A stretch of DNA of 64,000 nucleotides, from contig OY725506.1 of NCBI GenBank assembly GCA_963281255.1, positions 2,027,001 to 2,091,000 on the forward strand, in the 5' to 3' direction. This stretch comes from Aphrocallistes beatrix (Eukaryota > Porifera > Hexactinellida > Sceptrulophora > Aphrocallistidae). Below are positions 1 through 64,000 of the stretch, in pieces. A program made the translations under genes and the position numbers. The notes beneath the pieces are model-generated. The model ran no database searches. It was not told the DNA's origin and saw only the letters and a list, made by a program, of their open reading frames with translations. The stretch's first letter is position 1. Each line of letters begins with the position of its first letter.

Positions 1-197
1 TCAATTAACGGAATTAGCTTCCTTTATTCATTAAGAATCCTTTTTAAGGATTTGCTTAGAGGGCCATGCCAACAATCAGGGCCATGCAAACAATCAAGTC
101 CCTCACCCTAAACTATAAATCTAGAATTTGTACAGCTGGTGGTAGTGAATTTACTCCAGCCACATCTCACATGTCATACTTACAGAGGAACCATTGA

Positions 198-3100
198 GGA
201 TACCGCCCTCGAAAAAACATATGATTTGTCTTACAGCATAAGATGAAAGTAGAGCTATAGGAGATGTTAAGCGTGGGGAGGTATCCCCATCAAGAAATAC
301 TGGCACATTCCAAAACGTTTTTGATTACCATCTCTAGTTTTTGAGATACAGTGTCTCAAAGTCTGTTTTTTTAGTTTTCCGCTAGCACATCTTAATAGTA
401 GAAATTTGGGCACTCAAGGAATTGTTTAGGACATACCAAGGAATCAAATGCTTCCAAAATCGAATCATAGATAGTCTACCATTTGCAACTTCATAGGACC
501 AGAAGAATGTTAAAATGACAAATATTGTAAATTGTATCGGTGTCCGAAAAAAAAGGGCCAAAAATGTCTGTTTTTTTGGGGAAATCAGGAATAAAATCAC
601 CGAGTGAGAATATTTCAAAAAAATGGTGGTCCTACGTTCATCGCCTAATGATATGGAACAACTCTTGAAATTTTCAAACTTCAATCTCAAACCAAATTTG
701 AGAAATAATTCTGTAAAGACGGTCAATTTTGAAATTTTAAAGTCCCAAGATATAGAGATTTTAAGTTTAGGTGTTAAGAATAATGTAAAAGAGTTATTAA
801 TAATGAACAAAAGCATTAACAGACATTTATTCGCATTCATACTGCTGATTTAGGTATATTAGAACCAAATATTTACAAAAAATAGCAAGAGTACCCTGAA
901 AATCCACAAATTTCCTTGAGGCTCCTAACGAATATTTTGAGATAATTGTAAATAATAATTCATATTCCTGGCATTGCGAAGTATAATCTATCAGTTTAGA
1001 ATGAATAAAAAGGTTCCAAAAAGTATATTAGGAAGTTAGAGCAAAATTCTACGACTTTTATTTTCGAAGTTGGGATTTTCGGAAAATGCTACGTCATCAT
1101 ATGACAAAAATCTAAAACTTAACATTCCATAGGGTGTGGTGCAATTATTATCAAAGAATCATATATGTACACTCATAAAAAGTTTATTAGGAAGTGAGAA
1201 TTAAGAATTTGGACTTATATTTACGGAGATAGAGAGATATCTCTTTTTGGACCCTAAATGGGGGTTTTTGACCGAATCTTCGAGGTCCATGGCCAGAACT
1301 TTTAAAATAATTATCAAAAGTTCTCCAATTCTTCTGTACATATTATTAACGACAATTGTATCCATTATTTATCATAATAGCTAAATTTGGACACCTATTT
1401 AATGATTAGATTCGCAATTTTCTAATAGATTCAAAGTCCTTCATAGAATTTGTATTACAATTCATTCAATGATAATTCGAGAATTATTTATTTTTTGACA
1501 ATGGAATGTTCGAGGAACCTATATATTTTCGCATATATCCTTTTATTTAAGGATATAATATATTATATATCTACAATAGTTTTTAAGATATGACATCGGC
1601 CTCTTTCGGGACCTTAGAGGGATATTATGTACGAACTTTACCTATAATAAGCGATATCTCAAGAACAAATGGTCGGATCCGAACCAATTTTTTTTTGAAA
1701 CGATCAGAATTTTATTTCTGACCCAGTGATCGCTAAATATCTGAGATCAAACTTGCGATTTCCCGAGCATTATAAAAATGAACTCCCTTTTAGAGCTATT
1801 TTGTTTGGATTTTATTTGCCCATTCTTTTAAATCTTTGTGTTATATAATCTCCAAAGGTGCCAAAACAATGTTAAGATCCATATCATTAAAAAAATAACA
1901 AATAAGTTAAAAACTAATTGGTAAATGAGCTAAAAACCTCCAATAATTTTTCAATTTTTATTAACGCTAAACTTTAGGGGGTTATCGCACAAAAAATAAA
2001 AAAGATACCGTCCAAATAGTGCTATCAGATGGTAGACCGACACAGGCCAACAAAAAAATATTTTTGTCTCTTGGCTCAGATTGTTGGAGCGTTTTTGGGG
2101 TATATCGGGGTTGCTGAATCCGAAAATACTATTAGTTTTGCTGAATTGGCTCTAGTTTTCTAGATATTACACAACCTTAAATTTTGAGATAATTTACAAA
2201 TATATGCGATTTGTAGGTTTATTACAACATTTACATCTATTTGTTCACTCTATTTCCAGCATATTAGAACCTTTCATGTATTCAAAGCGCATTAGACGTT
2301 GTTGCCTCAATGATCCTGATGTCTTTTGCTATATTTGTGGTGAATATATGACAAAGGAACATCGTTTTAATGTTAGAGATGTCACCAAAAAAGCTTATCA
2401 GGCTTACTTTGGTATGAAGTTAGGCGATCAGGATAAGTCATGGAGCCCTCACAAAGTGTGCAAGTATTGCACAGAAACCCTCCGCTTGTGGACACAAGGA
2501 AAAGCCAAATCCATGAAGTTTGGGATACCAATGGTTTGGCGAGAGCCCAAGAACCATCACGATGACTGTTACTTCTGCATGGTTAACATGTCTGGATGGA
2601 ACCGAATGAAAAAGAATTCGTGGCAATATCCTGACATAGATTCTGCAAGACGGCCAATTCCACACTGCAGCGAAATTCAGGTGCCTGTTTTTACATCTTT
2701 ACCTGATCTAGTTCCTGATACTGCGTTTACTCAGGCTATTGATGAATCGTCGGACAGCACTTACAGCAGCAATAGCTGTATTGAGTCGTTACAGATAAGT
2801 AAAGCGGAGCCTTTCACACAGGGGCAGCTCAACGACTTAGTGAGAGACTTAGGCTTGTCAAAAGATGCTTCAGAGATCCTGGCATCCCGTCTCAGTGAAC
2901 ACCATGTTCTCCACAGTGAAGCTATGATAACTTATTACCGACGCAGAGACGAAGAACTTATCCGCTATTTCAGTAAAGAAGGCGATTTCGTGTTTTGTAA
3001 TAACATCCCAGGACTTCTCTCAGCGATGGGACTGTCCCAATACAATCCGAATGAGTGGCGTTTATTTATCGACAGCTCTAAACGGAGTTTAAAGTGTGTG

Positions 3101-3425
3101 TTGCTGCATAATGGTAACAAGTTTGCCTGTGTTCCGATCGGCCATTCAGTAATCTTGAAAGAGCACTACGCAACTGTAAAGATGGTCCTACAAAAGCTGT
3201 GTTATGATGAACATAACTGGATCGCGTGTGTGGACTTGAAAATGGTCAACATTCTGTTAGGACAGCAAAGTGGTTACACTAAATACCCATGCTTTCTTTG
3301 TTTGTGGGACAGCAGAGCGAATGAGGTGCACTGGGTTACTGATCGCGATCAGTAATACAATGAAATTAGCAATACAAAATTTTGCCGTTTTTTACGCCAG
3401 GCAACGTTTTTTGAGGGCGGTATCC
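198..3425 (+). mobile_element. TTAA-A element, coding copy (A1)
   Basis: The left end reads GGATACCGCCCTCGAAAA and the right end is its inverted copy. The element is flanked by TTGA (194-197) and TTAA (3426-3429), consistent with a TTAA target duplication with one change. About 1.85 kb of left-hand DNA (198-2040) has no convincing gene but is shared with all other copies here. Then comes a coding block (about 2045-3345) absent from the other copies, then about 80 bases of right end. ORF-less copies join left and right parts exactly where this block sits (gaccg/atcag), so they look like internal deletion derivatives. TTAA duplication is known for piggyBac and Kolobok; the termini do not match piggyBac as I know it, so the superfamily is left open. 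Confidence 0.85.
2204..3355 (+). CDS. Truncated zinc-ligand, RNase-H-like orphan protein of the TTAA-A element
   Basis: The open frame is 383 residues; translation may begin at the internal Met of MYSKRIRRCCLNDPDVFCY, since the first 25 residues look non-coding. N-terminal zinc-ligand pattern: CYICGEY (about residue 43), CKYC (about 87) and CYFC (about 122), with the segment KLGDQDKSWSPHKVCKYC. The C-terminal half has RLFIDSSKRSLKCVLLHNG, then CVDLKMVNILLGQQ and KYPCFLCLWDSR. Known family: I recall close relatives annotated as uncharacterized proteins in arthropods and hydrozoans, about twice as long, ending with a conserved glutamate-rich block. Inference: an acidic residue followed by C-x2-C nineteen residues later resembles the second catalytic Asp plus zinc site of RAG1/Transib-type DDE transposases. 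The frame runs straight into the right terminal repeat, so the 3' half is lost. It is probably inactive. Confidence 0.75.
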   Translation: MRFVGLLQHLHLFVHSISSILEPFMYSKRIRRCCLNDPDVFCYICGEYMTKEHRFNVRDVTKKAYQAYFGMKLGDQDKSWSPHKVCKYCTETLRLWTQGKAKSMKFGIPMVWREPKNHHDDCYFCMVNMSGWNRMKKNSWQYPDIDSARRPIPHCSEIQVPVFTSLPDLVPDTAFTQAIDESSDSTYSSNSCIESLQISKAEPFTQGQLNDLVRDLGLSKDASEILASRLSEHHVLHSEAMITYYRRRDEELIRYFSKEGDFVFCNNIPGLLSAMGLSQYNPNEWRLFIDSSKRSLKCVLLHNGNKFACVPIGHSVILKEHYATVKMVLQKLCYDEHNWIACVDLKMVNILLGQQSGYTKYPCFLCLWDSRANEVHWVTDRDQ

Positions 3426-3429
3426 TTAA

Positions 3430-4389
3430 CTCAGCGGCCTTATTTACTAGAATTATTCTTTAATTAATTCCTATTTTAATCTAGTAAGAGCTATTCTAAG
3501 AATCGCAAAGAAATTTTTAGAATCCGATAATTCTTAAATATGATGATGGTATGTCCAGTTTATAAACTTATGGTTTATCACACTTTCGATTAAAGTCGCT
3601 GCACCTCTGTGTACTCCACTGTTGGCAGAAGTAGTATCAAATATTGCATACACATTATTTGATATTTAGTAGGCTTATAACTTTAGGAAAACCTAGTAAT
3701 TTTCGTAGTAGTAATTCGGGGCACCTGACGCAAGAATTGCTAGTCGATCTTCATTACCGAATCTTTTCCATCCGAATGAATTGTAATACGGTTTGGTTTG
3801 TTAGCAGTAAAATATTTTTAAAAATTTCAATACCCATCGATTTCTTAAACGAGGACATGAGAGGTGGAAAGAACGAAATAATCGAGATTACGCCCATTAG
3901 ATTTCACTATACCGGAGACCAATGAGACTACTTTGTTATCTGATAATTTGCAACGATCAGCAGCGGACAGAACTTCTGCGCTCTCTAAGATCTTTCGCTA
4001 CAGAATTCAAGATAAGTAGTTTCGTATCCAGTATTTTCCTAATCGGTAATTGAGATACCGGGTTCTATGCAAACATTAATTCAGCAGTAGGTTTTTTAGT
4101 TTGACACTTCTCTTTCTCAGGTTTCTGTAGCTTAGAATATGTTTCGTTTGAATATATTTTGTTCAGTGATGCAATTGAACTATTTCATAAAGAACTCTGG
4201 TAGCTAAAATGCAATATCTTCGTTCACTTTTCCTCGTGAATCAAATCTAAAGTATCAGAAGCTGCTATATTAAACAGCAAAGATAAATCTTGGATAATTT
4301 ATTCTGCTGTGGGAATTGAGCCTCGTTTTTATATTAAATATAGATAATTAAATACCAAATCTGTGAGAGAACTATGCTATAGTTCGTAG
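3430..4389. other. Unannotated spacer
   Basis: AT-rich sequence between two TTAA-A copies. Short open frames (for example 3644-3925) show no recognisable domain, and no terminal repeats were found. Confidence 0.5.
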
Positions 4390-5159
4390 GATACTAAGTT
4401 AGAATAAAAGCTATGTTCCAAAATTCGCATACCTTTTTGAGTACTATGTCAAGCGTATTTGGAGCTTAAGCGTGGGCACGTAGTGCAATCAAAAAATATT
4501 GAGGCATGCCGAACCGTTTTCGGTTCGCATTCTAGTTTTTGAGTTACAGCGTCTCAAAGTCGTTTTTTCGCTTTTCACTAGCACATCCTAATGGTAGACC
4601 CTCCTACACTCTGAATATTTTTTGGAACATACGTTTGGATAAAATGTTTCGAAAATTCATTCATACAAGCGCGCTTCGCGCTTGCTTGCGCTGCGCGGCT
4701 GGCGTACACTTTGTGTCCGCCGGAGGCTCCCTTCGGTCGCCTGGAGTCACATTGGTTAATTATAAAGGAGATAACATCTCTAAATATGTCTGTCCTACTG
4801 TGCTAATCGATATCACTCGAAAAATCACCAAATTTGTGAATTTAAAATTTTTTGATGCGTAATGATGACGTCATAACAAAGTGATGAGTCATCATTTTTT
4901 GATGAAAGTCGCATCATATGTGAGGTATGTTAGTATACAGATTCTATTAAAACTTCAGCCTTCTATCTCCTATAATGGCTGAGTTATGCCAGATTAACTG
5001 TGTTGCTTAACTTTTAAAAATGTGACAATGACGTCATAATTCCATGATGAGTCGACATTTTCGTCTGAGCTCAGAACTTACTGGAGCCATAGCCAAAAGA
5101 CTCCCATATGCCAAAAATCAGCTTTCTGCGCCTGCAGTTTCTTCAATCAATTCGTAACA

Positions 5160-5190
<31 letters not shown>

Positions 5191-5258
5191 ATATTAATCG
5201 AGTTTTAATAGTAAGGATATAATCTATCATATTTACTATCGCATAGGACCAAATAAAG
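4390..5258 (+). mobile_element. TTAA-A left-half fragment, split by a bZIP-B repeat
   Basis: Matches about 240-500 of copy A1, including the 'tctagtttttgagttacag' block and the 'ctagcacatc' block. It belongs to a diverged subfamily shared with 5263-6795. It is interrupted at 4663-5220 and resumes at 5221 ('actatcgcataggacc') before ending at the TTAA of the next copy. Confidence 0.7.
4663..5220 (+). repeat. bZIP-B repeat, near-complete copy (reference copy)
   Basis: Reference copy of the family. Order of parts: ACAAGCGCGC head; GC-rich hairpin (arms GGCGgACAC and GTGTCCGCC, one mismatch here); 'cttcggtcgcctgg'; a 350-base AT-rich body; (TA)n near 5160; tail ATTAATCGAGTTTTAATAGT plus aaggat. 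It contains TGACGTCA at 4866-4873, TGAGTCA at 4885-4891 and a second TGACGTCA at 5029-5036. No coding frame is shared by copies. Some copies carry the inverted tail also in front of the head (see 42733), so the unit may be bounded by about 24-base inverted repeats. Class uncertain: MITE, or a Helitron/Helentron-like non-autonomous element given the end hairpin and internal microsatellite. Confidence 0.85.
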
Positions 5259-5262
5259 TTAA

Positions 5263-6795
5263 GGATACCGCCCGTGAAAAATCCATAGGTTTGGCTTACA
5301 TCATATATCAAGAATAGAGATATAGTATAAGATGTTAAGCGTGGGCAGGTAGTGCAATTAAAAAATATTGAGACATGCCAAACAGTTTTTGGTTCGCATT
5401 TCTAGTTTTTGAGTTACAGGGTCTCAAAGTCGTTTTTTTTTCGTTTTTCCCTAGCACATCTTAATGGTAAGCCCTCCTCCACACTGTGATTTTTTTGAAA
5501 CACATGTTTGGATCAAATACTTACGAAAATTTATTCATATATACCGAATTTCCCTGAATAAGCGCCGGGGCTTGAATAAGCGACGGGGGCTTGAATAAGC
5601 GCCGGTTTGAATAAGCGCCGGGTCTAAAGGGTGAGCGAAATAAATAAGCGCCGGGGCTTGAATAAGCGCCGGGGCTCGAATAAGCATCGGACGCCGGGGC
5701 ATTTTAGTTCTCTGAAAATCATATCAAACTAGTATTCTCAGTAGTGGCATATATACAAGTGCTTTTTGAAACATTACATTGTCCTTTTTTTAATAGAACT
5801 AACATTCTCAGTTGTGGTAAAAATAAAAGTGCCAGTCAATGTAGTAAACAAAAAAAAGAGCGCCGGGTCAAAATAGCGAATGAAAAAAATAAGCGCCGGG
5901 GCTTGAATAAGCGCCGGTTCGAATAAGCGCCGGGTCTAAAGGGTGCACGAGATAAATAAGCGCCCAGGCGCTTATTCGAAGCAATACGGTAGTCTATAAA
6001 ATTTGCAATCGCATAGAACCAAAAGAAAGTTAAAATAACCAAAATTGATAATTTTATAGGGGTTTGAAAAAAATTGCCAAAAAACCCCGATTTTCGTTGG
6101 AAATCAGCAATAAAATCACGAGTTTATAAGATATCGAAAATCGATTGGTCCTACACTCATCGCCTAATGATATGGAACAACTCCTGAAATTTTCAAACCT
6201 CTATCTCAAAGCAATTTTGAGGTAAAATTTTTGAAAGACGGTCAATTTTGGAATTTTAAAGTCCTGAGATATAGGGATTTGAAGTTTTGATGTTAAGAAC
6301 GATGTAAAATGAGCTATTAACGATAAATAAAAGCATCCATGGGCATTTAATCGCATGTAGACTAATGAATTAGATGTATTCAAACAGATTTTGGTGAAAA
6401 TAGCAAAATTATACTGAAAATTCACAAATTACCTTGAAGCCTCTAATCTAGAATATTTTGAACCAATTAGGGAATATAATTAATATTCCTAGCACTACAA
6501 AGTATAATTCATCGGCTTAGAATGAATAAAGAGCTTCTAAATAGTATATTAGGAGGTTAGAGCGATAGTCTACGACTTTTAGTTTTCAAGTTAGGATTTT
6601 CGATAAATGCTACGTCATCACGTGATAAAAATTTAAAACTTAGCATTCCATTCCATGTAGTACACTTATTATTTAAGAATCAGATATATACCGTCTTGAA
6701 AAGTATATTAGGAATTGAGAGCTAAGAATTTGGGTGTATATTTCCCGAGATATGGAGGAATCTGTTTTTGGACCATAAATGGGGAGCTTTGACCG
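5263..6795 (+). mobile_element. TTAA-A 5'-half copy (A2), split by a small TA-flanked MITE
   Basis: Starts directly after TTAA (5259-5262) with GGATACCGCCCGTGAAAA and is colinear with A1 positions 198 to about 1270, ending in unrelated sequence near 6795. It is interrupted by the element at 5544-5989. The right end is missing. Confidence 0.8.
5544..5989. mobile_element. MITE with GAATAAGCGCC repeats, TA duplication
   Basis: Ends CCGaatttccctGAATAAGCGCC and, inverted, CCGtattgcttcGAATAAGCGCC, flanked by TA (5542-5543, 5990-5991). About ten internal copies of 'gaataagcgccggg' are arranged in two blocks around an AT-rich centre. Similar 'cgaataaacgcc' elements are common in invertebrates, from memory. 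Probably Tc1/mariner-related because of the TA target; no gene inside. Confidence 0.75.
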
Positions 6796-7229
6796 AATTT
6801 CAAAAAAACTTCAAAGGCTTATGCCTCTTTTACTCAATTATTCTTGCACGAAATGGTTGAATAAAGAAAATAATAGGAATAGAATTTTCAATATCAACCC
6901 AATTAATTTTTTCTTTCCAATTTCGTTACTACAATTTTTAGAAGCAAATTATTGTCAGGAAAAATATTTTAACGTTTTTCTAAAGTAGAATATCGAAAAT
7001 CTGTCTCCATCATTTTGTTCTACGTGACAAGATCTTTCCAAAACCGTCGAGTTTTTACCTCTACGACTTTTGTAACTAGAGATTCCTCCTTTGTAAAATT
7101 GATATTTTTGAGTGCTAAAAACAGGCTACAAAGCAATTTTCTTCGGAAAGGCTTGATATCTGTTAGTTTTTACTGTGTCCTAGTATTAAATAACATCAAA
7201 ACATTCTAAATCAACAACATATGTAGTAC
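6796..7229. other. Unannotated spacer
   Basis: AT-rich, with short frames (6779-6988, 7015-7209) lacking any recognisable domain. No repeat match to the families described here. Confidence 0.4.
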
Positions 7230-7233
7230 TTAA

Positions 7234-9191
7234 GGATACCGCCCTCGAAAAACCTTGCCTGGCGTAAAAACGGCAAATTTTTTATCGCAAATTTCATTGT
7301 ATTACTGATCGGTCTGCCATTTGATAGCACTACATATTTGGACGGTATTTTTTTATACTTTTTGTGAGATAACCCCCTAAAGTTTAGCGTTAATAAAAAT
7401 TGAAAAATCTTTGGCGGTTTTCAACTCATTTACCAATTAATTTTTAACTTACTTGATATTTTTTAATGATATGGACCTTAACATTGTTTTGGCACCTTTG
7501 GAGATTATATAACAAAAAGATTTAATAGAATGGGCAAATAAAATCCAAACAAAATAGCTCAATAAGGGAGTTCATTTATATAATGCTCGGGAAATCGCAA
7601 GTTTGATCTCAGATATTTAGTGATCACTGAGTCAGAAATATAATTCTGATCGTTTCAAAAAAAAATTGGTTCGGATCCAACCATTTGTTCTTGAGATATC
7701 GCTTATTATAGGTAAGTTCGGGCATAATATCCCTATAAGGTCCCGAAAGTGGCTGATTTCATATCTTATAAACTATTGTAAATATATAATATATAATATC
7801 CTTAAATAAAAGCATATATGCGAAAATATACAGGTTCCTCGAACATACCTTTATCAAAAAATAAAATATTCTCGACTTATCATTGATTTAATTGTAATAC
7901 AAATTATATGGAGAACTTTGAATCTATTAGAAAATGGCGAATCTAATCATTAAATATGTGTCCAAATTTAGCTATTATGATAAATAATGAATACAATTGT
8001 CGTTAATAATGTGTACAGAAAAATTGGAGAACTTTTGATAATTATTTTGAAAGTTCTGGCCTTGGACCTAGCAGATTCGGTCAAAACCCCCCATTTAGGG
8101 TCCAAAAAGATATATCTCTCTATCTCTGTAAATAAAAGTCCAAATTCTTAGTTCTCACTTCCTAATATACTTTTTATGATGGTACACATATAATTCTTTG
8201 ATAATATTTGCACTACATCCTATGGAATGTAAGTTTTAGATTTTTGTCCTATGATGACGTAGCATTTTTCGAAAATCCTAACTTGGAAACTAAAAGTCGT
8301 AGACTTTCGCTCTAACTTCCTAATATACTTTTTAGAAGTTTTTATTCATTCTAAACTGATATATTATACTTCGCAGTGCCAGGAATATGGATTATTATTT
8401 TAATTATATCAAAATATTCAGAGTTAGTGGCCTCTAGGAAATATGTGGATTTTCAGGGTACTTTTGCTAATTTTGTAAATATTTGGTTCTAATATACCTA
8501 AATCAGCAGTATGAATGGGAATAAATATCTGTGAATGCTTTTGTTCATTTATAATAACTCATTTTACATTCTTCTTAACACCTAAACTTAAAATCGATCA
8601 TATATATCTTAACACCTAAACTTAAATTCGATCATATATATCGATCATATATATCTATATCTCGGGACTTTAAAATTTCAAAATTGACCGTCTTTATAGA
8701 ATTATTTCTCAAATTTGGATTGAGATAGAAGTTTGAAAATTTCAAGAGTTGCTCCATATCATTAGGCGATGAACGTAGGACCTCCATTTTTTTGAGATAT
8801 TCTAACTCGGTGATTTTATTCCTGATTTGCCCAAAAAACTGACATTTTTCGCCCCTTTTTTTTCGGACACCGATAAAATTTACAATTTTTTGTCATTTTA
8901 CCTTTCTTCTGGTCCCATTAAGTTACAAATAAGGTAGACTATCTATGATTCGATTTTAGAAGCATTTGATTCCTTGAGTGCCCAAATTTCTACCATTAAG
9001 ATGTGCTAGCGGAAAACGAAAAAAACAGACTTTGAGACACTGTATATCAGAACTAGAAATGATAATCAAAAACGCTTTGGATTGTGCCAGTATTTCTTGA
9101 TGAAGATACCTCCCCACGCTTAACATCTCTTATAGCTCTACTTTCATCGTATGCTGTAAGCCAAATCATATGATTTTCGAGGGCGGTATCC
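7234..9191 (-). mobile_element. TTAA-A element, complete ORF-less copy (A4)
   Basis: 1,958 bp with both terminal repeats (GGATACCGCCCTCGAAAA at each end, inverted) and a perfect TTAA on each side (7230-7233, 9192-9195). Orientation is opposite to A1. It contains the whole 1.85-kb left region joined to the short right end and no coding block. A small tandem duplication of 'cttaacacctaaactta' and 'cgatcatatatat' lies at about 8575-8660. Confidence 0.9.
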
Positions 9192-9328
9192 TTAACTTGA
9201 AAATAGGGCATATCAAATATTTTCACATCATGACAACTTCAAAAGTGTGAAAAAGTTGTCAGTTATGACTGGGGACCCAAAAACGACCTTGTCCGATAGT
9301 ACCAGCCGAAATCCCATATCTATAACTT

Positions 9329-9535
9329 TACGAATTCGTGCTCAGCACTAAATTTCCAGCAATTTGATATATATATTGACCATATTTGGAGAATATTTTG
9401 GTTGCCTTTTCCTAGCAACGGTCAGGAATGTGAAAAAATTCCTGGCCGTTGCTAGGCACGAGCAAACAAAAATGTTTCCAAATATGGTCAATATATATAT
9501 CAAATTCCTGGAAATGTGCTGAGCATGAATCCAGG
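9329..9535. repeat. Long imperfect palindrome
   Basis: Left arm (cgtgctcagcac...ttgatatatatattgacca...) pairs with the right arm (...tggtcaatatatatatcaa...gtgctgagcatg); the centre is near 9438 at 'aggaatgtgaaaaaattcct'. Arms are about 85-95 bases and contain 'ctagcaacggtcaggaat' and its complement. Probably a fold-back MITE; no target duplication was identified. Confidence 0.7.
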
Positions 9536-9739
9536 ATTAAATAGATGATCTGGCACTGTTAAAATAAGTTATAGCGGTGGGACATCTCGCATTTAAAATG
9601 TGTCGTTTTTAGAGTGACACCAGGTGATACAAGTGGCTCAAAGTGGCGAAATATTGGGGCTGGAGTTATATAAATTGGACTTATTGTTTAGAACCCCTAT
9701 AAGGATCTAAAAATGATAAAAAAGCAATTTGGGCACATT

Positions 9740-9908
9740 TTCAGAAAGTGTTTCATGGGAAACACCAACCTTCCTTAGATTTAAGAAAAATTCTAAGAAT
9801 TTGACTTTAGAACTTTAGTGAATACCACTTAAAATTGCAAATTTCTTAGAATAATTCTTAGAATCAAGTGAAATTCAAAGAATTTCATTTTAGAACTTTA
9901 GTGAATGA
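9740..9908. repeat. Possible Harbinger-type non-autonomous end
   Basis: The segment 'aactttagtgaatgagtccc' (inverted: GGGACTCATTCACTAAAG) resembles the ends of the two Harbinger elements in this window. 'ttagaactttagtgaata' occurs a second time at about 9808. The opposite terminus was not resolved. Confidence 0.35.
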
Positions 9909-9996
9909 GTCCCAGAGCTTTCAAAATAATAATGAAAAGTGCTCCAATTTTTCTATACACATTGTTAGTGACAATTGCATTGATTTTCTAGTTTAA

Positions 9997-12304
9997 GGAT
10001 ACCGCACGCGAAAAACCTTGCCTGGCGTAAAAGAAAACGGCAAAATTTTTTATTGCTAATTTCATTGTATTACTGAGCGGCAGAGGCGTAGCTTACACCC
10101 ATGCCGCCCTTCAACCAGGGGCAGATACAGGGTTTAGACTCAAGGGGGGCCCAAAAGCGAGCGAAGGTAATGGGAAGCGAATGTTGGAATATTCGTCTCA
10201 AATAAAGGAATAATTGGCCCCCCCCTGTTTCCGCCCGTGCCCTCAACACATATTTCTACCTCAACTTGGCAAGTGTATTAACTTAATTTGTGGTGTGTTT
10301 TTTTCCCATTTATATTTTTAATTGTTTAATTGTTTATTCATTAACTAATATTGTTGTAATACAAAACTAGAATCAGTGTAAGTAAATATCATTCATAGTT
10401 TGCCGGCCCTATTAAGCGCCGCCCGGGGCGGTCCGTCCCACTCGCCCCCCTAGCTACGCCATTGCTGAGCGGTCTACCATCTGATAGTACTAGTTGGATG
10501 GTATTTATTTTGATTTTTATGAGTTAACCCCCTAAAGTTTAACGTTACTAAAAATTGAAAAATTATTGGAGGTTTTTAACGGATTCACCAATTAGTTTTT
10601 AACTTATTTTATAATTTTTTAATGATATGGACCTTAACATTGTTTTGGCACCTTTGGAGATTATATAACACAAAGATTTAAAAGAATGGGCAAATAAAAT
10701 CCAAACAAAATAGCTCTATAAGGGAGTTCATTTATATAATGCTCGGGAAATCGCATGTTTGATCTCAGATATTTAGCGATCACTGAGTCAGAAATATAAT
10801 TCTGATCGTTTTTTAAAAAATTTTTTTCAGATCCGACCAGTTTGTGAGATATCGCTTATTATAGGTAAAGTTCGGGCATAATATCTCCCAATGGTCCAGA
10901 AAGAGGCCGATGTCATATCTTAAAAACTACTGAAGATATATAATCTATTTTCTCAAATAAAAGGATATATGCGAAAATATTTAGGTTCCTCAAACATTCC
11001 TTTGTCAAAAAATTAATATTTCTCGACCTATCATTGATTTAATTGCAATACAAATTCTATGGCGATTTTTGAATATATTAGAAAATGGCGAATCTCATCA
11101 TTAAATATGTATCCAAATGTTGCAATTATGCTAAATAATGAATACAATTGTCGATAATAATGTGTACAGAAAAATTGGAGAACTTTTAATAATTAATAAG
11201 TTCTGGGCCTTAGACCTCCCAGATCCGGTCAAAAACCCCCATTTAGGGTCCAAAAAGAGATATCTCTCTGTCTCTGTAAATATAAGCCCTTCTCACTTCC
11301 TAATATACTTTTTATGTGGGCACATATATTATTCATTGATAATAATTGCACTACATCCTATGGAATGTAAGTTTTAGATTTTGTCATATGATGACGTAGC
11401 ATTTTTCGAAAATCCTAACTTCGAAGCTAAAAGTCGTAGACTTTCGTTCTAACTTCCTAAAATACTTTTTGTAAGCTCTTTATTCATTCTAAACTGATAG
11501 ATTATACTTCGAAGTGGCAGGAATATGAATTTTTATTTACAATTATAATAAAAATATTCGGGGTTAGGGGCCTCAACGAAATTTGTGGATTTTCAGGGTA
11601 CTCTTGCTATTTTTTTAAATATTTGTTTTGAATATACCTAAATCAGCAGTATAAATGCGAATAAATGTCTGTGAATGCTTTTGTTCATTTATAATAACTC
11701 ATTTTACATTGCTCTTAACAGCTGAACTTAAAATCTCTATATCTCGGGAATTTAAATTTTCAAAATTGACCGTCTTTACAGAATTTTAAGTCAAAATTGG
11801 TTTGAGATAGAGGCTTGAAAATTTTAAGAGTTGTTCCATATCATTAGGCAATGAACGTAGGACCACTATATTTTCGATATCTTATAATTTGGTGATTTTA
11901 TTCCTGATTTCCCCATAAAAACAGACATTTTTCGCCGCTTTCTGACCCTTTTTTTCGTATACCAATAAAATTTGCAATTTTTGTCATTTTAACTTTCTTT
12001 TGGTCCTATGAAGTGGCAAATATGGTAGACTATCTATGGTTCGATTTTGGAAGCATTTGTTTCCTTGGTATGTCCTAAACAATTCCTTGAGTGGCCGGAT
12101 TCCTACCATTAAGATGTGTTAGCGATAAACGAAAAAAACAGACTTTGAGTTACTGTATCTCAAAAACTAGAAATGAGAATCAAAAACGGTTTGGAATGTG
12201 CAAGTATTTCTTGACGGAGATACCTGCCCTCGCTTAACATCTCTTATAGCTCTACTTTCATCGTATGGTGTAACCCAAATCATGTTTTTTCGACGGCGGT
12301 ATCC
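9997..12304 (-). mobile_element. TTAA-A element inserted into a sibling copy (A5)
   Basis: Complete ORF-less copy with both termini, flanked by TTAA (9993-9996 and 12305-12308). It contains the small hAT-type element at 10081-10464. Removing it and one TTAA restores the outer copy's sequence, which directly supports TTAA as the target duplication. Confidence 0.85.
10081..10464. mobile_element. hAT-type MITE, 8-bp target duplication
   Basis: Ends CAGAGGCGTAGCT and, inverted, CAATGGCGTAGCT, flanked by a perfect 8-bp duplication CTGAGCGG (10073-10080, 10465-10472). CAGnGGCGTA termini and 8-bp duplications are hAT hallmarks. 384 bp, no coding sequence, with C-rich stretches just inside both ends. 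Confidence 0.88.
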
Positions 12305-13074
12305 TTAATAGCTACATTTGGGCACATATTCTATGACTAGATTAGCCATTTTCTAATATAGTCAAAGTTCTCCATAGAATTTGTATTACAATAAAATCAA
12401 TGATCTGTCGAGAAATATTTATTTTTTGACGAAGAGATATTTGAGGAACCTATATATTATCATATATATCCTATCGTTTATGATTATAATAGATTAATTA
12501 TCTTCAATAGTTTTTAAGATTTGACATGGACCTCTTTCGGGACCATAGAGAGGTATAATGTCCGAACAATACCTTTAATAGACGATAACTTACTAACAAA
12601 TGGTCGGATCTGAACATTTTTTTTAAAAATGATTAGAATTCTATTTAGATACTAGTATCACAGCGGCCATTTTTCGAGCATTTTAGAAATGAAGTCCCTC
12701 ATAGAGCTATTTTGATTGGATTTTATATGCTTTTTTTTCTAGATTTTTGTGTTTTATAATCTCTAAAGGGGCCAAAACAATTTTCAGGTTTATATCATCA
12801 AAATAATATCAGATAAGTGAGAAACAAATTGCAGAATGCGCCGAAAAACCACTAATAATTTTTCAATTTTAGTAACACTAAATCTTTGGGGGTCAACTCA
12901 TAAAAATCAAAATAAATAGTGTCCAACAAGCACGATTAGATGGTAGACCGCTCAGCATTACAATGGAATTAACACTAAAAAGTTTTGCCATTTTTTTATG
13001 TCAGGCGATTTTTTTGAGGGCGGTATCCTTGACACACCTCATCAGGCGAATTTTAAAAATATTCCACGTCAATT

Positions 13075-13300
13075 AAAATCTCCCCAGGTTCCCATAAAAT
13101 CTCCCCAGGTTCCCAACAAACCAAAAAATGCTCCCAATCGACCTTCCATTCATTAGTTTGTAGATTAAAAACAATTCTTCCTCTAGAACAAAAAAAAAGA
13201 TAATTCGACCGTATTCCAGTTTAAACAATTCGGGCTTATTCCAGTTTAAACAATTCGGGCTTATTCCAGTTTTGACAATTCGGCCTTATTCCGCTTTCCC
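13075..13300. repeat. Two short tandem repeats
   Basis: 'aaaatctccccaggttccca' occurs twice at about 13076-13115. A 28-base unit 'ttattccagtttaaacaattcgggc' occurs about four times at 13210-13300 with small changes. No gene seen. Confidence 0.7.
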
Positions 13301-13924
13301 GATACTTTTGTAGTGCTTACAGTAATCAAATTTTATCAAGCAATAATTAGAATCAATAATATTGGATTTTGTAACATAACTACCAAAACCTCTATCTTAA
13401 GATAGTAACGTCTAATATTGACTGGGTAAGATAGTAAGATTTAAAAGGAAGTGCACAGATTGCGTTTATATTGCACAATCATTAGTAATGTATTATATGG
13501 CATCAGTCGGTATGTATAGCAACATTTTTCCATAGAATTTGGCTTGTAACTTTAAAATCGGTGTAACTTGGTTGAAACTCAACCGGTTTGGATTCTCTTT
13601 CGCTCTTTCAGCTACCCAAAGGAACCTTTATCAACACGAAAACTGGTATTATTGTTATTCTAAAAAAGGTTGGGAATTTTGTTGAATGATTCAGCAAGAT
13701 ATTTGGCTTGAAAAATAGAAAGAAATTTTTAAGTATAATATAAGTCAAATATTGACCTAATTCTGACTTTCAAAGGCTACTATAGCTTGTTGAATCCTTT
13801 GAACAAATACAAATACAACTAAATGATATTTACATACATGAATGTTTGCAAAATTCAGCATTATGTTAGAATACAATGCAATAGTGTGATATATAGTTGC
13901 TGGGATTTTCAAATATTTTCGACA
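13301..13924. other. Unannotated spacer
   Basis: AT-rich; no coding frame, terminal repeat or match to the window's repeat families was recognised. Confidence 0.4.
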
Positions 13925-14335
13925 AAAAATGCTTCGCTTTCTTGACCTGAGCAGTTGGCAGATACAAAGTGTTCGCTGGAGGCGCCTAGGTTCACATTGA
14001 TTAATTATAAAGTTGATATTATCTCTGAATACGTCTGTCTTACTATTATAATCGATATCACTCGAATAATCACCAAGTTTTTCAATTTACAATTTTTGAT
14101 GCGTGATGTAAACGTCATAACAGAGTGATGATTCATCATCTTTTGATTAGAGTTTTTCATATTTGAGATATGTTAATGTACACATTCTCTTAAATTCCTG
14201 CTTCCTATCCACTAAAATGGCTGGTAAAAGTGCAAATTAAATTTCTAATAATAAAAAGGCTCCCACATGCCCTTAATCAGCTTTCAGTGACTGGCAATTT
14301 TTTCAATCCATTCGTTGGATAAATATATACCTTTA
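13925..14335 (+). repeat. bZIP-B repeat, degraded copy
   Basis: Recognised from 'gcttcgctttcttgacc', 'ggcgcctaggttcacattga', 'ttaattataaagttgatatt' and 'cccttaatcagctttc'. The hairpin and CRE palindrome have decayed (gatgtaaacgtcataac). Probably one of the older copies. Confidence 0.65.
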
Positions 14336-14559
14336 CTATAAAATCTACAACTTCAAGGCCAAGATATTAATTTGATCAAAACGAAATCTGTCGTAGTCTC
14401 TCCTTCATCAGCAAACTAGCTTTGTATAGACATAATATCTGTCGTAAGAGTTTTATCAGTTTCCTTCTCTGCAAGCAGCTCTTGATATAACTGATGTACA
14501 ACTACGTGTATATGCCTCGCATATCAAATCAATGAAAGAGGATATGCGAGTATGATTCA

Positions 14560-14955
14560 AAATTTGATCCAGCTGATAATACCGGATTAGGTAATGAACC
14601 CATTTAATACAGACCTACGTATTGTAGAGTTAGAAATTCAAGAACAACTAGCTGAGCTTCAAGCAGATATTGAATCTCAAATAGAATTTAATCAACTCGG
14701 ATATACGAACTTCTGGCTGCAAACCAAGAATATTTTGCGCATGCCCTTGTTATGGGAAAGGACAAAGCTTCTGATTCTTGCATTCCTGACTTCATACTTA
14801 GTTGAGAAGGGATTTAGCTCAGTAATGAGACTGACTACTACTATATAGCAAACTGCGAAATAGATTGCAAATAACAAAATCAGGTGATCTTCGGTTAATG
14901 CTAAGTAAATTTGAACCAAATGTGGTAAAACTTGTGGGCGAGCACCAATGTCAGG
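14560..14955 (+). pseudogene. hAT transposase C-terminal fragment, ZBED5-like
   Basis: Frame 14594-14848 contains NPFNTDL, ELQADIESQ, FWLQ, LLWERTKLLILAFLTSYLVE and KGFSSVMRL, which match the C-terminal region and dimerisation block of ZBED5-type hAT transposases (usual form AFPTSYLVEsGFSaV). After a stop and frame change, the following bases read LQITKSGDLRLMLSKFEPNV, the expected next block (usual form gDLRLlLTKieP). N-terminal and catalytic parts are missing. A decayed transposon remnant on the plus strand; it precedes, but is not continuous with, the next hAT fragment. Confidence 0.8.
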
Positions 14956-15059
14956 GATCCCATTAATCAGGAACCTCAGTAATAATAACATTTTGGATAT
15001 TTCTTCTATGCATTTATCATTTGTATTTTATAAAAATTTATAAAACTTATAAAACAAAT

Positions 15060-15650
15060 CACTTCTCAATCTTTGGATATTGCAAATAATATTGGGAAAC
15101 TAATGATGCATGCTTTTAATGATGCCGAGTGTCTCACTCTTTCAGCATACTCATGGCCATCAAGGATGGTGACAACACAAATTTCTGAAAGTTTTGATTA
15201 CAATTCGGATTTCACTGTATTTAAACCAACTAACTTTGATTTGCAGTATATAAATCCCAGAATCCATCGAGAATTGTTACATACAATTGTTCAAGCTGAT
15301 ATTACCAGATTTCGACATGAAATGATGTCAATATTGGCTGCATCATTTCGTTGTGATGCATCAATGGATCGGGTACAAAAAGATAACCAGTTTTTGCTTA
15401 TGAAGGTCATGGATAAAGAAGGTTTTGAAGTACGAAGTTTGTTGGAATAGGTCATGTTATTTAAACTGGTGCAGTAGGGTAAATGCAATAAAGGCGAGTT
15501 CCGAAGATACAGTGGGTTTTGACTTTATTATAAAGTTAATCACACATTTGTCGACTGATGGGGAGAATAAAAATGTTGGAAAGCATAATGGTTTGTGGAA
15601 GCTTCATGATGATGAAAGAAATAATGCAGGTAATAGATTTAAATAGGGCG
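15060..15650 (+). pseudogene. hAT transposase central fragment, KIAA1586-like
   Basis: Frame 15073-15450 contains FRCDASMDRVQKDNQFLLMK, matching the first catalytic Asp region of KIAA1586-type hAT transposases (usual form FRcDGSvDrtQ.D). Frame 15425-15646 contains THLSTDGENKNVGKHNGLWK, matching the second catalytic Asp block (TDGa..NtG..nGLW). A frameshift near 15445 separates them. N- and C-terminal parts were not found. It belongs to a different hAT lineage from the fragment just upstream, so two insertions or a rearranged pair lie side by side. Confidence 0.75.
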
Positions 15651-15778
15651 CATTGGCATATTCGCATATATCAATTATCCGATGTGAAATGAAGTTTCTT
15701 AAGACACTAAATGTTTGAATTCGAAGAAAGTTGAAGTATTATAGCCTATAGCTACGAAAAATTACTAATGTTTTACAC

Positions 15779-16178
15779 GGGGGGGCTGCATTAGTTCGAA
15801 TCTGTATGTAGGCGTTAGTTCGAATCATGTATGTAGGCGTTAGTTCGAATCGACTTTGTTAATGCAATCATTTTTTCGAATCCAATTCGGAATTTAAGAA
15901 ATTTAAGTATAATATTAGAGAAGAGATATTTATATAAGGACTGAGGGAAAAGCAGCATTTTCTGTTGAGAATTCGATTCGAACTAACTACTTTGAAATTC
16001 GAACTAAGGCATGCGCCTCGAACCAACGCCTACACAGTTAAATTCTATTCGAACTAACGCCTACATAGTTAAATTCTATTCGAACTAACGCCTACATAGT
16101 CAAATTCGATTCGAACTAGCCTACATATAGGATTCGAACTAACGCCTACATACAGATTCGAAATAATGCATGCGCCCC
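15779..16178. mobile_element. Mutator-like non-autonomous element with internal repeats
   Basis: Perfect 9-bp duplication GTTTTACAC at 15770-15778 and 16179-16187. The ends are inverted repeats (GGGGGGGCTGCATTAGTTCG against GGGGCGCATGCATTATTTCG), followed by 'aatctgtatgtaggcgtta'. The unit 'ttcgaactaacgcctacata' recurs two to three times in the left arm and five to six times, inverted, in the right arm. Nine-base duplications are typical of Mutator-like elements. 400 bp, non-coding. Confidence 0.75.
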
Positions 16179-16187
16179 GTTTTACAC

Positions 16188-16452
16188 TTATTTTAACTAT
16201 TTGATAAACCTAAGTAGAGATATATCACAATTTATGATAATATTTGAGCACAAAGAATTTTTCCATTCATAATTTTCCACACATAAGTAACACAAAGAAT
16301 GTATAGAGGAGTTAAAAGAGTAGTTTATAAAATGGAAATCACTAGATATCAATAACATCCTTCGCTTATATAATATAACTCAAAATTATTGTCAATATAC
16401 CCAGTTTCAATATAAATATTACATCACCATAATAAAATAGTCCATTTAAATC
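16188..16452. other. Likely 3' untranslated region or spacer after the START gene
   Basis: AT-rich sequence downstream (minus sense) of the START stop codon. No clear AATAAA signal was identified with confidence. Confidence 0.3.
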
Positions 16453-17138
16453 TCATGAATTCGTTTGGGAAATAAATTCACGCAAATAAGCAATACTTAG
16501 CGGCTGTTTTTTACCAATGTGGTTAATAACAACCTGTGGTATCTCAGCAAGTTCTATATGAATAATATAATAAACTTTAGAATAAATCTTCCCATTTTTC
16601 TCACGCTGTTCTATTACCCACCCGGCCTTTATCAAATTTAATCTCTTTATAGACTCTGATTCGGGCCACAATGAATTCTCTACTGATCTAGAAACAATTG
16701 AATACTTTGGCCCAATTATATGTTCTGAAACTAGCAAACAAGATTCTCTTGATTTCTTGAAAAAACATTGATTATGTTCATGCAACATTTTCAAAATATA
16801 CATTCCATTCCCAAAATCCTTTAAAACAGAGATATCTTTGACCATATTATCATAAACAAATCGATTTTGAGGATTACGCAAAACTTCGAATACTCTAAGT
16901 GGATGATGCTTTATCAATCCCATACCCATGAACCCATAGACACTGTTTGATATTTGTTTACGCATCAAAACTATTTGTTTTTCAAAACCTATAAATTGCC
17001 ATTTTCCAAATTGTGACGATCCATAATCAAGAACAACTCTATTAAAATTGATTTCAACTTGCAATGCTTCCTTAATTTCTTCCTGCACCGAATGTAAAAG
17101 GGTATTCGAAATTTCAGTGTACAATTTGAAATCAGCAT
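16453..17138 (-). CDS. START-domain protein, last exon (second START domain)
   Basis: Reads from a splice acceptor (ttatttttatag, AG at 17139-17140) to a TGA at 16453-16455. It encodes about 228 residues that form a whole START domain, a lipid/sterol-binding fold. Recognisable blocks in order: YGSSQFGKWQFIGFEKQ, LIKHHPLRVFEVLRNPQNRF (the usual pre-core), DISVLKDFGNGMYILKMLHE, FFKKSRESCLLVSE, the WPESESIKR strand, IKAGWVIEQREKNGKIYSKV, and the C-terminal helix region IELAEIPQVVINHIGKKQPL. No transposon feature is present and the frame is intact, so this is host coding sequence. The exon begins with two bases of a split codon, which matches the one-base end of the exon at 33856-33968. I cannot assign a STARD number or the lipid bound. 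Confidence 0.85.
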
Positions 17139-17664
17139 CTATAAAAATAATAAAGCAATAATCATCCCATTTATATAAATGTGATAGATGACAAAAATAC
17201 AACATATATACTTTATACCATAGCCTACTCTATATAAGGCTTAACAATTACTTAAAATTTCGGTACCAGAGATGCACTAGTAGATGGGAGTTAATAATGA
17301 ACCACAACTTTTGATTTATGTAGTTTTGTTGTATACAAACCAGTATGATTAGATATCGTTTCTTTCCCATCTTTTGCTGCTTTTTCTCAGAGTGCCCAAT
17401 TATAGCAAAGATGAACACATTTCCACTTTCAAGATGCCTGAAGGCCTCTTGAGTTGAGACATGTTTCATACAAGCTCTCCACAGAGAAGATATTAGACAT
17501 CTCAAGGCAGTGCATGTGTGCTTGAAGCATTTCATGAGCAGGATGTCTTGTAAGTTCACAGAGTTCCAAACGGAGACGGAACTTTTACAGAAATTCCCCG
17601 GGCCTATCCTCAGGGATGGTGCATTTCTAGTTTACTACCTGGGGCCTTATTCACTAACAAAACT

Positions 17665-17880
17665 TAAGTTTTGCTTAACTTAAAACTTAAGTATAACTTA
17701 AGCAAAAACTAAGTATTCGCTTAACTTTAAGGAAAAACTAAGTATTTGCTTAACTTTAAGCAAAAACTAAGTATTTGCTTAACTTTAAGCAAAATCTAAG
17801 TATTTGCTTAACTTTAGACAAGAAGTATTTGCTTACTTGAAAAACGGCTAAGAATTTGCTTGCTTTAAAAAAATGTCAAA
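17665..17880. repeat. Subterminal 27-base tandem repeat of the Harbinger element
   Basis: Six or so units of 'aactaagtatttgcttaact' plus 'ttaagcaaa'. The complementary motif recurs once near the right end (19325-19390), so transposase binding sites are plausible. Confidence 0.75.
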
Positions 17881-18167
17881 AATTGAATACTTTTGAATTA
17901 TCCAAATACTGTAATCACTATCAAGTTCATGGTTAAATTATATGAACAATAGTCTTATTAATAGTTATAAATTTCTAAAGAAATATTCTAGTTTAGTTAG
18001 ATTTCACGCCTTCTGCACTAAGTTTACTTGAGAGATTGAAATTGAAATTGAAATTATTGAAAACAGTTAACGTCGCCAAAGAGTTTTTTGGGATCGACTT
18101 AACCCAATTGAGGCATATTCTGACTTCGATTTTATCGCTAGATACAAAATAACGAAGTATGTATAAG

Positions 18168-18321
18168 TTTGTAAACCTCTTGAACAAAATTTCCACCAAA
18201 CTTCATCGATCTACTGCTCGTTCCCACTCAATTGCTCCAACAACACTGTTGGAGCAATTTAGTGGGAACGAGCAGTAGATCGATGAAGTTTGATGGAAAT
18301 TTTGTTCAAGCGGTTTACAAA
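18168..18321. repeat. 75-base snap-back duplication in the Harbinger transposase
   Basis: Left arm 18168-18242 and right arm 18247-18321 are inverted copies with three mismatches, separated by only 'acac'. The right arm is transposase coding sequence and the left arm is its inverted duplicate, so the N-terminus of the gene has been replaced. Confidence 0.9.
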
Positions 18322-18840
18322 GCTGTAGCTCTGCAGTTCTTAGATACTGGAACGTCTCAGACAGTTATCGCATCCGCACATGAAATCTCGCAAACGTCTG
18401 TATCGAGATGCGTAACTGCTGCGACTAAAGCATTAACAAGCATAGCTCCAGCATATATCAATTTTCCGAATACAACTCGACAAAGGGTCATTCAAGAATA
18501 TTTCTTAAAAAATACAAGTTTCCACTAGTTCTAGGATGTATTGATGGCTCCCATGTTCCCATCCTTGCCTCATCAACGAATGAGGATATCTATGTTAACC
18601 GAAAGGGATTTCACTCTATAAACATCCAAGCAATTTGTGACCATGAATTTCGCTTCATCAATGCTGTTGTCAAATGGCCCGGCTGTACTCATGATGCTTT
18701 TATTTGGCGTCAATCAGGCATCAACCGGGAGATAACAAGTGGTGGGATTGAAACTGTCCATGGGTGGTTCTTAGGTGATAGTGCGTATGGATTACGTCCT
18801 ATTTTAATGACTACTATGGCATGGATATATTTAGACAATT
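18247..18840 (+). pseudogene. PIF/Harbinger transposase, partial
   Basis: Frame 18232-18528 holds the helix-turn-helix region: AVALQFLDTGTSQTVIASAH and ISQTSVSRCVTAATKAL. In a second frame the DDE core follows: FPLVLGCIDGSHVPI (first Asp), NRKGFHSINIQAICDHEFRF, WPGCTHDAFIWRQSG (second Asp) and GWFLGDSAYGLRPILMTTM (third-block motif GDsaY), where it ends in a tandem repeat. One frameshift lies near 18528, and both the N-terminus (snap-back duplication) and the C-terminus (after about 18825) are lost. DDE nuclease of Harbinger type, which normally needs a Myb-like partner; a possible partner relic is at 30662-31259. Confidence 0.85.
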
Positions 18841-19165
18841 ATATTATTTACGCATCTCAATCACTCTTCGAAAACGTTTGTATACTAATAATATTCTAGC
18901 AGTTATTCGCCAACTTCCATTTAGATTATTTTAATACGTCATGAATATATTTAGACAATTAGATTCCTCACGCATCTCAATCACTCTTCGAAAACATTTG
19001 TATTCTAATAATATTCTAGCAGTTATTCGCCAACTTCCATTTAGATTATTTTAATACGTCATGAATATATTTAGACAATTAGATTCCTCACGCATCTCAT
19101 CACTCTTCGAAAACATTTGTATTCTAATAATATTCTAGCAGTTATTCGCCAACTTTCATTTTAAT
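18813..19165. repeat. Three tandem copies of a 120-base unit
   Basis: The block 'atatatttagacaattagat' through 'ttagattattttaatacgtc' repeats at about 18823, 18943 and 19063, nearly identical apart from a few changes. It abuts the truncated transposase end. Confidence 0.85.
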
Positions 19166-19879
19166 ACTACAATGATAGAACTGACAAAACACTCCTAGCG
19201 CGTCAATGATTCATATAACAGAAATAAATCAAACTGCCTCCAAGCTTTTATACTAATTTATAGACCGACGAAACACGATTTACAAAATATTTTAAGAGTT
19301 AAGTCAACCCCAGACATGACTTAAGTTAAAAACTAAATATTTGCTTAAGTTTAAGCAAATACTTAGTTTTTGCTTAAATTTAAGAAGTTTAGTGAATAAG
19401 GGCCCTGGTTGCCCATCTTACTATTCCTCTTCTAATTCTAAGAGGACTCGCCTATCATTCGATGCTAAAGAGTAAGATTTCATCAGTCAGGCTTTACATC
19501 TTAGCTTACAGTCTAAGGGAGAAGAGAAAGAAAAGTTAAAAGTCAAAACGATACAGGATCTAAAAGATAAGTTAGATTTCATTTATATACCTATTAATTG
19601 GGCTGTTTGGAATCCCGGTTACCATTGTGTTAACTTTGTCCATACAGAAATCATTAATTATAAAGTTTCTGCCAACATGTATCTAACCATTGACTCTAGT
19701 TTAAACACAGCTGCTTTTGTTTATGTCAAAAATATTTCATTGTCACTTCACAGCATAAAAGATCTTCGACAGGTTGAATGTTTTGTCAGAATTTGCTAGA
19801 TTTACTCATAATGGCAGTGATTCCAAGCGTTCATTAAAATTAATCCGAGCTAAAGAGCATATAAAGAGAATTCAATTTA

Positions 19880-20671
19880 TATGTTAGTTGATGCGTAAAA
19901 TTGGATGGCGGGATCAGTTTTAATCTAAATCTGCTCAGAACTAAATATATCAAAGAGAACCCCAAAAATCACGTTCAAAGGCAGTGCCCTAAACCGATGT
20001 ACAAAAATCTAATATAGGAACCACAATAATTGTCCTTTTAAAATAAACCAATATACAAATTGGAAGCTAATCCCCTAAGGAATATAATGGACAAATTGAA
20101 TATATACTATTTTCACCATCATTTGAGATACAGATATGGGATTAGAACTTTTCGAATGCCCCTGGTAATAACAGCCATCAGGATTAAATAATGTACTAGA
20201 GATACAGTCAAAGAAATTTCCTTGAATTTTAATATTATGTCCTTCTGAATTGAACTAGTATGGTGATACGATATTGATTTTATACTTTCAAAGTCATCAA
20301 TAACTTTTAAAAGAATAAATTATCATAGTTCTCTTTAAGAATCAATACATAAATAACAATTTGCAAAGTGGAATGCAAATAAATATATAGTCTGAAACCA
20401 TTGTAATTTTTATGAATTCAATTTTCATTCATCAGCACTCAAGAGTCACAGCACAAGTTTTACACATTGATGCGAGAAAACTTTTATACATGTAGTATTT
20501 ATTGGATAATAGATTCTCAATAAAATAAAACGAATTCCAGCTTTGTTAAATCAGTGCTTCTCAAACTTTTCTATGTCACGGAACAATAATTTCTTCATCA
20601 CAAATTAAACGGAACACTGTTTTTCCGCGCGCGGTCTCATCCTTAGTAAAAATATGTTGTTACTATTATTG
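19880..20671. other. Mostly unannotated; possible hAT-type end at 20552
   Basis: No gene recognised. 'cagtgcttctcaaactttt' at about 20552 resembles hAT/Charlie-type termini, but its inverted partner was not found. Confidence 0.35.
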
Positions 20672-21232
20672 TACAAGCGCGCATCACTTGCTTGCGCTGC
20701 GCGGCTGGCAGACACTTTATGTCCGCCGGAGCCGCCCTGTGGGCGCCTGGGGTCAAATTGATTAATTATAAGTGAGATAACATCTCTAAATATGTCTGTC
20801 TTACTGTAAATTCGATATCAAACGAAAAATCACAAAATTTGTCAATTTTAAAAATTTTGATGCGTAATGATGACGTTATGCCAGAGTGATGAATCATCAT
20901 TTTTTGATGATAGTTGTATCATATATGAGATATATTAATATACACATTCTATTCTATCACCTAAAATGGCTGAGTTATAGTACGAAAACTGAAATTTCTA
21001 ATTATAAAAAGGTGATAATGACGTCATTATTTCCATGATGAGTCGACATTTTCGTCTGAGCTCAGAACCTACTGGAGCCATAGCCAAAAGACTCCCACAT
21101 GCCAAAGATTAGCCTTCTGCGCCTGGCAGATTCTTCAATCAAATAGTTACAGATATATATATATATATATACTATATACACATATTTATATACCGTATAT
21201 ATAAACATTAATCGAGTTTTAATTATAAGGAT
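20672..21232 (+). repeat. bZIP-B repeat, near-complete copy
   Basis: All parts are present, from 'acaagcgcgcatcacttgc' to the tail 'taatcgagttttaattataa' plus 'ggat'. The first CRE site has become tgacgtta; the second (aatgacgtcattattt) is intact. Confidence 0.85.
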
Positions 21233-21304
21233 TATGTCAGTATACATAAAAGGCATAATACGTGTAAATTATCAATTGTGTTTTATATTATAAAATCATT
21301 TATC

Positions 21305-21660
21305 TTAACGCGAACTGTGCGCCTGCTTCGATTTGACAATCTTATCTAGTCTTGGTTCGATTGAGGAGAGTGCCACACGTAGTGGAGATATGGCATCCAG
21401 AGCATTTCTATGCTTTGCTTTTATAATGTTCATTGTTAAAAACCTCACTAAGGGAAGTAGATGGAAAAGGGAGAATAACTTCAGAGACAATTCACAAAGT
21501 TCTGGATATTCGGGTCTATCCAAAATTCAGCGAGTGTTGTTATTTCAATTAAAAAAAATATTTTTTAATCCTTCATCCCCTGCCAGGTCTAATAATTCGT
21601 CTTCTAAATTAACATTCAAATCATCCTTCATTGGCAAAAAGGGATTATAGATTCAACTGT
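21305..21660 (-). pseudogene. hAT transposase C-terminal fragment
   Basis: Minus-strand frames read PFLPMKDDLNVNLEDELLDL, then DRPEYPELCELSLKLFSLFH, then TMNIIKAKHRNALDAI, LRVALSSIEPRLDKI and VKSKQAHSSR. These match the end of ZBED/SCAND3-type hAT transposases (usual form KsKyRnrLd...LRl.LSsIePdid.L...kQAHpSH). The normally conserved serine-rich dimerisation motif is altered (FHLLPLVRF), and a frame change lies near 21545. It sits 32 bases from a Gypsy LTR, so the rest may have been displaced. Confidence 0.75.
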
Positions 21661-21691
21661 TTCCTTCTCTAGGATCTTGTCTTTGGGGAAG

Positions 21692-21818
21692 TGTAGTATC
21701 CAGATGAATTCTAGAACATTCTACAGTAGATGACAATAGCAGATCTATACTCTTCTGGTATATAATTATTGTAATAGGTTTTATTCAACGATTACTCTTC
21801 TTGTTGTTGCTATTAGAT
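21692..21818 (+). repeat. 5' LTR of the Gypsy fossil
   Basis: Starts tgtagtatccagatgaattc and ends ttgttgctattagat; about 96% identical to 24647-24774. Short for a Gypsy LTR. Confidence 0.85.
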
Positions 21819-24646
21819 AATGGGTTGAAGATTGGGCGTCGTACACTGAAAGACTACAGCAATATTTTGCGGCTAATGATATTGAAGGGAAGGGAATCAC
21901 AAAGTCATCCTGCTAAGCTGCTGCGGTCCATGCACGTATCAGCTCATCAAGAAAATGCCTACGCTTAACGAGACAGCTTCGCGGTTAAAGACCAATACTG
22001 GTGAGCCCATTGAGATATGTGGGGAAATCGAGGTGGATGTAAAACTAGAAAGGCGACATGCGCGACTTAGCCTGATAGTAGTGGAAGGTAATGGGCCTAG
22101 CCTCTTGGGAAGGGACTGGATGGAAAGACTCTATCTTAGTTGTTGCCAGCTGAACCAAATTCAACAACTAAACGAGATAGAATGCGTCTTAGCCCATCAT
22201 GCTAATGTATTTAAAGAAGAACTGGGATTTGTCAAGGGACTATAGAGTCTGGTACGAGTCAAGTCTGGTACGAGTCTGGTACGAGTCAAGGGACTATAGA
22301 GTCTGGTACTAGTCTGGTACGGTAGATTTGTCAAGGGACAATAGAGTCTGGTACGTCCCCGAGATACTTAGAGCCAGGCCTTTACCATTCGCACTGCGCG
22401 GGAAGGTGGAACAGGAATTAACCCGGCTCCAAGAACAAGGAGTAATTGAACCAGTCCAGTTTTCAGATTGGGACGCGCCGGTGGTACCAGTGGTGATTGG
22501 ACAATCCGTTTATGTGGGGACTATAAGGTGACAGTAAATCAAGCCTCTAAGATCGACAAACATCCACTCCCCCGGATCGATGATCTCCTATCTTCCTTAG
22601 CTGGTGGACAATCATTTTCGAAATTAGACTTGGCGCATGCTTACTTACAAATCCCCCTACATGAAGACTCAAAGAAGTTAACAACAATCAATACGCACAA
22701 GGCCTTTTCCAGTATACCAGGTTGCCATTCGGAATAGCATCGGCGCCAGGGATATTCCAGAGAACGATTAAAAGCATACTTCAGGGAATTCCTAAGGCCT
22801 GTGTATATCTTGATGATATCTTGGTAACAGGAAGGACTGAAGACGAGCATTTAAAGAATTTGAGAGAAGTTTTAGAACGTTTGGAAACTTCGGGATTTCG
22901 TTTGAAACGGGTCAAATGTTGCTTTTTTATCAAATCAGTTGACTACCTTGGTCACACGATTACTCCGGATGGACTTAGCCCCAATGAAAAGAAGGTTCAA
23001 GCGATAAGGGATGCCCCTCGCCCGGTGGATATCAGTCAGTTGAGATCTTTTCTCGGGTTAGTGAACTACGACGGTAAGTTCCTACCAAACATCGCGTCCA
23101 CGTTCGAGCGAGCAAAAATATTATTAACTTCCAGTTTACTTCTAGTCCATTTTGATCCTGATAAGGAATTGCTCGTGAGTTGCGACGTTTCACCATATGG
23201 TTTGGGGGCGGTATTATTGCATCGCATGGAAGATGGTTCTAGTAAGCCTATCTACTACGCTTCTCGTACAGTATCCACTCTCGAGAGGGGATATTCACAA
23301 CTAGACAAAGAGGGGTTAGCGATCATTTTTGCTGTCAAGAAGTTCTACACATTGTATGGGCGTCATTTTACAATAAATTCAGATCATAAACCATTGCAAT
23401 ATATTTTGGGCCACGGAAAACCTGTGGCCTCAGCTAGGCTACAGAGGTGGGCGTTATTGCTCGGAGCTTACGATTACAAGTTAGAGTACATAAGCGCTTG
23501 CCAGCTTCAACATGCTGACGGGTTGAGTCGGTTACCACTTCTGGAATCCCCAGCTAATACTCCAGTACCAGGAGAGACAATTCTCCTTGTGGGTAACATG
23601 GAGTTGTCCTCCCTGAACTTTAGAAAGATCAGACAAACTACGGAAAGCGACCAAGTTTTGCCTCGTGTTTGCCTATCACTACAGAGAGGTTGGGGAATAT
23701 TTGATGATAATTCCCGTTGCGTGCTACGCGGGAATAGTCACAATTCCTACTAAAGGGTAGAGAATTAGTAATGGATATGCTTCACCAGGGTCATCATGGC
23801 ATTTCAAGAAGGAAGAGCATCGCCAGAGGTTGGCCAGGAATCGATGGACAGTTAGAAGAAAGAGTAAAATTATGCAAGCAATGTCAGCTTTCGAGACATT
23901 CACCCATCAAAGATCACCTGCATCCTTGGGAGTGGCCACAACAACTATGAGTACGAGCACGTAGATTATGCTGGACCATTCTTAGGCAAGATGTTTCTCT
24001 TAGTAGTGGATGCTCACTCCAAATGGTTGGAAGTCGCTTTCGTGAATTCGTCTGACACATTACAGAATCGAGTTGCAAGATTTCTGTTTCACTACCGAAC
24101 TACGCCCCATACAACGACAGGTATCTCTCCCGCGGAGTTGATGATGGGAAGACGGCTGAGGACACACATGAGCTGCCTAGTCCCTGATACAGCCTCTCGA
24201 GTAGCAAGCAAGCAGGAGGCTCAGAAGCAATATTATGATAGGAGCACTAAGCCTAGCAAACAACTAGCAGAAGGACAGATAGTATTGGCACGCGATTTCT
24301 CCGCGAGTAAAACAAGATGGGTGAGGGGTAGAATCAAGCATGAAAGTGGGCCTATGTGCTACAGTATTGAGATGGAAGATGGTCGTACTATCCGATGACA
24401 TGTAGACCACATAAACAGTTCTGAGGAAAGCTCCTGTGGGGAACGATCACCAGGGCTATTATGACTGGCCCACATCGGATGACACCCCAATGTTGCTGGG
24501 ACAAGAGCCTCTTGCAAGTACCACAAACGTTGAAGTACCTCAACGACGCCGTTCGGGAAGGGCTCGTTACCCGCCAAAGAGGTACCAACCAGAGACTTAG
24601 GACTTTTTCAGTAGCAAGTCTAGTCCCCCTCATTAGGAGGGAGAAG

Positions 24647-24774
24647 TGTAGTATCCAGATGAATTCTAGAACATTCTACAGTAGATGACAATAGCAGATC
24701 TATACTCTTCTGGTACATAAACTATTGTAATAGGTTTTAATCAACGATTACTCTTCTTGTTGTTGATATTAGAT
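24647..24774 (+). repeat. 3' LTR of the Gypsy fossil
   Basis: Preceded by the purine tract 'aggagggagaag'. Direct repeat of the 5' LTR. A flanking target duplication is not clear. Confidence 0.85.
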
Positions 24775-24849
24775 TATTAAATTACCTAGTTGAGCATTTA
24801 CTACAGGAAGTAAAATTCAAAGCGCTCAACTAGTGACTTCAAATCGGTT

Positions 24850-25690
24850 GTGATATTTCTTAAAGAAGTAGCACCAAGTCAACTTTCACACCAATTGTTT
24901 AAGATAAATCTGGAAACATATCGTAACAATCTCGAGAAACCCGATTTTGCCATGCAACTAACTTTCGTTTAAACCGTCAATCTTGTTAGCTGTTACAAAA
25001 TTAGTTGCCATCCGACCTTGCATTGAGCTGTGAGTTCATTAACCATTGAGAATTTACCAGACAGATTTGCCAGCTTTGCATTCCAGTTTATATCTCGAAA
25101 AAATTCTTCCCATTTGGCTTTTTTATTCAGCAGAATGTTGTTAGTTGGTTTCGTAGCTCAAAAATCTAGATAATACTTTTCCACTGGAGAACCAACCTAC
25201 TTCAGCATGCAAGAGCAGTTGCATATGGTCAGCTCACATCTGATCACACAAGGAAGAGAATATTGTGAATTCAGAGCGTTCGTTTTTACATAGTTTACAA
25301 TTTGACAGTACATCGTTGAGTTCCGTTGACATTTTCTTTGTTGCTAAATTCGTTACGCCAGTAGATACGTCAAGCTGCAAAGAATACCTACCATTTGGCT
25401 GATTTTCCTAGTTCGATCAGCTGTTCATCCATGTCGCAAGCAATATCGATTATTTTTCTAGCAGCAGAGTGGAACAGGGGTAGTTATCTTTGCTGCAGAC
25501 TCGCCCAATATTTCATGGCATACATCACCAATGCATCCAACCAAAAGCTGTACACCAATTATGAAGGGTTTCTTTGGCTTTGCTATACGTAGAGATACCT
25601 TGTATGAAGCCCTTAATGCTGAAACTTTTGTGTGAGATGAAACATATATTTGTTTCTGGTAGCCTTTTAATTCGTCAGGTTTTCTCTTAA
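24850..25690 (-). pseudogene. hAT transposase relic, ZBED5-like
   Basis: Reading the minus strand, several frames give ALRASYKVSLRIAKPKKPFI, GDVCHEILGESAAKI, then SSLCDQM next to the QLLLHAEVGWF block (usual form LCeeMg.eh..LLLHTEVRWLS), then SSGKVLSRFL, then KAKWEEFFRDINW and ANLSGKFSMVNELTAQCK (usual form LAyLaDiFs.LNeLN). The order is the same as in intact ZBED5-type hAT transposases, covering the N-proximal to middle part. Many stops and frameshifts are spread through it, so this is an old copy. Terminal repeats were not found. Confidence 0.75.
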
Positions 25691-26423
25691 AAAACTATAT
25701 TGGATTTGAAATCAGATCCTTGTGTTTCTAAAGAATGTATTGAATCGAGTAATAAGTTAACCGTCGATATAGATAAATTTTATCTCATAAGTTCAGGTTT
25801 GAAGGTGTACATTGAGGATGTTTTACCTGATTTCTATATCAGAGCGACCCACTCCTCTTACTTTATAAAAGGGGTAAAATATCAGTCTCAAGAAGATATT
25901 TGTGCAGAAGAAACACCTGTAAAGCAATATCTTTCTAGAAGATGATTAAGCATCTCATTAAATTGGATATATTTTATTTACTAATATTTAGATATTGTTA
26001 GTCTAGGACCACGGAAAGTGAATCAAGAAATTTGAGAAGTATGAACATTTTGGTTGTTTTGAGTTTTATGGAGATAGATACCTTGACCATAATTAAGCCT
26101 ATGCAACTTGTACAAGTTTGGTGAATTGGCTTTATTCTAACTTTTCAGGGCTCTCGAATATTTCGGAAAATTCTCTTTCTGGGAAGTGTTGGTTTGGATT
26201 TAAACGCATAAATATAATGGAGAAACAAATCTCAAACCACATAATTTTCCCATCGAGTGATGGGATAATTAGGAGGTTTAATGTGACCAAAAATTTCTCC
26301 AAATTTGATACTGAATACGAAAGTCAACTGATTGAGTATGTTATTGCTCGTCAAAGCGAGATTAGCAGACATTGGGATTAACAGTATGTCTCAAAAATAT
26401 TTCAACTGAGTTTAAACTTAGTA
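25691..26423. other. Unannotated spacer with two short frames
   Basis: Frames 25700-25945 and 26118-26381 (plus strand) show no recognisable domain. They have no obvious splice sites supporting exons. Confidence 0.3.
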
Positions 26424-27188
26424 CAGGGTGGAGAATAAGTTCTGCCACAAGCTTCATTAGGTATAAAATTTCTTATACTCAAACGATCTTAGTTATTATG
26501 GTCCTTAGAGATTGTAATTCGAAAATCCTCAACGATTTTAAAAGATTTTTCGATTCTATGACTTAGAAATGTGTTTTGTACGGTGAGTTTTGAGAAAGAA
26601 AAATGTGTCCTGGTCCGCAGCGAAAATCGTGATTCAGGGCCCACTGCTTTTCAAGTTATCTTCCCAGAGTCTTCAAATTCTTGGAAAAATAAGCTCACAC
26701 ATTTTCCTCGAACATTCTAAATTTGTAGAGATACTTGTATAAGATGCTCAGATCAGTGCATTTTGAAGACCAATTGGATCAGATTTCTTTGTGATGTGAA
26801 AAAAAGTGCCATTTGGGGAATTTTGCAAAATGTACCTAATTTGAACTGCGACTGAATAACTTTTTCTCGTTTCCGATAACGAATCCAGTGGATTTATGAA
26901 ATATTTATATGGCGAATGAAAGCTACCAGGTGCTAAATCGTCATGGGAATCGATTATGAAGACATTTTTTACAGAAGCAGTGGGGCCTGATTCGCGATTT
27001 TCGCTGCGGACCTGGACACATTTTTCTTTCTCAAAAACACATTTCTAAGTCATAGAATCAAAAGATCTTTTAAAATCATTGAAAATATTCGAATTTACAA
27101 TCTCTAAGGACCATAATAACTAAGATTGTTTGAGTATAAGAAATTTAATACCTAATGAAGCTTGTGGCAGAACTTATTCCCCACCCTG
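26424..27188. mobile_element. TA-flanked DNA element with about 220-base inverted ends
   Basis: Both ends begin CAGGGTGG(g)GAATAAGTTC and are inverted copies for about 200-220 bases (26424-26640 against 26980-27188). TA flanks both sides (26422-26423, 27189-27190). The 340-base centre has no gene. The TA target suggests Tc1/mariner-type mobilisation. A partial second copy is at 42549-42640. Confidence 0.85.
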
Positions 27189-27250
27189 TAAGTATTAAAC
27201 AGATGTTTAGTAATAGTTTTATAACTACAGGATTCATTGTGGAGAATTTT

Positions 27251-27480
27251 CGAAATCAGCATTCTGTGCTTGGCAATTTCTTCAACAATTTGTGAATATA
27301 TATATATAAATTGTTGAAGAAATTGCCAGGCACAGAAAGCTGATTTTCGGCACGAGGGAGTAAATAGGTTATGGTTCCACTAAGTTCAGGCCTCAGACGA
27401 AGATGTCCGCACATCGTGGAATTAGGAGTCTTAGTCACGTTTTTTAGAATTAGAAATTTCAGTTTTGCAAATAATTTTAT
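27251..27480. repeat. Two bZIP-B tails facing each other
   Basis: A forward tail fragment (27251-27300, 'aaatcagcattctgtgcttg') meets a reverse partial copy (27307-27480, 'attgccaggcacagaaagct') across (TA)n, giving a 45-base-arm palindrome. The CRE sites have decayed. Confidence 0.7.
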
Positions 27481-27779
27481 AGTCTGAAAACATAGCCTAC
27501 TACAATGAGGCCTTTTCACTGAACAATTTTCCATGGTACCAGGGATAAGATAAAGTGGATTTTCTTACGCACCCATAATATGAATAAATAATTTTTGTTC
27601 CAAATCTAAATCATCATTTGTTTGATGCATAACTATATGAAACTAGTCTACGTTCCAATAAATTATATATCAATGTTATGGCTATTTTCTTTCTCTGCTA
27701 TATGGTTCATTTTACTTTTACGTTGTATTTGTTCATGACTGTTAGCTCTCAACTGTTTCTATACATATAAGGATGCGCC
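27481..27779. other. Unannotated spacer
   Basis: AT-rich; nothing recognised. Confidence 0.4.
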
Positions 27780-29070
27780 ACGCAGCAAAGGGACAATGGT
27801 GAGGCGGGATGGACCTACAAAGAAGTATCCGGCAAGCAAATTCCCTAAGAAGGGTCGATGCTTTATTTGCGACTCGGACAGGCACTTTATGATGGCCCAA
27901 TGCCCGGAACGGCACTGTGCGAAATGTGGCGAAAGAGGACACGAGGTCCGCTATTACCTACATACACGAAGTCGAAGAGGGGTATTTCAGGCCATGACAC
28001 AGCATAGTGTTGTATATGAGACGACGGTTGTGGTACCAGTTAAATACAGCACAAAGTACAGTCAAGTGTATGGGCTAGGGCGGACAGCGCTAGCGGTCTG
28101 TGGTACAGCCTGCGTGGCGATAGATGTGGGGGCTGGTCGACCACTAGAACACGAAATCGAAGTACTCGATACTAACAATAGGGTGGTTATATTGGGGCGA
28201 AGGTGCCTCGCGCGCTTCAAGAATACTACTTTCGATTGGGAAAACATGAGAGTTAGGCTAGGTGGTTGTTGGAAAACCTCTCTAGCTGCGGCACGCGGGG
28301 GATACGCGGCGACTAGAGCAGAATTATGCAGACTGAGATGGGAAAGGAGGGAGATAGCTTGGAGGCCAGGTTCGATATAAACCCGAAATTATCACCGCGA
28401 GAAGAGACAGTCGAGATGGAAAGACGTTTTAGCGGAAAACCCGAAGAGCCCGCGCGAAATTGAAACCGCAGAACACGTAATCACTCTTCTGGATGAGCGG
28501 CCGATCAGAAGCCGGCCGTTGCGTGTTTCTCCGGAATTTGAGGCGGAGGTATCCAAGCAGATAGATGAAATGCTCGATAATGGGATCATACGTCCCTCTT
28601 CTTCCTCTTGGGCGAGTCGAGTGATCTTAGTGAAGAAAAAGGAGGGGACCCATCGATTTTCCGTAGATTGCCGGGATCTCAACGATGTGACGAAGTGAGA
28701 TGCCTATCCGATGCCGGATCCCCGAGATGTTTTCGATCGTATGGGAGGGGCAACTATATTCTCTACACTGGATGGGGCATCCGTATACTGGAGCGTGCCT
28801 GTGAAGGAAAAGCATAGGGAGTTCGCGTTTGTTTCAACGCGCGGGCAGTTTGAATTCAACCGCATGCCTTTTGGATTGTCAAACTCACAAGCTACCTATC
28901 AGCGAGCGGTAGACCAGGCTCTACGAGGGTGTCCGAATGTACAGGTATTTGTTGATGACTACTCGCCCAGTTTCGATACGCACCTGGAGCATTTGGATGA
29001 GGCTCAGTTGGTTATTCTAAAAATTGAGGATGAAGAATGTGAGGATTGGGCTTTTGAGTACTGATTGCTG
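27780..29070 (+). mobile_element. Second Ty3/Gypsy fossil, partial
   Basis: Shows zinc-knuckle-like cysteines (about 27855-27955), a protease-like stretch (about 28010-28260) and a reverse transcriptase part (about 28490-29000) with a VDDY block. It is distinct in sequence from the element at 21692 and less AT-rich than its surroundings. RNase H, integrase and LTRs were not found. Broken, with a few breaks. Confidence 0.8.
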
Positions 29071-29640
29071 TATTGACGGAAAAGATATGCTACATTGTAT
29101 TTTAATGACTTTAAGTAACTATTTACTCAACAACAAAGAATATTACTTCTACCACCTCTTGTCTCAAAGATACTCAAAGGAAGATACTTACCTCTAATTA
29201 TATAATACGTATATGTATATACATATATACACCTATATATTTATGTAGTATTCCTTGTCCGTCAACTAAATTATGCCAGCAGTCAGTAATATCATTATTG
29301 TGGGTTAGAGGATGTATAATTACACGATATTAAATTTATCAAAATGATATTGTGTAAAATTTCATTGTATTAAAAAATCGACTTTATCTTATCCCTGGTC
29401 TAAAATGTCTTTCGATTTCTAAATAATACTATTTGAACTTTTAAATTCACAGACTATAGAGTTATCCGGAAATTTTGTATTTTAATCACATTTGTAAAAT
29501 CAAAACATAACTCAAAACCCGTTAAATTTTATAGATTAAAAACGTATTATCAACTAACACGAAGTACTAGTCTATTGCTTATCAAACACGATCAATTTTG
29601 AATTTGCATGATAAAATAGTTTGACTGAAAATAGTGTATA
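29071..29640. other. Unannotated AT-rich spacer
   Basis: Contains a TA-rich microsatellite near 29205-29245. No gene or terminal repeat recognised. Confidence 0.4.
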
Positions 29641-29735
29641 CACTACCTGAACAAAAGTATTCGTACATCCCAAAATTCCCCATACAAACAGTTATAATAC
29701 TGATTTATTTAGCGAGTCAAGGATTTAATTGGTAA
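29641..29735 (+). mobile_element. Tc1-like left terminus
   Basis: CACTACCTGAACAAAAGTAT followed by tcgtaca, preceded by TA (29639-29640). This is the typical start of Tc1-like inverted repeats. A matching inverted end occurs at 40046-40072, but the intervening 10 kb makes a single element doubtful. Confidence 0.55.
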
Positions 29736-30036
29736 GAGATACGCTTAATTTAACTTCAAATTCGAATTCTCCATATTCGAATTACTCACTTTTTAATCGT
29801 TCAACTTGTTTACACTCCCACAAGGTTAAAAAATTTCAAACTGCCACCTCATACCACCAATGCCATCATATACCAATGGTAATCACTCGCGACATGGGCA
29901 TAGGAAAGAAAATGTCGAAAATACTTCGAAAATACATCTTGAAGAAGTGTAATTAAGGTGAAAACTTATAAAGTGGGTAATTTGAATGTGGAGAATTCGA
30001 ATTTGAAGTCAAATTAAATGTATCTTTCACAAATTA
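29730..30036. repeat. Inverted-repeat (fold-back) element
   Basis: Left arm at about 29730-29796 (gagatacgcttaatttaact...gaattctccatattcgaatt) and right arm at about 29966-30032 (aatttgaatgtggagaattc...aaattaaatgtatctttc) are inverted copies, with 170 bases between them. Confidence 0.7.
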
Positions 30037-30228
30037 AATATTCTTGAAAGGCTAAAAAAGCAGTTTTAAGATATTTGAGATGCATTAATATACACATTGT
30101 ATTAAAATATCAGCCATCCATCACCTGAAATGGCAGAGTTATGGTCGAAAAACTGAAATTTCTAATTATAAAAAGGTGATAATGACGTCATAATTTCATG
30201 ATGAGTCGACATTTTCGGGTGAGATCAG

Positions 30229-31773
30229 CAGCCGTATTCACTAAGATCTTAAGATCGAACTTAGAAATAAAGTTAGGGTTAATATGATTAGAATATAGCG
30301 TTATACTAATCAATACAAAAGTATAATATTGGTAATGGCAAGTAGTCATTTATTATTGATCTAGTGAATAAACTATATTTCTTCTTTTTGAGCAAAATTG
30401 AGGCCATTAATGTCAATATTAAGAGCAAATAATATTGATTAACCCACTCCTGTAAGACATAGCTTCTATCTGTGGTGAAATCTTTGTTTTAACTTTGAAT
30501 TCTATTATGAAATTCAATGTTTTATGTATGCAATCTATAATTATACTACACTAGTCAATATCAAAGGAAGAGCTATCAAAGAGCATAAGTTGTATCTCAT
30601 GAATTCATAATATTATATTAAACAAAACATATAGACGACAAGTGTCTTTGTATATTGTAACATGAAAACCTCTCTAAGACAAAATATAAACATTGGATAT
30701 GAGAAGAACAATAAATTGAACTCTATCGACGTTAAAATTTCTGCGTCATTTGGTGTTACGAAAATAATTGGTGTAATTAGTGGTTATGGTAAGTCGGCGT
30801 CCTCCCGTGTATATAAATTGCTGCTGAGTGCTTGCATTAACAATACCAAAACAAAATGGACAAATGCCGCAAGCAAATTGGACCAGAGAAGAAGAGTGAG
30901 TCTCATTAATGAAATTGAGTCAGCAGGTGAGATTTTGAGAGGGTCAGGAAATTCTGCTGACAAAAACAAAAGGAGGAAACAAATCTGGAGAGACTTTACA
31001 GCCAAACTCAACTCAGTGCATGGCATGGCAGAGCAGTAGAGGATATCAGGAAAAAAAGTCTCTAGAAATTGAAATCCCGACAACGTATAAGACATCAAAG
31101 AAAAGTCGGGAGAGAAGGCGAAATGTTGATGAGCAAGATGATTCGATCGAGCTCTTGAAGGCTGCAGACTTACTTCCATTACAGCAGGAAGTTTTGTTCC
31201 AACAGATGGCTGTATTCTCAGCTGCAGTTAATAGAAAAACAGAGGGACTCATCGATTGAAAGCTGGGAAAATCATTGTAAATAGGAAAATAGGATCAAAG
31301 TGATTATTATCAGTCATGTGAATCAATATATAAAGCCGGTCTCTATAATTGTGCATATTAGAATGAGTCTCTGATTATATGATCAAAGAATGTATGTTTA
31401 TTCATACAAATCCAAGAAAGAATTTGCCACGAATATAGCATGTGATACATGTTTCGATGTTACACACAATAAGAGAAATGTTTTAAAAATATTTTATTTG
31501 AAGTCTAATATCAATCAAGATAGATTCAATGTTCGACAGAAGTAAGTTTGAACAACATTTATGGAGTAATTAGTGAAAATCGAATCAATTACAATACTTA
31601 AGACACCTCCCTAGGTTGCTTAAAGTTCGGTCTTAAGTTCGGTCTTAAGACCGAACTTAAATCTTAGTGAATACCAATCTTAGTGAATACGACTTAAGAT
31701 CGAACTTAAGACTTAAGCACTAAGATCGATCTTAATTAAGATCGATCTTAAGTTCTTAGTGAATACGGCCGCA
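30229..31773 (+). mobile_element. Harbinger-type element carrying a Myb-like gene
   Basis: Ends CAGCCGTATTCACTAAGA and, inverted, CGGCCGTATTCACTAAGA, with a CAG duplication at 30226-30228 and 31774-31776. The subterminal region is full of 'cttaagatcgaacttaag' palindromes. Termini resemble those at 17642-19404. It has no transposase, so it depends on one made elsewhere. Confidence 0.85.
30662..31259 (+). pseudogene. Myb/SANT-like DNA-binding protein of a Harbinger element
   Basis: Frame 30662-31039 has KWTNAASKLDQRRRVSLINE (Myb-like first helix with its Trp), then NKRRKQIWRDFTAKLNSVHG (Trp of the last helix plus LNsV). Frame 31020-31259 continues with KKSRERRRNVDEQDDSIELL and a glutamine-rich leucine-repeat tail. 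Harbinger elements normally encode such a Myb-like helper that carries the transposase to DNA ends. Only one frame change (31020-31040) separates the two parts, so the lesion may be recent, or a small intron may lie there. The first 40 residues look non-homologous. Confidence 0.6.
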
Positions 31774-31871
31774 GAACTTAGTGGAGACATAGCCAAAAGA
31801 CTCCTACATGCTAAAAATCAGCTTTCTGTGCCTTGCAGTTTCTTCATTCAATTGGTTCCATATATCATTAC

Positions 31872-32205
31872 TAATAAAACTCGATTAATGTTTATGTACT
31901 ATATGTAGTATATCTGTAACGAATTGATTGAAGAAACAGAAAGCTGATTTTTGGCATGTGGGAGTCTTTTGGCTTTGGGTCAACTAAGTTCAAACCACAG
32001 ACAAAATGTTGAATCAAAATGGAATTATACCATAATTGTTGCTTTTTTTATAATTGGAAATTTTAGTTTTTACTATAACTCAGCCATTTTAGGTGATAGA
32101 AGGATGAAATTTTAATAGAAGGTGTATATTAATATATCGCATATATGATACAACTCTCAGCGAAAAATGATTACCCATCGCTCTGTTATGACGTCATAAT
32201 TACAA
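31872..32205 (-). repeat. bZIP-B repeat, reverse partial copy
   Basis: Starts with the inverted tail 'actaataaaactcgattaat' and runs back to a CRE palindrome near 32190 (ttatgacgtcataatt). It lies tail-to-tail with the preceding copy. Confidence 0.8.
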
Positions 32206-32242
32206 AATAAATTGGTTCGGTTTATGTTCAGGCTGTTATTAA

Positions 32243-33690
32243 CGATACCGCAGGCGAAAATGGATTGGAATTGAATAACAGTACACGATGAAAAAAGAGA
32301 GCTAAAAAGATGTTGAGCATGGATACATATCTCCCTCCTTCTAGAAATACTTACGCATTCCATCCCGCCTTTGATTCTTATTTCTAGTTTTTGATATAGT
32401 GCTTCAAAGTCGGTTTTTTCGTTTTTCGCTAGCACATTCTAAAGGATAGACACACGGTCACTCGAAATAAAGTTTAGGACATGCCAAGCAAACAAATGCT
32501 CCCAAAGTCGATTCATAGATAGTTTATCAAATTTGCTATCACAAAGGACCACAAAAAAATTAAATGACAAATTTTGCAAATTGTATGTGTTTGAAAAAAA
32601 AGTATCACCATAACCTTCAAAACGTCGATTTTTCTAATAAATCAACTAGTTTCAAGATAGAGTGGACCCACATTCATCGCAGAATGAGATGAAACAACTC
32701 TTGAAATTATCAAATCTCCATTTCAAACCAACTTTATAATTTTAAAGTCACAAGATATCGGGATTTTAAATTGAAATGTTAAGTAAGATTAATGCAAAAT
32801 GAGTTAAGAAATAAAGATATTCACAGGCATTTATTCGCAATTATACTGATGATTTAGAACATACAAAGCGCTACCCTTAAATGCGATGCGCGGCTGATGG
32901 ACACTTTGTGTCAGCCGGGAGCGACAAAAGGGCGACTGGGATCACATCAATTAATTAGAAGGTAGATAACATCAGTAAATACGTATGTTTACTTTACAAA
33001 CGATATCACTCGTAAAATCATAAATTTTCCCAAATATTCAATTTTTGATGCGTAATGATGACGTCATAACAGAGTAATCATTTTTTTGATGAGAGTTGTA
33101 TCGAATATGAGATATATCAATACACACATTCAATTAAAACCTCAGCCTTCTATCGCCTAAAATATCCGAGTTATAGTTGAAAAACTAAAATTTCTAATTA
33201 TAAGAAAGGTGACAATTACGTCATAATTCCATGGTGAGTCGACATATTTTGTCTGAGCTCACAACTTAGTGGATTCATAGTCAAAATACTCCAACATGCA
33301 AAAATCAGCTTTCTGTGCCTGGCAGTTTCTTCAATTAATCCGTTACACATATATATATATATATATAAATAAATATGCATTCATCGAGTTTTAATAGTAT
33401 AAGGATCCCAACTAATAAACTTTTGCGGAAATAGCAAATGTACACTGAAAATCAACAAATTTCCTTGCCTTTAACCCTGAATGTTTTGAGATAATTTTGA
33501 ATAATAATTCATATTTCTAGCCTTCAAGGCATAATCCATTATTTTAGAATGAATTAAGAGCCTCTAAAAAGTATAGTAGACTGTTAGAACGAGAGTCTAT
33601 AACTTTTGGTTCCAAGTTATGATTTTTAAAATATGCTGCGTCATTACATGATAAAGATCTAAAACTTTTCATAGGATGTAGTGTTTGAAG
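32243..33690 (+). mobile_element. TTAA-A 5'-part copy (A6), split by a bZIP-B repeat
   Basis: Begins after TTAA (32239-32242) with CGATACCGCAGGCGAAAA and follows A1 to about its position 1130, ending near 33690. It is interrupted by the bZIP-B copy at 32882-33406. Diverged, so older than A4. Confidence 0.75.
32882..33406 (+). repeat. bZIP-B repeat inside TTAA-A
   Basis: The head is truncated at 'gcgatgcgcggctgatgg'. Hairpin 'tggacactttgtgtcagccg', CRE at about 33058-33066 and tail 'tcatcgagttttaatagt' are present. Confidence 0.8.
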
Positions 33691-33855
33691 TTTTGTGCGG
33701 AATGCTTATTACAGTAATAAAGATCAATCAAGTGGGTATGTGTCCGCAAGCCGCGCGGTAGCGCAAGTGCGCGAAGAATCTTTAAGTATGCGAATTTAGA
33801 AAAAGGTTAATTCCATTTCAAAACAGATCGACTTGAAATCTAAAGTAAAATTCAC

Positions 33856-33968
33856 CTGATTTAATAATCTGTGTGGAATATTCATTAGAGCTCTCCATTG
33901 ACGGTTCAAAAATTGATTCATTGCAAATTTCATTAGCATTAGCTTCAGGGTGATCTTCATGCAGTTGA
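33856..33968 (-). CDS. START-domain protein, middle (linker) exon
   Basis: 113-base exon in the minus sense: acceptor 'gttcccttggtag' (AG at 33969-33970) and donor G|GTGAAT (33855-33854). It starts with one base and ends with one base of split codons. This fits both the two-base end of the exon at 54363-54641 and the two-base start of the exon at 16453-17138. The encoded piece, QLHEDHPEANANEICNESIF then EPSMESSNEYSTQIIKS, is acidic and Ser/Asn-rich, as expected for a linker between two START domains. The exon call rests on splice signals and phase only; the peptide itself has no known domain. Confidence 0.6.
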
Positions 33969-34822
33969 CTACCAAGGGAACGTAGAGAGCAAAAAATAAA
34001 TATTTTAGAGAAATATAAATAAGTAATACAGTAAATATTAATATACATTTAAGTAATCACGTGTGTAAAACGAAACGAAATTAAAAAAATGTTGAGTTAA
34101 AGATTTATAACCCCATGCATGCTATATGTTCTCAGGGGGTTCACAATCTGTATGAAGTGCTAAACTAACTGATAATTGCTGACTGATGTGAATGCAGCAT
34201 ATGTGTGTGTATATTAATAGCATGTTTACAGATAAAAACTAGGCTATCAATAGACAAGAAAGACAGTATTTAACTTTACATTTAGCAAAAATATTTGTTT
34301 ATACGTACTTCTATAAATTCAACCTTCAATTTTGCCATCAATTTCAATACAAACGGTTTTTATGGGCGTGCATAGCGCAGTTAGGGAACATCCCGCATTC
34401 ACAAAGTCGCTTGCGTGCACACATTGAATATAGGAATTCAGATTTACATTAGGAGCATCTGATATTGATTATTTTCACTAATCCATAATGGGTTCCATCT
34501 ATATATCTAGTGTTCTTTATATATCTCAGTTATATCATTATTTTATTGGAGAAATTGAAATATCGAAACCTCATTTTAACATATACATTTGAGGAATTTA
34601 ATATACACTAAATTTCTACTTACGAATAAAAAACGGTTTAGTCAATTTTGAAACCAAAATTCTATTAGAGAATTGGTGACAACAATGCAATAATTAATTC
34701 TGTGATTCAAGTTATCGATAAATGCAAAACTTTGTGAGACTTTTATTAATTAAAATTAAACAAAACCATTTTATTCTAAAAACAATCAATTTTGAATTGA
34801 GAGTTAGATAAAATCATAAAAT
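33969..34822. other. Intronic AT-rich sequence
   Basis: No repeat family or coding frame recognised; lies in the presumed second-last intron region of the START gene. Confidence 0.4.
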
Positions 34823-35080
34823 TTAACCAGCAATTATCCTGCGTGGATATTGAAGGGCTAAGTTTGTAAAACTGTTTGATGATGAGGCTGGCAAAGCTGG
34901 CAAGCAGCGAGCAGCTGAGAGGTATAGTATGCTTCGGTTTGGTAATATTTTAGAGCTACATACAAAAAGTTGAGTTTCGAGGAGGGGATGTAGCGCGCGA
35001 CTAATAATTTCCAAGGAAGATTTGAAAGAGATTTACTACAAAGCATACAGCGAATTCTGTCATGGAGGGAGGTTTAGAAT
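34823..35080 (+). pseudogene. Unidentified coding-like remnant
   Basis: The plus strand reads KLFDDEAGKAGKQRAAERYS, FGNILELHTKS, then SKEDLKEIYYKAYSEFCHGG before stops. The composition is protein-like (charged, with an aromatic-rich end) and higher in GC than its surroundings, but I do not recognise the family. It may be a piece of a transposon gene. Stops lie at about 34973 and 35075. Confidence 0.35.
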
Positions 35081-35922
35081 GTGTTGATATTTATAAGTAC
35101 ATAACCAAACATTACTTGTTCGATCGTAAAATTATTTTACTACATGCCGGAAAAGATGGGGACGATTATTACGAAAAATTATTATCTACCAGCCAATCAT
35201 CCGTTTATCTGTTGGCCAGGGTGCACATGCAAACCTTGTGAATTTACGAATGATGAATCTGTGGGGATAGTATAAAGATCCAATCTTATTAGCGTGTAGG
35301 GACTAGGGTCCTACAAGCATATGTGGGTGATCATAAAAGTGACTTCTGATGGGCTTGCATTTACGATTGGGACTAACATAATTTCAACTTGTTTAACTCA
35401 AATATGAGCACAAGTAATAAACCATTAAACCAGTACACATGGTACTAAACGCACATGTTCGTCAGAAAGGCAGCCCAACTTGAACTAGAAGGTTTTACTT
35501 ATTAATACATGGCCGAGCAAGAATAACTTTTCAGACATAAAATGGCCACGTCCCATATGGTTCAAAACCTTTGTTTCAGTTTTTGGACAATCTTTTTGTA
35601 TGTTATGTAAAATGAAGAATTTTGCTTTTGCTAATTGTATATAGTTTAACCATCCTTCGCACCAGCCAAGCAATCTTGTATCCAAAGTTCCCGCATGAAA
35701 ATTAAATCATAGAAATTTGAAGGATATCATATATAAAGTTACTTCATTGGAGGTGGCGGTATATGTGAAGCATCTAGTTGAAAATAATGAAAAATGATAT
35801 TATTTATTAATATCGGGGAAGCACCAAGACCTTAGATTAGAGTTAGAACAGACAATCTATCTGAAGAGGGGGGACATGATGAAGGTATCCCCCAACACAG
35901 ATAGTCGACCATACTGTATTAT
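35081..35922. other. Unannotated spacer
   Basis: The frame on the minus strand at 35485-35685 has no recognisable domain. Otherwise AT-rich and featureless. Confidence 0.35.
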
Positions 35923-36934
35923 TTAGGTCATTTCAAAAGTACCGATCACTATTGATTTTTGACACCTAGTGTATATATCTAATGCACCAATTAATATAAT
36001 CCAGATAGCATTACCCATTGTCTCCTAATATCTAATAGAAATTTTAAGATAGCATAAGTATTTTTCTTACAATCATCATTTCAATCTTGTCAGTTTTGGC
36101 TACTTATACATTTATGGCTTCAAAATCGTCAATTTCTGAGCAAGAGCAAAGGACGTATATCAAGTTTTGTTCTCTGCTAAAAGATTCGAACAAGAATATC
36201 CACAATGATCTCGTGAAAGTTTGTGGAGATCAAGCACTTCCTTATTCCACGGTTAGAAAATGGGCACAACTATTCAGAGAGGGAAGAAACAGCATTGAAG
36301 ATGAGCCTCGGATTGGTGGGTCTAAATCTGTAACATGTGACCCTCAATTGAGTTAGTTTGTGAATTTCTTCGAAAAGACCCTACTCTATTGAAGAGATTT
36401 CTAAGTATACGGATATCTCAACGGGAAGTATTTACCGCATTCAGAAGGAAGATCTCGGAGTAAGGAAGGTTTGCGCTCGGCGGGTGCCGTATTTGCTTGT
36501 AGAGGCCCTGATGAAATAGAGGGTAGAATGTTGTGAAAATCTTCTACACGAAATTTTGATGTAAGGCGACTCTATGAGATGGTAACCATAGATGAAACTT
36601 GAATTTACTATTCACAACCTAAATCCAACGAAAAATCTAAGTGTTGGCTGCATCCGGGCGAACCCCGACCTAAATAAACGCGTCCAGATTTCAGTGCCAA
36701 GAGGGTAATGTCCGCAATTGCATTTGACGCCTACGGCCCAGTTGCTCAGGTTTGCGTTCCGAAGGGCCAGAATGTTACTGGATACTTTTATTGCACTCAT
36801 GTGCTGGCAGAAGTCAGTAAACAGTACACAGAGCGTCGGCCGAGAACTGGTCCTCGTGGAATAAAACTTCTACATGACAATGCCAGTAGCCATAAAACTA
36901 AACAAGTCGCCGCTTATTATGAACACCTTGGGGA
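35923..36934 (+). mobile_element. Mariner element, 3'-truncated
   Basis: Begins near 'taggtcatttcaaaagtacc', which resembles mariner ends, and carries a mariner transposase relic. It stops abruptly at about 36934, where pogo-like sequence starts, so the right terminus is missing. Confidence 0.7.
36117..36934 (+). pseudogene. Mariner transposase relic
   Basis: Likely start at MASKSSISEQEQRTYIKF. The N-terminal helix-turn-helix is clear: KVCGDQALPYSTVRKWAQLF then GRNSIEDEPRIGG (usual form F..GR.siedd.RsGRP). Later blocks include TGSIYRIQKEDLGVRKVCAR, the region around the first catalytic Asp (decayed), VCVPKGQNVTGYFYCTHVLA and LLHDNASSHKTKQV, the second catalytic Asp motif (HDNA..H). The third acidic motif is beyond the truncation. 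Several stops and frame changes (about 36355, 36520-36600, 36700) make it inactive. Confidence 0.82.
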
Positions 36935-37058
36935 CCAAAAAGTCCGTTCATAATAGAGAGACTTCATATTAAGCGAACTCGACCTAATACAAATCCTATG
37001 GAACCTGTTGAATTGGGACCAGAGTTAGTTCATAATAAACGAATGTTCATATTAAGCG
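36935..37058. repeat. Pogo-type MITE fragment
   Basis: 'ggaccaaaaagtccgttcat', 'aatacaaatcctatggaacc' and 'cataataaacgaatgttcat' match the complement of the element at 62819-62999. Confidence 0.6.
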
Positions 37059-38503
37059 AATTGTAGTTGAAATTTGTGTGTGTTTTTATCACTTGTACAA
37101 TATATTAGAAGTATTTGTACAAGTACTAATAATCTTCGTTTTTTCAAATATTGTAGAACGATTATCTACTTAATTTCTTTAGTTATCAATATGCCTAGCT
37201 TTCTATTGACAAAATAATTAATATATTGTTCTGTTTATACACATAGCATGGCAACGTTTCGTTACCATCCAAAACTTGTCAAATGTGGTTTCTAATTCGG
37301 GATCAAATTTCACCTGCACAACTTTGCATATAATTAAGTATTGTAATAGTAATCCATCTAAGGGTTCAGTTTATTTCGCATAGCATGGCAAGTTTATGTT
37401 GTTATGTAAAACATGCCAAATACGGTTTCTATTTCGGGATCAAGTTCTGGCTGCACTACTTTGTATATAATGAAGGATTGTCATAAGTATTGTAATAACA
37501 TTTTTTAATAACATTGTAATAACATTGTCATAAGTATTGTAATAACACTTTGGTATCGTCGTATAATTATGCGAAAACTGTAATTATTGATAATTCAGAT
37601 TTATATAATTTGTTCTTGTCTAAAGCAATATGGATATTCCAGGGTGTTCTGTTGGTATAATTTTATACGAAAATTGCCACAAAACGAAATATGTTAGAAA
37701 ACAATTCCTTAAAAAATATCTGATCTCGATAATGATGCAATACATCTTTTGGAGATCAGTGCTGGTCACATCTTTACACTAGAAATCGATGCAATCTGTC
37801 TTCATCATGAACAAGTTTATATCTCAAAGTAGTCCAGTTGGCAGTTAGCTTGCTGTGACCCGTGGCAGTTGCACAACAAAAAAATAGTACAAATACCTTA
37901 AAACTCTGAATACTTACTTCATTAGCAGACGCTCTAAACAAAATCATCCCAACAACAAATGAGTTTACTATAAAGCCAGGTCAAAAGTTGTGCTATCAAT
38001 GCTTCGATAAATTTTCTTTGTTGAATTTAAAAAATTTCACTTAGCAATGAAATTAATTGGATTGCTATAAAAATTAATTCATTATCTGCAAAGTAGTGCA
38101 GCTGGAATTCGATCCCGAAATAGAAACCGTATTTGGCATGTTTTACATAACAACATAAACTTGCCATGCTATGCGAAATAAACTGAACCCTTAGATGAGT
38201 TACTATTACAATACTTAATTATATGCAAAGTTGTGCAGGTGAAATTTGATCCCGAATTAGAAACCACATTTGACAAGTTTTGGATGTAACGAAACGTTGC
38301 CATGCTATGTGTATAAACAGAACAATACTCGTATATTAATTATTTTGTCAATAGAAAGCTAGGCATATTGATAACTAAAGAAATTAAGTAGATAATCGTT
38401 CTACAATATTTGAAAAAACGAAGATTATTAGTACTTGTACAAATACTTCTAATATATTGTACAAGTGATAAAAACACACACAAATTTCAACTACAATTCG
38501 CAC
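37059..38503. repeat. 1.4-kb fold-back element with doubled arms
   Basis: Left arm (37059 to about 37460) starts 'gaattgtagttgaaatttgt'; right arm (about 38095-38503) is its inverted copy, with only scattered differences. The central spacer is about 630 bases. Within each arm a unit of about 125 bases ('agcatggcaa...gtttctatttcgggatcaa...gctgcactactttg') occurs twice in tandem. No coding frame. Terminal duplications are not obvious. Confidence 0.85.
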
Positions 38504-39137
38504 AACTGGAGAAAGTATATCTATATAATTGTAGGACTAAGAAATAGAAACAAATATCAATTATTTCAGAGTTCTTCATTCGTAAGCATCAGGAAAATTT
38601 GATAAAAATTAAAATTTGGAATGATTTAAGATAGGTTGGAATTTAACAGTCAAATAACTGATGTAAGCCATGAAATTTACCAGGAAGATTGTACATATAT
38701 AGAGCAAAATTAAAAAGTAAATGGGCAAATTCTAAACCATTGGAGACATGAAGAATTATTATTTTGAAATTTTTTTGATAAATTGATGAAAATATATGTT
38801 TAGATAATAATTATATCTATACTAGGCAATAAAAATACCCAATTTAGCTAAGAATATTAGGTAACTAGTATATGATTAACAACCAGTAAAAAAACTCGAC
38901 ATCTAAGTTAAGAATTGAAAGATATATGTCAAATTTGATTAAGGGGCCTCTAAAACAAAAGTGTCCGAACTATGAATATCGTCAAATTTTGAAATGGCTA
39001 TAATTATAAAACCAAAAGGTATTGAAAGCTGATATTGTGCAAATGATCATGCACTAATATGCAAAACTTACAGGCAAAATTACAAGAATTTCTGAGATGC
39101 TCGACGTGGAACAGTTGGTTGAATTGGAATGGAATGA
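38504..39137. other. Unannotated AT-rich spacer
   Basis: No gene, repeat match or terminal repeat recognised. Confidence 0.4.
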
Positions 39138-39457
39138 CCCTATTTTGTTTGGATTTTATTTGCCCATTCTTTTAAATCTTTGTGTTATATAATATCCAAA
39201 GGTGCCAAAACAATGTTAAGGTCCATATCATTAAAAAAATATCAAATAAGTTAAAAACTAATTGGTAAATGAGTATAAAACCTCCAATAATTTTTCAATT
39301 TTTATTAACGCTAAACTTTAGGGGGTTATCTCACAAAAAATAAAAAAAAATACCGTCCAAATAGTGCTATCAGATGGTAGACCGATCAGTAACACAATGA
39401 AATTAGCAATAAAAAATTTTTTTTTACGCCAGGCAATGTTTTTCGAGGGCGGTATCC
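39138..39457 (+). mobile_element. TTAA-A right-end fragment (A7)
   Basis: Matches the last 320 bases of ORF-less copies, including the deletion junction 'gtagaccgatcagtaacaca', and ends at TTAA (39458-39461). Confidence 0.85.
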
Positions 39458-39759
39458 TTAATACTGACTGGCATTACAGTTCCACAAACATACAAGTTAT
39501 ATCCGGACCAGTTTATGCATCATTGTCCACAATTTGTACATAATTAATTGGACCATCCAATTCTGAATTTGTAATAATTGAACATAACTAGAATTTCAAT
39601 GAGATTTGAAATGTATTCTGATAATTATTTGTGTTCTTATACTGTCTATCATGTAATTATACTAGAGATCAAATTCCTACCGTAAAGCTTCTCGTTTATT
39701 TAATTGCTTTAATAAATGGTTTAAAGTTTATTCTAGAATTATTTATTGATTCTAGGATT

Positions 39760-40045
39760 TCAAAAGCTTTCACGAACAAATGAATATCAATAATCTAAAG
39801 ACAACCGCTTATCATCCACAATCTAATGGATTAGTTGAATCTCAAAACATCAGTAGCTATGAATCATTATTATTATTATATAATAGATAAATGTAATGAA
39901 TGTTGTTAACTTAATCGAATCAAAATTATTTAAGTAAATCAACAAAATGATGAATGAAAAGATACTGAATGGTCAGACAAACTTCAACCAGGCGTTTTTG
40001 CAGCCAATACGCGATTCAAAATTTAATTCACGTGAAATAATGAAG
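39760..40045 (+). mobile_element. LTR-retrotransposon integrase fragment (fossil)
   Basis: Contains the integrase motif TTAYHPQSNGLVE and, further on, a second short integrase-like stretch. No LTRs or other genes are nearby. Broken. Confidence 0.6.
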
Positions 40046-40072
40046 TCTACAAATACTTTTGCCCGGGTAGTG
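40046..40072 (-). mobile_element. Tc1-like right terminus
   Basis: 'tctacaaatacttttgcccg' followed by ggtagtg, then TA (40073-40074). This is the inverted counterpart of the end at 29641. Confidence 0.5.
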
Positions 40073-40276
40073 TATGCTTTTGTATCCAGTAGAAATATTA
40101 CATCATATAATAATGAGCCATTGAAACCGTAGAAAATATTAATAAATAGTAGAATTTTAAGTACTTATACATGTAGATAATTGGGGACTTTATAATCAGC
40201 AAACTATGGTATTCCTAAATAGAAAACTCCTGATATTTCCTTAGGAACCAAAGTTGCTATTTGTAAAAAACATATA

Positions 40277-40345
40277 CAGTCAGGGTCGCATATCGGAAAC
40301 CACCAGGGGAACAAAAAATCTGTTAATAATAGATATACTACATTC
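40277..40345 (+). repeat. Pogo-type MITE end
   Basis: 'cagtcagggtcgcatatcgg' then 'gaacaaaaaatctgttaata' matches the complement of 62819-62999; preceded by TA. The other end was not found. Confidence 0.6.
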
Positions 40346-41046
40346 TAAAAGCCTTTCTATCGTCATAAAGATCGAATGGGTAAATGTACAAATTTATTAA
40401 GAAAATGCGGAAAAATAATATAATTGAATGAATCAGTAGTTAAAATTTATCTGTTTCTATCATGGTCCGGGGAAGAGCTGGGGTTATGAAATTGGCCCAC
40501 TATCCGATTCGAGTTTGACACACCTACACTAAGGCAATGTTGTTGATTGGTGGACTTGGATTAGGGATTGGTTAGATCAGTGAGTTTTCTGTAACTACAC
40601 ATATTAAGTAAATAATTATCAAATTACTTTCCTTTTATTAAATCTGAATGGTGTTTAGAAAGTCTTTAGAATTTTAAATATAGTGGACAAGTAGTAAGTA
40701 AATTAATAAATAACCAAGCAGAAATTATAAGTATAATTGGTAAGAAATGTGATTCACAGATAAAATGAGCATAGAGATAGTTTAGATAGTAGAGTAGAAG
40801 CGAGATATGATGATAGAGGTTGAATGTAACTCCGATGCGTTTTGAATAAGTGTCATTGTAGCCGTTAGTGTAGTTCCTCGATAATGATAATGATAAAGTA
40901 GAGATTTCATCCAGAAGGTTGTAGAAACAGAAGTGATAGGTCATGTCGGAGGATTTATCTATAAGAATATAATACAATAATTAGGTACAAAATTTGGTTC
41001 GAAATAATATTTGTAACGGGTGTAGAAGAGATAATTATCGGTACTA
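40346..41046. other. Unannotated spacer
   Basis: The minus-strand frame at 40666-40977 has no recognisable domain. Nothing else seen. Confidence 0.35.
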
Positions 41047-41316
41047 CAGGTTGTTTCAAAAGTCTTGGCACCTATTCTAATAGAGCTTCGAAAACAAACT
41101 TAGAAATCAAAAAATTATCAATTGGGCCGCTATATTAATATCACAATCATTCTAAGATAATGTAGTGATGCGTGTGAAATCGAACAAGGAAAGTGCTAGA
41201 ATTGAAAGGTGATTGATTATATTGGTTAATGAAATTCATAGTGAATGGAATTCAGCATGTTTTTTATGTTATATATGTTAAAATGTTCATGGAGCCAAAA
41301 CTTTTGAAACTCCTTG
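41047..41316. mobile_element. Mariner-type MITE
   Basis: Ends CAGGTTGTTTCAAAAGTC and, inverted, CAAGGAGTTTCAAAAGTT, flanked by TA (41045-41046, 41317-41318). 270 bp, non-coding. The 'tttcaaaagt' core is shared with the start of the mariner at 35923. Confidence 0.7.
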
Positions 41317-41322
41317 TAAAGC

Positions 41323-41464
41323 AGCAGTTCTGAACCTGGGGTATGCATAGCAGGTGAATTTTTAAAATTAAGCAATATATGAATGCAGTCCTTTCCAAAA
41401 CAAAACAAAACAAAAATGAGAGGGACACGTGAAACCTCTTGTTGACCCCAAGGGGTACCACTGC
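41323..41464. mobile_element. hAT-type MITE adjoining the mariner MITE
   Basis: Ends AGCAGTTCTGAACCTGGGG and, inverted, GCAGTGGTACCCCTTGGGG. The 8-bp flanks TGTAAAGC (41315-41322) and TGTAAAAC (41465-41472) differ at one base. Its left duplication overlaps the mariner MITE end, so it inserted later. Confidence 0.65.
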
Positions 41465-41472
41465 TGTAAAAC

Positions 41473-42007
41473 CTCAACAAATAGCTAGCAACTCTCGATA
41501 TCACTTTGTTTAATCAACCACAGTGGAAGACCCTAACGGAATTCGACGAACAATGGTTGGAAATACAATTGAGGGTGATCGCTTGGATTGTCAAAGGCGC
41601 CGAAAACTTTACCTCATTTATTAGATGCCACACTACGAATGTGAACTTCATCCATTCGAAGTATAACAAGGCGTTCACTATGGCTAAATTTAAAAGAAAT
41701 TTTCCTTCGAATTTGAAAGTAATCATCTCCAACACCCATAGTATTGTTTATACTAATGAAATTTCTCTCATGTGGTAAGATTAAGCAGTGAGATGACGCC
41801 TTTTAGAATTTATCAAATTTCAAAGTTGCCCAACTAAAAAGTGGAAAGAAATATTCAAAGATTCACTTTTTAAGATTGGTAATATTCATCAGCATCATTG
41901 AGGATGGTCTCAACTTGGCGAGTGTCATTTATGGAAATTCGCGAGGACGGAATTGTGATGTTTTTATTATCAAATGCAAGAGTTGTCACACATGAACTAT
42001 CCAACCG
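41473..42007. other. Unannotated spacer
   Basis: Open frames overlap on both strands at 41506-41778. The plus one (FNQPQWKTLTEFDEQWLEIQ) is protein-like but unrecognised. Confidence 0.3.
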
Positions 42008-42489
42008 TTTCGTATTTCGATTAAATTTCGTTTAGAAAGGCCAGAAAATAAACTAACTAAGGACTTTTTCTTCGTTGTCAGTTATGATTGTAGTTTAGGC
42101 AACGTTCTTTGTGATCCAAAGATAGTCTCTTAGCTTGGAATTTGGATTCAGATAGATAGGATGGAAGGTTGGGGAATGTACTGGGTACTGCAGTTTTATT
42201 AAGAGCAATTATATCTATGGTAATGTAACAGTACAAAGCCAGTCATTGTAGGTAATGGTTCTCTCGAATCTCGATGTCATCTGGTTTGAAATGTACCTAG
42301 ACGGTGAGTAGGAATGTAAATGTGACAATTAGAGAATGAAACATAATTATAGAAACTTACTCTCATTTACTTGTTTGCATCGTCGGAAATTGCTCTAATC
42401 CATTCTTCACGTGGTTTCAGATTTTCAGAGGTAGATTCTGCTTGACTTCTATAATTAGACTTGCAGTCTGGGGTAACACATGATGACAT
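42008..42489 (-). pseudogene. THAP-domain gene relic (P-like), minus-strand copy
   Basis: Starts at an ATG (42489) reading MSSCVTPDCKSNYRSQAEST, the C-x4-C start of a THAP zinc finger, followed by EEWIRAISDDANK. A donor-like GTAAAT follows at 42370, an intron of about 65 bases, an acceptor 'ttcctactcaccgtctag', and an exon with HFKPDDIE, VPSTFPNLPSYLSES and AKRLSLDHKER. The same exon-intron order occurs in the copy at 61607. THAP plus 'VPsiFPn.PSYLS' is typical of THAP9/P-type transposon proteins. The zinc-finger His region is damaged and later frames are broken. Confidence 0.7.
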
Positions 42490-42548
42490 TGTCGTTTCGA
42501 AAGAGTAAAATAATTTGTGTCAGGAGTGTTTCATATTAAGTTTAATTG

Positions 42549-42640
42549 GGTATATAATTTCATATACTCAAACGATCTTAGTTATTATGGTCTCTAGAGA
42601 TCGTGATGCGAATACTTTTAATCATTTTAAAAGATTTAGC
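42549..42640 (+). repeat. Fragment of the 765-bp TIR element
   Basis: 'catatactcaaacgatctta', 'gttattatggtc' and 'ttttaaaagattta' match 26470-26550. Confidence 0.75.
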
Positions 42641-42732
42641 ATAATCGAGCCAGGAACAATTTTGACTGATCTAACCAATCCCTAGTCCAAGTCCACTAAT
42701 CAGGACCATTGCCTTAGTGTATAGAATGCTAT

Positions 42733-43050
42733 GCCTTACTATTAAAACTGGGTTAATGTTTATTTGTTAACAAGAGCGCTTCGCTTGCTTGCGCTGCGGC
42801 AGGCGGACGCTTAATGTCCGCTGGAGGGTCCCTTCGGTCGCCTGGGGTCACATTGATTAATTATAAGGGAGATAACATCTCTAAATATGTCTGTCTTGCT
42901 GTTGAAATCGCCATCACTCTAAAAATCACCAAATTTGTCAATTTTTTAAAATTTGATGCGTAATGATGACGTCATCCATTAGAATTTTAGCCTTCTATCA
43001 CCTAAAATGGCTGAGTTATGGTCGCAAAACTGAAATTTCTAACTATAAAC
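42733..43050 (+). repeat. bZIP-B repeat with an inverted tail in front of its head
   Basis: Begins 'ccttactattaaaactgggt', the inverted complement of the family's usual tail, then 'ttaacaagagcgcttcgctt'. The body is shortened after the first CRE site (42966-42973) and truncated near 43050. This copy shows that the unit can be bounded by inverted repeats. Confidence 0.8.
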
Positions 43051-43299
43051 CGTTTTAAACATACTTTGACACATTATTAATATAATATTTTTGCGTAAAT
43101 CTATGCTATGAATGGGTTGATTTGTAAAATTTAAAAAATAATTCACGAAATGCTGAGCATTAATGCGTTGAAATGATTTTGATCAATTGATGCTATATCG
43201 TGAAAACTATAGTAACAACAGATTCAGATTTGAAATTATTCAATAGATAAGCAATATTATATTCCAATACTTTTGACCAGAAAATGCTCCTACTGTACA

Positions 43300-45501
43300 C
43301 AGTGGCGTCAGGTTCAGGGGGGGCGGGGGGGCTCGCCCCCCCGGTTTTGAAAAAAGCCAAAAACCTGGGGGGCTGCCCCCCCGGTTTTCTCAAAAATGAT
43401 GCTCATTTTGAAGGTATTTTGATACTAGTTTCTCAATATACCTGTAAATAATATGTTGTGTGAAATATTAATCCTAAATATTATTGATTCTATGACATTT
43501 TATTGTTCTATTGCTATTGTACGATATTATAGGTAAATTATAAGCAAATAAATGTCATAAATTTTATTCTAGTAATCCCTTAAGCTGTCTTTACCTAGCA
43601 CAAATCTATTCATCCTGACCTCACTCATCTTAATCCAACCGTCAGTAATTCTGCCAATATCCAATTTGTCCAATATTTCATGATGTACATTGCATAATGC
43701 ACATGCATTTAGTCTGTCTTCTGTCATTGTGCTGCGCAGATATGTTTTTATTCATTTTAAGCAGCTAAATTCACGTTCGGCAGAGCAAGATGTACAAGGA
43801 AGAAGAAGGTAGAGCTTAGGAAATAACACCAAATTAGGCCACATTAGACGATGATCAGACTTCTCAGAAAGATACTTGTGAAGGTACTTCATATCAATCG
43901 TGTGTTTTTTGGTAGGGTTGGATATCTTACTAACACGATCCCATTGTATCATCTCCAACTTCAACAGTTTCCAATTAATGTCAGTATTGTAGAGCTCCAT
44001 GTGCGAGTTCATGCTAGAGAATTCATAAATAGAATCTTCGCTCATATTGGACAAAATTTCTTGAAAATCCCGTGCAATGTCAATTGCCTTTCCTTGAAAA
44101 CGCTTTGTCAGCGAACCTACTAAAGAGCTATACTACATCTTTGTCCAAATACCATGATAATAGTTATTGACAACGATGTCATCAATTTCCCATTCAACCC
44201 TATTTCCTCTATTTACCATTTTCGCGAGACCTCGAGGAACTACAGGCAAATCAATACCCATAGCCAATGCCGAAGACTTACAGCTAGTCATGAAAACGCT
44301 AAAAATGTCCACAGATTCTCCGTCTATTCTCAATGCAGCAGTGAGTGCAGTTACTATACTTGAACACTCCCCCAGTGACATATATTCTGATTGGATTGCA
44401 TTGTGAACTGGGTGAACTTGACCAAAGATACGATGTAGAATGCGTACTCCAAAATAGACTTCAAAGCGTTGAAGTTCTCTAACATATCCTTGAGCCTTGT
44501 TTTCGTTATCAATTGAGGAGCACAGGAAGTCAAGAAGATCCTCGTAATTTTCTAAAATAGCATTGACTGCAGGGTATCTTAGAATCCATCTTGTTGGACA
44601 TATGGGACGGATATTTGAGTTGCTTATCTTACCGTCTTCTGAGTTTGCAACTCGTATCTGATCGAAATATGCTTTTCTTTTCGCTGAATCCTTCACATAT
44701 ATCCCGATCTTACCTACGAGAGTCACGATATGATAACACTGGCGAACTTCCTTTGCAACATCTTTCAGCACCAAATTAAGATTATGGCCAGCGCAGTGGG
44801 AATACATGGCTTTTGGATGATGATTCCTAACTAATGTTTGCAAACCAGAAACATGACCAGAAACATTTGAGGCCCCATCGTATGTCTGACCTCGGCAATT
44901 CTCCATGTCAAGACCAAGAGGTTTTATCGTCTTGGTAAGTATCTTGTAGAGTTCTACTGCTGTAGTACCAACTATGTTATAAAATCCTAAAAAATCTTCC
45001 CGCACACTAAGATCTGAATCGTCTACATATCTCATACAGATGCAAACTTGCTCAAGAGTTGAGATGTCTTGAGTCTCATCCATGATACATGTAAACCAAA
45101 CGGACCTCTTGATCTTCTCAACAATTATATCCAGTACACTATCACCTAACATCTTGAGACACTCATTCTGTATTGGTACCGACATAAACTTGTATCCAGA
45201 GGAATTAAAGTATGATTTTACATCCTCATTGAAATTTGAAATTAGTTTAACTTCCTGCCAGATATTTGCTGTATCTTTTTCAAATCCGAACATCTTATTC
45301 TCAAATTCATATTAAAATAACTTGGAATATAAGTATACCATAATCGTAACAGATATCTTTTGAATCGGAACTCCTCCGTTCGGACTTCTGATTAGTAAGG
45401 GTTTACTGTATTGACATATTGAGTGCATTTAGTATAAAAGTACTAGTACAACGGCCTGGCCGGCTGGCCCCCCCGTTTTTTTGGTCAACCTGACGCCACT
45501 G
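43300..45501 (-). mobile_element. hAT transposon, exact 8-bp target duplication
   Basis: Ends CAGTGGCGTCAGGTTcA and, inverted, CAGTGGCGTCAGGTTGA, flanked by perfect ACTGTACA (43292-43299, 45502-45509). 2,202 bp. G/C homopolymer blocks (ggggggg...ccccccc) lie just inside the left end. It carries one transposase gene on the minus strand with few lesions, so it is among the younger elements here. Confidence 0.92.
43560..45293 (-). pseudogene. hAT transposase, ZMYM1-like, nearly intact
   Basis: Frame 45293-44133 holds the DUF4371-type core: SVWFTCIMDETQDISTLEQV (first Asp), LDMENCRGQTYDGASNVSG (second Asp block), SHCAGHNLNLVLKDVAKEV (C-x2-H motif) and RPICPTRWILRYPAV. After one in-frame TAG (about 44133), the same frame continues with SLVGSLTKRFQGKAID and the C-terminal dimerisation block LPCTSCSAEREFSCLK. 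A frame change near 43758 then gives IKTYLRSTMTEDRLNAC and VHHEILDKLDIGRITDGW. The N-terminal zinc-finger part usual in this family is not visible between 45293 and the element end. Two lesions plus that loss make it probably inactive. Confidence 0.88.
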
Positions 45502-45509
45502 ACTGTACA

Positions 45510-46150
45510 GATGGCCTCAACTTCCATATCGCAGATTGAATAGTCAGTGTAGGGCCATATGAGGATAGAGACGTAGAGTACATTTGCTCAAGGGATAATT
45601 ATTGTGCACATGAACTGCTAAGGCAAACAAATCGCAAGGGCGCCTTCTGTGGGCTGTGTAAATAGGTGAAGACATGATAACGTCGAGCAATAAGCTATTA
45701 AAAGCTATTTTTACTGGGGATAAAGTAAGGATATCCATTCAAGTAGTTGAAAATTGTGATAGTTCTCTCTCTTACTACAAACTAACATGCATACGAATAG
45801 CCCTTCACAGTGTCTCATACTGGATTTGCATGCAAGGGAGGCAATCTGTTATATCCAAATTTTATGGGGGGCAGGTACTAGCTCACATCTCTTCATTTTA
45901 TGCTACATTGTATTTCTTCATTTTATTTCTAGGGGGGCACTTGAATGAGCAGGGGGGCAAGTGCCCTCCCACCACCCTCTGTATGAAACCCTGCTTTATA
46001 TTAAGCATGACGCAATCTCCCGTGGTCATGTTGGATTTTTTCTTGCCTTGATCATACTTCCCTCGATTGGGTGGACTCTTGGTTTTCTCGTCAATTTCAC
46101 TCAATTCTTGCCTCCTCTTTAACGTTGTTTCGAGATACTGATAGGATGAA
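45510..46150. other. Unannotated spacer
   Basis: A C/G-rich stretch near 45930-45985 ('aggggggcacttgaatgagc') resembles repeat debris. No gene recognised. Confidence 0.35.
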
Positions 46151-47100
46151 CATGTAACTTATGCTGGAGTATTACCAGTGATGAATGAGCATATCGTGTG
46201 GAGATATTTACTCGAAGCGTTGTCCAGATATTGCCGCAGAAAGTAATCTCTTGCAACAACGACGGCCAGGAACCCTTTTCTAGGTGGCGTTCGAGCATCA
46301 AGTAACGTATCACTTGTTAGATGAAGCAGATATGTATTTCGGCAATCCCATCGGACTTCGGGTGTTACGGTGTGGCGTGACCGTTTAGTACAGTTGAAAC
46401 TGGGTTTTTTTGACACCCCATTTGCACGAAAAATGTCAAAAAAACCCGATTGTAAAAAAACCCAGTGTTGCGCATCCCACTACGAAGAAAATATATTTTA
46501 GAAGTCATAGTAAGAATTATTAAGTAATATGTAAAGGTTAATTTCTTGACTCCGTAGTCGTTGGCAATTGCCGTCAGAGGGTGACCCTTGTCGAACGCAG
46601 GACTATCTCGTGCCTTTCCGTCAGTGTCAGACGTTTCTGTTTTGTTATGGATGTCATGAACTAATTGCTGAAAATTGGGTGTCAAAAAAACAGTGTCAAC
46701 TGGGACATAAAACTCAGATTTTTACACCAACAATTGTCAAAAAATACCGATTGTCAAATAAACCCAGTGTCAAAAAAACCAGAATGGAAATTCTATAGTA
46801 GAAACATGAAAAAAACAATCTGCAGCAAAATATGTCAAGAAATACGATTGTCAAAAAAACCCGGTTTCAACTGTATTCCATAAGTCGTGGCACAGTTCGT
46901 GCACCGCTAATCCGTCCACAATCTTCCCCTGATATGTGAGCATAATATTTGGTACGCCATGTCCACGATAAACCCATCCTACCATGAATGCGTTAACGAT
47001 GGATGTGATGGTCTGGGCTTTCAACGGGATTGCTTCGACGTAATGTGAAAAGAGATCACCTATGAGTAAGAAGTACCTGTAGCCCCCCATTGCGCAGTTG
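46150..47100 (-). mobile_element. Gypsy-like integrase fragment (fossil), split by a pogo-type MITE
   Basis: 46874-47090 carries an integrase-core stretch (YRYFLLIGDLFSHYVEAIPL) and 46150-46390 its damaged continuation. The element at 46391-46873 separates them. No LTRs seen. Broken, with several breaks. Confidence 0.65.
46391..46873 (-). mobile_element. Pogo-type element remnant
   Basis: Ends CAGTTGAAACTGGGTTTTTT and, inverted, CAGTTGAAACCGGGTTTTTT, flanked by TA (46389-46390, 46874-46875). 'tgtcaaaaaaaccc' recurs inside both ends. The minus strand has FDKGHPLTAIANDYGVKKLT (about 46540-46620), a plausible piece of the pogo/CENP-B-type helix-turn-helix. The catalytic part is absent. Confidence 0.75.
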
Positions 47101-47318
47101 TCGTATTTCCTTAGATAAATGATTCAACATTTCAAACACTGGAACATAATCAGTGCGTCGTAATTAGAGCAGAAGTTGGCTACACTACACCTATTTGGCA
47201 TACTGCTAAGAAAAATGTATGTGTGGATGAATAAATTGGGAATTAATTGTAGGAAGAAAATGTATGAAATATTGTACGTAATAGAATATAAACTAAGAAT
47301 GATACTTAACCTATAATA
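47101..47318. other. Short spacer before Tc1
   Basis: No feature recognised. Confidence 0.4.
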
Positions 47319-47455
47319 CAGTGTGACACGATGAAATTGGGAAAATGTTTAAGTGTATTTTTAATAAAGTAATAACTTACTTTTCTAAAACCAAACTACA
47401 TGCAAAACATACATCACTACACTATAATATCCACTAGTACTTAATCCTCTGACCT

Positions 47456-47975
47456 TTACTCTTCTTTACCAAAACTACCCTTTTCTTCATGGACTACCAC
47501 CCAATATGGCCTCAAAAAGTCAATTGAAATTTTCTCCCAGACTTCATAAAGAGTCTTCTCAAGCTCGCCAAGAGTCCTGGGAGATCTCAAATTGAACTGC
47601 ATTTTTATCCAGGCCCACAAGTTTTCAATTTGATTGAGATCCGGGCTACACGCAGGCCAATCCATTCTGACTATACCCTCATTCCGCATGAAATCTTCGC
47701 AACCTTGGAGGTGTGTTTGGGATCATTGTCCTTCTGAAAAATCCAACCATCTGGATACAGAACTTGACTCTGAGCAATCAAGCACTCGTTTTGGATACTA
47801 ATATATCCCAATCCAGTCAAATTCTCCCGAAAGATCTTCAATGGAAAAGTGCCACGAGCAGAAAAGGCACCCCAAACATGAAGTTTCGGTGTGTGCTTAG
47901 AGGTGAGTTTTACTGGGTTTTCGTCACTCTTGCTCGAAATCCATCCAATCTTATTACTATCAAGCCGATTAAATC
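47456..47975 (-). pseudogene. Tc1 transposase, C-terminal part
   Basis: Contains SNKIGWISSKSDENPVKL, KLHVWGAFSARGTFPLKIF (usual form mvWGaf...G), GWIFQKDNDPKHTSKVAK with the second catalytic Asp, and MDWPACSPDLNQIENLWAWI, where the third motif (PDLNPIE.LW) has Gln for Pro. A frame change lies near 47680. The DDE nuclease cuts at TA. The N-terminal part is displaced to 51050-51240. Confidence 0.88.
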
Positions 47976-47979
47976 TTCC

Positions 47980-48846
47980 CCGCGTGGTCATCCTCATCTC
48001 ATATCCTTCCATCTTCTCAACGCTCGGAATCTTAGGACTAAATCCTCTCGTCTTCTTGACTATGTATCTGACCACCATCCTGACGTTGTTGCCGTTACTG
48101 AGACCTGGTTCACGTCAAGGGATGCGGCGGTGAGAGCTGAATGCACTCCATCCGGTTACCAACTCCTTGATCGTGCAAGGTCAGCACATCGTCAGGGTGG
48201 AGGCACTGCACTTCTCTGTCGTGATTCCTTCACGCTGAAATGCAATGCATCTGGTGAAGTAGTATCATCTTTTGAGTTCTCGGATTGGACTATCTCTTCT
48301 TCTGAAATCTCCCTTCGTATTATCCTAATTTATCGGCCTCCTTATTCAAGGAATCATCCTATTTCTATTTCTACCTTCCTTGATCAGTTTTCTTCTCTCC
48401 TCGAACCCATCCTCTTATGCAAGGAGCCACTAATAATAACTGGAGATTTCAATATCCATGTTGACATCCCGTCTGAGTCTTTACAGTTCTCCGAGCTCTT
48501 GCGTTCATCTTTGATCCAGCATGTGAATCAGCCAACTCATGAGAAGGGTCACATTCTCGATCTAATAATATCCCGTTCTGCAGACAACATCCTCCTCTCT
48601 GATCCCTCTCCTGTCCATCTATTCTCTGACCATTTCTCCATCTCTTGTAGTCTCTCGCTTTCCAAACCTTCTCTTTCCTCTCAGGAGGTTACCTATCGTT
48701 CCAAATCCATCAACCTCCCAATCTTTCTTGCTGATCTCGCTTCCTCTGATCTATGTGCTAGCCCACCTGAGCATCTTGAGGAACTTATTGTATCATATAA
48801 CAGCACCTTATCCTCTATCTATGATCAGCATGCTCCTCCGCGATAG
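47980..48846 (+). pseudogene. LINE APE-type endonuclease domain
   Basis: Ordered catalytic blocks: LNARNLRTKSSRLLDYVSD, PDVVAVTETWF (ETW motif), QGGGTALLCRD, ILIYRPPYSR, PLIITGDFNIHVD (GDFN motif), KGHILDLIISR and HLFSDHFSISCSL (SDH motif). About 285 residues, close to the normal domain size, and open throughout. It nicks target DNA to prime reverse transcription. A frame change at about 48840 separates it from the following reverse transcriptase part, so the single ORF2 is broken. Confidence 0.88.
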
Positions 48847-50854
48847 TCACCCGTCCCCGTGTCCCTTGGTTCACCAGTAGCATCAAGCAGGCCAAGCGAG
48901 CGAGAAGGAAAGCTGAACGGAAGTGGCGCCAGTCTAATGACTCTGACCATTTGGCTGAATTCAAGCATCAGAGGAATTGTGACTGACCTGATGAACAGGG
49001 AACGTCGCAGTTTCTATTCTGATTGGATCAGTCAGTCCTGTCATGACCAGCGCTCACTCTTCCGTAATGCTAACACACTTCTCGGCTTACGCCAGCAACA
49101 GGTTCTACCACCTCATGCTGATAAGGCTGCTCTTTCTCAGGAACTCGCCAACTTCTTTGTTCTTAAGGTAGATAACATCCGTTCCACCATTGATTAAAGT
49201 GCATCGTCGTCTTCCGTTACCCCCTCAGATAATTCAAACATCGAATTCAAAAAATACTTTCCACCAATTCAAAGAATTATCTGAGGAAGAAATTGTTTCC
49301 CTTGTTTCCTCTGCTCCTAATAAATCTTGCATCCTCGATCCTACCCCAGCATCCTTAGTCAAATCATCTCTACCTATCCTAGCGCCCATCCTTACGAAAA
49401 TCGTAAATAAACCCTCTCCACTGGTCATTTTCGTCCTCCCTGGAAGCGCACCATCATCTTGCCCAAACTTAAAAGACCAAATCTTGATCCCATCTTCTCT
49501 AACTATCGTCCACTTAGCAATCTTTCTTTCATTTCTAAGATCACTGAGAGGGCCGCTTCCATCCAGGTCGTGAATCATCTTACATTACATCATCTTTTCC
49601 CCGGGACGCAGTCTGCCTATCGTCAACATCACAGTACGGAGACTGCATTCCTGAAGGTCACAAACGACATCTTCCTCAGCATGAATCGCCATCACGTATC
49701 CCTTCTGGTTCTTCTTGATCTTAGCTCAGCCTTCGACACCGTCGACTATACCATCTTACTCAATCGTCTCCAGTCTCATTTCGGCATTTGAGACTCTTCT
49801 CTGTCTTGGTTTGAATCTTACCTCTCTGATAGGACTCAATTCGTCTCGATTAAGGGTTCTAATTCCTCCAATATCCCGGTCCAACACGGAGTTCCTCAGG
49901 GTTCTTGTCTTGGTCCGCTTCTCTTTAGCCTCTATACTAGTCCTCTATTCGACCTCATTAGGTCCCACCTCCCCGACATGCACTGCTATGCCGACGATAC
50001 TCAGGTCTATCTTTCTTTTAAACCCGGGTCCATCTCTTCTGAAGAATCTGCTTTCTCCGCCATCCAATCTTGCATCTCCGCGATCCGTTCCTGGCTCCTC
50101 ACCAACAAGTTGCTCATCAATGACACCAAGACTGAGTTCCTTATAATAGGGACTCGTCAACAACTATCTAAGGTTCAAACTGATAGTATCTCTGTTGGTG
50201 AGTCGAGAATCTCTTCTTCTAAAGAAGTACGGAATCTTGGAACTTGGCTCGACAATACCCTCTCAATGTCTACTCAAGTCAGCAAATTTGCCTCTTCCTG
50301 CTTACTACTACATCTATAACATCCAGCGTATTAGAAAGTATCTCTCTAGGGAAGTCTGTGAAACTCTTGTTAATTCTTTTATCACATCTCGTCTTGATTA
50401 TTGCAACAGTCTCTTGTATTGCCCCTCATCCCTCTTAGCTCGACTCCAGCGAGTCCAGAACAGTGCTGCCAGACTTATCTACAATGTCTCTCGTACCTTT
50501 TCGTCATCTCCTCTTCTCATTAACCTCCACTGGCTGCCTGTTAAACATCGTATCCTCTTCAAAATCCTCCTCATTACTTACAAAGCCATCCATTCTCTTG
50601 CTCTGGACTATATCATCCAGCTCATACAGGTTAAGTCATCAAATCGTACTCTACGATCATCCAACGCCATCCTCCTTGAGCATCCCACTATCAAATCTTC
50701 CAAAACTCTGGGTGATCGTGCATTCACTTTAGCTGCGCCTGTTGAGTGGAATCTTCTGCCTCCGAGCATTCGGAATGCTCCCTCACTTCTTCTCTTCAAA
50801 AAACTCTTTTCTTTTCCGTATCTCTTCCGTATCGCGCACGACATATCCACTTAA
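48847..50854 (+). pseudogene. LINE reverse transcriptase and C-terminal region
   Basis: Pre-finger region LMNRERRSFYSDWISQSCHD; fingers/palm NYRPLSNLSFISKITERAA, LLVLLDLSSAFDTVDYTILL (first catalytic Asp), [33 protein letters not shown] (YADD) and [15 protein letters not shown]. The thumb-side block RLDYCNSLLYCPSSLLARLQ and the C-terminal HWLPVKHRILFKILLITYKA and GDRAFTLAAPVEWN are typical of L2. There are about five interruptions: frame changes near 49195, 49300-49460, 49790 (stop), 50300 and smaller ones. The domain order is complete, so this copy decayed after insertion. Confidence 0.88.
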
Positions 50855-51049
50855 ATCAATTTCAATGCATATACATACCTTACAAGCATACATACACATA
50901 CATACGCATACATACACATACATACTACATGCATGCATAACACACACCTACTTTTATTGAATTGAATTGGACAGCGCACTTGAACACATTAATATGGAAT
51001 CTGCGCTATATAAATGTATATTATTATTATTATTATTATTATTAATAGA

Positions 51050-51240
51050 CATCTGTTTTTTGTTTCGAGCAAGTTTAACAAGTGAAATAGTGTCGTTCTT
51101 GTTGATAACTCTACCTTTTCCAGAACCTCTCTTTCTCTTAATTGAAACTTCGGCTTTCAGCTTAGAAATTGTTCGATAAATCGTGCTCTTTGGGATGCCT
51201 GTACGACGAGATACCTCCATCGCATTCGTAATACCGGACT
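51050..51240 (-). pseudogene. Tc1 transposase, N-terminal helix-turn-helix
   Basis: AMEVSRRTGIPKSTIYRTIS matches the first Tc1/paired-like helix-turn-helix, and KRGSGKGRVINKND then TISLVKLARNKKQMS the GRPR-like linker and second helix start (usual form GsGRpR). The frame runs into the LINE's (ATT)n tail. It belongs to the same transposase as 47456-47975. Confidence 0.85.
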
Positions 51241-51561
51241 GGAATAAGGTATCTTGTCGCGGTGGATCTGTTCAGTCATTACGAACTAATTCAAAAAGAA
51301 ATTCAAATGTTATATGAGTATTTGTGACGGAAAACAATCTTAAATTACCAAATATATGATATAAAATGGGAAGTTAGGGTTATACAATAATAGGAAAGAA
51401 CACTCACAGAAATGTTACTAAATAGTTTTAAAAAGCTGCTTTTATAGAAACATATAATATGTACGAATAATAGAAGAGAGAAGGAGTTTAGAAGTGATGT
51501 TGTGTTATAACATGCGAAATAACAAAAATAGCAATATTCCCAATTTCATCGTGGCACACTG

Positions 51562-51834
51562 TATACACTGCATTTTATCGTAGTCAAATTAATTTCAAAC
51601 ATTATGGTTTGTTTACAAAATAGACGTGAAGTAATCCATGGTGAGGTAGAATTCGTACTGTGAATAGGCTATAGTTACGTGGGATGTGTAAGGCTTGGTA
51701 TCAATCTCAAAATTTTGGACTAGGGATGAAGTAGTGGATGGAAATTAATAGTAAACTACAACAATTTAGTATGAAATTAGCATGGTAAGTAAAAGTTTCA
51801 CAAATATTCCACCAACAATTTGTTTAATATTTGA
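51562..51834. other. Short spacer
   Basis: Nothing recognised between the Tc1 end and the next repeat. Confidence 0.4.
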
Positions 51835-52155
51835 ATACAAGCGCACTTCGCTTGCTTGCGGTACGCGGCAGGTGGACTTTGTTTCCGCCGGAGGCGCCCT
51901 TTGGGCGCCTGTGGTCACCATTGATTAATTATATGGAAAAAACATCTCTAAATACATCTGACCCACTGTTATATTCGGGTGTTACAGATAGGTCATCTGG
52001 TTTCCTGATAATCGATATCGCACTAAAAATCACAAAAATTACTTGATGCGAAATGATGACGTCATAACAGTGATGAGTCATCATTTTTTTGATGATAGTT
52101 GCATCATATGTGAGGTATATTAATATACACATTCTATTAAAATTTCTTCCTTCAA
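51835..52155 (+). repeat. bZIP-B repeat, head and body only
   Basis: A second GC hairpin is perfect here: 'ggcgccctttgggcgcc' at 51893-51909. CRE at about 52059-52066, TGAGTCA shortly after; truncated near 52155. Confidence 0.8.
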
Positions 52156-53441
52156 AAAAGTAGTTCTCTACACCTTTTTGACTTATAATTTATCTTTTGA
52201 TTTATCTTTAGCTGCTTTACCAGCTATTTTCACGATATCCACTGTTCTTTTTCCGGATGTAGAGTAACTATTTCCCATATCGTGTAAATTGTGAACCTGT
52301 TACAGTAGTCAGACGAGATTTCACATTTTAACAAATTGATGATTCTGAGGATATCAAGAAAAACTGTTGGAACGGAAAAGGAAAGCTCATTCAAGAAGGC
52401 AGTGTAGTCACCAATTGAGATGGGGACAGGAGCCGGAGGGAGGGTTAATCCTCTTCAATCCTGTTAGGAGTTCACACTCAGAAAATTTTAAGACGTGATG
52501 TTCTAGAATCTAGTTTAGCAAAAGCCTACCTCTTGTGACGATGAATAAAACCTTCAAACATACCTTGGAAACGAATGCCAGTCAACTCGTACCATTGCCA
52601 ATTCGTACAACATGCCAACTCATACCACATGCCAACTCGTACAACATGCCAACTCGCACCAAGTCAACAGAAAGTCCTGCCTTTCGCTGTGTTCTGACAG
52701 ATATCTCTCATGGAGTTGATTGACGTAGTGCTTTTAGAAGTGTTGGTATTTGGGATGAGTTGACTGGTTCCCAAGGAAACCATGAAAAATTTACTTCCCA
52801 AAATTGAACATGGTGAAGTCACAGCAATTCATGATATACTCTCTATGAGAATATGACTACGATAGCTTGTATATTTCGATTGTCTACATGCAAAGAGGCT
52901 GATAAGGAGGAAAATATCATAATAAAACATGTGGCAAGGTCTCTAATATTTGAAATATAGTTAAAGGATTCATTACCCTGTTTCATAAATAATTCTACAA
53001 GAAATCATATTGAAAACTCGGGATTCTCAATTCAGCTTTTGATTAAAAATTGGCAAGACTTTCTCTACTGTAGAAACAGTTCTGTCTAGTACGATGTGGG
53101 AAGAGTGAAGACATCGCAGCAACACAATAGTCTCCGAGAAAAAGAAGTCCACACAGCTTGGCGCGCGCGAAAAGTACGATGAGTTGAAAGAAATCAATGC
53201 TGGAGAGGTATTAGCCGACTAATTATTGTCGATTTTGAAAGTAACGTTTTGAATGTAAGCTACTTACTCATCTAAAATTTAGCATCTTGTCAACTGAACG
53301 AAGCCACGGTTCTCTGATCTCAAATTAAAAAGGTCAGAATGGATTCATGCAAGTAATAGAAAATTGTTGTGACATTATGGCAATTAATTCAGGTTACCTC
53401 AAAATTGTTGGAGGCCGTCATACCTACGAAAGAGTTGGAAA
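52156..53441. other. Unannotated spacer with a short tandem repeat
   Basis: A unit of about 20 bases 'catgccaactcgtacaa' repeats about four times at 52580-52665. No coding feature recognised. Confidence 0.5.
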
Positions 53442-53483
53442 CAGAATATTGACGAAGACATCTTTGTCTTCGTCAATATTCTG
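53442..53483. repeat. Perfect 19-base hairpin
   Basis: Arms cagaatattgacgaagaca and its exact complement, loop 'tctt'. Isolated; no element boundaries seen. Confidence 0.85.
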
Positions 53484-54362
53484 ATCGATAGTAGAATACG
53501 AAATAAAGGATAGAAAGAGATTACGAACATCTATTTTACTGTTATTTTAACATAGTTTGTTACAAATTATAGCAAATAAAGTTCTGAATGATATAGAAAA
53601 TAAATAAAGTTGAATACAATTATATTGTTAGATTTATGAGTAGATAATATCAGAAAATGGCAGTCTTAAGGACATTAAATAGCTTGTAAGCTAATGAGAT
53701 AGATTTTTAAGAATTCAAATTCCCATCCTCTACTTCATCCATGGTACATTTTATACCAGGCCTTATATTGAATATGCTATGGTCAAATTTAGTGTATCTA
53801 TCATTGATCAAATGCTAGCCAAATCATAAATTTACTAGCATTACATCAATTTGGATGTCAAATATTGGGATGTGAAAATAATTTCAGTAAGGTATTATTA
53901 AAAAAAGAGTACAATTACATTGGTTGGGAAATGTAGCTGCACCTATTATGCTAGTGGTGTTTTGAAGACATTAACTCTTTTCTCTAGATGCAAGTACTAT
54001 TTTTTCATAACCTAAATATCTAATTGAGCAATGTAGAACCAGAATTGATTGGAAATTAGTACAAGAGATTACTTGTTCATTTCTCAGGATAAAATGAAGT
54101 TTAGCATTCTATTGAATGGAAAATGATGAGTGTGCAAAAACCGTAGACCACTTTGCCTAGGCTATGACACCTGGAAATCAAATCTCCAAAGCACTCAATT
54201 GATTTATAGTTCTTTTATATAATATCTTGAATTTAAACACTAATAATATTTGTTTTGTTGAATAATATTTGAAGGTTGATATAAAATAATCATCAAAAAT
54301 GATATAAAATAATCATCAAAAATAACACTTGATGTAAAACAATCATCAAAAATAATACTTAC
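53484..54362. other. Intronic AT-rich sequence
   Basis: No coding frame or known repeat; a small direct repeat 'aaaataatcatcaaaaat' occurs three times at 54280-54350, just downstream of the START exon donor site. Confidence 0.5.
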
Positions 54363-54641
54363 TTAGATATTTGGATTTTGGGAGGAATGGCTGATTCTGG
54401 AGCAAAGAAAATCGGAGGTATTGAATTTGAATCGTTTTGATGTCCCTCGAGCAAATTTTTCGCTTTATCAATAATTAAAGGCTGTGAGTTCATCACTCGA
54501 TTAATTGCCCATGAAGGAATAGATCCCTTCAAATCGATCGAAAGAACATATGTTACATGACATGAATCTTTAGCGATATCGCCTGTAATTAAATAACCTG
54601 CCAGTACTTCACCTCTGACATAATTGGGGTTTTCAGGGCAT
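54363..54641 (-). CDS. START-domain protein, exon with the C-terminal half of the first START domain
   Basis: 279-base exon: acceptor 'attttgtgtag' (AG at 54642-54643) and donor TCTAA|GTAAGT (54362-54361). It encodes CPENPNYVRGEVLAGYLITG, SCHVTYVLSIDLKGSIPSWA and INRVMNSQPLIIDKAKNLLE, then a Pro-rich end. These are the last beta strands and C-terminal helix of a START domain (NYVRgE..agY and DLKGsIPsWaiN blocks). It ends with two bases of a split codon, matching the exon at 33856-33968. The N-terminal half of this START domain must lie in upstream exons, above 54641, which I could not find. Intact, so presumed functional. Confidence 0.82.
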
Positions 54642-55039
54642 CTACACAAAATTATAGTAAGTAAAATATCAAGTCATAAAATTGTAAATAAAAAATGCCA
54701 GTTGAATCAATTGGACGAATGCATAAAAATAGAATAACGATTAATTAAGTTTATATGACAGTGATTAGCCAAAAGCCTAATAAAGTATGACTATTGAATA
54801 TACAATTAGGAAATAGGCTATCATAATATTGACCAATCTGACTTTCCTCACTGATAGAGGTTGTGAAAAATTAGTAAAGACATATTAGTTACCATACTAT
54901 CAATAAACAATCGAAAATAAAGGGGGGAAATATCTTAAACTCAATAAGAGCATATATGCTTCCTGGATAAAAGGATTTGTACAAATTTAACATAGTGATC
55001 AGTTCAGGGGTTGACGAACTCATGGAGTTATTTTTTCAA
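54642..55039. other. Intronic AT-rich sequence
   Basis: Nothing recognised. Confidence 0.4.
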
Positions 55040-55217
55040 TTTTTCATGGCAATGATGACGACATAACAAATTGATGAGTCAAAATTTTTTGATGATAGTT
55101 GGATCATATGTGAGCTATATTAACATACACATTCTATTAAAATTTCATCCTTCTATCTCCGATAATGGCTGAGTTATGCTCGAATAACTGTTTCGTTACA
55201 GATATATATATAGTATG

Positions 55218-55251
<34 letters not shown>

Positions 55252-55258
55252 TATACAA
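55040..55258 (+). repeat. bZIP-B body fragment at the start of an array
   Basis: Body only, CRE changed to tgacgaca, ending in a long (TA)n (55200-55255) into which the next copy is set. Confidence 0.75.
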
Positions 55259-55589
55259 GCGCGCTTCGCTTGCTTGCGCAGCGCGGCTGGCGGACACTTT
55301 ATGTCCGCCGGAGGCTCCCTTCAGTCGCCTGGGGTCACATTGGTTAAATATAAGGGAAATAACAGCCCTAAATACGTCTGTCCTACTCTTATAATGGATA
55401 TCGCACGAAAAATCACCAATTTATCAATTTTAAAAAATTTGATGAGTATGATGACGTCATAACAAAGTGATGAGTCATCATTTTTTGATGATAGTTGCAC
55501 CATATGTGAGATACATATGGTGCAATTATCATCAAAACAGATATATATATATACAAATATAAATTAATCGAGTTTTAATAGTAAGGATA
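55253..55589 (+). repeat. bZIP-B copy with internal deletion
   Basis: Head, perfect hairpin arms ggcggacac and gtgtccgcc with the loop changed to 'ttta', CRE (55450-55457) and TGAGTCA, then a jump to the tail. The motif 'catatggtgcaattatcatc' at 55516 is an inverted repeat of the sequence just before it. Confidence 0.8.
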
Positions 55590-55591
55590 TT

Positions 55592-56100
55592 TATATACAA
55601 GCGCGATTCGCTTACTTTCGCTGCGTGGCTGGAGGACACTTTGTGTCCGCAGGAGGCTCCCTTCGGTCGCCTGGGGTCACATTGGTTAATTATAAGGGAG
55701 TTAACACCTCTAAATATGTCTGTCCTTATGTTCTAATCGATATCGTACGAAAAATCAACAAAAATATCAATTTTGAAAATTTTGATGAGTAATGATGACG
55801 TCATAAAAAGTGAAGAGTCACCATTTTTTTGATGAAAGTTGCATCATATGTGAGATATGTTAGTATACATATCCTATTAAAATTTCAGCCCTCTATCTCC
55901 TATAATGGCGGAGTTATGCTCGAATAACTGTATTGCTTAACTTAAAAAAGTGACAATGACGTCATATTTCCATGATGAGTCGCATTTTGCTCTGAGCTCA
56001 GAACTTACTGGAGCCATAGCCAAAAGACTCCCACATGCCAAAAATTAAATTCCGTGACCGGCAGTTTCTTCAATCAATTCGTTACAGATATGATATATAT
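55592..56100 (+). repeat. bZIP-B copy in the array
   Basis: Follows directly on the previous tail (aaggatatttatatacaagc). All parts are present except a clear terminal tail. Confidence 0.8.
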
Positions 56101-56121
56101 ATAGTATATATACGTATATAT

Positions 56122-56697
56122 AAATACAAGCGCGCTTTGCTTGCTTGCGCTGCGCGGCTGGCACTTTGTGTCCGCCAGAGGCTCCCTTCGGTCGCCTGTG
56201 GTCACCCTTGATTAATTATATGGGAGATAACATCTCTAAATACGTCTCTCCTACTATTATAATCGATATCGCACGAAAAAGCACCGAATTTGTCAATTTT
56301 TAAAATTTTAGTCATCGTTTTTTGATAGTTGCATCATATGTGAGACGTGTTAGTATACAGATTCTATTAAAATTTCAGCTTTCTATCACCTATAATGGCG
56401 GAGTTATGCTCGAATAACTCTGTTGCTAAACTTTTAAAAATGTGACAATGACGTCATAATTCCATGATGAGTCGACATTTTCGTCTGAGCTCAGAACTTA
56501 CTGGAGCCATAGCCAAAAAACTTCTACATGCCAAAAATTAGCTTTCTGGGACTAACAGCATCTTCAATCAATTCGTTACATAGATATATATATATATATA
56601 CAAACAATAATCGAGTTTTAATAGTAAGGACTAAGGATACATTAATTGAGTTTGAATAGTAAGGATACATTAATCGAGTTTTAATAGTAAGGATATA
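56122..56697 (+). repeat. bZIP-B copy with a triplicated tail
   Basis: Lacks the first CRE block. The tail unit 'attaatcgagttttaatagt' plus aaggat(ac) occurs three times at 56600-56697. Confidence 0.8.
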
Positions 56698-57030
56698 TAT
56701 ATATATATACATATATCTGTAATGAATTGATTGAAGAAATTCTTAGGCCCAGAAATCTGATTTTTGGCATGTGGGAGTTTTTTGGCAACCTCTCCAGTAA
56801 GTTCTGAGCTCAGACGAAAATGTCGACTCATCATGGAATTATGACGTCATTATCACCTTTTTTATAATTAGAAATTTAAGTTTTTCGACCATAACTCAGC
56901 CATTTTAAGTGATAGAATGCTGAAATTTTAAGAGAATGTGCATATTAATATACCGCACATATGATATAACTATAATAAAAAAATGATGACTCATCACTCT
57001 ATTATGACGTCATCATTAATCTTTTAATGC
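56698..57030 (-). repeat. bZIP-B reverse partial copy
   Basis: Faces the previous copy tail-to-tail. CRE sites at about 56840 and 57005. Confidence 0.8.
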
Positions 57031-58542
57031 GACAACTATGCATATTTTTACATTTTCGTAGATATTTAATGCACTTTTCGAGCAATTCTTTTTGATTTAT
57101 TATGCCATCCCTCTAGTTTATTATTAGCTCTAGGAAAGTGTGTGTGTTCGTCGAATACATTCCACAAAATGAGTGAAAACTGCCCTACCAATCAAGTCTC
57201 TTCAAATTATTTTATAATCCTTATAGGAAGATTCAGGTCTAAATGTTAGGGGTAAAATTAATCTAGTCCCAAAACTTCTAGGTGAAGATGTTACCAGTAA
57301 TATCCAAAATCAACAGAATTATTCTGAGTTTCTCATTGACTATCTAATTAGAATTCTAATTAGATATACTACATGTTTAGCTTATCTAATTTTTTGATAC
57401 AATACAGTACATACATCCTCAATTGGAGAATTCGGGTTAACTGTGAAAAAAATGGTCCCCCGGACCAATAGTATTCAATGGAAAATTTGTCCATGCACAA
57501 TCAAAACTTTCAGCATAGGACCAATTTTCCATGAAAAAAATTGGTCCCCTGGATCAAAATTTTCGTGACAGCATCATTAACAATTTTGCATAATTGTTGC
57601 TTTCGCAAATTTGTCCTAACATATATATATAAACAATAATCGACTTTATTATATTAAAATATTCCTGTCTACAATGAGATAAACATTCGGCTATTGGCTC
57701 TTAATAAAAGAAATTATTGTTAAATGATTTAAAAGTAGAAAATGTTAGTTAGCATCATTTTTATAGGCAAGATCATTCACTCCTCTAATTACAAGATAAA
57801 CCCCTGTTTGGGTGCCATGTAACTTTTACCACCTTCAAAAAAGTGCAGGACTGGAAAATCCAAAGGACTTTAAAATCCTAAATTTTCTCGCACACCACCT
57901 GAGATGGTGCGGACCAGGCGTTGCCAAGGTGGTGAGGTTGAATAAGATAACTCCGCGCAATACCTTGAAGAGGAGAGGCACCAACGATGCACCACCAAAA
58001 GTCTAGAGCTGGATATGCCACTGTTCGAAAAAAGATGTAAGAGCACTAGTTACGGTGATGGAAGTGATGGGAAAACTTTTTCTGGAGGAGAGTCAAGACC
58101 TCTTGGTCCTTGATACTAGAGATATCATGGATGCTCTGTGGTGGAGATAGTGAGAATGATTGAGATCCTTGGTGACGAACAGTATAACAAGTTGTTGAAA
58201 AAGCACATCTACCATTACACAGAAACAAGTTAACATGGTTTAGTTGCCCATCAGTGAAGCTTCCTCCTTCAAAACGTTTGTATGTGTTTTGCCAAACCAG
58301 AGATGGAGATTTGTTTTTTTTACAACTGAAAACCAGGATACCCAATTATAACTATCAAAGGGAGGAAAAACATAGGCTTGCTCAAAAGCAGACCTTCTCT
58401 ACTGCCTTGATTTAGATGAAAAAAGAACAACAAACACCTCAATTGTCAGCGTCTAAATATTGGATGATGCTACTGTTGTTCAGATAGTCAAACCAGGGTA
58501 GCAATGACTTGTAAAGAATATGAAAACTTATGCATATAAATA
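57031..58542. other. Unannotated spacer
   Basis: Open frames at 57812-58006 (plus) and 58046-58345 (minus) are protein-like but match no family I recognise; neither looks like the missing part of the START domain. Short inverted copies of 'ccatgaaaaaaattggtccc' lie at about 57430-57560. Confidence 0.3.
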
Positions 58543-58728
58543 CAGTAGAACTCGATTAGTACGTACTTGGATAATACATTCTTCGGTTTAGTACGTACTC
58601 ATTTCTTTGAACCAAATCCATCTACAATATAGATTTCAATGTAGTGCAAACTCGGCTTGTAAGTATTTACGGATAGTATGTACCAATAATTCCTTCCCGA
58701 AGGGGTACGTCTTATCCGAGTTCTACTG
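58543..58728. mobile_element. Pogo/Tigger-type MITE
   Basis: Ends CAGTAGAACTCGATTAGTAC and, inverted, CAGTAGAACTCGGATAAGAC, flanked by TA (58541-58542, 58729-58730). 186 bp, non-coding. Confidence 0.78.
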
Positions 58729-59504
58729 TATGATATCGAAGTACCCAGTATATTCGTTGTTAACATTTAGGTAAGTCATATGATTGCATATATTGGTGAC
58801 AAATTAAGCAATTTTCAGAGGGCATTTAGGGCACTTCTAGTGTTTTGATCAAAAGGTTTTCGCAAAGACCTGAGCTATGAATGGATGATGCGAAGTATTT
58901 GGATTCCTTCAATGGAATGTTGCTACATTCCAGTGTTACTATGGAAACGGATTTTAGTCAGTTGGGGTCATTATCTTTAAAACAGCAAAGCTAGACATTC
59001 AAATACCATTTTGATAGATAAGACTAATTCCAATAGGCAATAATATAATTTAAGTGTCTAAATTCAATGCTTTATCATTTTGGTCATATTTGGTAATTCG
59101 TAGAATTCCTTTCTCATAACCATTGAATTTAGACAGAGAAAGTATATTATTAGTTTATTACTTAATAGGAAGTAGTATATTTGCTATCAAATGGAATAAA
59201 ATTTGAATGTCTAGCTTTTGCGGATTTTAATATAAGTTTAGGGAATGTAGAACCTCTGTTGAAGATGCTTCTCGCATGCCAGGATAAAATGCCAACATTG
59301 GTGCAACCACGGTACCGACTGCGGAATTGGAACTGAGGAAGGTCTGAGTGCCATGGGTGCCACACTGTTTAACTTTGCTGCAAAGGGCTGCTAGACTCCA
59401 AATGGTTAAAGAAAACCTTGGAATTTATGAACAAAGCGAACTAAGAGGTTTATAAGAAAAAATATACTAGAATAAAATTGTAATAACATACTTGCACCAA
59501 ACAC
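58729..59504. other. Unannotated spacer
   Basis: A slightly GC-richer stretch at 59230-59360 gives short protein-like frames on both strands but no recognised domain. Confidence 0.3.
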
Positions 59505-59815
59505 TCTGTTTGGTACAAGTATTTGAGGAAATTTCCTGTAAAAGCCTAATTTACCATTATTGTATTGATTATACAGTAATATAGTTGTATAGTATCGGTA
59601 GAGCCCGTTTGGTACAAATATTTGAGGTGTTCTTCTGTGAAACGCTTAATATTTACCAATATTGTATGGAATATCCTATAACACAATTGGATAGTGTCGA
59701 CCTTCCTCCCGTTTACAAATATTTGAGGAAATTTATTGTTTAAAAGCGTATTTTTAGTATTATTGTATAGATTATACTGTAATATAATCGTATAGTGTCG
59801 TCAGAGCCAGTTTAA
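59505..59815. repeat. Three diverged tandem copies of a 100-base unit
   Basis: 'gtttggtacaagtatttgag' starts at 59508, with related starts at 59607 and 59711; each unit ends in 'tagttgtatagtatcgg'-like sequence. No coding frame. Confidence 0.75.
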
Positions 59816-60862
59816 GTATATAAAGGCAAAGTTATGCTAAAAAAAGAATTTTAATGATAAAATATTAGTTATGACGTCATAAATTTTCTGTGGTGTCATG
59901 GTCCTCAGAAACATTATAAACCTTGAGGATTAAAAATTATACCCTCTACTTTTTCTAAATAATTGTGAACACTGACTGTAAATCAATTGAATTTAGCATT
60001 TTGCAGTGAATCTTTCCAGCGAATTAAGCTTTGTATCATACTCATTATGTCAGTATTAGTACTCATTCTGCTAATCAAAGAAAAAGAAAAAAAAACACAA
60101 GTTTACAACCACTTTCCCAAGTACGAAATATTAGACATCGCACAAATTGTAACAAATTGGGTGTACTCAAGTATATAAAAGTATCGCAAAGTCGTAACAT
60201 TGCATGAGGGACTCAATTGGGAGTGCGGGACATTATATGCTGCTGAATATTAACATCAGTTAGGCTGGGCCAAATCTAGAATAGAATCAACTTCTAGGTT
60301 AAAAACATGACGACTTATAGCACATTTAATAATCTAAAGAATCGAAACAAATCTTTCCGCAAATGAAGGGGATTGACAAATCTTGTCCTTAGTTACTTAC
60401 TTACAATCAACAAATATAAATAATTATTGCTTAAACAAGCAGCGAATTGTAGATTTTCCTAGTGATAATTCTCCATGCACCAATTTCTCCAGGTACTGGA
60501 AATTTTTAAAACTGATCATGTAATCATTTGACTTTAGTAATTATTCGATAAGGAATTTATCCGCTTTCCAAATTGCACATATAATAAGACCTTAAAAGAA
60601 AGTGTTGTAAGTAACTCAAAGCATAGCCATAGCATTCTAGTACACTGAGGCAATGACGCAGACCTTTTTTTCTGGACCATGGATTGGTTAAACAAGCTAA
60701 GTGAATTTTTCTGAAAATGTTTAGATTATGCTGGTATATAACTTCATATATTACATAATGATCCTTTTCATTAATACCACCTCGATTTTCTTCAAAACGG
60801 TTCGAGGATGGCACTGTAGAGAATTTGAGGTTAAACTAATTTTAAGCAACCATATTACTTAT
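59816..60862. other. Unannotated spacer
   Basis: No gene or repeat recognised; short frames at 59987-60178 and 60557-60814 look incidental. Confidence 0.35.
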
Positions 60863-61428
60863 ATACAAGCGCGCTTCGCTTACTTGCGCTGCGCGGCTGG
60901 CGGACACTTAGTGTCCGCGGGAGGCTCCCTTCGGTCGCCTGGGTGTAACATTGGTTAATTATAAGGGAGATATCATCTCTAAATATGTCCATCTTAGTCT
61001 TAAAATCGATTTCACTCGAAAAGTCACCAAAATTGTCAATTTTTAAAATTTTGATGAGTAATGATGAGTCATCATTTATGATGACAGTTGCATCATATGT
61101 GAGGTATGTTAGAATACAGATTCTATTAAAATTTCAGCCTTCTATCTCCTATAATGGCTGAGTTATGCCCGAATAACTGTGTTGCTTAACTTTTAAAAAT
61201 GTGACAATGACGTCATAATTGCATGATGAGTCGACATTTTCGTATGAGCTCAGAACTTACTATAGCCAAAAGACTCCCACATGCCAAAAATCAGCTTTCT
61301 GCGCCCGGCAGTTTCTTCAATCAATTCGTTACATATATATATATATATACATATACTAGATTAATCGAGTTTTAATAGTAAGGATATATATATACAAACA
61401 CACAAACAAACAATAATCGAGTTTTAAT
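60863..61428 (+). repeat. bZIP-B repeat with doubled tail
   Basis: Complete head, hairpin and body; the first CRE is lost (TGAGTCA kept) and the second is present at about 61206-61213. The tail occurs twice, at about 61360-61385 and 61410-61428. Confidence 0.85.
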
Positions 61429-61606
61429 AGTAAGGATTAACATACAACTTACTTATTTTGTTTTAAAATCAACCACTTGAATTATATATTTATATGCTAC
61501 CTTGTTGTGAAGTTTTACAAATCACTGTCTTTTCCTAAACACGACTCAAAGTTGATCGGAAACACTCCTCATTTGCATCAATCTTTATTACACTTCCGGA
61601 ACCACA

Positions 61607-62215
61607 ATGTCCTGTGTTGTTCCAGGCTGCAAGTCCAACTATAAAAGTGAAGCGGAATATCCATCTGCTCTTTTCATTTCCCAAAGAATCATTTAGGGTA
61701 ATTCTACGCCCACGGAAAGACTAGGAAGCAAACACGCTAATGTAAGTTTCTATAATTTATGTGTTATACGTAGTAACTGATTGTCACATTTACACTTCTA
61801 CTCACCGTTTAGATATATATATACATTATTTCAAACCAGATGACATCGAGAGAACCATTAACTACAATGACGGGACCAGTACTGTTACAGCTTCCAGGAT
61901 AGAATAGCTCTAATGAAAACTTCAGTACCCAGTATATTCCCCGACTACCCTTCCTATCTTTCTGAATGGAATTCCGAGCCTAAGAGACTATCTTTGGACC
62001 ACACTGAACGATTGCTGATGGAATCTGCCTATTCTAAGAGCATAACTGACAACGAAGAAATGGTAGATAAGTTCTTAGTTAGTTCATTTTCAGATCTTCT
62101 TTTTTACCTAGCCACCTCGACGCTCGACCTACGAAACGCCTGGATAGCTCATGCGTTCAATAACTATTTTTTATTTTTTATTAAGATAATTATTGCAGAA
62201 ATCTATATTTACTAA
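61607..62215 (+). pseudogene. THAP-domain gene relic (P-like), plus-strand copy
   Basis: ATG at 61607 reads MSCVVPGCKSNYKSEAEYPS, a THAP zinc-finger start (C-x4-C), then after one frame change FSFPKESFRVILRPRKD. A donor-like GTAAGT at about 61742, an intron, an acceptor 'ttctactcaccgtttag' at about 61813, and an exon with HFKPDDIERTINYNDGTSTV and, in 61913-62215, VPSIFPDYPSYLSEWNSE and SFSDLLFYLATSTLDLRNAW. Same exon structure as 42008-42489. No catalytic core follows; a bZIP-B copy cuts in at about 62220. Probably the N-terminal part of a transposon gene rather than a host THAP gene. Confidence 0.7.
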
Positions 62216-62239
62216 CAGGCTCAAATACAAAATCATTGC

Positions 62240-62755
62240 TAGTAAACTCGATTAATGTGCATATATATATACTAGTAGTAGTATATATATATATATCTGT
62301 CACGAATTGATTGAAGAAACTTCCAAGCACAGAAAGCTGATTTTTGGCATATGGGAGTCTTTTGGCTATGGCTCCACTAAGTTCTGAGCTCAGAGCAAAA
62401 TGTCGACTCATCATGAATTATGACGTCATTGTCACATTTTTAAAAGTTAAGCAATACAATTATTCGAGCATAACTCAGCATTTTAAGGGAATCTGTATAC
62501 TAACATACCTCACATATGATGCAACTATCATCAAAAAATGATGGCTAATCACATTGTTATGACGTCATCATTACTCATCAAAATTTAAAAATTGATAAAT
62601 TTGGTGATTTTTCGTGCGATATCGATTATAACAGTAGGACAGACGTATTTAGAAATCTTATCTCCTTTTTAGCTAATCAATGTGACCACAGGCTCCGAAG
62701 GGTGGACACAAAGTGTCCGCCAGCTGCGCAGCGCAAGCAAGCGAAGCGCGCTTGT
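62240..62755 (-). repeat. bZIP-B repeat, complete reverse copy
   Basis: Runs from the inverted tail 'aaactcgattaatgtgcata' to 'gcaagcaagcgaagcgcgct' and ttgt. Hairpin arms 'tggacac...gtgtccgcca' have one change. CRE palindromes at about 62420 and 62559. Confidence 0.85.
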
Positions 62756-62818
62756 GATTCATTAAAACTGAATAAAACATCATTTCGGCTTATATTGTCA
62801 GATATCTAGTTCAAACTA

Positions 62819-62999
62819 CATTCAGGGTCACTTATTATGAACCCGCTTAATATGATCATTCGTTTATTATGATCTAACCTCTTGGTCCCAATTTCATTTT
62901 TAGATAGGATTTGTATTGAATCAAGTTCGCATAATATGAAGTATCTCTATTATGAGCAGATTTTTTGGTCCTCTGGTGCACAATAAGCGACTCTGACTG
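62819..62999. mobile_element. Pogo-type MITE
   Basis: Ends CATTCAGGGTCACTTATTAT and, inverted, CAGTCAGAGTCGCTTATTGT, flanked by TA (62817-62818, 63000-63001). 181 bp. Related pieces are at 36935-37058 and 40277-40345. Confidence 0.78.
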
Positions 63000-63001
63000 T
63001 A

Positions 63002-64000
63002 TAATATTTCTTGTCAAATTTTGGATAGTGAACGTCGACTTCAATTATCCAATCGACTCCACACAAACTTATAGGTTACAACTAAACCCCAAAATTATGT
63101 TAATTTCTGGGCCTAGATACTCCTGTACATCCATCAAAGATCCAAAGTGATTTTCGATCTCCTTGAAACAAATTATCTACTCAATTGATGTTTATGAGTG
63201 CAGAGGTTATTGGATGATTACTCCGTTTGTCAATCTTCAAGGCATATTCTGCCAAGCCTTCTTGTCTTCGCTAATCAGGGACTTGATTATGGCTCTTTCC
63301 TCACACATAGAATTATCAATCAGTGGACTTATAACAATTGCCATCGTGGGGTGATGTTTACAAGTAGATATTCGATACTTGACAAAATAAATGGGCGACA
63401 CTTCAAAGAATACTCGTTAGTCGTAATAATATCAGTCAGGTTAAATACCTCTTCTCAAAGGCAATTTCTTTGAACCTTTCTGTCTCCATCATATTTCCAA
63501 GTTTAATTCTTTACAACGATAATAATTCTCCCTGTGTGAATCAATAAGAAGTACATGTTGAGAGCTTTTGATGGAGCAGCTTTTGCAATTTTGACCTAAA
63601 TCATATACGTAACTGAGGATGGATTCGAATGATTAGATGTTTGATTTAAAATAAATACATAATGAGAACACCTGTAACCATTTTGCCAGTGAGAATAATA
63701 CGATATACAGTATTTCACATTTAGAATTTTTCACACATACTTGTATATATATATATCCATGAGGAAATCAAAATATATTTGATTTGTGAAAAATTTGGGA
63801 ATGCATCTAAAGGTTTAATATGTGCCACTATGAGAATAGCCAAGGTTTTCACGCGATTTCGTTTTACGCACACTTTTCACATCTACTAGCATAAAAAGAG
63901 GGATACCTGTAGTGTCAAATATTCTTACCGTAAATTGTTTAATGAAAAGCATAAAACACACCATGCATCAGTCTTGACTTGCAACCCACATAAAATGACA
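63002..64000. other. Unannotated spacer
   Basis: Overlapping short plus-strand frames at 63163-63473 show no recognised domain. Nothing else seen. Confidence 0.35.

Follow-up and report, generated by a model that had tools for sequence, protein, structure and literature searches.

A truncated transposon of probable Chapaev3 type nested in a Kolobok-like TTAA element of the sponge Aphrocallistes beatrix

An open frame that lies between the inverted ends of a repeat family raises the question of whether the gene and the ends belong to the same element. This question arises at 198-3425 of a 64,000-nucleotide stretch of the Aphrocallistes beatrix genome (contig OY725506.1, positions 2,027,001 to 2,091,000; hereafter the window). 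A first-pass annotation, made from the letters of the window, had assigned the frame found there, which belongs to a protein family starting with a CLNDPD...CYICG signature, to the surrounding element as its TTAA-targeting transposase. The frame, of 383 aa, is indeed present. However, it is very probably the product of another history, in which a younger Chapaev3-type transposon inserted itself into a Kolobok-like, non-autonomous TTAA copy, lost its right part and had the break sealed.

The surrounding element is bounded by GGATACCGCC and its reverse complement, GGCGGTATCC (Table 1). It is followed on the right by TTAA and preceded on the left by TTGA, one base off that sequence. The window holds nine ends of this family, eight of them exact and one, at 9997, with a single mismatch, and an exact TTAA adjoins seven of the nine. 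One-mismatch GGATACCGCC-like strings at 277 and 28545 have no TTAA flank and were excluded from the count. The genome searched, a 100.5-Mb assembly of 28 contigs within which the window lies, contains 1,511 exact GGATACCGCC ends (749 forward and 762 reverse), against 39 matches (22 and 17) to the same string read backwards. The excess is far beyond chance and the family is abundant, which bears out the earlier observation that the frame is surrounded by the inverted ends of a multi-copy family. Copies with the same ends and without the frame are also found, for example at 7234-9191 (1,958 bp).

When the element was compared by BLAST with the rest of the window, the alignment stopped at 2040 and restarted at 3346, with the two pieces sharing a 3-base overlap in the copy at 7234-9191. 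Between them is an insert of 1,305 bp, flanked by a 3-bp duplication, CGA. Other copies of the family run through this site unbroken: those ending at 7234 and 39457 read GACCGATCAGTAA and four more (at 10470 and 13028, and in loci L004 and L005) read GACCGCTCAG; for the copy at 9997, the comparison is possible on the right side only. In the window itself, the site reads GACCGA, followed by the 1,305 bp and then CGATCAGTAA, and joining the flanks without the insert and without one CGA gives the sequence of the other copies. The CGA duplication, together with the empty sister sites, identifies an insertion event. Since the sister copies are uninterrupted, the frame was inserted into this element and not lost elsewhere; the frame-less copies are real, as the first-pass annotation had it, but they never lost a frame. 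The left junction of the insert occurs once in the genome when up to two mismatches are allowed.

Table 1. Features of the TTAA element and its insert, in window positions.
Feature	Positions	Strand	Basis or detail
Host TTAA element, first part	198..2040		GGATACCGCC end at 198-207; 87.8% identical to 7234-9191
CGA target duplication, left copy	2038..2040		Sister-copy comparison
Foreign insert: truncated 5' part of Chapaev3-type transposon plus 10-bp filler	2041..3345	+	Uninterrupted sister sites; identity to L010
Chapaev3-type left terminus, intact, CACAGGCCAACAA	2041..2053	+	Ends of full copies
383-aa frame: residues 1-377 = N-terminal part of 592-aa transposase; tail = filler and host sequence	2204..3355	+	Alignment
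Perfect 20-bp palindrome, TTACTGATCG / CGATCAGTAA	3336..3355		First 10 bp = filler replacing the missing right part of ~900 bp
CGA target duplication, right copy	3346..3348		Sister-copy comparison
Host TTAA element, second part	3346..3425		GGCGGTATCC end at 3416-3425, then TTAA at 3426-3429

The protein encoded in the window has at least 112 matches in the genome, many of them only pieces, and its closest relatives cease to agree with it after residue 377 or 378. Copies such as the one at locus L010 are 2,195 bp long, start CACAGGCCAACA, finish TGTTGGCCAGTG and encode a protein of 592 aa. The insert matches the first 1,295 bp of this element at 99.6% identity without a gap. Full copies have the termini CACAGG...CCAGTG, of which the window copy keeps the left one, while the right one is absent. 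Set against the 87.8% between the host element and its own relative, this 99.6% identity makes it probable that the insertion postdates the host copy.

There are 29 loci that bear the frame (L010-L038), several of which overlap and show the same copy. For the count of target duplications, 24 of them were taken, omitting L030, L031, L036 and L038, which overlap others, and L029, which possibly does so. Both ends were found in 15 loci; the nine in which they were not found are uncounted. Matching 3-bp flanks are present in 14 of the 15 two-ended copies, 13 of them being TWA (TTA or TAA) and one CTA, and there is no matching duplication at L021. The duplication is preceded by A and followed by T in 12 of the 15 and not in the other three. 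A second family (L034, L035) likewise has a GTG end followed by TTA or TAA. The frame is therefore a transposon gene, as had been proposed for the CLNDPD...CYICG family: it is multi-copy and near-identical, and it sits between inverted repeats with target duplications. The accompanying expectation that its relatives would lie between GGATACCGCC-type ends is not borne out within this genome, as GGATACCGCC, with up to one mismatch, was not found in the roughly 1.5 kb of fetched flank of any of the 29 loci. Some Chapaev3-type copies (L016, L017, L021 and L023) are longer, at 2.5-3.0 kb, and have extra internal sequence in their first few hundred bases.

The 592-aa protein contains, in order, the motifs FIDSS (288), CVDLK (342), CFLC (363), PPLH (409), LHYLYSH (519) and SEEQGERFH (537), and thus two Asp, C(2)C, LH, H(4)H and a Glu. 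The catalytic residues would be among these. Paralogue pieces that are 35-64% identical retain most of the motifs, the exceptions being FH for LH in L034 and FNDSS for FIDSS in one piece at L037. PMC4079192 describes Chapaev3 elements as having CAC/GTG termini, a TWA duplication between A and T, and transposases, mostly encoded in one exon, that carry the motifs C(2)C, LH and H(4)H; Garfield_BM of the silkworm is a 2,289-bp element with a 556-aa protein. The sponge element resembles Chapaev3 (CMC group; Garfield, Merrow, Conan) in its CAC...GTG ends and TWA duplication between A and T, in its size of about 2.2-2.3 kb with one transposase of about 560-590 aa, and in C(2)C, LH, H(4)H and candidate DDE residues (PMC4079192). 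The window copy differs in being truncated and in having CGA instead of TWA as its duplication. PMC4411706 describes a Chapa zinc finger that is present in Chapaev3 and common to RAG1, and the N-terminal CYIC, CKYC and CYFC pairs of the 592-aa protein may correspond to it. The family, for which an unclassified group had been considered, thus fits the published Chapaev3 hallmarks (PMC4079192) and appears to be a Chapaev3-type element, a known kind of transposon and routine transposon biology.

Profile and structure searches gave little for comparison. The 592-aa protein had no match in Pfam, NCBIfam or, by sequence, the PDB, and Pfam gave a single line for the frame in the window, FYVE at E = 2.3, a noise-level hit. 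The AlphaFold model is of low confidence (mean pLDDT 48, 12 alignment rows), and a Foldseek search with it returned nothing at E <= 0.001. No relatives of the 592-aa protein were found in viral contigs and phages.

CAC/GTG-like ends are also a feature of CACTA and Mirage elements. There is a small chance that the nesting is as described and that the insert comes from another branch of CMC (CACTA/EnSpm, Mirage or Chapaev proper) or from a lineage close to Chapaev3 that lies outside it: the Chapaev3 name is drawn from published hallmarks, and Chapaev overall is reported to have termini of the CAC/GTG kind with duplications of 3 to 4 bp (PMC4079192). However, the TWA between A and T, the sizes of the element and its ORF, and the one-exon frame are those of Chapaev3 (PMC4079192), and a Chapaev3-type element is the preferred assignment.

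The right end of the insert is broken. The two Asp and C(2)C are kept in the window frame, which breaks off ahead of the LH and H(4)H motifs and of the Glu that is a candidate for catalysis; lacking these, it most likely has no enzymatic function. From 3336 onwards, it runs through 10 bp of filler into host sequence. Those 10 bp are an exact inverted copy of the flank next to them, which makes a perfect palindrome centred on the boundary between insert and flank. Palindrome arms of at least 10 were counted at 15 positions among the roughly 63,900 of the window, so that a match at this one boundary has a probability of some 2 in 10,000, judged post hoc. At L031, a locus without a known empty site, the truncated left end has a 6-bp palindrome arm; the breaks at L011 and L022 were left out of the scoring.

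According to the preferred scheme, a Chapaev3-type cut-and-paste transposon entered the GGATACCGCC-ended TTAA element and duplicated the target CGA. The insert has lost its right ~900 bp, with the right terminus and the final stretch of the transposase gene, of which the frame is a remnant; this loss would have come after the insertion, and the break would have been sealed with the 10-bp inverted copy of the flank.

RAG1-type enzymes leave hairpins on flanking DNA. The palindrome might accordingly be imagined as a P-nucleotide footprint, formed if the Chapaev3 transposase had cut the right end and made a hairpin on the flank that was then opened off-centre, leaving the 10-bp inverted copy. This reading is rather improbable: there is a single case, and general fold-back repair would leave the same trace. 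A literature search on hairpins and footprints in Chapaev had no paper naming Chapaev among the matches listed. If true, the footprint reading would provide evidence at the sequence level that Chapaev3 forms RAG-like hairpins on the flank.

A foreign piece of a gene between intact TTAA-family ends could also have arisen if the TTAA element had captured a fragment of a Chapaev3 gene by repair and now carried it as cargo. This is very unlikely, as the piece begins exactly at a transposon terminus and comes with a target duplication, like an insertion, and the left junction, with its single occurrence, offers nothing to suggest that the composite is mobile as one element.

Full-length relatives of the TTAA element carry a different transposase gene. 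A genome search with the profile PF20700 gave 115 matches. At L058, an open frame of 824 codons precedes a GGCGGTATCC end that is followed by TTAA; this copy has no recognisable left end and aligns with L064 from about 110 bp inwards. The 164 bp inside the L058 end match at nine places, eight of which lie, by eye, within 2.3 kb of a match to the L058 protein (two of these, on C15, might represent a single copy); the remaining place, C2:513920, has no such match within 2.3 kb. L064 has both ends, 4,945 bp in all, with TTAA on either side, and aligns to the 1.9-kb element over its left 1.4 kb, in two blocks of 70-72% identity. L065 is 5,192 bp long, again with TTAA on either side, and has two mismatches in its right end. 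The PF20700 transposase frame is broken in both. L066 has a right end with TTAA, and its left end is absent from the fetched part. Since there are full-length relatives with a PF20700 gene, the abundant 1.9-kb element is most likely, on the evidence of these alignments, a non-autonomous relative of the PF20700 elements of about 5 kb.

Kolobok elements are marked by TTAA and by 5'-RR...YY-3' termini, the latter separating them from piggyBac, which also targets TTAA (PMC9587614). The host family shares the TTAA duplication with Kolobok, and its GG...CC termini agree with RR...YY (PMC9587614); it is Kolobok-like by target and termini, as the first-pass annotation had suggested. THAP and H2CH domains are given as usual in Xenopus Kolobok in PMC6004289. 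The host family differs in having a PF20700 "Mutator-like" transposase with a C-terminal PHD match below the Pfam cut-off. The Pfam hits of the intact 823-aa PF20700 protein at E <= 1 consist of PF20700, PHD and a PHD variant only; as THAP is not seen among them, the family is called Kolobok-like and is not filed as a member of Kolobok. Four PF20700 frames carry CxxH strings by eye (CTTH, CLAH, CLTH and CIGH), candidates for the C/DxxH that lies between the second D and the E of Kolobok DDE transposases.

A piggyBac-type transposase was considered as a partner for the family and set aside. PF13843 has 108 matches in the genome, several of them in open frames over 500 aa. Nine loci among the 12 best-scored of the 108 were fetched, and in none of the nine did the surrounding 1.5 kb or so contain GGATACCGCC when one mismatch was allowed, or a TTAA-flanked GGATACCGCC when two were. 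The host family has the same TTAA target as piggyBac and differs from it in the RR...YY termini (PMC9587614).

The remaining possibility, that the frame is the TTAA element's own transposase and the other copies are its deletion derivatives, agrees with the position of the frame between GGATACCGCC ends in one copy and is refuted by the uninterrupted sister copies with the 3-bp duplication, by the separate ends and target of the other frame copies, by the absence of TTAA-family ends from the roughly 1.5 kb around the frame at all 29 loci, by the single left junction and by the different gene, PF20700, in full-length TTAA relatives. The placement of the frame between TTAA ends is accidental, an ordinary nested insertion of a separate CAC...GTG transposon. 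The correction matters because the CLNDPD...CYICG proteins would otherwise be misnamed as TTAA (Kolobok) transposases from one nested copy. A pointer to the right transposase for the abundant GGATACCGCC family is a further gain, as is a case in which sister copies prove an insertion.

Several other elements were encountered along with the TTAA family. Element B (L060/L054/L061) has the left end AGATACCGCC after TTAA and encodes a different PF20700 protein; its right end was not found, and it was not used as proof. Eight PF20700 matches have identical scores, with a frame of 902 aa in seven and 771 aa in one. The left boundary of L052, L062 and L063 starts GGGTCC, following TTAA in one of the three, and their right boundary is beyond the stretch read. 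Over more than 4 kb, these three share 99.5-99.7% identity, which suggests recent activity of another family. An autonomous TTAA element was also sought among long GGATACCGCC pairs on C1, in a screen that drew on 100 of the 1,511 ends; the four pairs fetched (L039-L042) turned out to be the usual element with other insertions. One of them, L039 (C1:2975932-2979936), has a nested 372-aa frame that is Tc1-transposase-like by eye. A further Chapaev3-type copy, at L011:1353-3532, is likewise nested in a TTAA element; the first 14 bp of this copy are missing.
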